Shown here piece after piece: positions 1-55,706 of a DNA stretch of 55,706 nucleotides. Source of the stretch: Candidatus Uhrbacteria bacterium RIFOXYC2_FULL_47_19 (GTDB lineage Bacteria > Patescibacteriota > Patescibacteriia > SG8-24); the NCBI GenBank assembly GCA_001791745.1, contig MGFG01000026.1:1-55706 (forward strand), in the 5' to 3' direction. The position numbers were made by a program, and so were the translations under genes. Below the pieces are notes generated by a model. It ran no database searches. It saw only the letters and a list, made by a program, of their open reading frames with translations, and was not told the DNA's origin. Numbering within the stretch: the stretch's first letter is position 1; each line of letters begins with the position of its first letter.

Positions 1-32
1 CCTACGTCAGATACCAGCAAGGACAGGATTCA

Positions 33-89
33 GGTCAAGCGAAGCTTGTGCTGGAGTAGTACCACGGGCTTGCCCGTGGGGATCTATTT
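33..89 (+). repeat. 57-bp dispersed repeat, copy 1
   Basis: ggtcaagcgaagcttgtgctggagtagtaccacgggcttgcccgtggggatctattt, identical to 22307-22363. Confidence 0.9.
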
Positions 90-179
90 AGAGCGGTTTT
101 TAGGCGATCGCCTTCTATACTCCCCTACTTTTATATATGCTGGTGTCATCGAATGAAATTTGGTCACCAATTTTGAGAT

Positions 180-2915
180 ATGAAAAAACGTCTAATTGTA
201 ATCGATGGTCATGCACTACTGCATCGGGCTTGGCATGCATTACCACCTCTTTCTACTAAAGATGGGTTGGTTGTTTCTGGGGCCTATGGATTTTTTATGA
301 TCCTACTGAAGGCCATAAAGGAACTAAAACCATCTCACTTGGTAGTAACTTTCGATTTGGCTGGACCAACTTTTAGACATAAGGAGTACAAAGCTTACAA
401 AGCTACTCGTGAGGAAAAGCCTGATGAACTTTATGCGCAAGTGCCGATTATCGAGGAGATCCTAAAGCAGATGGATATTCCAGTTTGTTCAGCCTCTGGT
501 TTCGAGGCTGATGATGTGATAGGTACTATCGCTGTTACGGTCAGGGATCAGAATCCAGAAGTTGAAGTGATTATTGTAACTGGAGATAAAGATACTTTGC
601 AGTTGGTTAATGATGGAGTATCAGTATATACCCTAAGAAAAGGAATGACCGATACAGTTCTTTATAATCCAGCTGGAGTAGAAGAAAAAATGGGTGTTCG
701 ACCGGATCAGATGGTCGACTATAAAGCTTTACGCGGTGACCCATCTGACAACATTCCTGGTGTTCGAGGTGTTGGCGAAAAAACAGCCGTAGATCTTATA
801 CAAAGATTTGGTTCGTTGGCCAATTTATATAAGGCATTGGATGCTAATCAAGCGGAAATCAGTGATTCAGTCCGGCGGAAGTTAATTGAAGGCAAAGACG
901 ATGCTTTAATGTCTCAAAATTTGTGTCGTATCCGGACTGATGTGAAGATTAATTTTCATCTTGTGGACGCAGAGTTTAAACCAGTCACCAGAGAAGCGGT
1001 TCAGGATTCTTTTGAACGCTATCAATTTAGTCGACTACTTACTCAATTACCAAAATCCGATTCCGAAGAGGGACGCAAGGCTGGTGGTCAATTGGGATTA
1101 TTGGGTGAGACCGGTTCGGTGGAGGAAGAAGAACAGCAGTTTGTAAAACATGCCTGGATCGAGGTTAAGACTGTTGCTGAATTGAATAAAATAGTCGAGA
1201 TGCTCAAAAAAACCAAACGTCTGGCCTTTCGTTCTACTGTGTTATTGAATGATAATAACAACTCCTCTATCTCACCCGATCTTTTGGTTTTGAGTGATGA
1301 AAAGGTAGTTTATCTGATATCTAAGGAGATTTTAACAGAGGGTGCAGGTGTTATTAGTAGTCTTTTTTCTGGTCACGGAACGGAGTTGATTTGTCATGAT
1401 CTTAAGACTGAGATTCGTCGGCTTCAAACCCTAGGAATTGAGATCAAAAATCGTACTTTTGATCTAATGTTAGCCTCGTATTTGCTCCATGCTGGAGAGC
1501 GACGTCATTCTCTTGAGGCTATACTTTCTTTTTTGCGTGGTATATCGACCCCAACCAAACATGATGATGTCTCGACCAATCAATTACAGGAACGATTGGT
1601 AGTCGAGGTTAGTCAACTTGCCTCTTTAGCTGATGAATTTTCTATCCAACTCAGGAACAATGGACTACTTGAGGTGTTTTGGGATATGGAGGTTCCACTT
1701 GCTCACGTTCTGGTGCGCTTAGAACACAATGGAGTGGGGTTGGATTCCAAATATCTTTTGAAGTTTTCGGAGGAGTTAGAGAAAAAGATTGATAGTTTGA
1801 CTGCCGAAATTTATGGTTTGGCCGGAGAAGAATTTAATTTAAATTCACCCGGGCAACTCAAAGATGTGTTGTTTGTTCACTTAGGTTTATCGGCTGCTGG
1901 ATTGAAGAAGACTGTAAGTGGGCAAACTTTATCGACAGCTGCTGCAGAGCTAGAGAAGATAAAAGATCAACATGAGATTATTGGGCGAATACTTGATTAT
2001 CGCGAATTAGCCAAGCTTCAATCGACTTATGTCGAGGCTCTGCCTCCATTGGTTGATCCAAAGACCGGTCGGATACACGCCGATTTTAATCAAACTGTGA
2101 CAGCTACCGGTCGATTATCTTCCTCAAATCCGAATCTTCAGAATATTCCAACAGCCGGTTCGGAGTATGGGAAAAAAGTTCGTGATGCTTTTGTCGCACG
2201 GGAAGGTTCAGTCTTACTAGCAGCTGACTATTCGCAGATTGAACTTAGAATAGCGGCGCATATTGCCAACGAGCAAACCATGATTAATGCCTTCTCTTCT
2301 GGTGAAGATATTCATTATCGGACCGCAGTTGAGATGTTTGGTGAAGACAAGGCTAAAGAGAGTAGACGAATTGCCAAGGCTATTAATTTTGGAATTCTGT
2401 ATGGTATGGGCGCTCAACGTCTGGCAGCTAGTACTGATCTGCCAGTAACTGAAGCTCGGAACTACATTGATCAATATTTTGCTCTTCATGGCGGTATTGA
2501 GCAGTACATTCAAGAGACTAAGGAAAAATTAGCTACCGACGGATTTGTTGAAACTATCTTTGGAAGAAAGCGTTTCTTTCCTAACTTTCATCTTCTTAAT
2601 CAGAGAGAGCGAGCCGAGGCTGAACGCCAAGCGGTAAATATGCCAATTCAAGGTTCTTCGGCTGATATGATTAAGAAAGCCATGATCAATATCGATCGCC
2701 TACTAGGTGAACGCTATGGATATGGGGATGATTCGCCAGTTCAGATGATCTTACAGGTTCATGACGAGCTTATTTTTGAAGCCAAAAAAGAACTTGTTGC
2801 TGAAGTAGCCAAACTAGTAACCAAAGAAATGGAGAGTGTGATCAAGCTAAAAGTCCAGATTACTGTAGACATTAAGACCGGAGAACGTTGGGGTTCAATG
2901 GAAAAATTGGTTTAA
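180..2915 (+). CDS. polA: DNA polymerase I
   Basis: 911 aa; N-terminal 5' nuclease (VIDGHALLHRAWHA, GEKTAVDLIQRFG); polymerase motifs (DYSQIELRIAAH, RRIAKAINFGILYGMG, QVHDELIFE). Confidence 0.97.
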   Translation: MKKRLIVIDGHALLHRAWHALPPLSTKDGLVVSGAYGFFMILLKAIKELKPSHLVVTFDLAGPTFRHKEYKAYKATREEKPDELYAQVPIIEEILKQMDIPVCSASGFEADDVIGTIAVTVRDQNPEVEVIIVTGDKDTLQLVNDGVSVYTLRKGMTDTVLYNPAGVEEKMGVRPDQMVDYKALRGDPSDNIPGVRGVGEKTAVDLIQRFGSLANLYKALDANQAEISDSVRRKLIEGKDDALMSQNLCRIRTDVKINFHLVDAEFKPVTREAVQDSFERYQFSRLLTQLPKSDSEEGRKAGGQLGLLGETGSVEEEEQQFVKHAWIEVKTVAELNKIVEMLKKTKRLAFRSTVLLNDNNNSSISPDLLVLSDEKVVYLISKEILTEGAGVISSLFSGHGTELICHDLKTEIRRLQTLGIEIKNRTFDLMLASYLLHAGERRHSLEAILSFLRGISTPTKHDDVSTNQLQERLVVEVSQLASLADEFSIQLRNNGLLEVFWDMEVPLAHVLVRLEHNGVGLDSKYLLKFSEELEKKIDSLTAEIYGLAGEEFNLNSPGQLKDVLFVHLGLSAAGLKKTVSGQTLSTAAAELEKIKDQHEIIGRILDYRELAKLQSTYVEALPPLVDPKTGRIHADFNQTVTATGRLSSSNPNLQNIPTAGSEYGKKVRDAFVAREGSVLLAADYSQIELRIAAHIANEQTMINAFSSGEDIHYRTAVEMFGEDKAKESRRIAKAINFGILYGMGAQRLAASTDLPVTEARNYIDQYFALHGGIEQYIQETKEKLATDGFVETIFGRKRFFPNFHLLNQRERAEAERQAVNMPIQGSSADMIKKAMINIDRLLGERYGYGDDSPVQMILQVHDELIFEAKKELVAEVAKLVTKEMESVIKLKVQITVDIKTGERWGSMEKLV

Positions 2916-3100
2916 GCACCGGTTGGTAGCAAGACTGTTACGAAATAACGGCTTTTGTTTTTGTAAGATTTTTTGTTTGATGGACACGATTAAAATCGTA
3001 AACTAAGCTGAAGCGAGGGTGGTTAGTCTTTAGGATCAAATAATGACCATAGGATTGTTGCTTTTGATCTAAAATAAGCCAAAAAATTCGAATTTGGGAT

Positions 3101-4075
3101 ATGCGTTTTTTGATTTGTGGTTCGGACATCTTTAGATCTAGAAAAAAACTCGCTTTAATACGCGAGCGTTTTAAGCAAACTCGTGATCCGTCCGGATTAA
3201 ATACGGATATTTTTCGAGCTGGTGATCGTACTTCAGTCGAGCTGGCCGAGGCTATACTTACCTACCCGTTTTTAGGTGAACGAAAAATGATCATTGCTGA
3301 TGGTTTTTTGTCACATAATAAAGCAGACCAGGAAGTGATTTTAAGTGCTCTACAACGACAACCAGAAACAACAGTCGCGGTATTTTACGAACCGACAGAT
3401 TTAGCTAATCTTAGTGGCTCTCCCCTACTTCCATTTTTGATTAACGATAGGTTTACCGAGGAATTCAAATCATTAGTTGGTGAACAGGTCACTGGATTCA
3501 TTGCCTCGGAATGTGAGAATTATGGTCTGAAGATAGAGATTAGGGCTTGTACTGAGTTAGCTCAAGCCACCGGAGCTGATTCTTGGCGATTGGTTCAGGA
3601 AATCTCCAAACTCTGTTCATTTGCTGCTGCAAGAGGTGAGCAGGTCATCTCTACTTCAATGATTAAGGAGTTGGTAGTCGGAACTAACGAAGAATCAATT
3701 TTTGATTTTTTAGATGCCTGTTTTGACGGTCGTTCCAGACGTGCTATTCCCCTACTAGATCGATTGATTCAATCCGGAGTGAATGATTTGCAGATTTTGG
3801 CAATGTTACAGCGACAATTGCGGATTTTGATAGGCGCTCGAGATTTATTAAATCGTGGTATTAGTGATCGCCAGACCATTGCTGGAAAGTTGGGTGTTCA
3901 TCCTTACCCCGCTGGTAAGGCTATAGCCTCGGTTCAACAGCTACAACTTACAGACCTAAAAAAAGCCTCTACTGAGTTAGTGGAAATTGAACGTAGATTT
4001 AAGTCTGGGACTGGCAAACTTTTAGCGGAGCTGACTTTGTTTGCTTGTTCAGTTCAACAACCAAGAAGACCTTAA
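3101..4075 (+). CDS. holA: DNA polymerase III delta subunit
   Basis: 324 aa; HolA-like layout, C-terminal LQILAMLQRQLRILIGARDLLNRG; located between polA and rpsT, a common holA-rpsT neighbourhood. Confidence 0.85.
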   Translation: MRFLICGSDIFRSRKKLALIRERFKQTRDPSGLNTDIFRAGDRTSVELAEAILTYPFLGERKMIIADGFLSHNKADQEVILSALQRQPETTVAVFYEPTDLANLSGSPLLPFLINDRFTEEFKSLVGEQVTGFIASECENYGLKIEIRACTELAQATGADSWRLVQEISKLCSFAAARGEQVISTSMIKELVVGTNEESIFDFLDACFDGRSRRAIPLLDRLIQSGVNDLQILAMLQRQLRILIGARDLLNRGISDRQTIAGKLGVHPYPAGKAIASVQQLQLTDLKKASTELVEIERRFKSGTGKLLAELTLFACSVQQPRRP

Positions 4076-4105
4076 TTTTAGCTTAAGAAGATCTTTTTAG
4101 ATAAC

Positions 4106-4136
4106 AAAAACCCCGACTTGCATCGGGATTTTTTGG
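4106..4136. terminator. hairpin terminator between convergent holA and rpsT
   Basis: cccgacttgcatcggg followed by attttttgg, preceded by A-run. Confidence 0.7.
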
Positions 4137-4141
4137 CTTTT

Positions 4142-4423
4142 CTACTTAGAAGCCTTTTTAGCAGCCTCTTTTCTGATACCGATCGTTAGGCGTGATTTGA
4201 TGCGTGAAACAGTGTTCTTTTTGAGGACTCCGTTTTGCGCTGCCTTATCGACCGATTTCACTACACTCTTGGCTAAAGCTTCAGCCTTCTTGATATCTCC
4301 AGCTTCCAAGGCTTTACGAGCCTGCCTTCGGAGATAAGTCACGTTTTCTTTGACTCTCTTATTGCGCGCTTCCCGGGTTTGGGTCTGGCGCAAGGCTTTC
4401 ATTGCCGACTTTTTGTTGGGCAT
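4142..4423 (-). CDS. rpsT: 30S ribosomal protein S20
   Basis: MPNKKSAMKALRQTQTREARNKRVK...AAQNGVLKKNTVSRIKSRL. Confidence 0.96.
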   Translation of the reverse strand: MPNKKSAMKALRQTQTREARNKRVKENVTYLRRQARKALEAGDIKKAEALAKSVVKSVDKAAQNGVLKKNTVSRIKSRLTIGIRKEAAKKASK

Positions 4424-4491
4424 AAACGACTATTTCTTAGTTGTTCCAGGATTCAGAGACAACGGGATGATAGCTCAAGCTGCTCTGGTCG

Positions 4492-5478
4492 TCAAGCCTG
4501 ATCATCCCCTTCTATAAGTCCCGGGCTAATATCATCCAAGAGCTTAACTTGATCGAGCTTGCCGGCCAATTTTGAGTAACCAGAATGAACGGTATCCATG
4601 GCCCCCTTAGCATTGGTGACATGCCTAGATAAAACATTGATAGTACCTTCGAATTTTATAGATTCTTGCTGTACTCCTTTTAAAATATCCCAAATCTTTT
4701 GAGATTGTTCTTGGAGTTTGGTTCTTTCCATACCCATCAGTATCACTCGCAGGAAGTTTAGAAAGCCGTGTGGCGAGGTCATTAGGACATTTTTCCCTTT
4801 GGCATAGTCGAGTAGATTTGATTCGTCATCGGTCAGAATGTGGTAATAGACATTCTCTGATGGGATGTACATGACGGCAAAATTGACCGTACCCTCGTCA
4901 GGTAGTAGATATTTTTTGCTAATGTCATCAATATGCCGCTTTACTGCCTTAATGAATTCTCGTTGTGATGATTTGCGTAAGTCATCAGTCTCGGCTCTGG
5001 AGAGTTGTTTAAAGTTCTCTAGTGGGAACTTGGAGTCAATTGGGATAAGGCCGGATTTAGTGCGGATAATAGCATCGACAGTTTGGCCATCACGGAATTT
5101 ATATTGAAGTTCATAATGACCTAACGAAAACACCTGAGCCAGCATGTCTGCTAAGATTTGCTCTCCAATATTCCCCCGTAGTTTAGGATGAAGCAGCTCA
5201 CTAAACTCCTCAAACCCTTTAAATCGCTCCTGAACGGTCCCTAGTTCGCGTTGAACCGACATGATGACCTGAGCAGCACGGTCAAGACGTGAATTTATTG
5301 ATTCGGTCGTCTTATCTAGTCTTTCATTCATTCCCTGAATATTCTGGTTCAACATGACCAGACCACGATCGTTGCCACGAGCATCATCAGTAATTTTGAT
5401 ACGACGACTTAATGAAAAGAAGGCAAAAATTAAAAAAGCTACTGCTAAAACGAGTACGAAAAGTAAGAGTTCAGTCAT
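4492..5478 (-). CDS. rmuC: DNA recombination protein RmuC family
   Basis: N-terminal TM; GNIGEQILADML, DAIIRTKSGLIPIDSKFPLENF, TSPHGFLNFLRVI. Confidence 0.92.
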   Translation of the reverse strand: MTELLLFVLVLAVAFLIFAFFSLSRRIKITDDARGNDRGLVMLNQNIQGMNERLDKTTESINSRLDRAAQVIMSVQRELGTVQERFKGFEEFSELLHPKLRGNIGEQILADMLAQVFSLGHYELQYKFRDGQTVDAIIRTKSGLIPIDSKFPLENFKQLSRAETDDLRKSSQREFIKAVKRHIDDISKKYLLPDEGTVNFAVMYIPSENVYYHILTDDESNLLDYAKGKNVLMTSPHGFLNFLRVILMGMERTKLQEQSQKIWDILKGVQQESIKFEGTINVLSRHVTNAKGAMDTVHSGYSKLAGKLDQVKLLDDISPGLIEGDDQA

Positions 5479-5746
5479 AGTATCCTAGAGTATATGTCTT
5501 AAGGCTTTCCTTCGGAAGGTTAAGCGGTGGATAAGAATTTAGATCCTCAAAAACCACCGTCTCCATTTAAGAGATTAAATATATTAATATAGTATTTTAC
5601 GACGCATCTTTTTAGCTTATTTATCATAAAATTTAAAGATTACCTCTCTAGTTTTTCGAGTAATTTTTTAAGTCAAAGTCTTCGCTTAATCGAACTTTAG
5701 AATCTTCACAAACCCGAATTATCATGTTATACTCATTCGCGAGCTG

Positions 5747-5821
5747 GTCCCTGTAGCTCAATGGATAGAGCAGATCTCTCCTAAGGATAAGATGGAGGTT
5801 CGACTCCTCCCGGGGACACCA
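5747..5821 (+). tRNA. tRNA-Arg (CCT)
   Basis: Acceptor GTCCCTG/CGGGGAC, loop CTCCTAA, T-arm GGAGGTTCGACTCCTCC, encoded CCA. Confidence 0.9.
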
Positions 5822-5916
5822 CTTGAGCGTATATTCACACATGTGCATAAACTGTTACTACTGTGGATATAAAGAAATCATTAAAGATTTTTAAGGCTTA
5901 AAATAAAAAAGTATTA

Positions 5917-5992
5917 GGGCCCGTAGCTCATCTGGTAGAGCGCTGCGTTCGCATCGCAGAGGTGAGGAGTTCGAGTCTCCTCGGGTCCACCA
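5917..5992 (+). tRNA. tRNA-Ala (CGC)
   Basis: Acceptor GGGCCCG/CGGGTCC, anticodon arm CTGCG-TTCGCAT-CGCAG, encoded CCA. Confidence 0.93.
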
Positions 5993-6029
5993 TGCCCTAT
6001 AGCAATCAGTTTAATAGGGAACCAAAAAA

Positions 6030-6054
6030 ACCAGAGAGATCTGGTTTTTTGTTT
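6030..6054 (+). terminator. terminator after tRNA-Ala
   Basis: accagagagatctggttttttg hairpin plus T-run. Confidence 0.6.
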
Positions 6055-6059
6055 CTCGT

Positions 6060-6540
6060 GTAACTTGTTTTAGGTAATAATTTTTTATTACCTGCAAAAT
6101 CTTGGATCTTAGCCTAAGGGATTTTTTAAGAAATTAATTAGTGGGGATTTTTTGAAGTTTCTTATGAAACAAGGAATCAAATTTTTTTCTTCATAAGAAT
6201 GAGCCTTTTTCTAAGGAAGACGGAGAGAGGTGTTTTATCTTTTTAAGATTTTTGTGTTTTTAAGTTGTAAAACTTACTAATTTTGATTTTTTATCTTTTT
6301 AAAGTAGTTTTTTAATTTAAGCTTATTTTATAATTGTACGACACTATAAAGATGATTAGGATTAATTATTTTTTATCCACATCCATAAAAATTGATTGTG
6401 GATAATTCCTTTTTAAGATTAGAAATTCTTTAAAGTAATCCACAGAAGTTTTTATCCACAAAGAAATAATAGAAAAAGACCTAAGATTAGCGAAAAAAAC
6501 AGTGTTGATAACTTTGACCATAGCTCAGAAAAATGTTACC
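6060..6540. other. candidate replication-origin-like region (AT-rich with DnaA-box cluster)
   Basis: TTATCCACA at 6373-6381, TGTGGATAA at 6397-6405, TAATCCACA at 6436-6444, TTATCCACA at 6452-6460; very AT-rich; no convincing ORF. Confidence 0.5.
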
Positions 6541-6551
6541 ATATTATATGT

Positions 6552-7385
6552 ATGGGGAGGGCAATGGTAAAAAACAAAATGGGGATTTTTAAGATAAAAA
6601 AAACGATATATTCAGAATCCATTTTTTTGGTGATGGTTTTTACCGTCATTTTTTTTGCCTGCTGGTCTGGTGATGCAGTTGAGGCTATGAGTTCAGCTAA
6701 TTATGAGGTTACTGGTGACACCATCAGTATTGGGGGAGGTAACTCTAGTTCTGCAAGTTACGTTGCTGAAGACACTTTTGGTGATATAGCCTCAGGCGAA
6801 GACCTACAAAGCGCTAATTACAGTGGATGTTCAGGCTTTCAGTGCGTCGATGGGTCACCTTATATCAGTTTTTCCGTGAAAGAGGGGACTTCAAAACCTG
6901 GTGTGGAGGGGACAGGGGTAGCTCTGGGTTCGCTTTCTACCTCTTCAGTTACGACCTCTGATGGAGTGGGTGTAAATTCAGTCTTTGTTTTAACTGAAAC
7001 ATCTGCAGATAACGGATTGGCAGTCGGAGTCATTAGCACTTATTCTGGCTTAAAGCGATTTTCAACCTCAGACATCATCAGTTCTTCTTCGGCCACACTC
7101 TCTGCTGGTAGTGAAGGATATGGAGTTTGTGTTGGTTCAGCTGCTGAAGATTTAGACAGCCCAGATACACTTTCAGCTTCTGCGCCTTACGATGGAGTTT
7201 GTAATAAAGTCAACGGTCATGATGTGGGTTTGGTGGATGGTACACTTCGAACGATTGTTGATTCCTCGGGACAGATTAAAGGTGGAGATATTGAGATATT
7301 GGTCAAGGCCTCAATAAGTCCAGTCTCTGCAGCTGGTAATGATTACATTGATACACTGACCTTTATAGCGACAGGAACTTATTAG
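6552..7385 (+). CDS. secreted surface protein with WxL-like C-terminal motif
   Basis: Signal/TM (SIFLVMVFTVIFFACWSGDAVEA); C-terminus NDYIDTLTFIATGTY. Confidence 0.75.
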   Translation: MGRAMVKNKMGIFKIKKTIYSESIFLVMVFTVIFFACWSGDAVEAMSSANYEVTGDTISIGGGNSSSASYVAEDTFGDIASGEDLQSANYSGCSGFQCVDGSPYISFSVKEGTSKPGVEGTGVALGSLSTSSVTTSDGVGVNSVFVLTETSADNGLAVGVISTYSGLKRFSTSDIISSSSATLSAGSEGYGVCVGSAAEDLDSPDTLSASAPYDGVCNKVNGHDVGLVDGTLRTIVDSSGQIKGGDIEILVKASISPVSAAGNDYIDTLTFIATGTY

Positions 7386-7422
7386 AGTTTTATCGATATT
7401 CAGGCCTCCTTATTAAGGAAAT

Positions 7423-8598
7423 ATGGAAAAGACACTCAAAAAAATGTTGGCCAAATTAGCAGTGATTTCACTGTTGGTGTCTTCTTTCATGGTTGTTGGC
7501 CCAGTCGAAGCTAATAGCTTCACTTCCATGAGTGACACCATGACGCGCCTTAAGACGAGTACTACAGCTGATCACACGATCGGACTGACCCTTCCGGCTA
7601 CTTATAATTTTGATGCCACTGGTAGTACTGATGTGATTATGATCGACTTTCCTGCAGCTAACTTTGTGATGGGTGGTGTTTGGGCAACAACCGACTTTAC
7701 TTTTAGTGACGGCACCTCTAGGACGATAAACGCTATTAATCAAGGTGCAGGCATCACCACAGTTGTTTGTGCTGATGGTGCTAATAATGTTGGAGTAGCG
7801 ATAGACACGACAGCACTGGATTTTCGGGTTATGCCTTGTGGTTCCAGTTATACTCCACAAGTAGCTGGTGCAACTATTGCCTTTACAATTGATGGGACAA
7901 CAACTGATGGGACTTTAACTAATCCAGCGGCGGCAAATACCTATACGATTAGTTTGGCCATGACCGACGAGGGTTCAGTTAACGCTCACACTGGTAGTAT
8001 TTCAATCGGTGTAGTGGACAATGATCAAGTCGCCGTTTCAGCCAACATAGATCCCACTATTACCTTTGATATAGACACTTCGACTAATATCGAGGCCGAT
8101 ACAGCGACTCCGTATACCGTTTCTTTTGGGACAGTTACTACGGCGGATAGCAGAGTCTCTGGTGATACCGACTCTGTTAATTACATATTATTAGATCTAG
8201 CTACTAATGCAGCTTCAGGTGCATCTATAACCATACAAAATGCGAATGGCACATCCGGTATGGTGTCAACCTCTACTCCAGCCGATACCATAGATAATTC
8301 TGATGGGGCCATTGCCGACGGAACTGAACGTTATGGATTTTGTGTTAACACTACTACCTGGACATCTGGTTCACCTTTGACGATCAGTGCTGATTATCTT
8401 GGTATGACCTGCAATGCTGATGGTGAAACCAACGATGTCGAAGACCTTAATACTAATGGCAAGAGTATTGTCGAAGCAGCTGGTCCGATTGCTGGAGGGC
8501 GTGCGGTCATAGTGGCCAATGTTTCTGTTAGTGCAGTTACCGAGGCTCATGATGATTATGCAGATACACTGACTTTTGTGGCTACGGCTACATTCTAG
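7423..8598 (+). CDS. secreted surface protein with WxL-like C-terminal motif
   Basis: Signal peptide; module VIMIDFPAANFVMGGVWATTDFTFSDGTSRTI shared with the 9730 ORF; C-terminus DDYADTLTFVATATF. Confidence 0.78.
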   Translation: MEKTLKKMLAKLAVISLLVSSFMVVGPVEANSFTSMSDTMTRLKTSTTADHTIGLTLPATYNFDATGSTDVIMIDFPAANFVMGGVWATTDFTFSDGTSRTINAINQGAGITTVVCADGANNVGVAIDTTALDFRVMPCGSSYTPQVAGATIAFTIDGTTTDGTLTNPAAANTYTISLAMTDEGSVNAHTGSISIGVVDNDQVAVSANIDPTITFDIDTSTNIEADTATPYTVSFGTVTTADSRVSGDTDSVNYILLDLATNAASGASITIQNANGTSGMVSTSTPADTIDNSDGAIADGTERYGFCVNTTTWTSGSPLTISADYLGMTCNADGETNDVEDLNTNGKSIVEAAGPIAGGRAVIVANVSVSAVTEAHDDYADTLTFVATATF

Positions 8599-8620
8599 GT
8601 CAGTTGAACAATAAGAGCTT

Positions 8621-9658
8621 ATGGAGGAGACAAAAAAAATCGGTTTTAACCATTCCAGTGGAACAAAGAAAACCGTGCTAGCCATCAGCTCTAGTTTTTT
8701 GTTACTAATAGCTGTGTTTTTTCCGCGAGGAACGGAAGCGTTGACTCTTTCTCCACCACATTTTGATTATTCTTTGAATGCAGAGGATTCCGTTTTAGAT
8801 GTTATCAAGCTATTTAATGAGACTAATTCGACCGAAGTTTTTTATCCGATAGTAATGAACTTTGGGGCGAGCAACAACGAGGATGGTACGCCCAGATTTT
8901 ATCCAGCCTCTGAGGATAGATTAGGTGAAGGGATGGCGGAGTGGATTAGTATTGAGACCAACAAAATAGAGCTTGCTCCTGGTGGACGTTATAATCTGCC
9001 GTTTTCCATTAACCTTCCAAAGGAAAATGTAAAACCGGGCGGTCATTATGGAGCGATATTACTTTCTTCGTCTCCGCCGTCTCAGGACGGTGGCGCTGTT
9101 GGTGTGGCGTCTCAACTAGCAACGATAATTTTGGTTCGTGTATCGGGTGATGTGCAAGAGATTGGTGGTATAGCTGAGTTTGGCTTCTCTGATCCCCAGC
9201 CTTGGTATAATCATCTGCCAGTCGAGATGTTCATGCGTTTTGAAAACGCCGGTAATGTACATCTGAAACCAACTGGAAATTTAATCATAGAGAATTGGTA
9301 TGGCCGAAAAGTAGCTGATATTGGAGTCAATCCTGAGGCTAAAAATGTATTACCGTTGAGTATACGTAAGTTCGTCTTCGGATGGGGTAGTAAGATTAGT
9401 GACGAAGAGATGGGTCCAATAGAGACAGAGTTCCGGAACTTTGCTTTAGGTAAGTACACCGCTCGCTTGGTGATTAGTTACGGTACTACTAGTCAGGTGC
9501 TAGCTGCTGAGAGGATTTTTTATGTTTGGCCTTGGAGATTGATGCTGGTTATTGGAGTCGGTCTGATCGCACTTTTGATTATTTTAGTGGCGTTGAAGCG
9601 AGCCTACGATCGATCTCTCATTAAAAAGTTTAGTCGGACCAAGGGTGGTAGACTCTGA
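8621..9658 (+). CDS. DUF916/WxL-interacting-protein-like membrane-anchored protein
   Basis: Signal peptide; LTLSPPHFDYSLNAEDSVLDVIKLFNETNSTEVFYPIV, PGGHYGAILLSS; C-terminal TM plus basic tail. Confidence 0.7.
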   Translation: MEETKKIGFNHSSGTKKTVLAISSSFLLLIAVFFPRGTEALTLSPPHFDYSLNAEDSVLDVIKLFNETNSTEVFYPIVMNFGASNNEDGTPRFYPASEDRLGEGMAEWISIETNKIELAPGGRYNLPFSINLPKENVKPGGHYGAILLSSSPPSQDGGAVGVASQLATIILVRVSGDVQEIGGIAEFGFSDPQPWYNHLPVEMFMRFENAGNVHLKPTGNLIIENWYGRKVADIGVNPEAKNVLPLSIRKFVFGWGSKISDEEMGPIETEFRNFALGKYTARLVISYGTTSQVLAAERIFYVWPWRLMLVIGVGLIALLIILVALKRAYDRSLIKKFSRTKGGRL

Positions 9659-9729
9659 TTCAGAAAATTGTATTTTTGGGATAGGGAAAGCTTGGACTGA
9701 CCCGATTAGGAGGAAAGGAGTTAATCAAA

Positions 9730-12700
9730 ATGAAAAACAAACGGACAACCTATCATCCGTTTGGGCTGAATAGGAAACTATCCCGCCTTAATTTGGTTAT
9801 AGTTACAGCTTTTGTTGTCATTGTTATTTTGACTTCGGCTGTATTATCTATCCAGGTTGCGTCTGCTCTCAATTTTAGTCTTCGTGATCTGATTTCCAAT
9901 CAAGCAGCTAATGGGTCTTCTGCCCATCGGATAAGTTTCAATCTTTCTGGTGCCAATACATTTACATTCGGGGAAGAGATTATTGTAGATTTTCCTGCCG
10001 ATTTTATACTTGGCGGAATTTGGGATGTTACCGACTTTACTTTTACTGATAGTTTGACCAGGACAGTGGATGCGGTTGATTCTGGTCCGGGGGTAGATAC
10101 AGTTGCTTGTGCTGACGGCGCTCTAAATGTTGGTGTGGCCATCGATACTACAAATAATATCTTTAGGGTCATACCTTGCGGAGGTTCTTTTACTGCTAGT
10201 GCAGCTAGTGCTGCAGTGGTTTTTACCATAGCTGGTGTTGGAGCGAACGGAATATTGATGCTTAATCCAGCTTTCCCCGGCAGTTACATCATATCTGTAA
10301 CTGACGCAGCTGGAGATTGTTCCAGTGGTTGTGACATGGCGGTTTCAATCATTGATGCCTCAACAGTTTCAGTTTCGGTTGAAGTAAGTAGTGGTCCGGT
10401 CTGCGGTAATAGTGTGATTGAGGCTGGTGAGACTTGCGACGATGGTAACGTGGTTTCTGGCGATGGCTGCAGTGCACTCTGTGCGCTGGAGGGTGCTGGA
10501 CCACCTCCACCTGGTGACGTTACACCTCCAGTCATCACCTATCATTGTGCCACTACCATCAATAGAAATTCGGCGGTTATTACTTGGGAAACCAATGAAG
10601 CAGCCAATTCTACCATTCAATGCGGGTTGACCGCTGCCTATGGGCTAACCGTTTTTAATCCATCATTCGTTGTTTCTCACAGTTTGACTATAAATGATTT
10701 AGCCGAAGGGACACTCTATCATTGTCGAGCTTGTTCCAGTGATTCTCCTGGTAATTCAACTTGTTCGTCAGATTGCACCTTTACAACTTTAGATGAAACT
10801 CCTCCAATTATTTCTGATCTGTCTTGTGCTGACATTACTACCACATCTTTTCGGGTGACCTGGAATACCAATGAGAATGCGTCCTCGTTCATTGATTATG
10901 GGTTAGAGGTCGGTCCACCTTATCCCACCAATGCTGGAGCAGCAGAATTAATTCTAGCTCATTCAGTTACGGTTTCTGGATTATTACCAGCTACTACTTA
11001 TCATTATCGAGTGCGAACTGGCGATGCTTCTAGTAACGAGGCTTTATCGGCTGACCTGACTTGCACGACCAGTGACGGTGCTATTGTTCCGCCAGTGATT
11101 TCGAATATTAGAGTGACGGATATCAGTTGTGTAGCTCCAGTTTCTGCTACGGTTCGTTGGGACACTAACGAAGCCGCAGATTCAAAAGTCGATTATGGCC
11201 CAGTAGTTGGTCCTCCATATACGAATTTAGCTTCCACCCCGGCTGATTTGCTGAGTCATATCATAACCTTGACCGGACTGAGTACCGGGCAAACTTATCA
11301 TTATCGAGTTAGATCGGAAGATCCGACTGATCTCGAGACGGCCAGTGCTGATAATGTTTTTATTACACCTAGTGGGAGTCCACCGGTGATTTCTGGGATA
11401 TCTACTTCTGATATAACAGCTGGATCGGCCACTATTTTATGGTCTACCGATGTCAGTTCTAGTTCATTGGTCGACTATGGTCCGACGGTTGCTTATGGTA
11501 GTGATCAAAGTAATGTTTCTGCGGTTTTGGCACACTCCTTAGTTATTCCCGGACTCAATGCTTGTACTACTTACCACTATCGAGTTAGGTCGGGGCACGC
11601 CTGTGCAACGGAGACGGTTTCGGTGGATCAGAGTTTTACCACTACTGCACTAGCCATGCCAGTTATTTCTGATCTTGAAGTTACTCATATCGGTGAGAAC
11701 TCCGCTCGTGTTTCGTGGACCACTGCTACACCAACCAGTTCAACTGTTGATTATGGTCCAACTGTTGCCTATGGTCAGGTTTCATCTGCGCCAGGCTTAA
11801 CACTTAATCATCTGGTCGTCATTAGTGGTTTGTTACCTGGTACCACCTATCATTTTCGTGCTCGATCCGAAGATACCTGCAATCAGGGGACTGCGACTGA
11901 CGATGGTACTTTTAGTACCATTCCCGATTTAATACCGCCAGGATGCGTCATGAATCTGGTCGCCAATCCTGGTAGCGCGGTAATTCGTCTCGGCTGGACT
12001 AATCCACCAGATGCTGATTTGCAAGGTGTACGTTTAGTTCGTCGTCAGGGTGTTTGTCCAGCCGGCCGTGCTGATGGGATGACGGTTTATGATGGTTTAG
12101 AGAATTCTTTTGATGATTTCGGTGTAGTGAATGGGCTGAATTATTGTTATGGAGCCTTTGGTTATGATGAAGCGGGTAATTTTGGTTGTGGGGCGATCGC
12201 TTCTGCAACTCCGGTTGGTCCGGCCGACGTAGTACCACCTGCTTGCTCAGCGGGTTTTACTGTCTCGGTTGGTAATAGGCAAATCACTTTGAATTGGAGT
12301 AATCCAGCTGATCGCGACTTTGCTGGAACACGCATTGTGCGGCGAACGGACCGTTTCCCAGTCGATAGGTCAGATGGAACAGTCATTTTTGATGGTGCTG
12401 GTACTGGTTGGACTGATGTTGGTCTGGTTAATGGCACTACCTATTATTACGGGGCATTTTCTTATGACTTATCGGGAAACAATTGTGCTGGCGTGTTTAA
12501 CCAAGGGGTGCCAGCCGCTGGAGTGGATTTAGTGCCTCCAGTTTGCGCTTCCGGCCTGACTGCAACAGCCGGAGATAGTCAGGTTTTGGTCGTTTGGAGT
12601 AATCCAGCTGATCCAGGATTGTCTGGAACACGCATTGTTCGACGGGATGATCATGCACCAACTGGACCTGCTGATGGCCTAGCTGTCTTCGAGGGAATTG

Positions 12701-15528
12701 CCGACAACTATTTTGATCTTGGATTGACTAATGGTCGGACGTATTACTACGGAGCTTATACTTACGATGCTTCACGTAATTACTGCTTGGGGCCGACCAC
12801 CTCGGCGACTCCAGAGTTCGGTCTTCCACCTCCTCGCTTGGAATGTACTGATACTGATGGTGGTATCGATTATTTTGTCCGTGGGACAACAACTACCTCC
12901 GCCGGATCATTCTTAGACGCCTGTGTAAATCGATCTGTACTAAGAGAAAACTTTTGTTCTGGCGGTGATTTAAGCACCACCGACTATCGGTGTAGTGCTG
13001 GATACAAGTGTTCATCTGGTCGTTGTCTTCCAGCTACAGCTGTCGTATCAACTTCGACTTGTGGTAATGGAGTTTGCGAACGTCGGGACTGTAGAATCGA
13101 ATGTAATTTAATGACCTTCGATTTATATATAGTGAATCCTGATGGCACTGAGCGGCATATGAGTACCGGAGCGGTCCGCTCAGAGCAACTTTCACCAGGA
13201 CGTCTCAGGTTGAGTTTCGATGATGATGGTTTGGATATGGATTACGATGATGTCGTCTTGATTCTCGATACCAATGCTTGTGGTTCGGCGGGTGTTACTT
13301 TGGTCAGTCGTAATTCTCCACTCAATCATCAGGTCAGACTAGCAGTTAGTTATCATGGCGTTCCCAAGCTCGATCGTCTGGTTTGGCAGGACTCGACAAT
13401 TGCACCTGGATCAACAACCTCTTTGAACGTTAGTGACGATCCAGCTATTTGTGAAGGGAACGAAGATGAGCTCAGTTGCCCGGTCGATTGTCAGGCTGAA
13501 CCAATGGAACCGTTAGTTGAGGAAGGGGATACAGTTTCCGAGTCAGATAGGCTATCAGCAACAGTTCTTAGGTATTACGCAACTTCGGCTAGGATTCCAT
13601 TACTCTCGACGAGTGGCGACGTCTCAGTCTTTCCTGGAATGTCGGTTATTATTTCTTTGCCAAGCACGAACTTACTTCAGACGCCACGTACAGTGCATTT
13701 GAATCTGGCTGCTGGTTCGTATGTTATGTCGCCTACAGGTGATGCTTTTGAAGCTAGAATAGTAACGCCGGTAGATTTAGCTCGACATCTATTTTCAGTG
13801 GTGATTGATTATGGCGATGACTTAACAGAGACAATTCGTGCTGGAATTGAAGTTGTACCGTTTAGCCGAGTAGTCGAGGAAAAGGATGGTAAAAAAATTG
13901 GGGTATCCGAGGCCAGAGTGACACTGTATTCTGAGTTTGAAAATGGTAGTTTTGGTCTTTGGTCAGGGGATAGTTCAGGACAGATCAATCCAGTAGTAAG
14001 TGCTGAGGGTGGTACCTATGATTTCATTGTTCCTAACGGTACTTATCGACTTAGTGTAGAGAAGGATGGTTATCGCACTAAGGAGACTATGGCTTTTCCA
14101 GTGATCAACGGTTTAGTTATTCGTGACGTCGTTCTGATTGCGGAACCACAGAAGACCGCTGATTCGTTTCAAAATATTATCAATCAAGTTGATTTTCAGA
14201 CTAAGGTCGTAGTCGAGGATATTAAGGAATTCACCAACAATCCTTTTATTGAGGAAGGGGCACAGAAGCGTGTCGCTCCAGCAGCGGTGGCGGTGGCGAC
14301 AGCTAATGTGGCTGTAGCTGGTGCTGCGACAGCCACTGCCTTTCCATACCTTCTATATCTATATACGTTACTGACTCATCCATCACTACTCTTCGGTGCT
14401 AAGAAGCGCAAAAAGTGGGGTGTGGTTTATGATGCGGTAACTAAACAACCAGTTGATTTGGCCATTGTTCGTCTAATCAACGATCAAACCGGACGCATCA
14501 TCAGATCGACAGTGACCGACCGTGAAGGACGCTACTTTTTTATGGCCGGTCGTGGTTCTTACCGAATGATAGTTGCTAAGTCTGGCTACGTGTTTCCGAC
14601 TGCCTATTTGAAAAATGTTCGTGAGGATGTGCGGTTTATCAATCTTTATCACAGCGAGACCATAGCTGTTTCGGATGACGCAACCATAGCAGCCAATATT
14701 CCAGTTGATCCGTTGATGAAGGAGAAAGCTCCGCGTCGAGTGTTCTGGGAGGGTGTAGCTCGTCGAGTTCAGCGGAGTGTGAGTGTTTTGACCTTGCTCG
14801 CTTTAATTGTAGCTGTAGTCATTTCTCCAACCCCATTCGTGATTTTGATGCTCGCCGTCAATTTATTGATGCACCTATTGTTCCGTCGATTAGCGGCCGG
14901 TCGTCAACCCAAGAATTGGGGTATTGTTTACGACCAGCAAACTAAGAGGCCAATTCGAAATGCCATTGTTCGTATTTTTGAGGCTCGTTACAACAAGTTG
15001 CTAGAAACCAGAGTGACCGACCTGCGTGGGCGTTATGCATTCTTGGTCGGTAATAATGTTTATTATGTCACTTACGAAAAGCCTGGTTATCAAAAGAAAC
15101 AGGTTGGACCGTTGGATTTGGTAGCGGTTAAGAAGAAAGAAGATCAATTAGTGGCCGGTGATATCGGCTTGGTTTCGGAGCGCCCAGTTAGTTTCTGGTC
15201 AGGTCTCAGGTTTAGATTGGGAACGGCACTCGGTTTAATTAATAAAGTAGACAAGGCCCCATCGTTGAATAAGCCGCCATTAGCGGAGAAGATTGGCCAA
15301 ACTGGGCACTTAATTGTTCAACCTGGGGATAAAGCGGCTAAAGGTACGGTTAGTCAGTCAGTTGTGACACAGCCTGGAAAACAAGCTGTGGATAATTTAG
15401 GTGAACAAAAAACTAAAACTCCTTGGGAGCTTCAAGTTTTAGAGCAGATACAAAAAAAGGCAATTGAATCTGATTCACCGATACTGAAAAATGATTCTGG
15501 TCCAAAGAATGATGAGTCAGCGAAATAA
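9730..15528 (+). CDS. giant surface protein: WxL-like-locus module, DUF4215-like Cys repeat, FN3-like repeats, carboxypeptidase-regulatory-like domains, TM segments
   Basis: 1932 aa; CGNSVIEAGETCDDGNVVSGDGCSALC; repeated TTYHYRVRSxD; repeated KKWGVVYDAVTKQPVDLAIVRL / KNWGIVYDQQTKRPIRNAIVRI; hydrophobic segments. Confidence 0.8.
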   Translation: MKNKRTTYHPFGLNRKLSRLNLVIVTAFVVIVILTSAVLSIQVASALNFSLRDLISNQAANGSSAHRISFNLSGANTFTFGEEIIVDFPADFILGGIWDVTDFTFTDSLTRTVDAVDSGPGVDTVACADGALNVGVAIDTTNNIFRVIPCGGSFTASAASAAVVFTIAGVGANGILMLNPAFPGSYIISVTDAAGDCSSGCDMAVSIIDASTVSVSVEVSSGPVCGNSVIEAGETCDDGNVVSGDGCSALCALEGAGPPPPGDVTPPVITYHCATTINRNSAVITWETNEAANSTIQCGLTAAYGLTVFNPSFVVSHSLTINDLAEGTLYHCRACSSDSPGNSTCSSDCTFTTLDETPPIISDLSCADITTTSFRVTWNTNENASSFIDYGLEVGPPYPTNAGAAELILAHSVTVSGLLPATTYHYRVRTGDASSNEALSADLTCTTSDGAIVPPVISNIRVTDISCVAPVSATVRWDTNEAADSKVDYGPVVGPPYTNLASTPADLLSHIITLTGLSTGQTYHYRVRSEDPTDLETASADNVFITPSGSPPVISGISTSDITAGSATILWSTDVSSSSLVDYGPTVAYGSDQSNVSAVLAHSLVIPGLNACTTYHYRVRSGHACATETVSVDQSFTTTALAMPVISDLEVTHIGENSARVSWTTATPTSSTVDYGPTVAYGQVSSAPGLTLNHLVVISGLLPGTTYHFRARSEDTCNQGTATDDGTFSTIPDLIPPGCVMNLVANPGSAVIRLGWTNPPDADLQGVRLVRRQGVCPAGRADGMTVYDGLENSFDDFGVVNGLNYCYGAFGYDEAGNFGCGAIASATPVGPADVVPPACSAGFTVSVGNRQITLNWSNPADRDFAGTRIVRRTDRFPVDRSDGTVIFDGAGTGWTDVGLVNGTTYYYGAFSYDLSGNNCAGVFNQGVPAAGVDLVPPVCASGLTATAGDSQVLVVWSNPADPGLSGTRIVRRDDHAPTGPADGLAVFEGIADNYFDLGLTNGRTYYYGAYTYDASRNYCLGPTTSATPEFGLPPPRLECTDTDGGIDYFVRGTTTTSAGSFLDACVNRSVLRENFCSGGDLSTTDYRCSAGYKCSSGRCLPATAVVSTSTCGNGVCERRDCRIECNLMTFDLYIVNPDGTERHMSTGAVRSEQLSPGRLRLSFDDDGLDMDYDDVVLILDTNACGSAGVTLVSRNSPLNHQVRLAVSYHGVPKLDRLVWQDSTIAPGSTTSLNVSDDPAICEGNEDELSCPVDCQAEPMEPLVEEGDTVSESDRLSATVLRYYATSARIPLLSTSGDVSVFPGMSVIISLPSTNLLQTPRTVHLNLAAGSYVMSPTGDAFEARIVTPVDLARHLFSVVIDYGDDLTETIRAGIEVVPFSRVVEEKDGKKIGVSEARVTLYSEFENGSFGLWSGDSSGQINPVVSAEGGTYDFIVPNGTYRLSVEKDGYRTKETMAFPVINGLVIRDVVLIAEPQKTADSFQNIINQVDFQTKVVVEDIKEFTNNPFIEEGAQKRVAPAAVAVATANVAVAGAATATAFPYLLYLYTLLTHPSLLFGAKKRKKWGVVYDAVTKQPVDLAIVRLINDQTGRIIRSTVTDREGRYFFMAGRGSYRMIVAKSGYVFPTAYLKNVREDVRFINLYHSETIAVSDDATIAANIPVDPLMKEKAPRRVFWEGVARRVQRSVSVLTLLALIVAVVISPTPFVILMLAVNLLMHLLFRRLAAGRQPKNWGIVYDQQTKRPIRNAIVRIFEARYNKLLETRVTDLRGRYAFLVGNNVYYVTYEKPGYQKKQVGPLDLVAVKKKEDQLVAGDIGLVSERPVSFWSGLRFRLGTALGLINKVDKAPSLNKPPLAEKIGQTGHLIVQPGDKAAKGTVSQSVVTQPGKQAVDNLGEQKTKTPWELQVLEQIQKKAIESDSPILKNDSGPKNDESAK

Positions 15529-15783
15529 TGGCTAAGGTAAGGCCTTGATTTCAAACCAGGAATGATTGGAATTGAAGTAAGAAGTAGTTGTTTTGATCCT
15601 TGAAACTGTCATGTTTAGTTGTTTGAACCGAACTCAGATAGTTTTAGAATAGATTTATCTAATAACACAGCCGGGGGCTGGTAAAAAGAGTCAAAAAATG
15701 CAATAATAGAGGTAATGAAGAGAGATCTGTAGATTGACAAAAAGACAAGTGGTGAATGGTCGCGTTACCTTAAAAGGTGGGTA

Positions 15784-18700
15784 ATGTCCCAATCTCCAGT
15801 TGGACAAAACAAAAAAGATCCAAGGAGGATAAAAACAAAAAAGATGCTCCAGGCATCAATTAAAAAGGAGAAAATCGGTTCTAGCCTCAAGTCGTTGAGG
15901 CTAGTTTGGTTTTTGTCCTATTTTATAATTTTGTTCGGACTGGTTTCGCCTCTTGGTTTCGCCGAAGCGTCAGGTCCATCTTCGAATCGTGTTCTTAATT
16001 ATCAAATCAGGCTAACTGATTCGAGTGGAATTAGGGTACCGGACGGTATAGTTGAGCTTGAGTTGACTATTTACGATTTAGCAATTGGCGGTAGTCAACT
16101 TTATACAGCCTGCTCTGTTGATGGTCTTCCAGGTAGTGCTCCGACTGCGGTTCAAGCCACTTTTACTAACGGAATCTCCTCGATTCTTATTGGTAGCAGC
16201 TTAACCTGCGCTGTCGGTTCAGCGGTTGCAATACCAGCTACATTGTTTACTAATACAGCCATGTATTTGGGAGTGACGGTTGAGGCTGATGCCGAAATGA
16301 CTCCCAGGAAACAGATTGTGGCTTCTGGGTACTCCATGAACGCTGATCTTTTGGATGACTTGAATACGAGTAATGCTGGTGGCACATCAGCCTTTGTTCC
16401 AATTACCGACTCCAGTGGTAATTTGACTTTGACTGGTAATCCGCAAGGTGCAGGAGTGACACAAGGTTCGTTGACCGTAAATCCGGCTACAGCTGATGCT
16501 AATGAAATTTTGTTCGGCGTAGCGCTGGGTGGTGTGACTAGGTTTAGTGTTGATGAGGATGGAGATGTGGTAATTGCCGGCAGATTGGATATGCCAGCTC
16601 ATGGTAATGATGTCGGTCTGAAGTTACCCGTTAATGCCGGTGCGCCAGTGGCAGCTGGAGGAACGGTCGAAGGTGACATTGTTTGGGACAGTACTGGAGA
16701 TGCTCTTTATGTTTACAATGGGGCGGCTTTTGTACAGGTCGACACTGATACCGATACAGGTATTACCCAAATTGGTTCAATGACTTCAGATACATCTTTT
16801 GGTGATGCCACGGCGGATGATGATTGGCTGGGTCTTGGTGCCGCAGCTGGTCGTATTATTTTCGATGATCAAGCGACCGATGAAGTGCTAATCATGGATG
16901 CTAACTTTGGTATTGGTGATGCTACCCCAACAGCACTTCTGACTGTAGGTGATGGCGATCTGTTTACAGTGGATTCGAGTGGTAATGTCGGGGTTACTGC
17001 TCGGCTCAACATGGGTACTCATAGTGACAATGTTGGTCTTAAGGTGCCTACCAATGCAGGTAATCCGGTAGAAAAGGCAGGTACGGTCGAAGGTGACATG
17101 GTTTGGAATAGTATAGGTGATGCTCTTTATGTTTATGATGGAACTTCTTTCGTCTTATCCTACACAGATACCGGCATCACTCAAATCGGTTCCATGACCT
17201 CGGCAACCTCTTTTGGTGATGCCACGGCGGATGATGATTGGCTGGGTCTTGGTGCCGCAGCTGGTCGTATTGTTTTCGATGATTCAGCGACCGATTACGT
17301 AATGGTTATGAGTGCCTTGATGGGTGTTGGTATTAGTGTTCCAAAATCAATGCTGCATGTTAGTGGTGCTGGTGGCATCGTTGGTGATTTTTCCAATTTA
17401 ATGACCATCGCTTCGACTACAGACACAGCAACCGGCATTAGTTTGAATACGACCAATGAACAATGGCTTATTGGGCAGAATTTGCCACCAGATAACCCAA
17501 CCCTTGCTGATGATTTCTTCGTCTATAACGTTGACGACAATAATACACGATTGGCTATTCAGCATGCCACTGGTTATACAGCTATCTCTGCGTTAGCTGG
17601 TGCAACTGCCAATGATTTATGTTACGACAATATTACTATTAATGGGATGTACACGTTTACAACATGTCTTCCCTCATCGATTCGTTATAAAGAGAATGTT
17701 CGTCCATTGGATGTGGATATTGAGAAGGTTTTGGCCTTAGAACCAGTACGTTTTGATTGGAAAGAGAAATTTATTACAGATGATCAAGGAAATATTGTTA
17801 ATGTAACTCCAAAAGGAGTTAGTATTGGTCTCATTGCCGAGAATACACTTCCTTTAATTCCAGATTTAGTCGAGTTCAATTCTGAGGGTCAGGTTGAGAG
17901 CATTGAATATAAGCTGTTGTCCGTCTACAACCTGGCCGTAATCAAGCAGCACAACATCGATATCTCTAGATCCTTAAAGCTCGACCAACTGACCGGGACG
18001 GCCTACGAGATCGATCCGCTACAGCCAGCCGACGCCATCACCACGGCAGTCGATTCTAAAATGTTGACCTTCTCTGGTTCGGCTTGGAATGGCGTCACTG
18101 CCGCGGCGGACGATGTTAGTTTAACGCTGCGTAATCAAGTTTACGGTTTAGATGATTACAATTTGGTTTTAACCGACAATGCCAGCAACGAAATTGCTCG
18201 AATCAACAATCAGGGAGATCTGTATTTGAGTGGTCGAATGTACCTTTCGGACCGGGGCACCATGCAGGATCAGCGTTACATTTATTATGATGGCTCGGCT
18301 GGTCCGGGTGGCGACTTCATTCGCACCAACGCCGCGGGTTGGTCCACGGGCAGCTATGACTTCGCCGAGATGTTCGGATCTTCGGAAAGTCTCGGCACTG
18401 GGGAGCTGGTTATGATTGACATGGGTTCCTCGCACAAAGTTCGGCGGGCCACAAATAGTCTAGAGTCCAACGGTTACCTGCTGGCCGGTATCGTCAGCAC
18501 TCGTCCCGGCTTTTTGGCCGGCATGAACGACGCGGATAGTTATCCGGTCGCTCTGCAAGGTCGTGTTCCGACCAAGGTTAATTTGGAAAACGGCCCGATT
18601 AGTATTGGCGATCCGATCGCTATCTCCTCAATACCTGGCGTTGGTATGAGAGCTACACAGGCTGACTATGTGGTTGGTTTAGCCCTTGAGAGTTATAACG

Positions 18701-19440
18701 GTAACGGCGACGGGCTGATCACAGTTTTCCTCAAGGTTGGTTGGTATGACGGTCGGTCTATCAATCAGGCCGACACTGAAGCTTCGGCCATGTCGCTTTC
18801 CGGTGTGAACGGCATTTTGGACATGAGTGGACAGCCGATCGTCGGTATTGGTGCACTCGAAGGCTTCGGTGGACTATGGTCGCTCGATAGCAACGGTAAG
18901 TTGACTGTGAATGAGGTCGAGGCCGATGGTGTCAGTGCTGAAAAATTGACTGTGCGGGCTGATGACGTACAGACTACGGTCGGTGAGGGTATCATTCCGG
19001 TCGGGTCTTACGAATACGTCATCGACAACCCAGCCGTCAAGTTTAATAGCCGTATCTTTGTCACTTTCTTCGGTAACATTGAGGGTAGTTGGTGGGTGAC
19101 AGAACGCACCGACGGACGGTTCAAGATCAAGCTCAGCTCGGTGGCTGCGACCGATATTCAATTTGAGTATTGGATTCTCGATGTGGTTGACGATCGTACT
19201 CATTCCACTCCGGAACCTCCGGCTGATGATGTTGAGGATAATGATGTAGTCCCGCCGTCGGCGGTTGAAGAGGAGGTGGAAGACGAGCAAGAACTTATTG
19301 ATGCTGAACCTGAGCCGGAAGTTGAGGAGGAGGTTGTTATTACCGAGCCCGAACCTGAGCCGGAAGTTGAGGAGGAGGTTGTTATTACCGAGCCCGAACC
19401 TGAGCCGGAGTTACCGATTGAGGAGGAAGTTCAGGAGTAA
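15784..19440 (+). CDS. surface protein with internal Peptidase_S74-like intramolecular chaperone domain and acidic Pro/Glu tail
   Basis: 1218 aa; SSIRYKENVRPLDVDIEKVLALEPVRFDWKEK...GVSIGLIAENTLPLIPDLVEF...LLSVYNLAVIKQ; EPEPEPEVEEEVVIT tail. Confidence 0.8.
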   Translation: MSQSPVGQNKKDPRRIKTKKMLQASIKKEKIGSSLKSLRLVWFLSYFIILFGLVSPLGFAEASGPSSNRVLNYQIRLTDSSGIRVPDGIVELELTIYDLAIGGSQLYTACSVDGLPGSAPTAVQATFTNGISSILIGSSLTCAVGSAVAIPATLFTNTAMYLGVTVEADAEMTPRKQIVASGYSMNADLLDDLNTSNAGGTSAFVPITDSSGNLTLTGNPQGAGVTQGSLTVNPATADANEILFGVALGGVTRFSVDEDGDVVIAGRLDMPAHGNDVGLKLPVNAGAPVAAGGTVEGDIVWDSTGDALYVYNGAAFVQVDTDTDTGITQIGSMTSDTSFGDATADDDWLGLGAAAGRIIFDDQATDEVLIMDANFGIGDATPTALLTVGDGDLFTVDSSGNVGVTARLNMGTHSDNVGLKVPTNAGNPVEKAGTVEGDMVWNSIGDALYVYDGTSFVLSYTDTGITQIGSMTSATSFGDATADDDWLGLGAAAGRIVFDDSATDYVMVMSALMGVGISVPKSMLHVSGAGGIVGDFSNLMTIASTTDTATGISLNTTNEQWLIGQNLPPDNPTLADDFFVYNVDDNNTRLAIQHATGYTAISALAGATANDLCYDNITINGMYTFTTCLPSSIRYKENVRPLDVDIEKVLALEPVRFDWKEKFITDDQGNIVNVTPKGVSIGLIAENTLPLIPDLVEFNSEGQVESIEYKLLSVYNLAVIKQHNIDISRSLKLDQLTGTAYEIDPLQPADAITTAVDSKMLTFSGSAWNGVTAAADDVSLTLRNQVYGLDDYNLVLTDNASNEIARINNQGDLYLSGRMYLSDRGTMQDQRYIYYDGSAGPGGDFIRTNAAGWSTGSYDFAEMFGSSESLGTGELVMIDMGSSHKVRRATNSLESNGYLLAGIVSTRPGFLAGMNDADSYPVALQGRVPTKVNLENGPISIGDPIAISSIPGVGMRATQADYVVGLALESYNGNGDGLITVFLKVGWYDGRSINQADTEASAMSLSGVNGILDMSGQPIVGIGALEGFGGLWSLDSNGKLTVNEVEADGVSAEKLTVRADDVQTTVGEGIIPVGSYEYVIDNPAVKFNSRIFVTFFGNIEGSWWVTERTDGRFKIKLSSVAATDIQFEYWILDVVDDRTHSTPEPPADDVEDNDVVPPSAVEEEVEDEQELIDAEPEPEVEEEVVITEPEPEPEVEEEVVITEPEPEPELPIEEEVQE
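16588..17290 (+). repeat. two tandem ~420-bp intragenic repeats
   Basis: Near-identical tcttttggtgatgccacggcggatgatgattggctgggtcttggtgccgcagctggtcgtatt at ~16796 and ~17209. Confidence 0.85.
19306..19410 (+). repeat. 45-bp tandem repeat, ~2.3 copies
   Basis: gaacctgagccggaagttgaggaggaggttgttattaccgagccc twice, then a partial copy. Confidence 0.9.
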
Positions 19441-19460
19441 TCTCAATTTTGTCGAATAGA

Positions 19461-19487
19461 GATCGATTTTAGTCAATCGATCTTTTT
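19461..19487 (+). terminator. intrinsic terminator after the S74 protein gene
   Basis: gatcgatt-ttagtc-aatcgatc followed by ttttt. Confidence 0.8.
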
Positions 19488-19620
19488 CCATTATTTTTTC
19501 GTCTTTTCTTCTTGACTTAGTCATCAATTTATGATGACGTACCGAGGTTGATAGTCTATACTTCCCATCAGTTATAACCGTAATCGGATACGGAGATCAG
19601 GCCGTATCGAACCAGTCTCT

Positions 19621-22074
19621 ATGCAGGAAACTATACAAGTTGGTCAGACGTCAGCAGTCGGACTTAAGCCGCAATCACTGGCTAGAATCTGCGATGTTGT
19701 GACCAGATGGTCACTAATTATCTTAGTATTTTTGATTCCAGTCTTTATTCTGCCGTGGACCACAGAGGTGGCTGATTTTAATAAGCAGATGCTGTTGTTT
19801 GTGGGTGTTAGTGTCGCAGCAATAGCTTGGATGGGGAAGATGTTGGCCGAACGGCGTTTTGAATATCGTCGTAGTGTAGTCAATCTTATTGTGTTGGTTT
19901 TTTTGGGTATTTACGCCATTAGCACCTGGCTGTCAGTCAATCCGTATCTGAGTTTGACTGGTAATTATGGCCAGGCCCGAGATGGTTTACTAACGGTGAT
20001 TGCTTTGGCCGTTCTTTATTTCGTGACTATCAATAGCGTTCAGACTGAATCAGAGCTCAAGCGTTTGCTAATGGCAGTGGTTTCTGGTGGTTTTGTTGCG
20101 GTGGTTTATGGATTGCTTCAGGGGCTGGGAGTCTTTATTCTTCCTTTTACTTTTGCTAGTAAAGCGGGTTTCAATACCGTTGGTACAGTGTCAGCATTGG
20201 GTATTTTGGCGGCCTTTTTGGTAATGCTGTGCAGTGGTCTGCTTCTCTATGGTCATGGCCGGCCAAGTCAGTCCGGAGTCAAGGTTTACGCCACCAAGGT
20301 TTTACTGGTAATGACTTCGATCATCTCTCTCTGGTTGGTGGCAGCTATCGGATTTTGGCCCGCTACGGTTGCTTTATTGGTTTCGTCACTAGTACTCATT
20401 GGTTACACTTTCGTTCATGCCAATTCGTTACGTGGATTGAACGGTGTTATTTTGCCAGCAGCTGCAGTTGTCGTGACCATCTTAGCTCTGCTCTTTAGCT
20501 GGTCGTTAGGGCTTCATTTTCCATTAGAAGTGATGCCTTCTACTAGTACGTCATTCAGTATCGCTACTCAGACTATTCGTGAGTTTCCATTCCTAGGCTC
20601 TGGTCCCGGGACATACATTTTCGATTTCGCTAAGTATCATCCAGTAGAACTTAACGACACTAATTTTTGGAATGTCCGTTTCGATCGAGGGTCATCGCGA
20701 TTTCTTACCTTACTTCCTAGCTTAGGGTTGCTGGGTACCTTGACCTGGTTGTTGGTTTTACTGCTACTACTCGGTTCTGCTGGTAAAAAGTTGCTACGAG
20801 CTGACGAGGCCACCTGGCATATTCTGATCGGGATTTTTTCGGCTTGGTTCTTGTTGATTCTTTCGAAGTTTCTCTACAGTTCATCGTTGACTCTAGAGGT
20901 TTTGTTTTGGGTGATGATGGCCATGTTGGTAATTGTTCATAAACATGACTTTTACTCAGTGCGGTTCGAGAAATCGCCGCGCGCCTCCATGTTAGTGACT
21001 TTTGCCTTTATTCTGAGTTTGGTCTTTATCTTATCCGGCGCCTTTGTTCAAGTTCAGCGTTACTCTGGTGAGGTCGCTTTTGCCAGGGCTATGGAAGCAA
21101 GGAATAGCCAGGATTATGATTTGGCGATTGAACAGTTGACCAAGGCAACCAACCTCAATAAACACAATGATGTTTATCTACGGAATCTGGCTTTGGTACT
21201 AATGTCCAAAACAGAGCAGATGGCCGCCAAACAGATATCTTTAGTTCAAGAGGAAGGAGAGAGTAAAGAGGCTTTTGCTGCACGACAGACTAAGGCAACA
21301 CAGGAGCGTTCTCAGATCGCCTCGATGCTGACTACTAAAGCCGTGCAATCAGCCAAAGCAGCAACTGAGATTAGTAAAGTGAATGTAGCTAATTGGTCAG
21401 TATTAGGGTCCATCTATAGAAAGTTGATTGGTGTTACCGAAGGTGCTGAGAATTGGACTCTAGCAACCTACGAGCAGGCTTCACAGCTTGAACCCAGCAA
21501 TCCATCATTACCGACAGAAGTGGGCAAGATGTATCTATTATTGTCGGATTTGGCTAGGAAAAATTTAGCACCATCGGGCAAGGCTGCTGATGAGGGATGG
21601 GCTAAAGTGACCAGTCTTCAAGATAAAGCCAATGAGTATTTTAATCGGGCAGTCGAGCTTAAGTCTGATTATGGTCCAGCTCGTTACAACTTGGCGTTAA
21701 TACTCGATCGTCAGGGTAAGTTAGTTGAGGCGATCAGTGGTATGGAATCGGTGGCTAGAGATAATCCCAAGGATGTTGGGGTTGGTTTCCAATTAGCACT
21801 TCTCTATTATCGCAATGATCAGAAAGAGGCAGCTATAAAATTGTTGGAGTCGGTGATCAAGCTCACATCTAACTTTTCGAATGCTAGATGGTATTTGGCT
21901 GCTATGTACGAAGAGCGAGGTGAATTGGCGAAAGCTATCTCCGAGATCGAGATCGTTCAGTCGTTCAATCCTGACAATCAGCAGGTCGCAGCTAAGTTAG
22001 TGTCTTTGCGAGATGAGTTAAAGGCTGGAACCGCCGGCGACGAAGGTGGGGAGCTGCCACCACCGGTCGAGTAG
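19621..22074 (+). CDS. O-antigen ligase/polymerase (Wzy)-like membrane protein with C-terminal TPR repeats
   Basis: Multiple TM helices; GNYGQARDGLLTVI; SGPGTYIFDFAKYHP; TPR motifs (YNLALILDRQGKLVEAISGME). Confidence 0.8.
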   Translation: MQETIQVGQTSAVGLKPQSLARICDVVTRWSLIILVFLIPVFILPWTTEVADFNKQMLLFVGVSVAAIAWMGKMLAERRFEYRRSVVNLIVLVFLGIYAISTWLSVNPYLSLTGNYGQARDGLLTVIALAVLYFVTINSVQTESELKRLLMAVVSGGFVAVVYGLLQGLGVFILPFTFASKAGFNTVGTVSALGILAAFLVMLCSGLLLYGHGRPSQSGVKVYATKVLLVMTSIISLWLVAAIGFWPATVALLVSSLVLIGYTFVHANSLRGLNGVILPAAAVVVTILALLFSWSLGLHFPLEVMPSTSTSFSIATQTIREFPFLGSGPGTYIFDFAKYHPVELNDTNFWNVRFDRGSSRFLTLLPSLGLLGTLTWLLVLLLLLGSAGKKLLRADEATWHILIGIFSAWFLLILSKFLYSSSLTLEVLFWVMMAMLVIVHKHDFYSVRFEKSPRASMLVTFAFILSLVFILSGAFVQVQRYSGEVAFARAMEARNSQDYDLAIEQLTKATNLNKHNDVYLRNLALVLMSKTEQMAAKQISLVQEEGESKEAFAARQTKATQERSQIASMLTTKAVQSAKAATEISKVNVANWSVLGSIYRKLIGVTEGAENWTLATYEQASQLEPSNPSLPTEVGKMYLLLSDLARKNLAPSGKAADEGWAKVTSLQDKANEYFNRAVELKSDYGPARYNLALILDRQGKLVEAISGMESVARDNPKDVGVGFQLALLYYRNDQKEAAIKLLESVIKLTSNFSNARWYLAAMYEERGELAKAISEIEIVQSFNPDNQQVAAKLVSLRDELKAGTAGDEGGELPPPVE

Positions 22075-22092
22075 GTGGCTGAAAGTAAAAAC

Positions 22093-22128
22093 AAATCGCC
22101 GGCTCTTGCGTAGGGTCGGCGATTTTTG
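22093..22128 (+). terminator. intrinsic terminator
   Basis: aaatcgccg...cggcgatttttg. Confidence 0.75.
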
Positions 22129-22165
22129 TTTTGTGGTTAGATCTTTTTTATCTTTTAGATTTTTA

Positions 22166-22214
22166 CTCCTGGGTCCCGGATACCACTCGCTACGCTCGCA
22201 GTTCCGGGACGACA
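22166..22214. repeat. palindromic REP/BIME-like unit
   Basis: ctcctgggtcccggata...ttccgggacgaca. Confidence 0.85.
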
Positions 22215-22306
22215 GGACAGGAGGAGGGAGTGTTCGGTTCAGAGGCCGGGACGACAAAGTTTTATCAACTAACCCAAAAGACCACGCCCTTGGGCGTGGT
22301 TGAATG

Positions 22307-22363
22307 GGTCAAGCGAAGCTTGTGCTGGAGTAGTACCACGGGCTTGCCCGTGGGGATCTATTT
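22307..22363 (+). repeat. 57-bp dispersed repeat, copy 2
   Basis: Identical to 33-89; contains palindrome ccacgggcttgcccgtgg. Confidence 0.9.
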
Positions 22364-22476
22364 TGTCATCCCGGAAATTGCGTCAGCAATTATCCGGGAT
22401 CCAGAAGCCAATCCCAATCTTTTTTACTCCTGGGTCCCGGATACCACTCGCTACGCTCGCAGTTCCGGGACGACAA
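22364..22476. repeat. paired palindromic element (two inverted units plus linker)
   Basis: tgtcatcccggaa...tatccgggatccag + aagccaatcccaatcttttttac + tcctgggtcccggata...ttccgggacgaca. Confidence 0.85.
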
Positions 22477-22571
22477 AGTAATGAATCTTCGTCTCAACAT
22501 CTCATCCTCTCGCCACCCTTCGAATCCCTTTCGGTTTAAACAAAAAATGACATCTATGTAATGTCATCTTT

Positions 22572-22647
22572 TGGTGGACCGCAAGGGATTCGAACCCTTC
22601 ACCCCTTCCATGCCATGGAAGTGCTCTACCAAATGAGCTAGCGGCCC
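22572..22647 (-). tRNA. tRNA-Ala (GGC)
   Basis: Reverse strand GGGCCGC...CTTCC-ATGGCAT-GGAAG...GGGTTCGAATCCC...GCGGTCCACCA. Confidence 0.92.
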
Positions 22648-22803
22648 AAGGCAGTACAATATTAGCCGCAGCTACCAGGTGTGTCAACGTCTGGCTGATA
22701 TTTTATTCCATTAAGTTCGACTATAACTCAATCCTTTCCAGTTTCGTTAAAATTACGTACCATTCGCTCCGCACACTAAGTGTCTTATTCATCAGCCAAA
22801 ACT

Positions 22804-23877
22804 ATGTCCCTGAAAGTAGGTATCGTCGGGCTTCCCAATGTCGGTAAATCGACCCTTTTTAAGGCTGTGACTAAGAAGCAAGTCGATTGTGCTAATTTTC
22901 CGTTCTGCACCATTGAGCCGAATGTGGGAGTGGTAGCTGTGCCAGATGAACGACTGACCGAACTATCTCGTGTTTCTAAGTCTAAACAAACGATCCCGAC
23001 AACTGTTGATTTTCTAGATATTGCCGGTTTGGTTAAGGGTGCATCCCAGGGTGAGGGGCTAGGCAATCAGTTTTTGTCGCATATTCGTGAGGTGGATGCC
23101 ATTGTTGAAGTGGTTCGAGCCTTCGAGAACGATGACATCGTGCATGTCTCCGGTAAAATTGATCCAACTGATGATGTTGAAACCATCAATTTAGAATTGA
23201 TCTACGCTGATTTGTCGGTCGTAAGTAAACGACTAGAAGGTCTTAAAAAGTCGATGAAGGCTGGTGAGACTCACGAACAAAAGCTGGCTTTGTCTGCCTT
23301 TGAGAAGGTTAATGTTTTATTGTCGGCAGGCCGGCCGGCCCGTGAAGCGGCTCTAACAGAAGACGAGGTTAAACCTATTAAGGACGTTCATCTGCTGACT
23401 GCCAAGCCGCTCTTGTATGTAGTTAATGTGAATGAGACTCAGCTTAGGTCCGACTTTCGGATTTCATCACTGCCGTCCGAGTTGCAGATTCCGCTATGTG
23501 TGAAAATGGAGGAGGAGATTGCGGCCTTACCAGATGAAGAAGTGCAGGAATATCTAGACGCATTGGGTTTATCGATGACCGGACTCGATCAGTTGATTCG
23601 GGCCAGCTATGACCTATTGGGATTGATTACTTATTTTACTTCTGGTGAAAAAGAGAGTCGGGCTTGGACCGTCAAACGCGGCACCAAAGCACCGCAGGCT
23701 GCCGGTGTAATTCATACCGATTTTGAGAAAGGATTCATTCGGGCTGAAGTAATCAATTGGCAAGACTTTGTGGAATTAGGAGAGGTCGGCTCCAAGGAAG
23801 CCGGAAAACTTCGAGTTGAAGGGAAGGAGTATACGATCCAGGATGGAGATACCTGTCATTTTAGGGTTTCGACCTAA
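22804..23877 (+). CDS. ychF: redox-regulated ATPase / Obg-like GTPase YchF
   Basis: MSLKVGIVGLPNVGKSTLFKAVTKKQVDCANFPFCTIEPNVG; DIAGLVKGASQGEGLGNQFLSHIREVDAI; track start 22780 is a GTG upstream. Confidence 0.96.
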   Translation: MSLKVGIVGLPNVGKSTLFKAVTKKQVDCANFPFCTIEPNVGVVAVPDERLTELSRVSKSKQTIPTTVDFLDIAGLVKGASQGEGLGNQFLSHIREVDAIVEVVRAFENDDIVHVSGKIDPTDDVETINLELIYADLSVVSKRLEGLKKSMKAGETHEQKLALSAFEKVNVLLSAGRPAREAALTEDEVKPIKDVHLLTAKPLLYVVNVNETQLRSDFRISSLPSELQIPLCVKMEEEIAALPDEEVQEYLDALGLSMTGLDQLIRASYDLLGLITYFTSGEKESRAWTVKRGTKAPQAAGVIHTDFEKGFIRAEVINWQDFVELGEVGSKEAGKLRVEGKEYTIQDGDTCHFRVST

Positions 23878-24000
23878 GTTAAGCGGCCAGTGGTCCGAGC
23901 GTGCTGCGTTCGGCTTCCTTTGTTTCTTGTTCGACGTACATCTTGAGTACGCCTCACTTTGTCGTTTTGACTAGCCGAACACATCATCTAATCTTTCTGC

Positions 24001-24043
24001 TCCTGGGTCCCGGATAGCCGCTGTCGCGACTTCCGGGACGACA
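24001..24043. repeat. palindromic unit
   Basis: tcctgggtcccggatagccgctgtcgcgacttccgggacgaca. Confidence 0.85.
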
Positions 24044-24108
24044 GTGTTTTTTGTCATCTCAATTCTTCTTACGTATTTGTCATCCCGAAAATCGCGAGTC
24101 TTTCCAGC

Positions 24109-24234
24109 TGTCATCCCGGAAGGCCGAGCGGAGCGATGTCTATCCGGGATCCAGAAGCTAATCCCAATCTTTTTTACTTCTGGGTCCCGGATACTGTTCG
24201 ACTCGCTACACTCGCTCACAGTTCCGGGACGACA
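24109..24234. repeat. paired palindromic element
   Basis: tgtcatcccggaaggccgagcggagcgatgtctatccgggatccag, linker, inverted unit. Confidence 0.85.
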
Positions 24235-24321
24235 GTATTTTTTGTTATCTCAATCCTTCTTATGTTTTTGTCATCCTTACTTTTTATTTTGTCATCTTGA
24301 AACCTCAAGCCTTTTTTAATA

Positions 24322-24432
24322 TGTCATCCCGGAAGGCCGAGCGGAGCGAGGTCTATCCGGGATCCAGGAGCTAATCCCAATCTTTTTTACTTCTGGGTCC
24401 CGGATAGTCGCTGCGCTCCTTCCGGGACGACA
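24322..24432. repeat. paired palindromic element
   Basis: Same architecture with a different hairpin tip. Confidence 0.85.
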
Positions 24433-24449
24433 GTATTTAAGGAATAATG

Positions 24450-24526
24450 TTCAGCTCACAGTTCCGGGACGACAGTGTTTTAATATGTCATCCCGGAAAT
24501 TGCGTCAGCAATTATCCGGGATCCAG
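24450..24526. repeat. partial and complete palindromic units
   Basis: cagttccgggacgacag fragment; tgtcatcccggaaattgcgtcagcaattatccgggatccag. Confidence 0.8.
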
Positions 24527-24613
24527 CCCAAAGTACAGGTTGACTTTTTGATTAAAAAATGTTTTATTCATTTATGGTCGGCCGGTTAAATATCCCGGTC
24601 GTAGGAGGATAGC

Positions 24614-24820
24614 GTGGCGAAAATCGGAAAAAATGGAAGGTGCCCGGATTGTCAGTTTCCTGAGTCGAGGTGTCAGGGATGCACTGACCGTATCGCTGCC
24701 TGGTCGTCGTCAGGAGGCGACTGGGAAAGGAGAAGGGTGAGAAAAGTCCTGGGTCGAGGTGGAAGAGAGTTTTCTTCCACGGAGGTGAGGCAACTCCTCA
24801 CCAACGGAGAGATTGGCTAG
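24614..24820 (+). CDS. small Cys-rich putative zinc-binding protein
   Basis: 68 aa, GTG start with SD-like taggagg; CPDCQFPESRCQGC. Confidence 0.5.
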   Translation: MAKIGKNGRCPDCQFPESRCQGCTDRIAAWSSSGGDWERRRVRKVLGRGGREFSSTEVRQLLTNGEIG

Positions 24821-24854
24821 TCATTATTTTGATGGCTAGTAGGTAGATGGACTC

Positions 24855-24890
24855 AACCGGTCGCTTATCGGCCGGTTCTTTTTATCTAAC
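24855..24890 (+). terminator. intrinsic terminator after small Cys-rich ORF
   Basis: aaccggtcgcttatcggccggttcttttt. Confidence 0.65.
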
Positions 24891-24973
24891 AGATTTAATC
24901 AAGCCGTGTTTGAGATCGGTGTCTAATACCCCGGGCGTAAGCCCGTGGGAAATTTATTGAAAATTCGATAAGT

Positions 24974-26221
24974 TTACTTTTTTCGCAATCGGACAATTTC
25001 ACGCCAAACTAATTGACCAGAACGTCCATAAACCAGACCGTCATTCGGTCCGACTCGTCCATCAATAGATTTAATCAAGTCTTTTTCAAGTAGAGGTTCA
25101 ATATGATAATCATGACCAGCGATCTCTACTAGATCGATACCCATCAGATTATGATTATTGTCGAGATAGATCGGTAGAGCCAGGATTAGAGATGCATCCT
25201 TGGTTAGAGTAGGCTTTATAGCCATCATCGATTTGGTGTAGAGGTCAGTCAGTTCGTCCAGCCGGCGGTTTAGTTCTTGTCGATCTTCATGTCCATCACG
25301 CGGTCGACCAAGGAATGGTTCGGTCACTACAGCGGAGATAGTTCGATTTGGAATTTCTCTAGTTTGCACCGACGCATCAGCGACAAAAAGTTTAACTTGA
25401 GAAGTCTCAAGAGATGGATGCTTATCTTTTAACCACTCTACATTACGCTTCGCATCCACGATGGCTTGTGGTGATAGATCGCTGCTGTAAATAGCAGTTA
25501 CGTCTAGCTGTAGTGCCTCGGTCAGGACCGTGCCCGAGCCACAAAATGGATCCCAGACTACCGAGTCGGTGGTTACCCCCGCTAGGTTGAGCATGATGCG
25601 AGCCAGTTTGGGTGGAAGCATTCCACGGAAGGCGTCGCGCCCCGGTCGACCATAATCAAGTTCAGAAAACTCTTCAAAGGGTTGGACCACGGAGGTGATA
25701 CCGACCATGCCATGATTACCATGATCAGAAACCAATACTACGAATTCAGAACCGTTATCATTAAGCAGTCCGTTTTTCGCGACCGAGACCGAGGTTAAGG
25801 TTGTTCCTTCAGTTGGTCGAACCCAGCGGGCGGCCAGTCCACTCTCTTTGAGTCGACGTTTGGTTTCCATACCGCAACGTTTAAGTCTAGTCGCAGTTTT
25901 GGTCGGAGATGATATGTTGGCGGAGTATAGACTGTAACCAAAGGTTGCACGTCCATCAAAAGATCGTTCGATGATCGTATTGGCCATCAATTCGGACAAT
26001 GCATCTGTTGACAGCTCAACATTTTCAGCCACGATTTGCCCAATTTTGATCGTACCGCCAAGTTTGGTCATCAATTTTGTCAGCTCCAGATCATCAGATA
26101 CCCTTAAAACCAAAACTTGAGAGCTGGTTTGTTGCACGGTAAAACTACCCGTCGGTAGAACCGATAGGACTTCCGCTATTGATAACGATGGATTGGATCC
26201 TAGAATGAAGAAAATAAGCAT
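24974..26221 (-). CDS. TRM11-like tRNA guanosine methyltransferase (UPF0020 methylase family)
   Basis: PPKLARIMLNLAG...VWDPFCGSGTVLTEAL; AVVTEPFLGRPRDG. Confidence 0.8.
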   Translation of the reverse strand: MLIFFILGSNPSLSIAEVLSVLPTGSFTVQQTSSQVLVLRVSDDLELTKLMTKLGGTIKIGQIVAENVELSTDALSELMANTIIERSFDGRATFGYSLYSANISSPTKTATRLKRCGMETKRRLKESGLAARWVRPTEGTTLTSVSVAKNGLLNDNGSEFVVLVSDHGNHGMVGITSVVQPFEEFSELDYGRPGRDAFRGMLPPKLARIMLNLAGVTTDSVVWDPFCGSGTVLTEALQLDVTAIYSSDLSPQAIVDAKRNVEWLKDKHPSLETSQVKLFVADASVQTREIPNRTISAVVTEPFLGRPRDGHEDRQELNRRLDELTDLYTKSMMAIKPTLTKDASLILALPIYLDNNHNLMGIDLVEIAGHDYHIEPLLEKDLIKSIDGRVGPNDGLVYGRSGQLVWREIVRLRKK

Positions 26222-26373
26222 ATCTCAAGTTCAGCGATCAGTATTACACGAATTCAGCCGGGGGCAAACTCGACTAAAGATATTTTTTGGCTTATTTAGC
26301 CATTAGATTAAGGTTGATGAGCCAATACCCCAGCCCTTGCATCTTTAATTTGGCCGTGCTAACGTTGGCCCGA

Positions 26374-26447
26374 TAACGCCGTTTAAGGCGTCAGTAAAGC
26401 CTTTCTACCACGATTCGGTCAAGACCGGATCCGCGGTAACACCGCGA
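26374..26447 (+). promoter_or_regulatory. structured rpsF leader, candidate S6:S18-binding autoregulatory element
   Basis: Three hairpins (acgcc..ggcgt, cggtcaagaccg, cgcggtaacaccgcg with CACCG) just before rpsF ATG. Confidence 0.35.
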
Positions 26448-26460
26448 GATTGGCCAAAAC

Positions 26461-26931
26461 ATGAAGAAATACGAAATCATGTTCATTATTCCTTCCAAGT
26501 ATACGGAAGGTGAAATGGACGGTATTATAAAGAAAGTAAACTCCATGCTCGAGGAGTCTGGGGCCAAATTGTCCGATACACACAATCTGGGTAAGAGACG
26601 CTTGGCCTATCCAATTAGTGATCAGCGGAACGGTACTTATATCATCACTTATTTTGAGAGTGAGCCGGCCGAATTAGCTAAGATGGATCAGACTATCAGA
26701 CTTTCGGGCGAGGTGATGCGGCATATCATCATTGAGCGCGATCCGCATATTACGCAGATGCCGAATTTGATTGAGGTCGAAGATCGACGTTCTGAAGAAA
26801 ACCGTGAGCGTCAGAGTGAATCTACTCCAGTGCGAGCAGTTCCATCCAAACCGGTTGCCAAGCCGGAGAGTGTGAACATGCAGGAGTTAGATAAGAAGCT
26901 GGATGAAATTTTAACTGAAGAAGTACTTTAG
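26461..26931 (+). CDS. rpsF: 30S ribosomal protein S6
   Basis: MKKYEIMFIIPSKYTEGEMDGI...GKRRLAYPI...HIIIERDP; upstream of ssb-rpsR. Confidence 0.93.
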   Translation: MKKYEIMFIIPSKYTEGEMDGIIKKVNSMLEESGAKLSDTHNLGKRRLAYPISDQRNGTYIITYFESEPAELAKMDQTIRLSGEVMRHIIIERDPHITQMPNLIEVEDRRSEENRERQSESTPVRAVPSKPVAKPESVNMQELDKKLDEILTEEVL

Positions 26932-26985
26932 CCTCTATCTAATAGAGATGTGGAACGGACCTATACCTAACTAAGATATAGACGT

Positions 26986-27423
26986 ATGAATCTCAACCGC
27001 GCCATGATTATCGGCAACCTGACTCGTGATCCAGAGTTGCGAACTACTCCGAACGGTCAAAATGTGGCCACTTTTGGTGTCGCTACCAATCACACCTGGA
27101 CCGATTCCTCCGGTCAGCGTCAAGAGAAAGCCGAGTTTCACAACATTGTGGCCTGGGGCAAGCTGGCCGAAATCTGCAGCCAATACCTGGGTAAGGGCCG
27201 CAAGGTCTACATTGAAGGTCGTCTGCAAACACGAGAGTGGGAGAGTCAGGATGGAGCTAAGCGTAATCGGACTGAGATTGTGGCCGAGAACATGATTATG
27301 TTGGATCGTGCAGGTGCTGGATCAGCACCAGCCATGGCTACACAGACTGCGACCGCTACAGCACAGCCGGCCAACACCACCAGTGGTGAGGAAGAGATAC
27401 GCGTCGAGGATATACCTTTTTAA
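26986..27423 (+). CDS. ssb: single-stranded DNA-binding protein
   Basis: [35 protein letters not shown]; acidic C-terminal tip EDIPF. Confidence 0.97.
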
Positions 27424-27426
27424 ACT

Positions 27427-27663
27427 ATGCGGAGAAATAAGAAAGATGATGTCATCGTCCGACAGAAGCATTGCTGGTTCTGTATCAACGGAACCAAGTC
27501 TATAGACTATAAAGACCTCGGGACACTACGTCGGTACATTTCGTCCTTTGGTAAGATTGTCCCGCGTCGTCGGAGTGGGGTCTGTGCGTTGCATCAACGG
27601 AAGTTGGCTACGGCCATCAAGCGGGCGAGGATCATGGCTTTACTGCCATTCACGACTAGATAA
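27427..27663 (+). CDS. rpsR: 30S ribosomal protein S18, Cys-containing form
   Basis: CWFC...[51 protein letters not shown]. Confidence 0.95.
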
Positions 27664-27668
27664 TTCTG

Positions 27669-27704
27669 GACCCGGAAAAGCTCGCTTCTCGGCGGGCTTT
27701 TCCA
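27669..27704 (+). terminator. terminator after rpsR
   Basis: ccggaaaagctcgcttctcggcgggcttttcc. Confidence 0.6.
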
Positions 27705-27745
27705 TAGGTGGAATCGTGTGTATCCGCAATTGACGTCCGGATTAT

Positions 27746-28822
27746 ATGGAAAAGAATTGGAAAAGAATTGTAGATGATATTGATTTTCGTCGTCGTATGG
27801 AAAGGCGATCGGAGATAATTTTTGGAATTCGTCGTTTTTTTCGAGAGCTTGGTTTTTTTGAAGTTGAAACTCCAACTTTAGTGGCTAGTCCGGGTATGGA
27901 GCCAGAACTGGATCCGTTTATGACTGAAGTGATTGCTCAAAATGGAACCAGAAGCGGAGTCGGATTAATTACTTCACCTGAGTATTCATTGAAGAAGCTG
28001 CTAGCTGCCGGTTACGAGCGTATTTTTGAGATTACCCGTGGTTATCGGAATCACGAACCTTGGGGTGGTTTGCATAATCCCGAGTTCACCATGATTGAGT
28101 GGTATCGGACTGGATCTGACTATCGGGCCATTATGGAGGACACCGAGCGGTTAGTAGAGTCGCTCTCTAAGTCACTTTATAATCAGTCAATCATTGAGTA
28201 TCAAGGTCAACAAATCGACTTATCTGCGCCATGGGTTCGATTATCGGTTGAAGAGGCCTTTAAAAAATATGCCAATCTAGATTTGGGTGACATGCTCGAT
28301 GATGTCGAACGGTTCGGTCGTGCGGTTCGTGATCGTGGTTGTGAGACTAACAAGAGCGACACTTTCGACGACCTGTTTTATCGTCTTTTTTTGAGGGATA
28401 TCGAGCCAAATTTGGGTTGGGATCGACCGGTCATCCTCTATGATTATCCGCATCAGATGGCTTCACTATCACGACTCAAACCAACTGATCTACTTTATGC
28501 TGAACGTTTTGAGGCTTATATTTGTGGTCTAGAGTTATGCAATGCTTTTTCTGAGTTGAATGATCCAGTCGAACAACGGAAAAGATTAGACCATGAGCGA
28601 CAAGAACGGATCTCTCAAGGTAAAACTGCCTTTCCAATTGATGAAGATTTTATCGAAGCAGTGGGTAGAATGCCGAACTCAGCTGGGATTGCCTTGGGTG
28701 TAGACCGTCTGGTAATGTTGCTGACGAATGCGAGAACGATCGAGGATGTGATGTTTTTTCCAGCCGTCGATCTGTTTGGATCTCGAAAAGAGGATTCGGA
28801 CACTAAAATTAGTTTTAACTAG
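27746..28822 (+). CDS. epmA: EF-P--(R)-beta-lysine ligase-like (LysRS paralogue, EpmA/PoxA/GenX)
   Basis: Class II aaRS motifs without an anticodon-binding domain (FFEVETPTLVASPGMEPELDPF, FEITRGYRNHEPWGGLHNPEFTMIEWY, GIALGVDRLVMLL); directly upstream of efp. Confidence 0.88.
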   Translation: MEKNWKRIVDDIDFRRRMERRSEIIFGIRRFFRELGFFEVETPTLVASPGMEPELDPFMTEVIAQNGTRSGVGLITSPEYSLKKLLAAGYERIFEITRGYRNHEPWGGLHNPEFTMIEWYRTGSDYRAIMEDTERLVESLSKSLYNQSIIEYQGQQIDLSAPWVRLSVEEAFKKYANLDLGDMLDDVERFGRAVRDRGCETNKSDTFDDLFYRLFLRDIEPNLGWDRPVILYDYPHQMASLSRLKPTDLLYAERFEAYICGLELCNAFSELNDPVEQRKRLDHERQERISQGKTAFPIDEDFIEAVGRMPNSAGIALGVDRLVMLLTNARTIEDVMFFPAVDLFGSRKEDSDTKISFN

Positions 28823-28828
28823 TGGAAT

Positions 28829-29395
28829 ATGGCCGACACGACAGTTTTGAAGAAGGATACGTTTATTATGTTTAAAGGTGCGGTGCATCAGGTAGTTGAT
28901 TTTCAGCACGTAAATCCGGGTAAGGGGAGTGCCTTTGTTCGGACCAAGCTTAGGAACGTACAGACCGGGCGAACACTCGACAATACCTTCAAGGTCAGCG
29001 AGTCGGTGGATCCGGTAGAATTGGATCGGGCCAACATGCAGTATTTGTATAGTGACGATTTGGGCTATAACTTCATGGACAACTCCAGTTACGAGCAGGT
29101 TTGTATTCCAAAAGAGCTGTTGGGAGATCGGGGTCTCTATTTGACTGAGGGTCAGGAGGTGATGGTTTTGATGTATAATGGTCAGCCGTTGTCTGTCGAC
29201 CTGCCCAAGAAGCTGATTTTCGCCGTGACCGAGGCTATGCCGGCGGTGAAGGGAGACAGTGCGCAGGGGCGAGTCACTAAAGAGGTAACAATCGAGACCG
29301 GCATGAAAGTTCAGGTGCCGCTGTTCATCGAGGAGGGTAATCAGGTGGTGATTAACACCGAGTCCGGCGAGTACGTCGAGCGTGCACAGCAGTAA
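28829..29395 (+). CDS. efp: elongation factor P
   Basis: HVNPGKGSAFVRTKLRNVQTGRTLDNTFK; C-terminal SGEYVERAQQ. Confidence 0.96.
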   Translation: MADTTVLKKDTFIMFKGAVHQVVDFQHVNPGKGSAFVRTKLRNVQTGRTLDNTFKVSESVDPVELDRANMQYLYSDDLGYNFMDNSSYEQVCIPKELLGDRGLYLTEGQEVMVLMYNGQPLSVDLPKKLIFAVTEAMPAVKGDSAQGRVTKEVTIETGMKVQVPLFIEEGNQVVINTESGEYVERAQQ

Positions 29396-29408
29396 GAGAT
29401 TGATACTA

Positions 29409-29441
29409 GAAACCCGGGCGGTAAGTCCCGGGTTTTGGTAT
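29409..29441 (+). terminator. terminator after efp
   Basis: aaacccgggcggtaagtcccgggtttt. Confidence 0.75.
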
Positions 29442-29493
29442 CCTAGGAATAAACTCGGCCGTTATTCAGCTGGTTGGTGAATATTAAGCGATT

Positions 29494-30588
29494 ATGGAGA
29501 GAACATCTAAGTTGGAAGGTCTTACTTCATCTTCAGAGGACATCATTAATGAGTCAGCTGTTGAGGTAGATTCTTCGCCAGAAGGGCGGATTGAGGCTTT
29601 TGAGGAAACAGGTGATGACCTATTAGTCGAACCTGACGTTGTGTCGCAGGTCGATCAGATAAAGAAACAGCAGGCCGAAAATAGACAAATGGAAGCTTTA
29701 CGAGCAGAACTGGCGGTCGATCCCATGCTGGCCAAGGAAAGGGAACTGATCGCTCAGGATCCGGAGTTGGCTCGAGCTTATCGTGAGATTGTGGAGAACG
29801 AGAATCAGGATTTTTTGCGCGAGAAGAGTGCTGCCCAAGTTAAGGAGTTGGAACAGCATTTTTTTGGTCCGTTTTCGATTTTCAAGATCGGCGAGCGTCG
29901 GCGAAAAAAGGCCAAACTTGAGGAGTTTCAGCGGTTCGTCGACGGAATGACACCTGTTCGGGCAGACAAGAACGATTTTGACGAGTTTAAAAGTCCTGAA
30001 ATGTCAGGCCTGGTTTCAAGTTATGGCGCGCAAGATACCTTGGTTCGTGCCGAGAGGTACGTCTACGGTTCGTTCGTCGAGATAGGGCACTTCATGTCTC
30101 GGGGAAAAAATCAGCGGGAGTTGGATCGAGCTGATATCGAGCCGCGGGCGCAGATTGTCATGAATGACGTGGCTAATGTACAAGCCAGAAGAAAAGACGG
30201 ATCGTTCATGAAGAAGTACCTGACTAACGTCTTTGATTTTGAAAACGGCCGGAAGGTATTGGCGTTGTATCTGGCCAGCGTTTTCGATACGCCGGATCAG
30301 GCCGTTCGGATGATCGGTAAGTGCGGTGTCACCGAAGCGCAGCGCTGGGACGAACTGGACCTGCTGAGCTACAGCGATCCGTCGTTCCGGTCAGAGTCGG
30401 CAGAGGACTTTAAAGCGCAGCAGAAGCGTGAGGCCGAACTTTCCGACCTGTTCGTCGGCCGCATGAAAGATCTTTTGAGGGAGACCGGTCTTGAGCCGCC
30501 GCTCAGTTTGGAGATCAGGGTACGGGACACGGCTCGGGTGAAACGGTCGGACAGCGGCCTGGCTGGTGATTCAGCTCGCGCCGCCTGA
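29494..30588 (+). CDS. hypothetical protein, charged/coiled-coil
   Basis: 364-aa uninterrupted ORF rich in E/K/R. Confidence 0.6.
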   Translation: MERTSKLEGLTSSSEDIINESAVEVDSSPEGRIEAFEETGDDLLVEPDVVSQVDQIKKQQAENRQMEALRAELAVDPMLAKERELIAQDPELARAYREIVENENQDFLREKSAAQVKELEQHFFGPFSIFKIGERRRKKAKLEEFQRFVDGMTPVRADKNDFDEFKSPEMSGLVSSYGAQDTLVRAERYVYGSFVEIGHFMSRGKNQRELDRADIEPRAQIVMNDVANVQARRKDGSFMKKYLTNVFDFENGRKVLALYLASVFDTPDQAVRMIGKCGVTEAQRWDELDLLSYSDPSFRSESAEDFKAQQKREAELSDLFVGRMKDLLRETGLEPPLSLEIRVRDTARVKRSDSGLAGDSARAA

Positions 30589-30635
30589 GTTGTTGGGTTT
30601 CGGTTTTGGTCAGCAGGAAAAATTCCGTAATTAGA

Positions 30636-30666
30636 AAGCGCCCCGCTGAAAAGCAACAGGGCGCTT
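30636..30666. terminator. hairpin between convergent ORFs
   Basis: aagcgccc...gggcgctt. Confidence 0.55.
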
Positions 30667-30698
30667 GTTTGTGAGAGGGTGAGGTGGGGGGGGGAGCG

Positions 30699-31169
30699 CT
30701 AGCGGCCCTCTTTCCCTTCCATAGCGTCGAGGTAAGCCTCGATCGCCATTCGGGGATCGGACGGCTGCCGGCAGGCGTAGTCGCTGTCCGGGTAGTCGGA
30801 CTGCCACAGGCCGTTCTCGTTCTGCCAGTACTTGTAGGTCCCGTTCGAGAACGGAACAAAGCCGGTACCGGCGCAGCCTCTGTGGGTCCAGGTGATGCCC
30901 TTGGAACGGAACCAGGTTTTGAGCTCGGTGAGCTGGGCCTGGTTTCCGTGATGGGCACGGAGGTGGGTTTCACTCACTTTACCCTCTAAGATCAGGGGGT
31001 TAGTGAAAACCCAGGCTTGGTGTTCCGGGCTGTTTTTGATCTCCCGGACCATGGCCGAGAATCGGCCATTGGGGTTAGGCCACATGGCTACGACTCCGTT
31101 GTTGTGACCGAAGATGAAATCTTCGGTCGGTCCGGTGGCATGGCGGGCGGCGGCGGTGTTTTCGCTCAT
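30699..31169 (-). CDS. hypothetical protein
   Basis: ORF track start is 31250; internal ATG at 31169 has a strong SD-like aaggagaacagtcatg. Confidence 0.55.
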   Translation of the reverse strand: MSENTAAARHATGPTEDFIFGHNNGVVAMWPNPNGRFSAMVREIKNSPEHQAWVFTNPLILEGKVSETHLRAHHGNQAQLTELKTWFRSKGITWTHRGCAGTGFVPFSNGTYKYWQNENGLWQSDYPDSDYACRQPSDPRMAIEAYLDAMEGKEGR

Positions 31170-31411
31170 GACTGTTCTCCTTGGCAGCTTCCCTGTCCTT
31201 TTTTCAGGGTCAGCCCCGGTGAGAGGCCGATCGGGACGCTTCCGTCGCACTGTGCGGCGGCCAGCTCCAGACCGGTGTGTCGGTTGTCAGACCGACGACG
31301 TTGAAGTCTATCGGCAAAAACCGTCTTTGTCAAGGTTTGGCTACCGATTTAACCAAAAACGCCGCCTTTTACAGCGACGTCTTTTGTCTGAACCTAATTA
31401 CTTTGAAAGTC

Positions 31412-33310
31412 CTATCGTAGGACGCCGCCCCACTCGACGACAGTGAAACCCCGGCGAACGAAAGGTCGGATAGTCGGGGGATTCGAAGGTTCCGGTCCGT
31501 CGAGTTCGATGAAGTCCATGAGGATGCGCAGGACACTGTCCGGCGATGGAGTGGTCTCGAGAGGAGCGATCCGATCCATCGTCTCAGTGTCGTGGAAGCC
31601 GATGCGGTAGTAAACTGAGGCTTCCATACGGGGCAACCAGAACTCCGTGAAGTCAGCAATCTCGTGGTCGACGAGGCCGATTTCGACCAGCGTGTCGTGC
31701 AGGAAACTCGGTACGTCTTCCTTAGCCACAACCCAGTAATTTTCTGGATCTTCATAGAGTCCGCCGATCCCTTCCCAGAACAGGTAGGGGTAGGACTCGC
31801 CATCGTTGCGGTCTACAAGCTGTCCGTCCGGACTGGCCGTAATGCGCCAACCATTATTGTAGGTCGGTTCGGTCGCGGAGAATCCGCCGGTCGGTTCGAG
31901 ACGTACGTCGATGTTGGTCTCGGTTTCCGGATAGAGGTAGATGACCGGCTTGCCGCATTCACCTTGCGGACCAACCATGATGTTAGTGAGGCGTATCCAG
32001 CGGCCAAGTCCGTCACGTACAAAGACTACGGAGTCTTGTTCGGTGCGCCAGTCGCCGGCTGCTTTCTGCTCCTCTGTTTGGTAGGTCGTCTCCATGAGGT
32101 CGGTATAGGCGGCTGAGTCGAGGTTCTCCGAGCGATAAATCGGAACATCAAACTGTCCGGTGGTGACGTTGCGCAGGTCACCGACTTTAGTCAGTGGTTT
32201 GATGTCATCCTCAGTGAAGACGGAAGTGAAATGAGAGAAGCCACAGCCTCCGCGGGTGCCGGGGGTCATCCTGACCGTTTGCTCGCTGCCGTCCGTCCAT
32301 CTGAAATTAAGGTCGGAAACCATTTCGTTTCGGTTGTTCATGAACGGAAGTGCTATCTCTAGTCTGAGCATCATCCCATCCTCGCGTAGATAGTAGAACG
32401 AGCCATCTTCCCTTTCATAGGTTTCTATTTCGGCCTTGGGTCCGGTCAGACGGACGGCCTTGCCATTCTTAGGTGTGGAAATGGCATTTTCGCGGTTTAG
32501 TATGTTGACGATCGAGAAGCTGTTGCCTTGATCGTCGGAAAACATACCGACATTGTCGAATGTGGGAATGTGTGTCTCGGTCTCGAAGGCAGTTCCTGCG
32601 GCAATGATGTCCAATGTTCCCTCTGGAAAATCGTCCGTGAGCCATTTGCGGACTGATTTAGCATTGGATGCAGTAGTAGCTCCTATTAGTCCTGTATCGT
32701 ACGGCGGATACGAGTCCAGGATGACTGAACGGCTGAGTGGTGAGGACGGAACAAGGACGTAGAAGTTAGGGAAAGAAGCTCCCATGCCGAGAAAGATAAC
32801 CGTCTGTTGGGTCAGTTCATAGCCGTCATAAGCACCACCTCGGACTTGGCCTAGAGGGTAAGAATCTCCAGCGAAGAAAGAATCATTACCTACATCAGAA
32901 GTGTGCGTTTTATCATCGGAAAAATAACCGAGGGCTGCCCTGAACGACGGCAGTGGGGCGGACCTTTTTTGCAGGTCGACCGGTATCCAATCGATGTCCA
33001 GCTCGCCACCGTAGGAGACTACAGTCGGTTCAGTTTGGCCGTTGGCCAGCTCGGTTATGAGAGATGATTCGGTCGAGTCTGGATCCTGATTCGTTTGTTC
33101 GTCGCGGAGCGTGAGTAGTTCGTCTTTGGCTTGCTGGAGCTGCTCCTTGAGCAGTGTATTTGACTCCGTTCTTTCTTTGATAGTGGAGGCGGTCATACTG
33201 CCGATAATGATCGCACCACCGATCGCTAGCAATAGAAAGATGCCGACAGCTACGCCGGTCATCAGTTGCCGTTTGGTTACCTGTTTTTCGTTCGGATTGT
33301 CTAAAGACAT
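31412..33310 (-). CDS. membrane-anchored hypothetical protein
   Basis: 632 aa; single N-terminal TM (GVAVGIFLLLAIGGAIIIGSM); extracytoplasmic region with CGKPVIYLYPETETNIDVRLEPTGGF. Confidence 0.65.
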   Translation of the reverse strand: MSLDNPNEKQVTKRQLMTGVAVGIFLLLAIGGAIIIGSMTASTIKERTESNTLLKEQLQQAKDELLTLRDEQTNQDPDSTESSLITELANGQTEPTVVSYGGELDIDWIPVDLQKRSAPLPSFRAALGYFSDDKTHTSDVGNDSFFAGDSYPLGQVRGGAYDGYELTQQTVIFLGMGASFPNFYVLVPSSPLSRSVILDSYPPYDTGLIGATTASNAKSVRKWLTDDFPEGTLDIIAAGTAFETETHIPTFDNVGMFSDDQGNSFSIVNILNRENAISTPKNGKAVRLTGPKAEIETYEREDGSFYYLREDGMMLRLEIALPFMNNRNEMVSDLNFRWTDGSEQTVRMTPGTRGGCGFSHFTSVFTEDDIKPLTKVGDLRNVTTGQFDVPIYRSENLDSAAYTDLMETTYQTEEQKAAGDWRTEQDSVVFVRDGLGRWIRLTNIMVGPQGECGKPVIYLYPETETNIDVRLEPTGGFSATEPTYNNGWRITASPDGQLVDRNDGESYPYLFWEGIGGLYEDPENYWVVAKEDVPSFLHDTLVEIGLVDHEIADFTEFWLPRMEASVYYRIGFHDTETMDRIAPLETTPSPDSVLRILMDFIELDGPEPSNPPTIRPFVRRGFTVVEWGGVLR

Positions 33311-33354
33311 ATTGCTTGATTAATGAGATGGACATCGTTAGTGACGACGCACTA

Positions 33355-35259
33355 TCAGTACGATCTTATCACACTATCAAGTCTTCCACTGCGTAGTTGA
33401 GCCGTAAGTTGCGGATCTGACCGTTCGGCGATCGACTTGAAGATGGCTGTCGCCGCCGTGTCGGAGATCGGAGTCGGCCGTCCGCCTCGGCCGTAGGTCG
33501 GCAGCAGACGCAGGGACAGGTTTTCCCCGTCAGTCATCACGCCGATTGCAAGCTGGTTCCAGCCTTCTACGTTGTACTGGTCGAAGATGAAGTTGCCCAA
33601 GGAGTAGACGACCGGCACGCCATCAACCAGCTCGATATCCTGGACCATATGCGGATGCGAACCAACAATCAGGTCCGCACCGACCCTGATCATTTTTTGA
33701 GCCAGTGCATGTTGAGCCGCCGAATGGGTGAGTGCGTATTCATTGCCCCAGTGTGGCATGACAATGACGAGTCGTCCGTCTCTCTTTTCCGACGCAATCA
33801 CGTCTAATAGCTCAAGTTCGTTCGGCGCGAAGGCATGGTAGCCGATGATGCTGTAAGACAATCCGTCGATTTCGCCGTGATGGACCGGTAATGGCGTGCG
33901 CCATGAGCCGAACCAAAGGAATCCGATTTCATCGAGCTGATTTTGCATCTCCGTTTCGCCGCTGCTCCCCAGATCGCGTGTATGGTTGTTCGCCAGCGAG
34001 ACGAGATCGAGATGCGAGCTGGCTTCGATGACAGCTTCCGGACTCATGACCAGTTCGAACGGAGGATCGTAGGTCATCTTACTACTGCGGTCGCTCAGCA
34101 CTCCTTCGAGATTTCCAACCGCCAGGTTAGTTCCAGATAGGAAGCGGTCCATTTCCCGCCATGGTGCATCGACCCCGTCGCGGCCAATCATTAGTCTAAT
34201 GTCGCGATCTAGCATGACGTCGCCGACGAAGATCATGCTCGCCAGACTCTCGCCTTCCGCCGGTCCCTCGGTGAAGCGTCCGATGATGTGGCTGGTGTTT
34301 TCTCGCCAGGCCGACGAATTCACGTCAGTCGTACCGAGCAGGTCGAGCGAACTACCGTGGTACATCTCCATCCAAGTCTGTTCGCCACGCAGACGGTTCA
34401 CTTCGAATAGAACGCTCATGACCGCGTTCGCGTCGATTTCTAGGCTGCAGGTTCCGTCGCAGCGTCCTCGTTCGAGGGCCGCTTGGGTTATCTCGTCATG
34501 GAACGACGCCGCATACAATGGAAGGTTATGCGACATATCCATACTCGCCACGACGATTGCGTCCGGAATCGAGGAGACTATGGCGGCAGCGAGCGCCTGC
34601 TGACCTTCGAGCGGGAAGCTGTCGTGAAGTACGATGGGCACGATGTGGGCGTTCGGGAACGAGCGTGCCACGAACGGAGTGATTGAGCCGATACCGTGCT
34701 CACCAGGGAAGGCGCGCTCGTCGACACGAACATCGTGTCGAATGTGTTCGGTCGGGGGCAGATCGAGTCCGGCCGTTGCTTTGAGCAACAGGTCGACCGC
34801 GTCCGTGTCGGTGCTGACTGGGCCATACGGCGTGTTCCAGGTTCCGCGGCTCAAGAGGGCTGAGCTGCCGCCGATGGAGAAATGATTAGGACTCAGGATA
34901 ACGACGGTCTGAGGTTGATCATCTCCAATGGACTCGAATAGTTCGGCGATTCTTGGAGCGACCAGCAGGTGATGTGCCACCAGAACACTTCGAGCGGGGA
35001 CGTGTGGCAACTCGTCGGCTTGTTCGTAGGCCCGATCAAAGAATTCGGCCGGCTCCATTCCACTTGAGTAAGACGGTACCAGCTCGTCTTCCAAAGTTTT
35101 TCGATCAGCAGGTGGCCGGATAACTGAGAAGGTCGATTTTATGTCGATGTCACGTTCATCTTCCCAGACCATCCAAGCAAACACTCCCGATCCGAGGGTG
35201 ATAGCTACGGCAATAACAGTGAGGAAGTGAGTAGGGCGCATATGCCGAAAGAATACCAC
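33355..35259 (-). CDS. Memo/AmmeMemoRadiSam-B-like domain fused to CapA/PgsA-like metallophosphatase domain
   Basis: N-terminal VLVAHHLLVAPRIAEL...VVILSPNHFSIG...DMSHNLP; C-terminal MIFVGDVMLDRDIR...AVGNLEGVLSD...SLANNHTRDLG...VVMPHWGNEY...IVGSHPHMVQ...VVYSLGNFIFDQ. Confidence 0.82.
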   Translation of the reverse strand: MVFFRHMRPTHFLTVIAVAITLGSGVFAWMVWEDERDIDIKSTFSVIRPPADRKTLEDELVPSYSSGMEPAEFFDRAYEQADELPHVPARSVLVAHHLLVAPRIAELFESIGDDQPQTVVILSPNHFSIGGSSALLSRGTWNTPYGPVSTDTDAVDLLLKATAGLDLPPTEHIRHDVRVDERAFPGEHGIGSITPFVARSFPNAHIVPIVLHDSFPLEGQQALAAAIVSSIPDAIVVASMDMSHNLPLYAASFHDEITQAALERGRCDGTCSLEIDANAVMSVLFEVNRLRGEQTWMEMYHGSSLDLLGTTDVNSSAWRENTSHIIGRFTEGPAEGESLASMIFVGDVMLDRDIRLMIGRDGVDAPWREMDRFLSGTNLAVGNLEGVLSDRSSKMTYDPPFELVMSPEAVIEASSHLDLVSLANNHTRDLGSSGETEMQNQLDEIGFLWFGSWRTPLPVHHGEIDGLSYSIIGYHAFAPNELELLDVIASEKRDGRLVIVMPHWGNEYALTHSAAQHALAQKMIRVGADLIVGSHPHMVQDIELVDGVPVVYSLGNFIFDQYNVEGWNQLAIGVMTDGENLSLRLLPTYGRGGRPTPISDTAATAIFKSIAERSDPQLTAQLRSGRLDSVIRSY

Positions 35260-35311
35260 AGGACTGATCCAGGCAGTTGTGGGTTTGGAGTAAGCAAGAC
35301 ATTCAGACCAA

Positions 35312-35342
35312 AAACGCCACCGCAGTGGTGGCGTTTGGCTCG
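35312..35342 (-). terminator. terminator after recA
   Basis: aaaaacgccaccgcagtggtggcgttt. Confidence 0.7.
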
Positions 35343-35360
35343 CTATAATTTTTTACCTTC

Positions 35361-36443
35361 TCAAGCCTGAGCTTTATCCTTCTCTTTAACCATTGGTGCA
35401 TTTTCTGCAGCCTGGGCCTTGTCCATGATTTCCTTTCTCAGTTTGGCGATCAGTTTCGGATCAGCTTTCAGGAAGGCCTTGGCCGTCTCCCGTCCAACAC
35501 CCAGCTTGATTTCGTTGTAGGAGTAGCTGTTACCGGATTTGGTGATCACTCCCTGCTCAACTCCTTGGTCAAGCACATCACCCGAGATTGAGATTCCTTC
35601 GTTGTACATAATGTCAAAAGTGCAGGTGCGGAATGGTGGTGCTACCTTGTTTTTGACGATTTTAACCTTGACCTGATTGCCGATAATTTTGTCACCTTGC
35701 TTGATTTGAGCCGAGCGGCGTACCTCCACACGGACCGAGCAGTAGAATTTGAGCGCATTACCACCAGAAGTGGTTTCTGGATTACCAAAGACGATGCCAA
35801 TTTTATGTCGAATCTGATTGATGAAGATGACGACGGTGTTGGTCTTAGCCGTGATACCGGTCAGTTTTCTGAGCGCCTGACTCATCAGCCTAGCTTGCAG
35901 TCCCATATGTTGGTCACCCATTTCACCCTCAATTTCGGCCTTGGGTACTAGAGCGGCTACCGAGTCGATTACTACTACATCGATCGCACCAGAGCGAACC
36001 AATGTTTCGGTAATTTCGAGTGCTTGTTCACCGTTATCTGGTTGGGAGATCAACAGTTCGTTAATGTTGACACCGATCTTGGTCGCGTATTCCGGATCCA
36101 GCGCATGCTCGGCATCCACGAAGGCGGCTGTCCCACCCAGTTTTTGAATCTCGGCAATGACGTGCTGGGCCAGGGTGGTTTTACCCGATGCTTCTGGACC
36201 GAAGATTTCAACCACTCGGCCGCGCGGCATTCCACCAACTCCCAAGGCTAAGTCGAGCGATAGACAACCTGTTGGTATGGCGTCTACATTGGTTCGCTTG
36301 GCATCGCCAAGTTTCATGATTGATCCGTCTCCGTACCTCTGTTTGATCTGCTCGATTGCAGCTCCCACAGCTTGCAGTCGTGCGCCCTTGTTATTGTCGG
36401 TCGAGCCTTTGGCATCGGCTTGACCCGTGTTTTTAGGAGCCAT
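35361..36443 (-). CDS. recA: recombinase RecA
   Basis: [43 protein letters not shown]...[26 protein letters not shown]. Confidence 0.98.
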
Positions 36444-36520
36444 AGTAGTGCGTGGTTTAAGAGTTATGGCCTTAGTTGCTTAACTGATTGATTAATTTGG
36501 CGCAAGGGCCAAAGTCGGTT

Positions 36521-37240
36521 CTACCGTTCGGAGGTTCCACCTAGAGCGGCGGTTGGTCTATCTCGTGGATCGACAACTACTCGACGGGTTAGTTCGGTGC
36601 TTTTGCCGTGTCTTCGAGCTGCTGTCACAGTGATGACGTTGAGTCCATCACGTAAATCCATCTGGTCAGTAAAGTTTCCGCTATCGTCAATGGTGATCAG
36701 TTTACCATTTACTAGTAATTGAACCTCTCGTTCAGTTCTTCCTTCAATGGTTAACATCTTGTCGTGGAGTACCAGACCATCTTGTGGCGAAGCTAGAGTT
36801 AGCATCGGTGGTGCAACCATGTGATAGGTTCTAACTGCAAAAAAAAGACCAACACCAAAGACAGCCAGAACAATTAAAGAAGTTCGGATTATGTTGGGTG
36901 TGACTAGTAACTTGGTAGTAGGTATATGGGTAAGTGGATGACGACGTAGACGCGGTGAGAATTCAATTGGTGTAGAAGGAAGAAGTTGTTGTTCATTTCG
37001 ATAGGCCGCAACAATTGTTTTAGGATCAAATCGTAAAAAGTGGCAGTATTCAGCCAGCTTGTTTCGAGCAAAAACATCGGCTGTCACGCCACTCTTTAAG
37101 TCGCCTTCAAAAAAGGCAATATATCTTTCGGGTACACCGGACTTAGCTGCTGCTTCTGAACGCGTTAGACCTTCATCAGCTCTAGCACCGCTGAGTATTT
37201 GAGCTACCCGGACGTTTCCATTGTTTTTTTTCTTTTCCAT
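36521..37240 (-). CDS. RodZ-like HTH/TM protein
   Basis: N-terminal HTH (LTRSEAAAKSGVPERYIAFFEG), single TM, C-terminal Ig-like domain. Confidence 0.65.
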   Translation of the reverse strand: MEKKKNNGNVRVAQILSGARADEGLTRSEAAAKSGVPERYIAFFEGDLKSGVTADVFARNKLAEYCHFLRFDPKTIVAAYRNEQQLLPSTPIEFSPRLRRHPLTHIPTTKLLVTPNIIRTSLIVLAVFGVGLFFAVRTYHMVAPPMLTLASPQDGLVLHDKMLTIEGRTEREVQLLVNGKLITIDDSGNFTDQMDLRDGLNVITVTAARRHGKSTELTRRVVVDPRDRPTAALGGTSER

Positions 37241-37277
37241 CTAAAATCTTTAGTTGACCGAGCAATTTACATCATCG

Positions 37278-39449
37278 TCATTCCTCGTCGTCTTCGGAGA
37301 AATGGACTCCATCCTCATCGTTGATGCCATGAACTAAAATCTGCCTCGGTTTGGCTCCATCTCCGGGTCCAATGATACCTCGTTCTTCGAGCAAGTCCAA
37401 CAATCGTGCAGCTCGCGCATAGCCAACTTTTAGACGTCGTTGTAGATAAGAGGCCGAGGCTTTACCAGCTTTGACTACAGTTGCCCGGGCCTCATCATAA
37501 AGTTCATCGTCATCATCGTCGGCTCCGGAGAAGCTCGAACTACCACCAGTCTTCTTTTCGGTAACACCTTCAACATATTCAACTGGTTCATCCATCTTCT
37601 CGACAATGAAGCCAACTACTTGTTTGATGTCTCGATCACTAACGTAGCAACACTGGATACGTTTAGGTTTGGATAGGTCGGAAGATACGAAGAGCATGTC
37701 ACCACGACCAACTAGTTTTTCCGCCCCAGGTGTATCGAGAATAGTTCGAGAATCCATGGACGAGGCGACCGAGAAGGCGATACGCGAGGTAATGTTGGCT
37801 TTGATTAGTCCAGTGATAACGTCGACTGATGGACGTTGAGTAGCAATGACGAGATGAATACCAACCGCCCGAGACATTTGGGCCAGACGAATGATAGCCG
37901 CCTCGACTTCGGCAGCCGAAGCCACCATTAAATCAGCCAGTTCATCGACTACCAGTACAATGTAAGGCAATTTGTCATCCGGATTTCTTTCATTGTAACT
38001 ACCAATATCGCGACAGGCTGACTTAGAGAGTAAATCGAACCGTCGTTCCATCTCACCAATGGCCCATTTGAATGAGTTGATGATTTTTGGGACTTCGGTA
38101 ATGGCCGGTGTCAATAAGTGAGGAATACCGTTATAGACTGGCAGTTCGACTCGTTTTGGATCTATTAGTAGTAACTTCAAATCTTCAGGACTGTTCTGGT
38201 AAATGAGTGACAAGATGATGGTGTTGAGACAGACCGTCTTACCGGAACCAGTGGCACCAGCGACTAGCAAGTGTGGCATTTTGGACATGTCGGCCAACCA
38301 AGCCTTACCTGCCACATCACGACCCAAGCAGATCGTTAGTTGAGATTTGCGTTGGGCGAATTCTTTTGACTCCAATACTTCGCGCAGAGTAACCGTAGCT
38401 ACTGTATGGTTCGGGACCTCGATTCCAACTAGTGACTTGCCAGGTATTGGTGCCTCAATACGGATCGGGTGTGCGGCTAAAGCTAGTGCCAGATCGTTCG
38501 ATAATGAAGTAATGCGTGCTAGTTTGACTCCGTCGGATGGTTTGAGAGTGAATTGAGTTACTGTTGGTCCGACACTCACATCACCCATCTCCACCGGTAC
38601 ACCGAAGTTCTCGAGTGTTTTTCGGATAGTCATCATTCGACCATGGATGTCGCCAGAGGTTGGTTTGGAAATGCGGTTTTCGAGTAGGTCAATAGGAATT
38701 GGTATTTTGCGATAGTGCTTTCTTGGTTTAGGGACTGGTTCTAGATCGTAGTCACTAACACGAACAGAATCTTTCGATGACTCATCGGTTTCCTCGTCAT
38801 CTTTTTCTGCATCTTCGTCGTCTTCAATTGTATCCTCATCTTCAAACTCTTCTTCATCGTCATCCATACTATCTTTGTTACCGAAGGGGATCAGATCCGA
38901 ATACCTGACTTTCTCCCAGAGCTCGTGGAGCGATAGATTGGAAGCTAGGACCACAGAGGCTAGTATGACTGCCACGATAATAATAACTGCAGCCCAGAGT
39001 CCTAGTAGTGCGACCAAGGGGTAGGCTAGGATCAGGCCGAGGTATCCGCCAGCTGAGCTGATTTCTTCAATATATAGAGAACCACTTTCACTAGCCGATT
39101 TTATAATATCGATCAGCGCGGCAATGGAAACTAATAAGAAGCCGATGCTGATGATTGTTATACGGCGGATTGGATAACGTTCAGGAAAAGCCAGACAAGC
39201 TGCAATGACTAGCAGTACGACTGGGAAGATGTATTTTAGTAAACCGAAAAGTGTGCCAAGTGACACGTTAAGTAGGTGGCCGACCGGTCCAGCTATCTGA
39301 AAGAAGGCTAAGGTGGAGACTAAAGCTAGAACCACCAGTAATACGGCAGCTAGTTCACGTTTAGCCTTGGGCGACATTTCGAAGGTTGGTCCGTCGTTTC
39401 GACGGGATGTTTTTTCTCTCCGTCGGTAGTTTCTTCTGGCCATAAACAA
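37278..39449 (-). CDS. ftsK: DNA translocase FtsK/SpoIIIE
   Basis: Four N-terminal TM helices; LLVAGATGSGKTVCLNTIILSL; LIDPKRVELPVYNGIPHLLTPAIT; C-terminal gamma domain. Confidence 0.96.
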   Translation of the reverse strand: MFMARRNYRRREKTSRRNDGPTFEMSPKAKRELAAVLLVVLALVSTLAFFQIAGPVGHLLNVSLGTLFGLLKYIFPVVLLVIAACLAFPERYPIRRITIISIGFLLVSIAALIDIIKSASESGSLYIEEISSAGGYLGLILAYPLVALLGLWAAVIIIVAVILASVVLASNLSLHELWEKVRYSDLIPFGNKDSMDDDEEEFEDEDTIEDDEDAEKDDEETDESSKDSVRVSDYDLEPVPKPRKHYRKIPIPIDLLENRISKPTSGDIHGRMMTIRKTLENFGVPVEMGDVSVGPTVTQFTLKPSDGVKLARITSLSNDLALALAAHPIRIEAPIPGKSLVGIEVPNHTVATVTLREVLESKEFAQRKSQLTICLGRDVAGKAWLADMSKMPHLLVAGATGSGKTVCLNTIILSLIYQNSPEDLKLLLIDPKRVELPVYNGIPHLLTPAITEVPKIINSFKWAIGEMERRFDLLSKSACRDIGSYNERNPDDKLPYIVLVVDELADLMVASAAEVEAAIIRLAQMSRAVGIHLVIATQRPSVDVITGLIKANITSRIAFSVASSMDSRTILDTPGAEKLVGRGDMLFVSSDLSKPKRIQCCYVSDRDIKQVVGFIVEKMDEPVEYVEGVTEKKTGGSSSFSGADDDDDELYDEARATVVKAGKASASYLQRRLKVGYARAARLLDLLEERGIIGPGDGAKPRQILVHGINDEDGVHFSEDDEE

Positions 39450-39540
39450 ATTTAATGGATGGAGTCTGCCTTTCGGGAAGGATTATATCAAATTGGGCGA
39501 CACCTAAGAAATTTTTTTACTAAAAACAGAAAACGACTCG

Positions 39541-39716
39541 CTATAGGGCCGCAGCTACCGAGAAAGTGTCTGTCCGAGAAGTGCCGATGCCGAGTGCATT
39601 CGACGAGAGGGCAGAACCCTGAGGGTCAGGGAAAGGGGATGGATCAGAGACGAAGACGTCATTGGGCCATCTCTAATGCCCGGATGGATTTAACTTGACT
39701 GTAGCCGCGGCTATGC
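39541..39716 (+). ncRNA. candidate structured RNA of unknown class
   Basis: ~175-nt GC-rich island closed by ctatagggccgcagctac / gtagccgcggctat; several internal hairpins; surrounded by AT-rich DNA. Confidence 0.35.
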
Positions 39717-40121
39717 AGAGAGTCGTCTATTATTTAATAATGATACTTCTTTTTTTGGTCTTAGACTAGGTTTAAAGGTGTTTTTTACACCCCTTTCTTA
39801 TTAGAAAGGTATTATTTCAGCTGGTGAAAAAATACAACCTTGATGGTTAAGGCTAAAAGACCTTGTGGATAAGTTTTTAAGGCTTCTAAGAGTTTTTTCA
39901 ACTACTGAGGTCTAGTTGAAATGATCAAAAAATCGCTTATTTTAGTTAATTATTTTGAACTCTTGACAAGATGAAAGGTCAGCTCTTGACCTTTAAATCA
40001 ATTTTTGATAGATTTGTCGACGACGCGCCACTAGGCGTAATAAGGGTAATTTTGCCCTAAGTAGACGTAAATAAGTGATGTTGGCCGAAACTGTCGCCTA
40101 ACTTGGCCATCACAACAATCG

Positions 40122-40172
40122 CCTTGCTCCGGTTGCCAAAAACGGTGTCCGAATAGCAAGGGGATGTTTTTG
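40122..40172 (+). promoter_or_regulatory. terminator/attenuator-like hairpin in the rpoB upstream region
   Basis: ccttgct...agcaagg followed by ggatgtttttgttt. Confidence 0.4.
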
Positions 40173-40339
40173 TTTATTAGCCAAAATAAAGAAATTAGTT
40201 GTGTGAAGTGGATCGAGCGTCGGAAGAGGAGGCTTGATGCAACCGGCGCTATAGCTCAACTATTTCTATCAAGATCGTAAATAAGACGCATTGAGATCGG
40301 GCTTCGTCACCCCGAACTTGAAGCGATTCACAGTTACCT

Positions 40340-43300
40340 ATGAGATTTAAACGCGTCAAGCCAGTATCGAGGGAGCGCAAGTCTTTTACGGGCATCGTGG
40401 ATTCGATGGAGTTGCCCGATTTAATCGAGATTCAGAAGAATTCCTATGGGTGGCTCTTCAATGATGGCTTGCGAGAGCTATTCGAAGAGATCTCTCCGGT
40501 CAGGGATTTTATCGGTCGTGATCTAGAGTTGTACTTTCTTGACTACTATCTAGATGAGCCCAAGTTCGATGAGGTGACAGCCCGAGCTAAGAACTTAACT
40601 TTCGAGGCTCCGTTGCGAGTGCGTGCTCGTTTGATTAACAAACGGACAGCTGAGACCAAAGAACAGGAGATTTATTTAGGCGATTTTCCACTAATGACCG
40701 ATCGTGGAACCTTCGTCATTAATGGTATCGAGCGTGTTATTGTCTCTCAGTTGGTTCGCTCGGCTGGTGTATTTTTCACCGTAGATAACGTTCGTGGTCG
40801 TAAGTATTTCGGTGCCAAGATTATTCCGAATCGTGGTGCTTGGCTCGAGATGGAGACCGACTCTAACAATGTTATTTGGGTAAAGATTGATCGAAAGAGG
40901 AAGGTGGCAGTCAGTTCACTACTGCGTGCTTTTGGTTACTCCAGTGACGAAGAGATACTGGCATTGTTTGCTGATGTTGATGTGCATCCTTCTATTAATT
41001 ACATGCAGAGCACAGTCGATAAAGACATTGCCAAAGAAGAGGACACAGGATTAAAAGAGGTTTACAAACGTATTCGACCGGGTGACCTGGCAACTGTCGA
41101 TAATGCTCGTTCTTTGATTTACTCGATGTTCTTCAACTTCGATCGTTACGATTTGGGTAAGGTGGGTCGTTATAAATTCTCGCAACGGTTTGGATTGAAC
41201 TACACTCAGGACGATATCGACCGACCAGAGAACCGAATCTTGAGACGTGAGGACCTGGTAACTATTGTTCGTGAATTAATTCGGTTAAACATCACTCAAG
41301 AAGAACCAGATGATGTCGATCATCTTGGTAATCGTCGTGTGCGTTCTGCTGGTGAGCTAGTACAAAACAGGTTGCGTGTCGGTATGTCTCGCATGGAGCG
41401 CATCATCAAGGATCGCATGTCTACCATGGACATTCTGACCTTGTCGCCATCCAAATTGGTCAATGCTCGACCGATTATTGGTGTGATTCGTGAGTTCTTC
41501 ATGTCTTCTCAGTTGTCGCAGTTCATGGATCAGGTCAATCCGTTAGCTGAACTCGAACACAAACGGCGTCTATCAGCCATGGGTCCAGGTGGATTGTCGC
41601 GTGAGCGGGCCGGATTCGACGTACGTGACGTACATCCGACTCACTATGGACGTATTTGCCCGATTGCCACACCTGAAGGTCCGAACATTGGACTAGTTGG
41701 TCACTTGGCGAGCTACGCTAGGATCAATGAATACGGGTTTATTGAGACTCCCTATCGTAAGGTTTTGCGCGCAGTTAAGAATGATGGTCAAAGCGCAACT
41801 GGGGAGATGGCGAGAGGTGACATTCTTGATGGTAAGAAGGTGTTGGTTAAAGATGGCAACGAAATTTCGGCTGCCGATGCCAAGAGTATTGCTAAGCTAG
41901 GTTTAGAATCAGTTCCAATCAAGCCACGAGCTACGAGTGAGATCGTCTATTTGAATGCTTTCACTGAAGAGAAATCGATCACAACTTCCGCGACTACTAA
42001 GTTGGACGAACGCGGCTACTTTATTGAGCCACGTGTTAGTGTACGTAAATTTGGTGAACCGTCTGTCGAAGATGTCGATCAGATCGATTACATGGACGTT
42101 TCTTCTAAACAGATTGTCTCCATTCAGACCTCCTGCGTTCCATTCCTCGAACACGATGATGCCAACCGTGCTTTGATGGCGTCAAACATGCAGCGACAAG
42201 CTGTGCCTTGCATCAATCCGGATGCACCAATCGTTGGCACAGGCATGGAGCGTCGAGCTGCATTGGATTCTGGACATGTCATGGTATCTAAGTGCGATGG
42301 AAAGGTGACTTTGGTTCAGTCTGATCGCATTGTTGTAACTGGTAAGGATGGCAATGAGGATGTTTTCAACTTGAGTAAATTTGTACGGTCGAATGGTTCG
42401 ACCTGTATGAATCAGCGTCCGCGGGTTGATCTGGGACAGGAAGTCAAAACCGGTGATTTGTTGGCTGATGGATCTTCCATTGATCATGGTGAGTTGGCTC
42501 TGGGACAGAATCTACTAGTAGCTTTCCTCTCTTGGGAGGGTTACAACTACGAGGACGCCATCATCGTCTCTGAACGAATGGTCCAGAAGGATCGCTTTAC
42601 ATCCATACACATAGAGAATTTCCCAATCGACGTACGTGAGACCAAACTTGGTCCAGAATTGGTGACTTCTGATATTCCGAACATTAGTGAAGAGAAGCTG
42701 GCAAATCTAGATGCCGAAGGTATTGTCCGAATCGGTGCTGAAGTCAGTTCAGGTGATATTTTAGTCGGTAAGATTACCCCTAAAGGTGAGACTGAGCTTT
42801 CCGCTGAAGAGAAGTTATTGCGTGCGATTTTCGGCGAGAAAGCTCGTGATGTGCGAGATAGTTCTCTGTATCTGGAGCACGGTGGTCATGGCAAGGTGGT
42901 GGATATTAAGGTTTTCTCTCGTGAACAGGGTGACAAGCTCCCACCGGGAGTCATTCAGTCTATTCAGGTTTCGATCGCCACGCTACGCAAGATCCAGGTT
43001 GGCGATAAGATGGCTGGCCGACACGGTAACAAGGGTGTGGTTTCCAAGATCGTTCCAGTTGAAGACATGCCTTTCCTAGAGGACGGTACTTCGGTCGACA
43101 TCATCCTGTCGCCGCTCGGTGTCGTGTCACGTATGAACCTAGGCCAGATTTTAGAAACTCATCTAGGTCTGGCAGCTAATGCTCTGGGCTACCACGTAGT
43201 TACTCCGACTTTGAACGGTATCACTGAAGATGAAATTCGCGGAGAGCTTAGGGAGGCCGGGTTCCCGGAGACTGGACAGCTGACTTTGTTTGATGGTCGT

Positions 43301-43819
43301 ACAGGTGTGCCCTTCGATAACAAGGTCACTATCGGCCATAAGTACATGCTCAAACTGAACCACATGGTCGAGGACAAGATCCATCAACGTTCGATTGGTC
43401 CGTACTCGCTCATAACTCAACAGCCTTTGGGTGGTAAGGCTCAATTTGGTGGACAGAGGTTTGGTGAAATGGAAGTTTGGGCTTTGGAAGCCTATGGTGC
43501 AGCTCATACTTTGCAAGAGATCCTGACCATTAAGTCTGATGACGTACCTGGTAGAGCTAAGGCGTATGAGTCGATCATTAAAGGTGAACCAATCAGGAAA
43601 ATTAATATTCCTGAGTCGTTCAACGTACTCATTCGTGAGTTGAAGGGATTGGCACTTGATGTCGAACTCATGAAGGGTGGGAAGCGAGTGGATGCCGAAG
43701 AGCTGCGGCAAGGTACCATGCCTTCGTTGTTGGTTGGCGTAGCATCGGGCAGGTCGGCCGATGCTGGATCAGAAAAGCGATCTGCGTCTAGCGGAAATCG
43801 CGAAGAGTACGAGGACTAA
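40340..43819 (+). CDS. rpoB: RNA polymerase beta subunit
   Basis: RFGLNYTQDDIDRPENRI, HPTHYGRICPIATPEGPNIGLV, GDKMAGRHGNKGVVSKI. Confidence 0.98.
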   Translation: MRFKRVKPVSRERKSFTGIVDSMELPDLIEIQKNSYGWLFNDGLRELFEEISPVRDFIGRDLELYFLDYYLDEPKFDEVTARAKNLTFEAPLRVRARLINKRTAETKEQEIYLGDFPLMTDRGTFVINGIERVIVSQLVRSAGVFFTVDNVRGRKYFGAKIIPNRGAWLEMETDSNNVIWVKIDRKRKVAVSSLLRAFGYSSDEEILALFADVDVHPSINYMQSTVDKDIAKEEDTGLKEVYKRIRPGDLATVDNARSLIYSMFFNFDRYDLGKVGRYKFSQRFGLNYTQDDIDRPENRILRREDLVTIVRELIRLNITQEEPDDVDHLGNRRVRSAGELVQNRLRVGMSRMERIIKDRMSTMDILTLSPSKLVNARPIIGVIREFFMSSQLSQFMDQVNPLAELEHKRRLSAMGPGGLSRERAGFDVRDVHPTHYGRICPIATPEGPNIGLVGHLASYARINEYGFIETPYRKVLRAVKNDGQSATGEMARGDILDGKKVLVKDGNEISAADAKSIAKLGLESVPIKPRATSEIVYLNAFTEEKSITTSATTKLDERGYFIEPRVSVRKFGEPSVEDVDQIDYMDVSSKQIVSIQTSCVPFLEHDDANRALMASNMQRQAVPCINPDAPIVGTGMERRAALDSGHVMVSKCDGKVTLVQSDRIVVTGKDGNEDVFNLSKFVRSNGSTCMNQRPRVDLGQEVKTGDLLADGSSIDHGELALGQNLLVAFLSWEGYNYEDAIIVSERMVQKDRFTSIHIENFPIDVRETKLGPELVTSDIPNISEEKLANLDAEGIVRIGAEVSSGDILVGKITPKGETELSAEEKLLRAIFGEKARDVRDSSLYLEHGGHGKVVDIKVFSREQGDKLPPGVIQSIQVSIATLRKIQVGDKMAGRHGNKGVVSKIVPVEDMPFLEDGTSVDIILSPLGVVSRMNLGQILETHLGLAANALGYHVVTPTLNGITEDEIRGELREAGFPETGQLTLFDGRTGVPFDNKVTIGHKYMLKLNHMVEDKIHQRSIGPYSLITQQPLGGKAQFGGQRFGEMEVWALEAYGAAHTLQEILTIKSDDVPGRAKAYESIIKGEPIRKINIPESFNVLIRELKGLALDVELMKGGKRVDAEELRQGTMPSLLVGVASGRSADAGSEKRSASSGNREEYED

Positions 43820-43841
43820 TCCTGGATCATCATAGAATCAT

Positions 43842-46800
43842 ATGAACCCCATAGCAGAGCAGTTCAAGATTCAGGACTTCGACGCCGTACGTCTTAAGTT
43901 GGCGTCGCCGGAGGTGATCCGTGGTTGGTCTTACGGAGAGGTCTCCAATCCTGAAACGATTAACTATCGTACCCAAAAACCGGAGAAGGGTGGCCTTTTC
44001 GCTGAGGAAATTTTCGGTCCGTCGAAGGATTGGGAATGTTACTGCGGTAAATACAAGAAGGTGCGTTACAAGGGAATTATTTGCGATAAATGCGGTGTCG
44101 AAGTGACTCACTCATTGGTGCGTCGTGAGCGCATGGGTCACATCGAACTATCAGCTCCAGTTTCGCATATCTGGTTTTTGCGTGGTGTGCCTTCGAAGAT
44201 TGGTTTAGTCCTCGATTTGTCGGTGCAAAATCTTGAAAAGGTTATCTATTTTGCTAACTTCATTGTCACTGCAGTACGCGAGGATGCTAAGACTGAGACG
44301 TTGGAGCAGGTGAAAGAAGAATACAAGTCCAAGAAAAAGCAGATTGAGAATGAGTATAAGCGGATCGTTGACGAGTCTGAGAAGAATACCGATAAGAAGA
44401 TTGATCAGGAGAAACTGTTGGCTGAAGCTTTTGATCTCAAGACTCAGAAGCTTAAAGATTTAGATGAAGATTTCCGTACAGTTGAGAAGGAACTCAAGGA
44501 GATTACAGTCAATCGGATCATCTCTGAGAGTGTTTATCAGGATTGGTCACTGAAGTATGGTCACATTTTCGATGCTGGTATTGGTGCAGAGGCCATTCGT
44601 TATCTGCTCGAGAAGACTGACATCGATGTTAAAATTGCCGAGCTAGAAGAAGAGATGCTCGATGTGATGGTTGGTGCTCGTTACGACAAATTGGTCCGTC
44701 GGGTCAAGTTGCTCAAGGCACTTAAAACTAATGGTATTAGACCTGAGTGGATGGTTATGGTTGCGGTCCCGGTTATTCCGCCAGACCTCCGTCCAATGGT
44801 TCCCCTTGATGGTGGACGTTTTGCTGCTTCTGACCTTAATGATCTGTACCGTCGGGTTATCAATCGGAACAATCGTTTGAAGAAATTGATGGACTTGAAT
44901 GCACCGGAAGTTATTACCCGGAATGAGAAGCGCATGATGCAGGAGGCAGTCGATGCTTTGATCGACAACTCCGCCCGTCAGGCTAAGACTGTGGTCGCTG
45001 CTACCGGTAAGAAGCGTCAGCTTAAGTCGTTAGCCGATATTTTGAAGGGTAAGCAAGGTCGTTTCCGTCAGAACTTGTTGGGTAAGCGTATCGACTATTC
45101 GGGACGTTCCGTCATTGTGGTTGGTCCAACTTTGAAGTTGAATCAATGCGGTTTGCCAAAAATGATGGCCTTAGAGTTGTTTAAGCCGTTTGTTATCTCG
45201 CAGTTGATCAAGCGTAGTTACTGCCACAACATCCGGAGTGCTAATCGTTACATTGAATCTGATCATCCAGAGGTTTGGGATATTCTCGAAGAGATTACTA
45301 GTGATTCTTTGGTCTTACTGAATCGTGCTCCGACCTTGCATCGACTAGGTATTCAAGCTTTTCAGCCCAAACTGATTGAAGGTAAGGCCATTCAAATTCA
45401 TCCGATGGTCTGCCCGTCTTTCAATGCGGACTTCGATGGTGACCAGATGGCTGTTCATGTACCACTCACCGAAGAAGCCAAGAAAGAAGCTCGTGAGCGA
45501 ATGATGGCTACTCATAATTTACTCAAGCCAGCCACTGGTGCTCCAATCATTCGTCCGGATAAGGATGTGGCTTGGGGTATCTACTACATGACCTCGACCA
45601 TTCCTCCTCAAGGAGGATTGGAGAAGCCACGTTTATTCAGTAATCCCAAGGAGGCTGTTTTGGCCTATCGTCTGCGCAAGATTGAAATGCGTGAGTTGAT
45701 TTCGGTTCGGTTGCAGCCGGGCGAGAAACCAGTCGATACTAATGTTGGACGCATTATCTTAAATCGAGTCATTCCAGAGCATTTCGGCTACGTCAATCAA
45801 CAACTCGATGCTAAGCAGGTTGGTGAGATTGTACGTGAGTGTTTGGAGAAGTGTGGGCAAGAACGAACTGTTCAATTGGTTGATGATTTGAAGAACATTG
45901 GCTACCACTACATTACTGTTTCTGGTTATTCGTGGGGTATGGCCGATCTACCAGCCATTCCATCGAAAAATTTGTTGATCGAGGAAGGAGACAAATCCAT
46001 TGAGGAGGTTGAAGAACAGTATCAAGAAGGTTTGCTGACTAAATCAGAGCGTCACTCCAAGATCGTCGATATTTGGTCCAACATCAAAGATCGAGTAACT
46101 AAGTTAGCTAAGGAGAATTTACCGAAGGATGGTCCGACTTCGTCGATGATTGAGTCGGGTGCGCGTGGATCTTGGGGCCAGCTTACTCAGATTATTGGTA
46201 TGAAGGGTCTGGTGGCCAGCCCATCAGGTGAAATTATTGAATTACCGGTTAAAGCTAACTTCAAAGAAGGATTTGATGTACTGGAGTATTTTATCTCGAC
46301 ACATGGTGCACGTAAGGGTTCATCCGATACGGCTTTACGTACTGCTAACGCTGGTTACCTAACTCGTCGTCTAGTCGATGTGTCGCAAGACGTGGTTATT
46401 CGCGAAGAGGATTGTGGTGACACCAAGGGTAATCTGATTACCAAAAAAGAGAGCGAGGAGATGGGGCAGACCGTGGTCGGCCGCATCTTAGGTCGATACT
46501 TACTAGAGGAGATCAAAGATCCAGAGAGTGGCAAGGCTCTTATTAAGAAGGGTGAATTGGTAACCGAGAGTGTTGCTCGCAATTTGACTTCTTTAGACCT
46601 TGAACAAGTACACGTCAGATCAGTGCTTGAGTGCCGTTTACCTAAAGGTATTTGTAAGAAATGCTACGGTTACGATTTGGCTTACAATAAGCCGGTCAAG
46701 ATTGGTGTTCCGGTCGGTATTATGGCCGCTCAGTCGATCGGTGAACCAGGAACCCAGCTCACTATGCGTACCTTCCATAGTGGAGGTGTGGCTGGTGGTT

Positions 46801-47858
46801 CTGATATCACTCAAGGTCTACCACGTGTCGAAGAATTGTTTGAGGCACGACCACCTAAGCGTCGGGCCTACATGACTGAGGTCTCAGGTCAGGTGACGGT
46901 CGAGGAGATCGAACGACACATGATTGAAGGCCCTGAAGGTCAGAAGTTACTTGCTCCTTTTGTTGGACATAAGATCGTTCGGGTCCGCTATCAGGATAAG
47001 GATGGTGAAACTTATAAGTTGAACCGGGATGAGGAGGTGTTAGTCGAAGAGGGTGCCAAAGTTAAGGAAGGTCAGTTGCTTATTAGACGTAAGGATGGTA
47101 CCGAGATTGTTTCCGAACGTTCGGGCAGCGCCAAGATCAACAAGAAGAGCGTCAAAGTTGTTCGTGATATCGAGAAGGATAAAGACTACATCATTCCTCC
47201 GGGTTATGTGATTTACGTTCGAACCGGTGATCAGGTCGAAGCTGGGCAACCCATCACTGATGGCCATCTTGATCTTCAGTTGTTGTACAAACTCCGTGGT
47301 AAGGAGGCGGTGCAGAAGTATGTTCTCAAAGATGTGCAGGCCATTTATACGTCACAAGGTCAGAAACTCAACGACAAGCACATCGAGATTATCGTCCGTC
47401 AAATGTTCTCTCGTGTTAACGTTAGCGATGCTGGAGATACTGATTTGTTGCCTGGAGAGATCATTGAGAAGGCTCAGTTCATGATTGAGAATGCCAAGAT
47501 CAAGGAGAGTGGTGGTCAGCTCGCTAAAGCACAAGAGTTGTTCCTGGGTATCACTAAGATCTCGCTCTCTACTCAGAGCTTCTTGTCGTCTGCCTCATTC
47601 CAAGAGACAGCTCGGGTACTAATCAACGCAGCGGTTACTGGTAAGATTGATCCGCTCGAGGGTCTTAAGGAAAACATTATTATCGGTCGACTGATTCCAG
47701 CGGGTACTGGATTGGATCCGGTCACAGTCTACCCTGAAGATGGTAGTTGGCCAGTATTAGCGACGGAGGTTGCGGATGAAGCAACTAACGATAGTGGTGA
47801 CCAGCAAACACTAAAGGAGGAAGCTCCAGACGTTGGATCTGATCAGGCCAAGGAGTAG
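43842..47858 (+). CDS. rpoC: RNA polymerase beta' subunit
   Basis: [16 protein letters not shown]...[30 protein letters not shown]. Confidence 0.98.
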
Positions 47859-47883
47859 TTGGTCTTTCGGTCAAAAATAACAA

Positions 47884-47915
47884 ACAAAACTCCGTCCTCT
47901 GGCGGGGTTTTGTTT
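47884..47915 (+). terminator. terminator after rpoC
   Basis: caaaactccgtcctctggcggggttttgttt. Confidence 0.7.
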
Positions 47916-48041
47916 ATTCGTACGTATTTCGTACTCATCTTAAATTTGACTGCTAAACAATTCGGCCTTTTTGCCTCATTGAGGCAACTGTTTGTTGATG
48001 GTAGAGTGCAGGATGTTGGTCAACCTAGCGATTTTTCTTTT

Positions 48042-48758
48042 ATGTCAGGACATTCGAAATGGGCGAACATCAAACATCGGAAAGGTGCTGCTGATTTGAG
48101 GCGTGCGGCACTTTTCACCAAACTATCCAAGAATATTACTGTGACTGCTCGCAATGGTGGAGATCCGGAGTTCAATTTTTCGTTGCGTACAGCGATCGAC
48201 AAGGCGTTAGCTGCCAACATGACCAAAGACAAGGTCGATCAGGCCATTAAACGCGGAACAGGGGAGATTGCTGGTGGCATTATTGAGGAGGTGCTGTATG
48301 AGGGGTTCGGTCCAGGTGGAGTGGCTGTACTGGTTGAGGCTCTAACTGACAACCGGAATCGCACTAGCTCTAGTCTCAAGCATGTTTTTAGTAAGCATGG
48401 TGGAAATTTAAGTGGTAGCGGTTCTGTGCAATGGATGTTTGTCCGTCGGGGAGTGGTTAGAGCTCGAGGTAAATCCGGATTGTCTGACGATGAACAGCTA
48501 ACGTTAATCGAAGCAGGTACAGATGATCTCGCTACGGAGAATGGGGTGCAGATCTTAACCTGCCAGCCAGATTCTTTGATGCAGGTCCGTCAAGCTGCAG
48601 CTGGAATCAGTCTCGATACATTTGAGGTTGGTTTGGAATGGGAAGCTAAAGAGACAGCCGAGGTCGAGTCAGCTATTCGCGGACAGATTGAAAGTCTATT
48701 CGAAGCACTTGATGACGATGAGGATGTTTCAGATATCTACTCCAATGTTGAATTATAA
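48042..48758 (+). CDS. yebC: YebC/PmpR family transcription or translation factor
   Basis: MSGHSKWANIKHRKGAADLRRAALFTKLSKNI; ORF track extends upstream to 47859. Confidence 0.95.
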   Translation: MSGHSKWANIKHRKGAADLRRAALFTKLSKNITVTARNGGDPEFNFSLRTAIDKALAANMTKDKVDQAIKRGTGEIAGGIIEEVLYEGFGPGGVAVLVEALTDNRNRTSSSLKHVFSKHGGNLSGSGSVQWMFVRRGVVRARGKSGLSDDEQLTLIEAGTDDLATENGVQILTCQPDSLMQVRQAAAGISLDTFEVGLEWEAKETAEVESAIRGQIESLFEALDDDEDVSDIYSNVEL

Positions 48759-49257
48759 ACATGAAAAAACTGAGCAGATTATTCTTGGCATAGATCCGGG
48801 CTATGCAGATATGGGCTACGGTTTAATTTCACGTTCTTGTGGTCGTGATCGTTGTTTGGCTTACGGTAGCCTGCGGACTGCGGCTGGTGCACCAACTGGA
48901 GAACGTTTGCAGGATATTCACGATGGTTTGGTGAAGTTAATAACAGAATTTCATCCAGATCAGGCAGCTGTTGAGCGATTATTTTTTTCTAGAAATGCTA
49001 AAACCGCAATTCCAGTGGCTGAGGCACGTGGGGTGATCCTTTTATGCCTAACTCAACAGGGTGTATCGTGCATTGAATTTAGTCCGGCCGAGGTAAAGAT
49101 GGCCGTTTGTGGACACGGACGAGCAGATAAGACAGAGATGCAGAAGATGGTTCAGATTCTTCTTAGATTAGAGCAGTTGCCAAGACCAGATGATGCAGCC
49201 GATGCGTTGGCTCTGGCCTTGGCCTTGGCTAGTACTAATGTACCAATAATGGTTTAG
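48745..49257 (+). CDS. ruvC: Holliday junction resolvase RuvC
   Basis: IILGIDPGYADMGYGLI...AVERLFFSRNAKTAIPVAEARGVILL...DDAADALALALA; overlaps yebC. Confidence 0.93.
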   Translation: MLNYKHEKTEQIILGIDPGYADMGYGLISRSCGRDRCLAYGSLRTAAGAPTGERLQDIHDGLVKLITEFHPDQAAVERLFFSRNAKTAIPVAEARGVILLCLTQQGVSCIEFSPAEVKMAVCGHGRADKTEMQKMVQILLRLEQLPRPDDAADALALALALASTNVPIMV

Positions 49258-49287
49258 GGTCATTTTTTAATTTAAAATTAGCGAAAT

Positions 49288-49318
49288 TGGAGAGCGGATT
49301 TCGATTCCGCTCTTTTCA
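49288..49318 (+). terminator. terminator after ruvC
   Basis: gagagcggatttcgattccgctctttt. Confidence 0.75.
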
Positions 49319-49360
49319 AGTCCTCAAAAAAGTGCTATACTTAGCCTAATAAAAACAAAC

Positions 49361-50128
49361 ATGGATCTTCGAATTAAAATAGGTGTCGGAGTAGTGTTGG
49401 TTTTCTGCTTGTTCGGAAATAGCAGTGTGGCCTCGGTCTCGGCTGTAACTGAGCTAGATACCGACGGTGACGGTTTGACCGACAGGTTAGAAGAGACGGT
49501 CTACTTTACCGACCGATTAGTTTCGGATACCGATGGTGATGGTTATGCCGACGGGCTCGAGATAGTGAACGGCTACTCGCCGCGCCATGCCGATGAACGT
49601 CGTTTAGTTGATGTAGATTCGGATCTGGACTACTTGAACGACGACTGGGAGATAAAATTAGGCACTGGATTACTGAACCCCGACTCGGACGGGGATTTAT
49701 TTTTGGACGGAACCGAAGTAGCGGCTGGATTCGATCCAATTAGTTTGGAGCCAGTGAAGTTGGAGAAATTAATTCGGGTTGATGATAAGAATTTAACTCT
49801 GACTTACAGTTTTGGTGGACGGGACTTGGATACGATTCCTGTTTCAACAGGCAAACCAGGTATGCCGACTCCACGGGGCGAGTTTACGATCTTGGACAAG
49901 ATTCCGGTCAAACACTATGGCGGTCCAGGTTTCGACTTGCCTAATACCAAATGGAATTTGCTGTTTACCCGCAGTTCCTCCGGTCTGGGCTATTACATCC
50001 ACGGTGCCTACTGGCACAATCTGTTCGGTAAGGCTCGTGTTTCGCATGGCTGTGTCAACGTCAGATATGCTGATATGGAGCGTCTTTACTTTTGGACCCA
50101 GCAGGGGACGAGGGTGGTGGTGGAATAG
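49361..50128 (+). CDS. secreted L,D-transpeptidase (YkuD) with EF-hand/thrombospondin-3-like Ca-binding repeats
   Basis: DTDGDGLTD, DTDGDGYADG, DSDGDLFLDG; YIHGAYWHNLFGKARVSHGCVNVR. Confidence 0.88.
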   Translation: MDLRIKIGVGVVLVFCLFGNSSVASVSAVTELDTDGDGLTDRLEETVYFTDRLVSDTDGDGYADGLEIVNGYSPRHADERRLVDVDSDLDYLNDDWEIKLGTGLLNPDSDGDLFLDGTEVAAGFDPISLEPVKLEKLIRVDDKNLTLTYSFGGRDLDTIPVSTGKPGMPTPRGEFTILDKIPVKHYGGPGFDLPNTKWNLLFTRSSSGLGYYIHGAYWHNLFGKARVSHGCVNVRYADMERLYFWTQQGTRVVVE

Positions 50129-50163
50129 GGTTTCTGTTACATTAAGCTAAATAAGTTTTTCAC

Positions 50164-51693
50164 TTGGTTTTTATGCCGACAAGAAGAGGGATCCAATCCG
50201 AAACGACACATGAAAAAGGATTTAATTCAGAGGTAGATAGGGAATGCGGTGAATCTCCCGTTTCGGCTGACTTTGGTTCCTTTCAAGAAGCCAGAAAGAA
50301 GCTGGGCAAACAACTCTTGGATCGGACACGTGACGAAGAGGAGATGTGTGTTACCTCTCCGGAAGAGGCGGCTGGACTAAAAGTTTTAGCTCGATTCGGT
50401 CCGTTGTCCATCCGTGAAGTGGAAAGCAAGGAAGTCCTGCGTGGAGATGCGAATTTCTCTAAATCCTTGTCGAGTTTTTGCAGCTCGGTTAGAATGTTTC
50501 TGTCTCAAAAAGATAGAGAACACCTGCAGATCTACAGTTTGGTTTCCTATTTGGAACGGTGTGCGGGTTCTGGATACATGGACGAGATAGAATTTGAGTG
50601 TTGGGGACGCGAAGAAAAGACAAATTTCAACAAAAACTTTGAGGTAATCGACAGACAGCGTCGCGGACGTGATTCCATCCGTATCTTTTACGTCAGAAGA
50701 AAAATTGAGGTTGATAGGGTTCGTCTTGAGATGGCGATGAGATTGGTGCAAGAAATCATTTCCGAAAGCGATAAATTACATGACGGCAGGTATCGGGGAA
50801 CGGTGCCTGATTCTGTCATCACGGAAAATAGAAATGTTATCTACAAATTCATCAAAAGTTTTTCTGGAGAGGAGGGGATAGAACTTCCGTGCGTTATGGA
50901 CAGCGTTACGGCTAAGTTCGCTGTAGTCGACGATCGCGTTCTCTCCAAGAGCCGGGAAAGTGAGGAGAAGAAGGATCGACTGGAAGTCAGTTTTGACTTG
51001 AGTCTCCTGACGGAAAAGGAGGTGGGTGAGATTCCTGACGCCCTGCTGCGGCTCGGAAAGATCAGCATACCCAAAAGTAGCCTGTCAGTCCTGATCGGAT
51101 ATAACGGATCGGGTAAGACCACATTGTTGAATTCCCTGCGCGTGGCCGCCAGCCACTTCGGCAGACGTTTAGGAGAGGACTATAGTGACATAGCCTGTGA
51201 TCTTGAGAAAAGAGAGTATTGGAACGGTTCCATACCGACCTTCGTTCCTAGTTTTGCCCGTACCATGGATATCGGTGGTCTCTCGGTTCCGGAAGGTGAG
51301 AATAGCGTTATCTATCTTAATTTTTCGAGATTCGCTCAGAACATAGCGTCACACAACGATTTATCGGCCAACCCACTGTCCAACATGATGAGGAAGCAGA
51401 GCGTCAACCAAGGATCGACAGGCGAATTGCAGTTGGCTTTCTTCGAGGATTCGATAAAAAAGTTTAACTTAGGTGAGTTTAAGGGTCTTTTGCTGATAGA
51501 CGAGCCGGAAAAGGGGCTTGATCCATGGAAGTTGCGGGACATGAAGAGACGGATCAGGGAAATGGCTCCGCAGGCGACCGTTATCGTAGCCACCCATAAT
51601 CCCATGCTGGCCTTCGATAAGGAGATAAGGAGGATAGACCTGCGTTTCCCAGAGAGGGGTTACCACGAGAACCAAGAGGAAGAAATGTTCTGA
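50164..51693 (+). CDS. ABC/SMC-like AAA ATPase (RecF/AAA_21-like)
   Basis: Walker A VLIGYNGSGKTTLLNSL; STGELQ; Walker B GLLLIDEPEKGLD; H-loop VIVATHNPML; ~290-aa N-terminal region of unknown type. Confidence 0.78.
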   Translation: MVFMPTRRGIQSETTHEKGFNSEVDRECGESPVSADFGSFQEARKKLGKQLLDRTRDEEEMCVTSPEEAAGLKVLARFGPLSIREVESKEVLRGDANFSKSLSSFCSSVRMFLSQKDREHLQIYSLVSYLERCAGSGYMDEIEFECWGREEKTNFNKNFEVIDRQRRGRDSIRIFYVRRKIEVDRVRLEMAMRLVQEIISESDKLHDGRYRGTVPDSVITENRNVIYKFIKSFSGEEGIELPCVMDSVTAKFAVVDDRVLSKSRESEEKKDRLEVSFDLSLLTEKEVGEIPDALLRLGKISIPKSSLSVLIGYNGSGKTTLLNSLRVAASHFGRRLGEDYSDIACDLEKREYWNGSIPTFVPSFARTMDIGGLSVPEGENSVIYLNFSRFAQNIASHNDLSANPLSNMMRKQSVNQGSTGELQLAFFEDSIKKFNLGEFKGLLLIDEPEKGLDPWKLRDMKRRIREMAPQATVIVATHNPMLAFDKEIRRIDLRFPERGYHENQEEEMF

Positions 51694-51717
51694 TGGTGGG
51701 GTCGAATCCCATCAGAA
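51686..51717 (+). terminator. hairpin overlapping the ATPase stop codon
   Basis: gttctgatgg...ccatcagaac, with inner T-arm-like gggtcgaatccc. Confidence 0.4.
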
Positions 51718-51754
51718 CGGTTACCGCCCCTATCTGCCCGTCCGATTCCCGTCG

Positions 51755-51811
51755 TTCCGCCTCGAACGAAACAGCCGCCACCCGCAAGAGGTGACGGCCG
51801 TTTCATGGAGC
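51755..51811 (+). repeat. 57-bp direct repeat (hairpin-forming), left copy
   Basis: ttccgcctcgaacgaaacRgccgccacccgcaagaggtgacggccRtttcRtggagc; ~3 mismatches to 54714-54770. Confidence 0.9.
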
Positions 51812-51820
51812 TGTTTTTAT

Positions 51821-51997
51821 GCGGAAGCTCGAACTTTTTTTGAAGAGAACATTTGAGAAAGTGTTTCATTTCGCTCCGCTTTCGCTCGCAAATTTTTGAG
51901 AAATTTGCGTTTCAAAACAGAAAAATTTTCCTCCAATTTTTTCGATTTCGCGCCCCCCCAATTTTTCAAAAAAGGAAAAGAAAATTTTTGTTTTGGA
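51821..51997 (+). repeat. ~178-bp inverted repeat, left arm
   Basis: By eye the exact reverse complement of 54541-54719 except poly-C (7) versus poly-G (9). Confidence 0.93.
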
Positions 51998-52171
51998 TTT
52001 TTGTGAAACAAAAAGGCGGAAGCGGGGCTACGGCCTACGAATAAAAGGAAAGCGTACTTGACCCACCCAAACCCATTCGCGCACGCTTAAATCAATATAA
52101 CTCCCTTTTGGGATTTTAGCAGGGGTTTAGCGCCTTTTGTAAAATTTAAAAAGGCTTGGCAGCTACTTTAC

Positions 52172-52206
52172 TTGACTAAATCACTGCACTATGCTAAAGT
52201 GCCAGT
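52172..52206 (+). promoter_or_regulatory. promoter with apparently leaderless start
   Basis: TTGACT-N17-TAAAGT-gccagt-ATG. Confidence 0.65.
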
Positions 52207-52521
52207 ATGGATTGGAATGACAAAGGAAAAGAGCAGTTAATAAAGGCAATTTTATTGCTTAAAAACGCTGATGAAACACAGCGATTTTTGCGTGACTTGA
52301 TGACAGAAAAAGAAATCAAGGAGTTCGCAAAACGACTAAAAGCAGCGGAAATGCTTACAGAAAAAATACCATATTCTACAATCGAAAAAGAGACTGGCTT
52401 AAGTTCAACTACTGTTGCTCGTGTTGCAAAGTGGTTAAATGGAAAAGGCGGTGGCTACAAAATAATTATAAATAAACTCCATCATCATAACTCTATCCAA
52501 TCACGGAGAGGGTTGTCTTGA
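52207..52521 (+). CDS. YerC/YecD-type TrpR-like repressor
   Basis: LRDLMTEKEIKEFAKRLKAAEMLTEKIPYSTIEKETGLSSTTVARVAKWLNGKGGGY. Confidence 0.85.
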   Translation: MDWNDKGKEQLIKAILLLKNADETQRFLRDLMTEKEIKEFAKRLKAAEMLTEKIPYSTIEKETGLSSTTVARVAKWLNGKGGGYKIIINKLHHHNSIQSRRGLS

Positions 52522-52574
52522 TGTAATTTCTCATCATCGCATGAACATAACCCCCTCCGTAATTGGAGGGGGTT
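52497..52574 (+). promoter_or_regulatory. candidate attenuator: alternative antiterminator and terminator helices
   Basis: ccaatcacggagagggtt (52497-52514) can pair with aaccccctccgtaattgg (52549-52566), which otherwise forms accccctcc-gtaatt-ggagggggt plus ttta. Confidence 0.5.
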
Positions 52575-52632
52575 TACGTTTGCCTACCCACAATAAAACG
52601 GTAAACACAGTTCTTTAAAAAAGGAGAGAATC

Positions 52633-53520
52633 ATGCAGAAGCTCATCAGTTACTTCACAGACGGAATCTCGTCGGGGACGCTTCAGACAATTGGAGCGGA
52701 AGTCGAAACGCAGTTTGTGGACAAGGACGGCAAAGCAGTCCAGACCCAAACGTCTCAACAAATGTTGAGACACCTCGCCGAAAATGGTTGGGAAGTTGAT
52801 TGCCGTAAAGACAATCTCATCACAACCCTTGTTGATCAGAACGACAACAAAATTTTCTACGAGCTTGGCCGTCACAACATGGAGGTTTCAACGGCGGCCT
52901 CAACTTCCGCTTGCGTCCTCGATGTTATGCGGAAATGTCTTGCTCAACTCTACGAGTCCGCTCGAAGAGTTGGTGCGGAGCCGTTCTTCGCACCGATACT
53001 ATTTGGCGAAGAAGACCTACTGGTCATTCCCGACGAGAGAGACGCAGTCTGGTTGGAATTGGACGGACGAAACGCCCTTGCTCCGCTTGCGCGTACGTCA
53101 TCGGTTCAATTCACAATCTCGGTTTCTCCGCAGGATGCCATGAAAATCTTGAACAAGTTCGGGAAAAAGGTCGGTTCGTTCTTGACGGATTTTCCGCAAG
53201 ACGCGGTTTGGAAACGATACATCGTGGACTCGTCCGCGAAATATCTTTCTAACCGGTATGGTGGTCCTCTGGCATTCGAGTCGTTGGAGGATTACTGCCA
53301 AGCTCTTGTCCGACACGATGTTGTTCAAGGAGCGCGTCTCGTGCCGTTTCAGGATGTTAGTAATCTGGAGATATCTCTCTACCTACGCAGTATTTGGTGG
53401 CACTTCAGGCTCAAGCGTTATGGCAACGCTTTGTGCATTGAGGTACGCCCCATGGCTCGTAGGACAGACGAACAATTCCAACACCAACTAGATAAGGTGT
53501 TGGCAATCGTCTGCGCATAG
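52633..53520 (+). CDS. GCS2-like carboxylate-amine ligase (glutamate-cysteine ligase family)
   Basis: IGAEVETQFVD, YELGRHNMEVSTA, TSSVQFTISVSP, NALCIEVRPMARRTDEQ; SD aaaggagagaatcatg. Confidence 0.65.
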   Translation: MQKLISYFTDGISSGTLQTIGAEVETQFVDKDGKAVQTQTSQQMLRHLAENGWEVDCRKDNLITTLVDQNDNKIFYELGRHNMEVSTAASTSACVLDVMRKCLAQLYESARRVGAEPFFAPILFGEEDLLVIPDERDAVWLELDGRNALAPLARTSSVQFTISVSPQDAMKILNKFGKKVGSFLTDFPQDAVWKRYIVDSSAKYLSNRYGGPLAFESLEDYCQALVRHDVVQGARLVPFQDVSNLEISLYLRSIWWHFRLKRYGNALCIEVRPMARRTDEQFQHQLDKVLAIVCA

Positions 53521-53528
53521 CGCAAAAA

Positions 53529-53558
53529 CCTTGTGTGGTCTAACGACTACACAAGGCT
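53529..53558. terminator. shared hairpin between convergent genes
   Basis: ccttgtgt-ggtctaacgact-acacaagg flanked by A- and T-runs. Confidence 0.75.
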
Positions 53559-54374
53559 TTCTTTTTCTTCGCCTAAAAGAAAAACTTCGTCGCCAACTTT
53601 TGTGCCTTTGTGAGCAAAGAGTATTAGACTTTGCTTTGAAGTTTTTACTTCTTCTTGTCCGTCAATTCCGATAAGTTGATTTTCTTTCAACACCTCAAAA
53701 TTCTCAAATAGCTTCGACAAAGTAAATTTATCTGTTTTTGCGAAATATTTTTTGAACATTCGAACGTAGGCCTGTTTTTGCGGAATAAGATTATTTTTTA
53801 TGTGTCCTCTCGCTTTCAGAAAAGCAAAAACACTTTCTTCCGCTATTTTTATTGATTGTGGATCTTTCATGTAGCCACACTCCAAGCATATTCCCACTTT
53901 CCCAATACTGTTCATGTAATAATCTGTTCCACCCGGTTCTACTTTGTCGAAGCCAGACACTACAAGGTTAATTGGAAAAAATTTTACAATTTCTTTTGCA
54001 TTTGCTTCGCAAATTGCAAACGCCTTACTGTTTGGGATAGAGCTTGCATGTATATCGAGAAGTGCCTCGGCTTCGTTAAGATAATTTTTCAGAAATTGGG
54101 CGCGACCATATTCATAACTTTCTTTCTCACTTGTGGTAAATTGTTCATTGCGATTGAACATTCTATTCAAGTTGACTTCTGTATATCGTTTGTTCGTTTC
54201 AATCGCTCGCGGGTTTCCATAGCCAAATAAAACTGTCCCGCGCTCAATTTCGAGGTTTGGTAAAATTTTTTCCAATGCTTCCACTCCGCATTTTTCGTCA
54301 CCATGCACACCAACTAGAACGATACTGATCGTCCCTTTTTCTCTACCGTTGAGTTGAATTATTTTTTCAAACAT
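53547..54374 (-). CDS. succinylglutamate desuccinylase/aspartoacylase (AstE/AspA)-like zinc hydrolase
   Basis: VGVHGDEKCG, VNLNRMF, LLDIHAS, CLECGY. Confidence 0.78.
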   Translation of the reverse strand: MFEKIIQLNGREKGTISIVLVGVHGDEKCGVEALEKILPNLEIERGTVLFGYGNPRAIETNKRYTEVNLNRMFNRNEQFTTSEKESYEYGRAQFLKNYLNEAEALLDIHASSIPNSKAFAICEANAKEIVKFFPINLVVSGFDKVEPGGTDYYMNSIGKVGICLECGYMKDPQSIKIAEESVFAFLKARGHIKNNLIPQKQAYVRMFKKYFAKTDKFTLSKLFENFEVLKENQLIGIDGQEEVKTSKQSLILFAHKGTKVGDEVFLLGEEKESLV

Positions 54375-54409
54375 ACTGGCACTTTAACAAACTAAAGCAA
54401 CCAGGTCAA
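54375..54409 (-). promoter_or_regulatory. promoter with apparently leaderless start
   Basis: Reverse strand TTGACC-N17-TAAAGT-gccagt-ATG. Confidence 0.65.
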
Positions 54410-54540
54410 GAGGAGTGAATGCCGTTGGGAATTTCGCAATGTCGCCAGCGTTGGGTTGGGTGGGACAATGGCGACCAAAAGTATAAATGGCTATAATAAT
54501 TGCTTCTGCCGTCCAGCTCTTTCGAAAAAGAGACTGGACT

Positions 54541-54719
54541 TCCAAAACAAAAATTTTCTTTTCCTTTTTTGAAAAATTGGGGGGGGGCGCGAAATCGAAA
54601 AAATTGGAGGAAAATTTTTCTGTTTTGAAACGCAAATTTCTCAAAAATTTGCGAGCGAAAGCGGAGCGAAATGAAACACTTTCTCAAATGTTCTCTTCAA
54701 AAAAAGTTCGAGCTTCCGC
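54541..54719 (-). repeat. ~178-bp inverted repeat, right arm
   Basis: Reverse complement of 51821-51997 with poly-G9. Confidence 0.93.
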
Positions 54720-54770
54720 CTCGAACGAAACGGCCGCCACCCGCAAGAGGTGACGGCCATTTCGTGGAGC
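54714..54770 (+). repeat. 57-bp direct repeat, right copy
   Basis: Matches 51755-51811 in the same orientation. Confidence 0.9.
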
Positions 54771-54783
54771 GGGTGACGGGAAT
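54765..54783 (-). pseudogene. tRNA-Gly 3'-end fragment (possible attachment-site remnant)
   Basis: tggagcgggtgacgggaat, identical to 54973-54991. Confidence 0.65.
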
Positions 54784-54944
54784 TTCGCGTTGCGGTCCGA
54801 TCCATCTGGACTGGACCGCTTCCTTGCCTGGGTTGCGTCCGGTCCTGCACTAGTTCGGACCGGCCGACGCTCGGCTCGTCGTTCCTAGATAGGAACAACG
54901 AGCCTCACTTTCAACCCGTTCGATTCCCATATTATCTGCAACTC

Positions 54945-54968
54945 AAAACCGGCCTGTTGGCCGGTTTT
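54945..54968. terminator. bidirectional hairpin terminator
   Basis: aaaaccggcc-tgtt-ggccggtttt. Confidence 0.75.
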
Positions 54969-54972
54969 GGCA

Positions 54973-55046
54973 TGGAGCGGGTGACGGGAATCGAACCCAC
55001 GTAGCCACCTTGGAAGAGTGGTGTTCTACCATTGAACTACACCCGC
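54973..55046 (-). tRNA. tRNA-Gly (TCC)
   Basis: Reverse strand GCGGGTG...CTTCCAA...GGGTTCGATTCCC...CACCCGCTCCA. Confidence 0.92.
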
Positions 55047-55076
55047 TTATTTTTATTTACTTCAATAACAGTTGAG

Positions 55077-55152
55077 TGGTCGGGGCGGGGAGATTCGAAC
55101 TCCCAATCCCTTGCTCCCAAAGCAAGTGCCTTAGCCATTAGGCCACGCCCCG
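55077..55152 (-). tRNA. tRNA-Pro (TGG)
   Basis: Reverse strand CGGGGCG...CTTGC-TTTGGGA-GCAAG...GGGAGTTCGAATCTCCC...CGCCCCGACCA. Confidence 0.92.
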
Positions 55153-55185
55153 TCGCAACAAATCTTAGCAAAAATCGACTTTCCA

Positions 55186-55222
55186 TGGTGCCGAGGGCCA
55201 GGATTGAACTGGCGACACGAGG
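55186..55222 (-). pseudogene. tRNA-Phe 3'-half fragment
   Basis: 37 nt identical to 55250-55286. Confidence 0.85.
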
Positions 55223-55249
55223 CCCCAGCGAAGAACTTTTTCCAGATCG

Positions 55250-55324
55250 TGGTGCCGAGGGCCAGGATTGAACTGGCGACACGAGGATTTTCAGTCCTCT
55301 GCTCTACCACTGAGCTACCTCGGC
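55250..55324 (-). tRNA. tRNA-Phe (GAA)
   Basis: Reverse strand GCCGAGG...GAGGA-CTGAAAA-TCCTC...CCTCGGCACCA. Confidence 0.93.
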
Positions 55325-55386
55325 ACGCACCACGGTCTGGGAAATGTTTTAAGCGGATAAAATATGGCCGCACGCGCTAGCGTGCT

Positions 55387-55418
55387 GTCCTCTGCTCTAC
55401 CACTGAGCTACCTCGGCA
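55387..55418 (-). pseudogene. tRNA-Phe 5'-half fragment
   Basis: 32 nt identical to 55294-55325. Confidence 0.85.
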
Positions 55419-55529
55419 TTACGGAAAGCCGATTTTTTATCTTTTCAAGTTGACCATTTTGTTTTTCGGGTTAGATAGTCAGAGTTGATAATCGACTTAA
55501 ACTATCGATCTATCTAGCTAGCCTTGATC

Positions 55530-55706
<177 letters not shown>

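Follow-up and report, generated by a model that had tools for sequence, protein, structure and literature searches.

A three-gene cassette in Candidatus Uhrbacteria bacterium RIFOXYC2_FULL_47_19 is read here, with a probability of about 0.6, as a histidine-starvation module that histidine-auxotrophic Patescibacteria carry and that moves horizontally; two nested histidine sensors in it would govern an acyl make/break chemistry. A histidine-linked regulation of the cassette is well supported by its sequence and that of its relatives, namely by the identity of the repressor (HisR), its operators, the His leaders, the attenuators ahead of HisG and HisI, the absence of HisD and the hisS neighbours. 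As the substrate, we infer histidine or a close relative. The original prediction for the window (the whole stretch of DNA analysed, 55,706 nucleotides) overlooked the histidine signal, both HisR operators and the attenuator in the C-terminus of the repressor. The features of the cassette and its surroundings, in window coordinates, are:

51755..51811: left copy of a 57-bp direct repeat; it resembles a terminator hairpin and closes with TGGAGC, the letters at the 3' end of tRNA-Gly
51821..51997: left arm of the 178-bp inverted repeat
52172..52200, + strand: hisR promoter, -35 TTGACT, 17-nt spacer, -10 TAAAGT, with the ATG 6 bases downstream (leaderless layout)
52182..52201: candidate HisR operator CACTGCACTATGCTAAAGTG, 2 mismatches to cacTTTAn6TAAAgtg, covering the hisR -10
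52207..52521, + strand: hisR (yerC), 104 aa (TIGR02531, PF01371)
52477..52578, + strand: His attenuator, with a pause helix, an antiterminator (52503-52516 with 52547-52560) and a terminator (52549-52558 with 52565-52574); its leader is the last 15 HisR residues, KLHHHNSIQSRRGLS and stop
52480..52488, + strand: three tandem leader His codons, CATCATCAT
52633..53520, + strand: GCS2-like carboxylate-amine ligase of an unnamed family, 295 aa
53547..54374, - strand: AstE/AspA-family hydrolase, 275 aa (PF24827), with H24, E27 and H109 conserved
54380..54399: candidate HisR operator in the promoter of astE, reading TGCTTTAGTTTGTTAAAGTG on the - strand, with 2 mismatches
54381..54409, - strand: astE promoter, -35 TTGACC, 17-nt spacer, -10 TAAAGT, 6 bases ahead of the ATG
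54541..54719: right arm of the 178-bp inverted repeat
54714..54770: direct repeat (57 bp), right copy
54765..54783: 19 bp identical to the 3' end of tRNA-Gly (54973-54991)
54973..55046, - strand: intact tRNA-Gly, 3' end toward the cassette

The first gene had been taken for a YerC/TrpR-like regulator, and its profile scores bear this out (TIGR02531, 74.3 bits, cut-off 42.2; PF01371 TrpR domain, 72.4, cut-off 27). Judged by these scores, the cassette YerC is HisR. Both predicted operators overlie the -10 elements of the cassette promoters (hisR and astE); no other site in the 55.7 kb has two mismatches or fewer (0.2 expected per strand). The idea that the module carries its own regulator is supported. 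Operator sites are present at both cassette ends in L005, L018, L125 and L126; L007, L084 and L089 have them at one end. Among the closest known systems are the regulons of HisR (YerC) described in Firmicutes and others (Ashniev et al., 2022, PMC9413887), which have in common with the cassette the TrpR-family repressor, the 20-bp operator (cacTTTAn6TAAAgtg), autoregulation and the histidine logic; the HisR of R. gnavus binds DNA in vitro in a histidine-dependent manner (PMC9413887). Those regulons consist of histidine biosynthesis and transport, whereas the cassette HisR would control a GCS2-like ligase and an AstE hydrolase, in cells that have no HisD, and, unlike theirs, is joined with an attenuator that its own 3' end encodes. 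Neither Patescibacteria nor acetyltransferases nor deacylases are named in the main text of PMC9413887.

The C-terminus of HisR (ending in LHHHNSIQSRRGLS and the stop) doubles as the leader peptide of a His attenuator located ahead of the GCS2-like gene. All 9 GCS2-like loci have His codons and mutually exclusive helices, and in three of these loci the leader is free-standing; L018 is exceptional in that its leader frame ends after HHDNSH, ahead of segment 2. The covariation of the antiterminator was matched by none of 500 shuffles and by no slid version. Within a set of 27 leaders the top covarying column pairs fall mainly in the antiterminator and the terminator (the terminator by itself showed little covariation in the 9-sequence set). 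The same device is found upstream of HisG in other Patescibacteria (L080 and L081, by profile) and upstream of HisI (L082 and L068, by reading the sequence). Most of the minus-strand matches are hisR tails, and further free leaders were found as well; the RNA model, R1, includes the His-codon columns and is biased toward His leaders. The tandem His codons, the 1:2, 2:3 and 3:4 helices and the terminator before the structural gene are shared with the proteobacterial his attenuator (RF00514) and the His attenuators of Firmicutes. In contrast to these, most leader peptides here are the repressor C-terminus and not a free peptide, and the target gene differs. The attenuator had no match to Rfam RF00514 (His_leader), and a known riboswitch, T-box or Rfam leader was rejected at curated cut-offs, permissive settings on the attenuator loci giving weak, chance-level matches only. 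We found no paper on attenuation in Patescibacteria or the Candidate Phyla Radiation. The covariance model of the attenuator also flags unnamed genes (a radical SAM family, phosphoribosyltransferase-like proteins and small proteins), which, by these matches, are likely under histidine control in the phylum.

The proposal that the second gene encodes a GCS2-like ligase stood as far as the predicted fold is concerned and found no backing in Pfam, where none of 9 members tested matched a family; a PDB sequence search gave nothing significant. The structural model (mean pLDDT 75, pTM 0.76, uncertain at residues 127-153 with pLDDT below 50) has a glutamate-cysteine ligase/glutamine synthetase fold, with a Foldseek match to the plant GCL 2GWC (2.2e-7, probability 1.0) and TM-scores by query of about 0.5-0.6 for 2GWC and E. 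coli YbdK (1R8G). The enzyme is predicted to form an amide at the expense of ATP. It has the predicted fold of these GCS2 ligases but is only 12-18% identical to them, has about 295 aa and appears to be histidine-controlled. Solo GCS2-like genes lie near hisS in L006, L008 and L011, and damaged copies exist (the L018 copy lacks about 68 residues of the ligase and the L019 copy is broken). For the third gene, the AstE-like assignment was upheld by the catalytic domain PF24827 (1.4e-20, over the Pfam cut-off) and by an active-site check, in which H24, E27 and H109, which we take to be the metal-site ligands of the AstE/AspA family, were invariant in 8 aligned AstE-like sequences. While it shares these traits with AstE/AspA, the cassette protein scores well below the NCBIfam cut-offs for AstE and aspartoacylase (47.4 bits in the AstE equivalog test, cut-off 305.65) and, unlike the known enzymes, is paired with a maker under apparent histidine control. 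Its relatives adjoin hisS, tRNA-His, HutH and a histidine-racemase-like gene.

In the compact cassettes, the maker is always accompanied by an enzyme that hydrolyses acyl or gamma-glutamyl amides, and this pairing persists when either partner is replaced. Five sister cassettes of convergent layout, as well as L093, have a GNAT acyltransferase in place of the GCS2-like enzyme. L008 and L017 have a gamma-glutamyl cyclotransferase (GGACT) in place of AstE, as does L019 in degraded form. With two kinds of maker and two of breaker, the control stays the same. Such non-homologous replacement on both sides (GNAT and GGACT) backs the make/break idea of the original prediction. There is also a tryptophan version, made up of TrpR, the leader MCKVCKNSTWLWTV with its stop, GNAT and AstE. 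The human histidine N-acetyltransferase NAT16 is a GNAT (PMC12219266) with histidine as its acetyl acceptor, the activity that we propose for the sister-cassette GNATs; it is eukaryotic and without such an operon, and the likeness is an analogy only. HisD was missing in 10 of 10 genomes tested (13 of 14 controls were positive).

In the mechanism that we propose, the first sensor would be the repressor. Histidine-bound HisR very probably covers the -10 of its own promoter and that of the inward-facing astE promoter, and a drop in free histidine would let the hisR and astE transcripts both start. The second sensor would be the ribosome on hisR, which very probably has to read the three His codons just ahead of the stop. 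With ample charged tRNA-His, it would reach the stop, the terminator would form and the ligase would stay untranscribed; a ribosome stalled at the His codons would allow the antiterminator to form and transcription to proceed into the GCS2-like gene. AstE would thus track free histidine, with the ligase additionally requiring uncharged tRNA-His. The GCS2-like enzyme may acylate (probably gamma-glutamylate) histidine or a close relative on its amino group, using ATP, and AstE may hydrolyse the acyl amide so made. Such a cycle would serve to trap or store scarce, scavenged histidine where cells cannot make their own, or to recover histidine from N-acyl forms. The benefit of a ligase that uses up histidine during scarcity is not evident, so the substrate may be a different one.

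Along these lines, an alternative that we regard as unlikely, if worth keeping in mind, retains the regulation and drops free histidine as the substrate of the pair. AstE or GGACT would release histidine from N-acyl- or gamma-glutamyl-histidine or dipeptides of external origin, and the maker would act otherwise under starvation, e.g. with aminoacyl-tRNA, histidine analogues or competing amino acids as its acylation targets. Low histidine is predicted to turn both genes on, which fits release better than capture, some neighbours (histidine-racemase-like, HutH and dipeptidase-like genes) hint at salvage, and GNATs that acetylate aminoacyl-tRNA are known toxins; however, the maker in compact cassettes is always paired with an acyl/gamma-glutamyl amide hydrolase, despite the swaps. 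Toxic GNATs would also suit an addiction (toxin-antitoxin-like) cassette, in which the ligase or GNAT would make something toxic that AstE counters, as would the small size, mobility, self-regulation, convergent layout and closeness to a tRNA hot spot. This we consider very improbable, as the histidine operators, the His codons and the same control before HisG and HisI point to metabolism, and solo ligases near hisS occur without AstE.

Slimmer still is the chance of an invertible or transposing unit defined by the 178-bp inverted repeat, with the genes as cargo. The repeat itself, said to differ only in a C7/G9 tract, was confirmed by alignment, the arms (177 and 179 bp) being reverse complements end to end with this sole difference (98.9% identity across 179 columns by BLAST). 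So was the 57-bp direct repeat at the outer ends (54 of 57 positions match), whose right copy shares 6 bp with the right arm and whose left copy ends 9 bp ahead of the left arm. Since the arms are identical save for one homopolymer and the direct repeats differ at 3 of 57 positions, the arms are recent or homogenised, which, together with the patchy distribution, favours such a unit. Against it, the arms occur nowhere else in the whole host genome (1.04 Mb), the search of related genomes suggested at the outset did not recover them, and the only match to the repeats in 13 other genomes was a 40-nt piece of the direct-repeat hairpin in one family member. A 29-bp core of the arms had no match among IMG/VR viral contigs, and a functional role of the inverted repeat gained no support, the repeat being found at none of the sister cassettes examined. 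Several cassettes share a much shorter inverted pair, corresponding to the twin promoter/operator regions. As already noted in the prediction, no transposase (nor recombinase) is found among the genes between the arms; on the genomes and viral contigs searched, we rejected the arms as recurring ends of a transposon, for which a transposase and terminal repeats at several insertions would be expected. As a functional explanation, an invertible switch was rejected as well, because both promoters lie inside the arms and stay attached to their genes, so that inversion would leave expression unchanged. The 57-bp repeat reads as a terminator hairpin followed by a tRNA 3' end; an integron attC was rejected, with no GTTRRRY/RYYYAAC core pair discernible by eye. 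The block described as AT-rich does have a lower GC content (43.5% versus about 46-48% in the adjoining DNA), the effect being modest.

The histidine-starvation module appears to be mobile all the same, as originally supposed. Three family members have no cassette at the same place, and partial tRNA 3' copies were found at this locus (19 bp, tRNA-Gly) and in L005 (39 nt, tRNA-Ala), with none found in L018. The 19-bp copy is a possible attachment scar. In another class the ligase is 69% identical, versus 55-66% when RuvC is compared between genera within the same family. The cassette contains no integrase gene, and cargo of plasmids or phages was rejected, as tblastn with the ligase gave no match in PLSDB, INPHARED or IMG/VR. 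With moderate confidence, tRNA genes are the neighbourhood in which the cassette comes and goes, and the functions that mobilise it presumably act in trans.

Patescibacteria are without most amino-acid biosynthesis, which gives weight to the ways in which they sense and manage amino acids that are scarce. The cassette links an AstE subfamily and a ligase family that has no name to histidine starvation, offers a proposed two-sensor switch within about 400 bp and presents a repressor gene whose 3' end serves as an attenuator leader. The tryptophan version suggests a general principle. We propose, tentatively and with less confidence than for the histidine module, that Patescibacteria possess portable, amino-acid-specific acylation/deacylation modules (GCS2-like or GNAT makers; AstE or gamma-glutamyl cyclotransferase breakers), each with a cognate repressor (HisR or TrpR) and a tRNA-charging attenuator, the leader of the HisR kind being usually the C-terminus of the repressor, which would trap, store or recover scarce amino acids. 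If this modular reading is true, one short gene would be at once a sensor of the free amino acid and a sensor of tRNA charging.

The three-gene cassette of the window (encoding a YerC/TrpR protein, an AstE-like hydrolase and, between them, a product that matches no family) appears from its sequence to be a histidine-starvation module in which the tail of the repressor doubles as the attenuator leader. Its features and immediate surroundings are as follows.

50164-51693, AAA/AbiEii-type ATPase gene adjoining the cassette
51821-51997 and 54541-54719, inverted-repeat arms, reverse complements with C7/G9 as sole difference
52182, candidate HisR operator upstream of hisR, over the -10, which precedes the ATG by six bases
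52207-52521 (+), hisR (yerC)
52477-52578, His attenuator
52633-53520 (+), GCS2-like ligase
53547-54374 (-), astE
54380, candidate HisR operator upstream of astE, over the -10, which precedes the ATG by six bases

The YerC protein is HisR, a TrpR relative that has histidine as corepressor and cacTTTAn6TAAAgtg as operator (PMC9413887). The sites at 52182 and 54380 are the only matches to this operator in the window with two mismatches or fewer. Putative operators are found at both cassette ends also in the homologous loci L005 and L018 and in L125 and L126, where the ligase is replaced by a GNAT; in L084 a perfect match lies upstream of hisR.

The HisR C-terminus in the window, L005 and L007 is KLHHHNSIQSRRGLS or nearly so, and the hisR stop codon falls within a structure whose three helices exclude one another; a terminator comes next, and the ligase after it. 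The hisR tails of L017 and L019 read SGSHHSNSSSGKGLR and RISHHHNHSFEKRLS, the leader frame of L018 stops earlier (RLHHDNSH), and free leaders on the same structure are present in genome G201, Collierbacteria and Kaiserbacteria (MNLTFAKSYHHNFLFFGRGLS, MNIIFGNFYHHNFLFLGRGLS and MLFAINTSHHHSTSVARGG, respectively). Across nine sequences, 11 cells of the antiterminator were doubly changed, a count reached by none of 500 shuffles and better than all slides. When 27 leaders were aligned with MAFFT, without structure as a guide, the top covarying pairs fell mainly on the antiterminator and the terminator, with some cross-pairings. A covariance model of the attenuator matched in 32 of 389 genomes from the class; because it includes His-codon columns it favours His leaders, and a minority of weaker matches had no clear one. 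The genes before and after the matches were not built into the model: the leader was usually a hisR tail, and the following gene a GCS2-like ligase, GNAT, radical SAM protein, PRTase-like protein, HisG (L080, L081) or HisI (L082, L068). No other his gene was recognised near HisG in L080 and L081. The functionally uncharacterised radical SAM protein comes after a hisR-tail attenuator in three genomes (L085:1992-3098; L048; L056), and the phosphoribosyltransferase-like genes of L086, L087 and L070 follow free His leaders (QHHHHTD.., SHHAYS.., NHHHDRL..).

The original prediction described the middle gene as a GCS2-like ligase. No member of this family matched Pfam and there was no significant PDB sequence match. 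The best Foldseek match of an AlphaFold model (nine sequences; pLDDT 75, pTM 0.76) was plant glutamate-cysteine ligase (2.2e-7, probability 1.0), followed by glutamine synthetase and YbdK. The predicted assignment is therefore good at the fold level only. The conserved motifs GAEVETQ, FYELGRHNMEVST and RSIWWHFRLKRYGN.LCIEVRP appear similar to the acidic motifs that serve metal and ATP in GCS2 enzymes.

The layout of hisR and a maker converging on AstE has a GCS2-like maker in the window, L005, L007 with L009, and L018, and a GNAT in L084, L089, L125, L126 and L134; the order in L093 is hisR, GNAT, AstE. Genome G003, of the same family as the window genome, has the GNAT form, and in the congener G001 neither ligase nor cassette AstE was found. 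On the breaker side, gamma-glutamyl cyclotransferase (GGACT) replaces AstE in L017 and is degraded in L019. Since unrelated makers and breakers interchange under unchanged control, these swaps are the best evidence for a putative acylation/deacylation pair, and the make/break idea has fared better than expected. A human GNAT acetylates histidine (PMC12219266). Genome G673 contains a tryptophan counterpart of the cassette (L094:2834-4577, G673:C4): behind a TrpR-like repressor come the leader MCKVCKNSTWLWTV, which has a terminator of its own, and genes for a GNAT and an AstE-like protein; the leader ATG overlaps the trpR stop, and there is an upstream palindrome (TACTATC..GATAGTA).

Several copies are decaying or split. 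L018:6793-7473 is the G571 ligase minus about 68 residues, and in L019:6279-7092 the G500 ligase and GGACT are disrupted and merge into each other. L007 and L009 are one MAG's cassette on two contigs (78-nt overlap inside the ligase), the astE promoter of L009 being truncated immediately behind the stop codon of ychF. In L089 a second AstE-family gene (2019-2936) lies directly upstream of the cassette astE on the same strand.

HisD was absent from all 10 genomes tested (nine ligase hosts and G001) and present in 13 of 14 controls. In L006, L008 and L011 a solo ligase gene has hisS in its neighbourhood. L008 contains in addition a gamma-glutamyl cyclotransferase and another protein, which is nearest to histidine racemases, yet under the curated cut-off. 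Relatives of AstE stand beside hisS and tRNA-His (L132, L133), beside HutH and a racemase-like gene (L127, L128; with hisS also in L131), or beside a GNAT and then hisS (L119/L141). Histidine ammonia-lyase is near AstE in L127, L128, L131 and L133, in the last two together with hisS and tRNA-His.

The cassette had also been proposed to be a mobile or invertible unit. The inverted repeat is real, and its arms are the sole occurrence of their sequence in the 1.04-Mb genome (34 contigs, the window being one complete contig). No counterpart of the 178-bp repeat was found at related cassettes or in 13 other genomes; in L005 (80 nt) and L126 (40 nt), the long-range inverted repeats correspond to the twin promoter/operator regions. 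The ruvC-to-tRNA-Gly interval of G003, G007 and G008 has no cassette, and the G001 contig stops in this region in what we read as a probable IS30-like transposase. The AAA/AbiEii-type gene, found in none of 18 relatives, is an accessory gene of the same variable spot. Outside the arms, the 57-bp direct repeat (54/57 identical) is a terminator-like hairpin abutting tRNA-Gly 3'-end sequence, and its right copy continues into 19 bp that match the tRNA-Gly 3' end exactly. The same arrangement occurs in L005, the partial copy there being 39 nt of its own tRNA-Ala; L018 and L084 are near tRNA genes, with no partial tRNA copy found in L018. Both the partial copies and the neighbouring tRNA genes would fit tRNA-targeted integration in trans, which they do not prove. 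The stretches 55186-55222, 55387-55418 and 55536-55706 hold exact partial tRNA-Phe copies (the 3' half to one side and the 5' half to the other) and tandem tRNA-like fragments that continue off the contig end; these are either scars of repeated integration or an artefact of assembly.

Named homologues of the window are in Patescibacteria. The ligase was missing from all 97 relatives searched and was found in one other genome of 389 sampled across the phylum, in four more among 389 of the class (one a weak fragment only) and in three of 289 in another class, all of one genus. Its identity to a Collierbacteria copy (69%) exceeds that of RuvC between the window genome and other genera of its family (55-66%; 85% with the congener), which points to horizontal transfer.

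Operators, leader, alternative helices, covariation, co-occurrence and HisD absence are all sequence-level evidence. At low histidine, HisR would leave both promoters, and uncharged tRNA-His would let the antiterminator form, so that the ligase would be made as well. The substrate of the pair, which we infer to be histidine or something closely related, might then pass back and forth between free and acylated forms through ligase and hydrolase. Such a cycle would fit the trapping of histidine that is scarce and imported, or its recovery from acyl forms. The weak point of this mechanism, taken up by a rival explanation, is that starvation would induce a step that consumes histidine.
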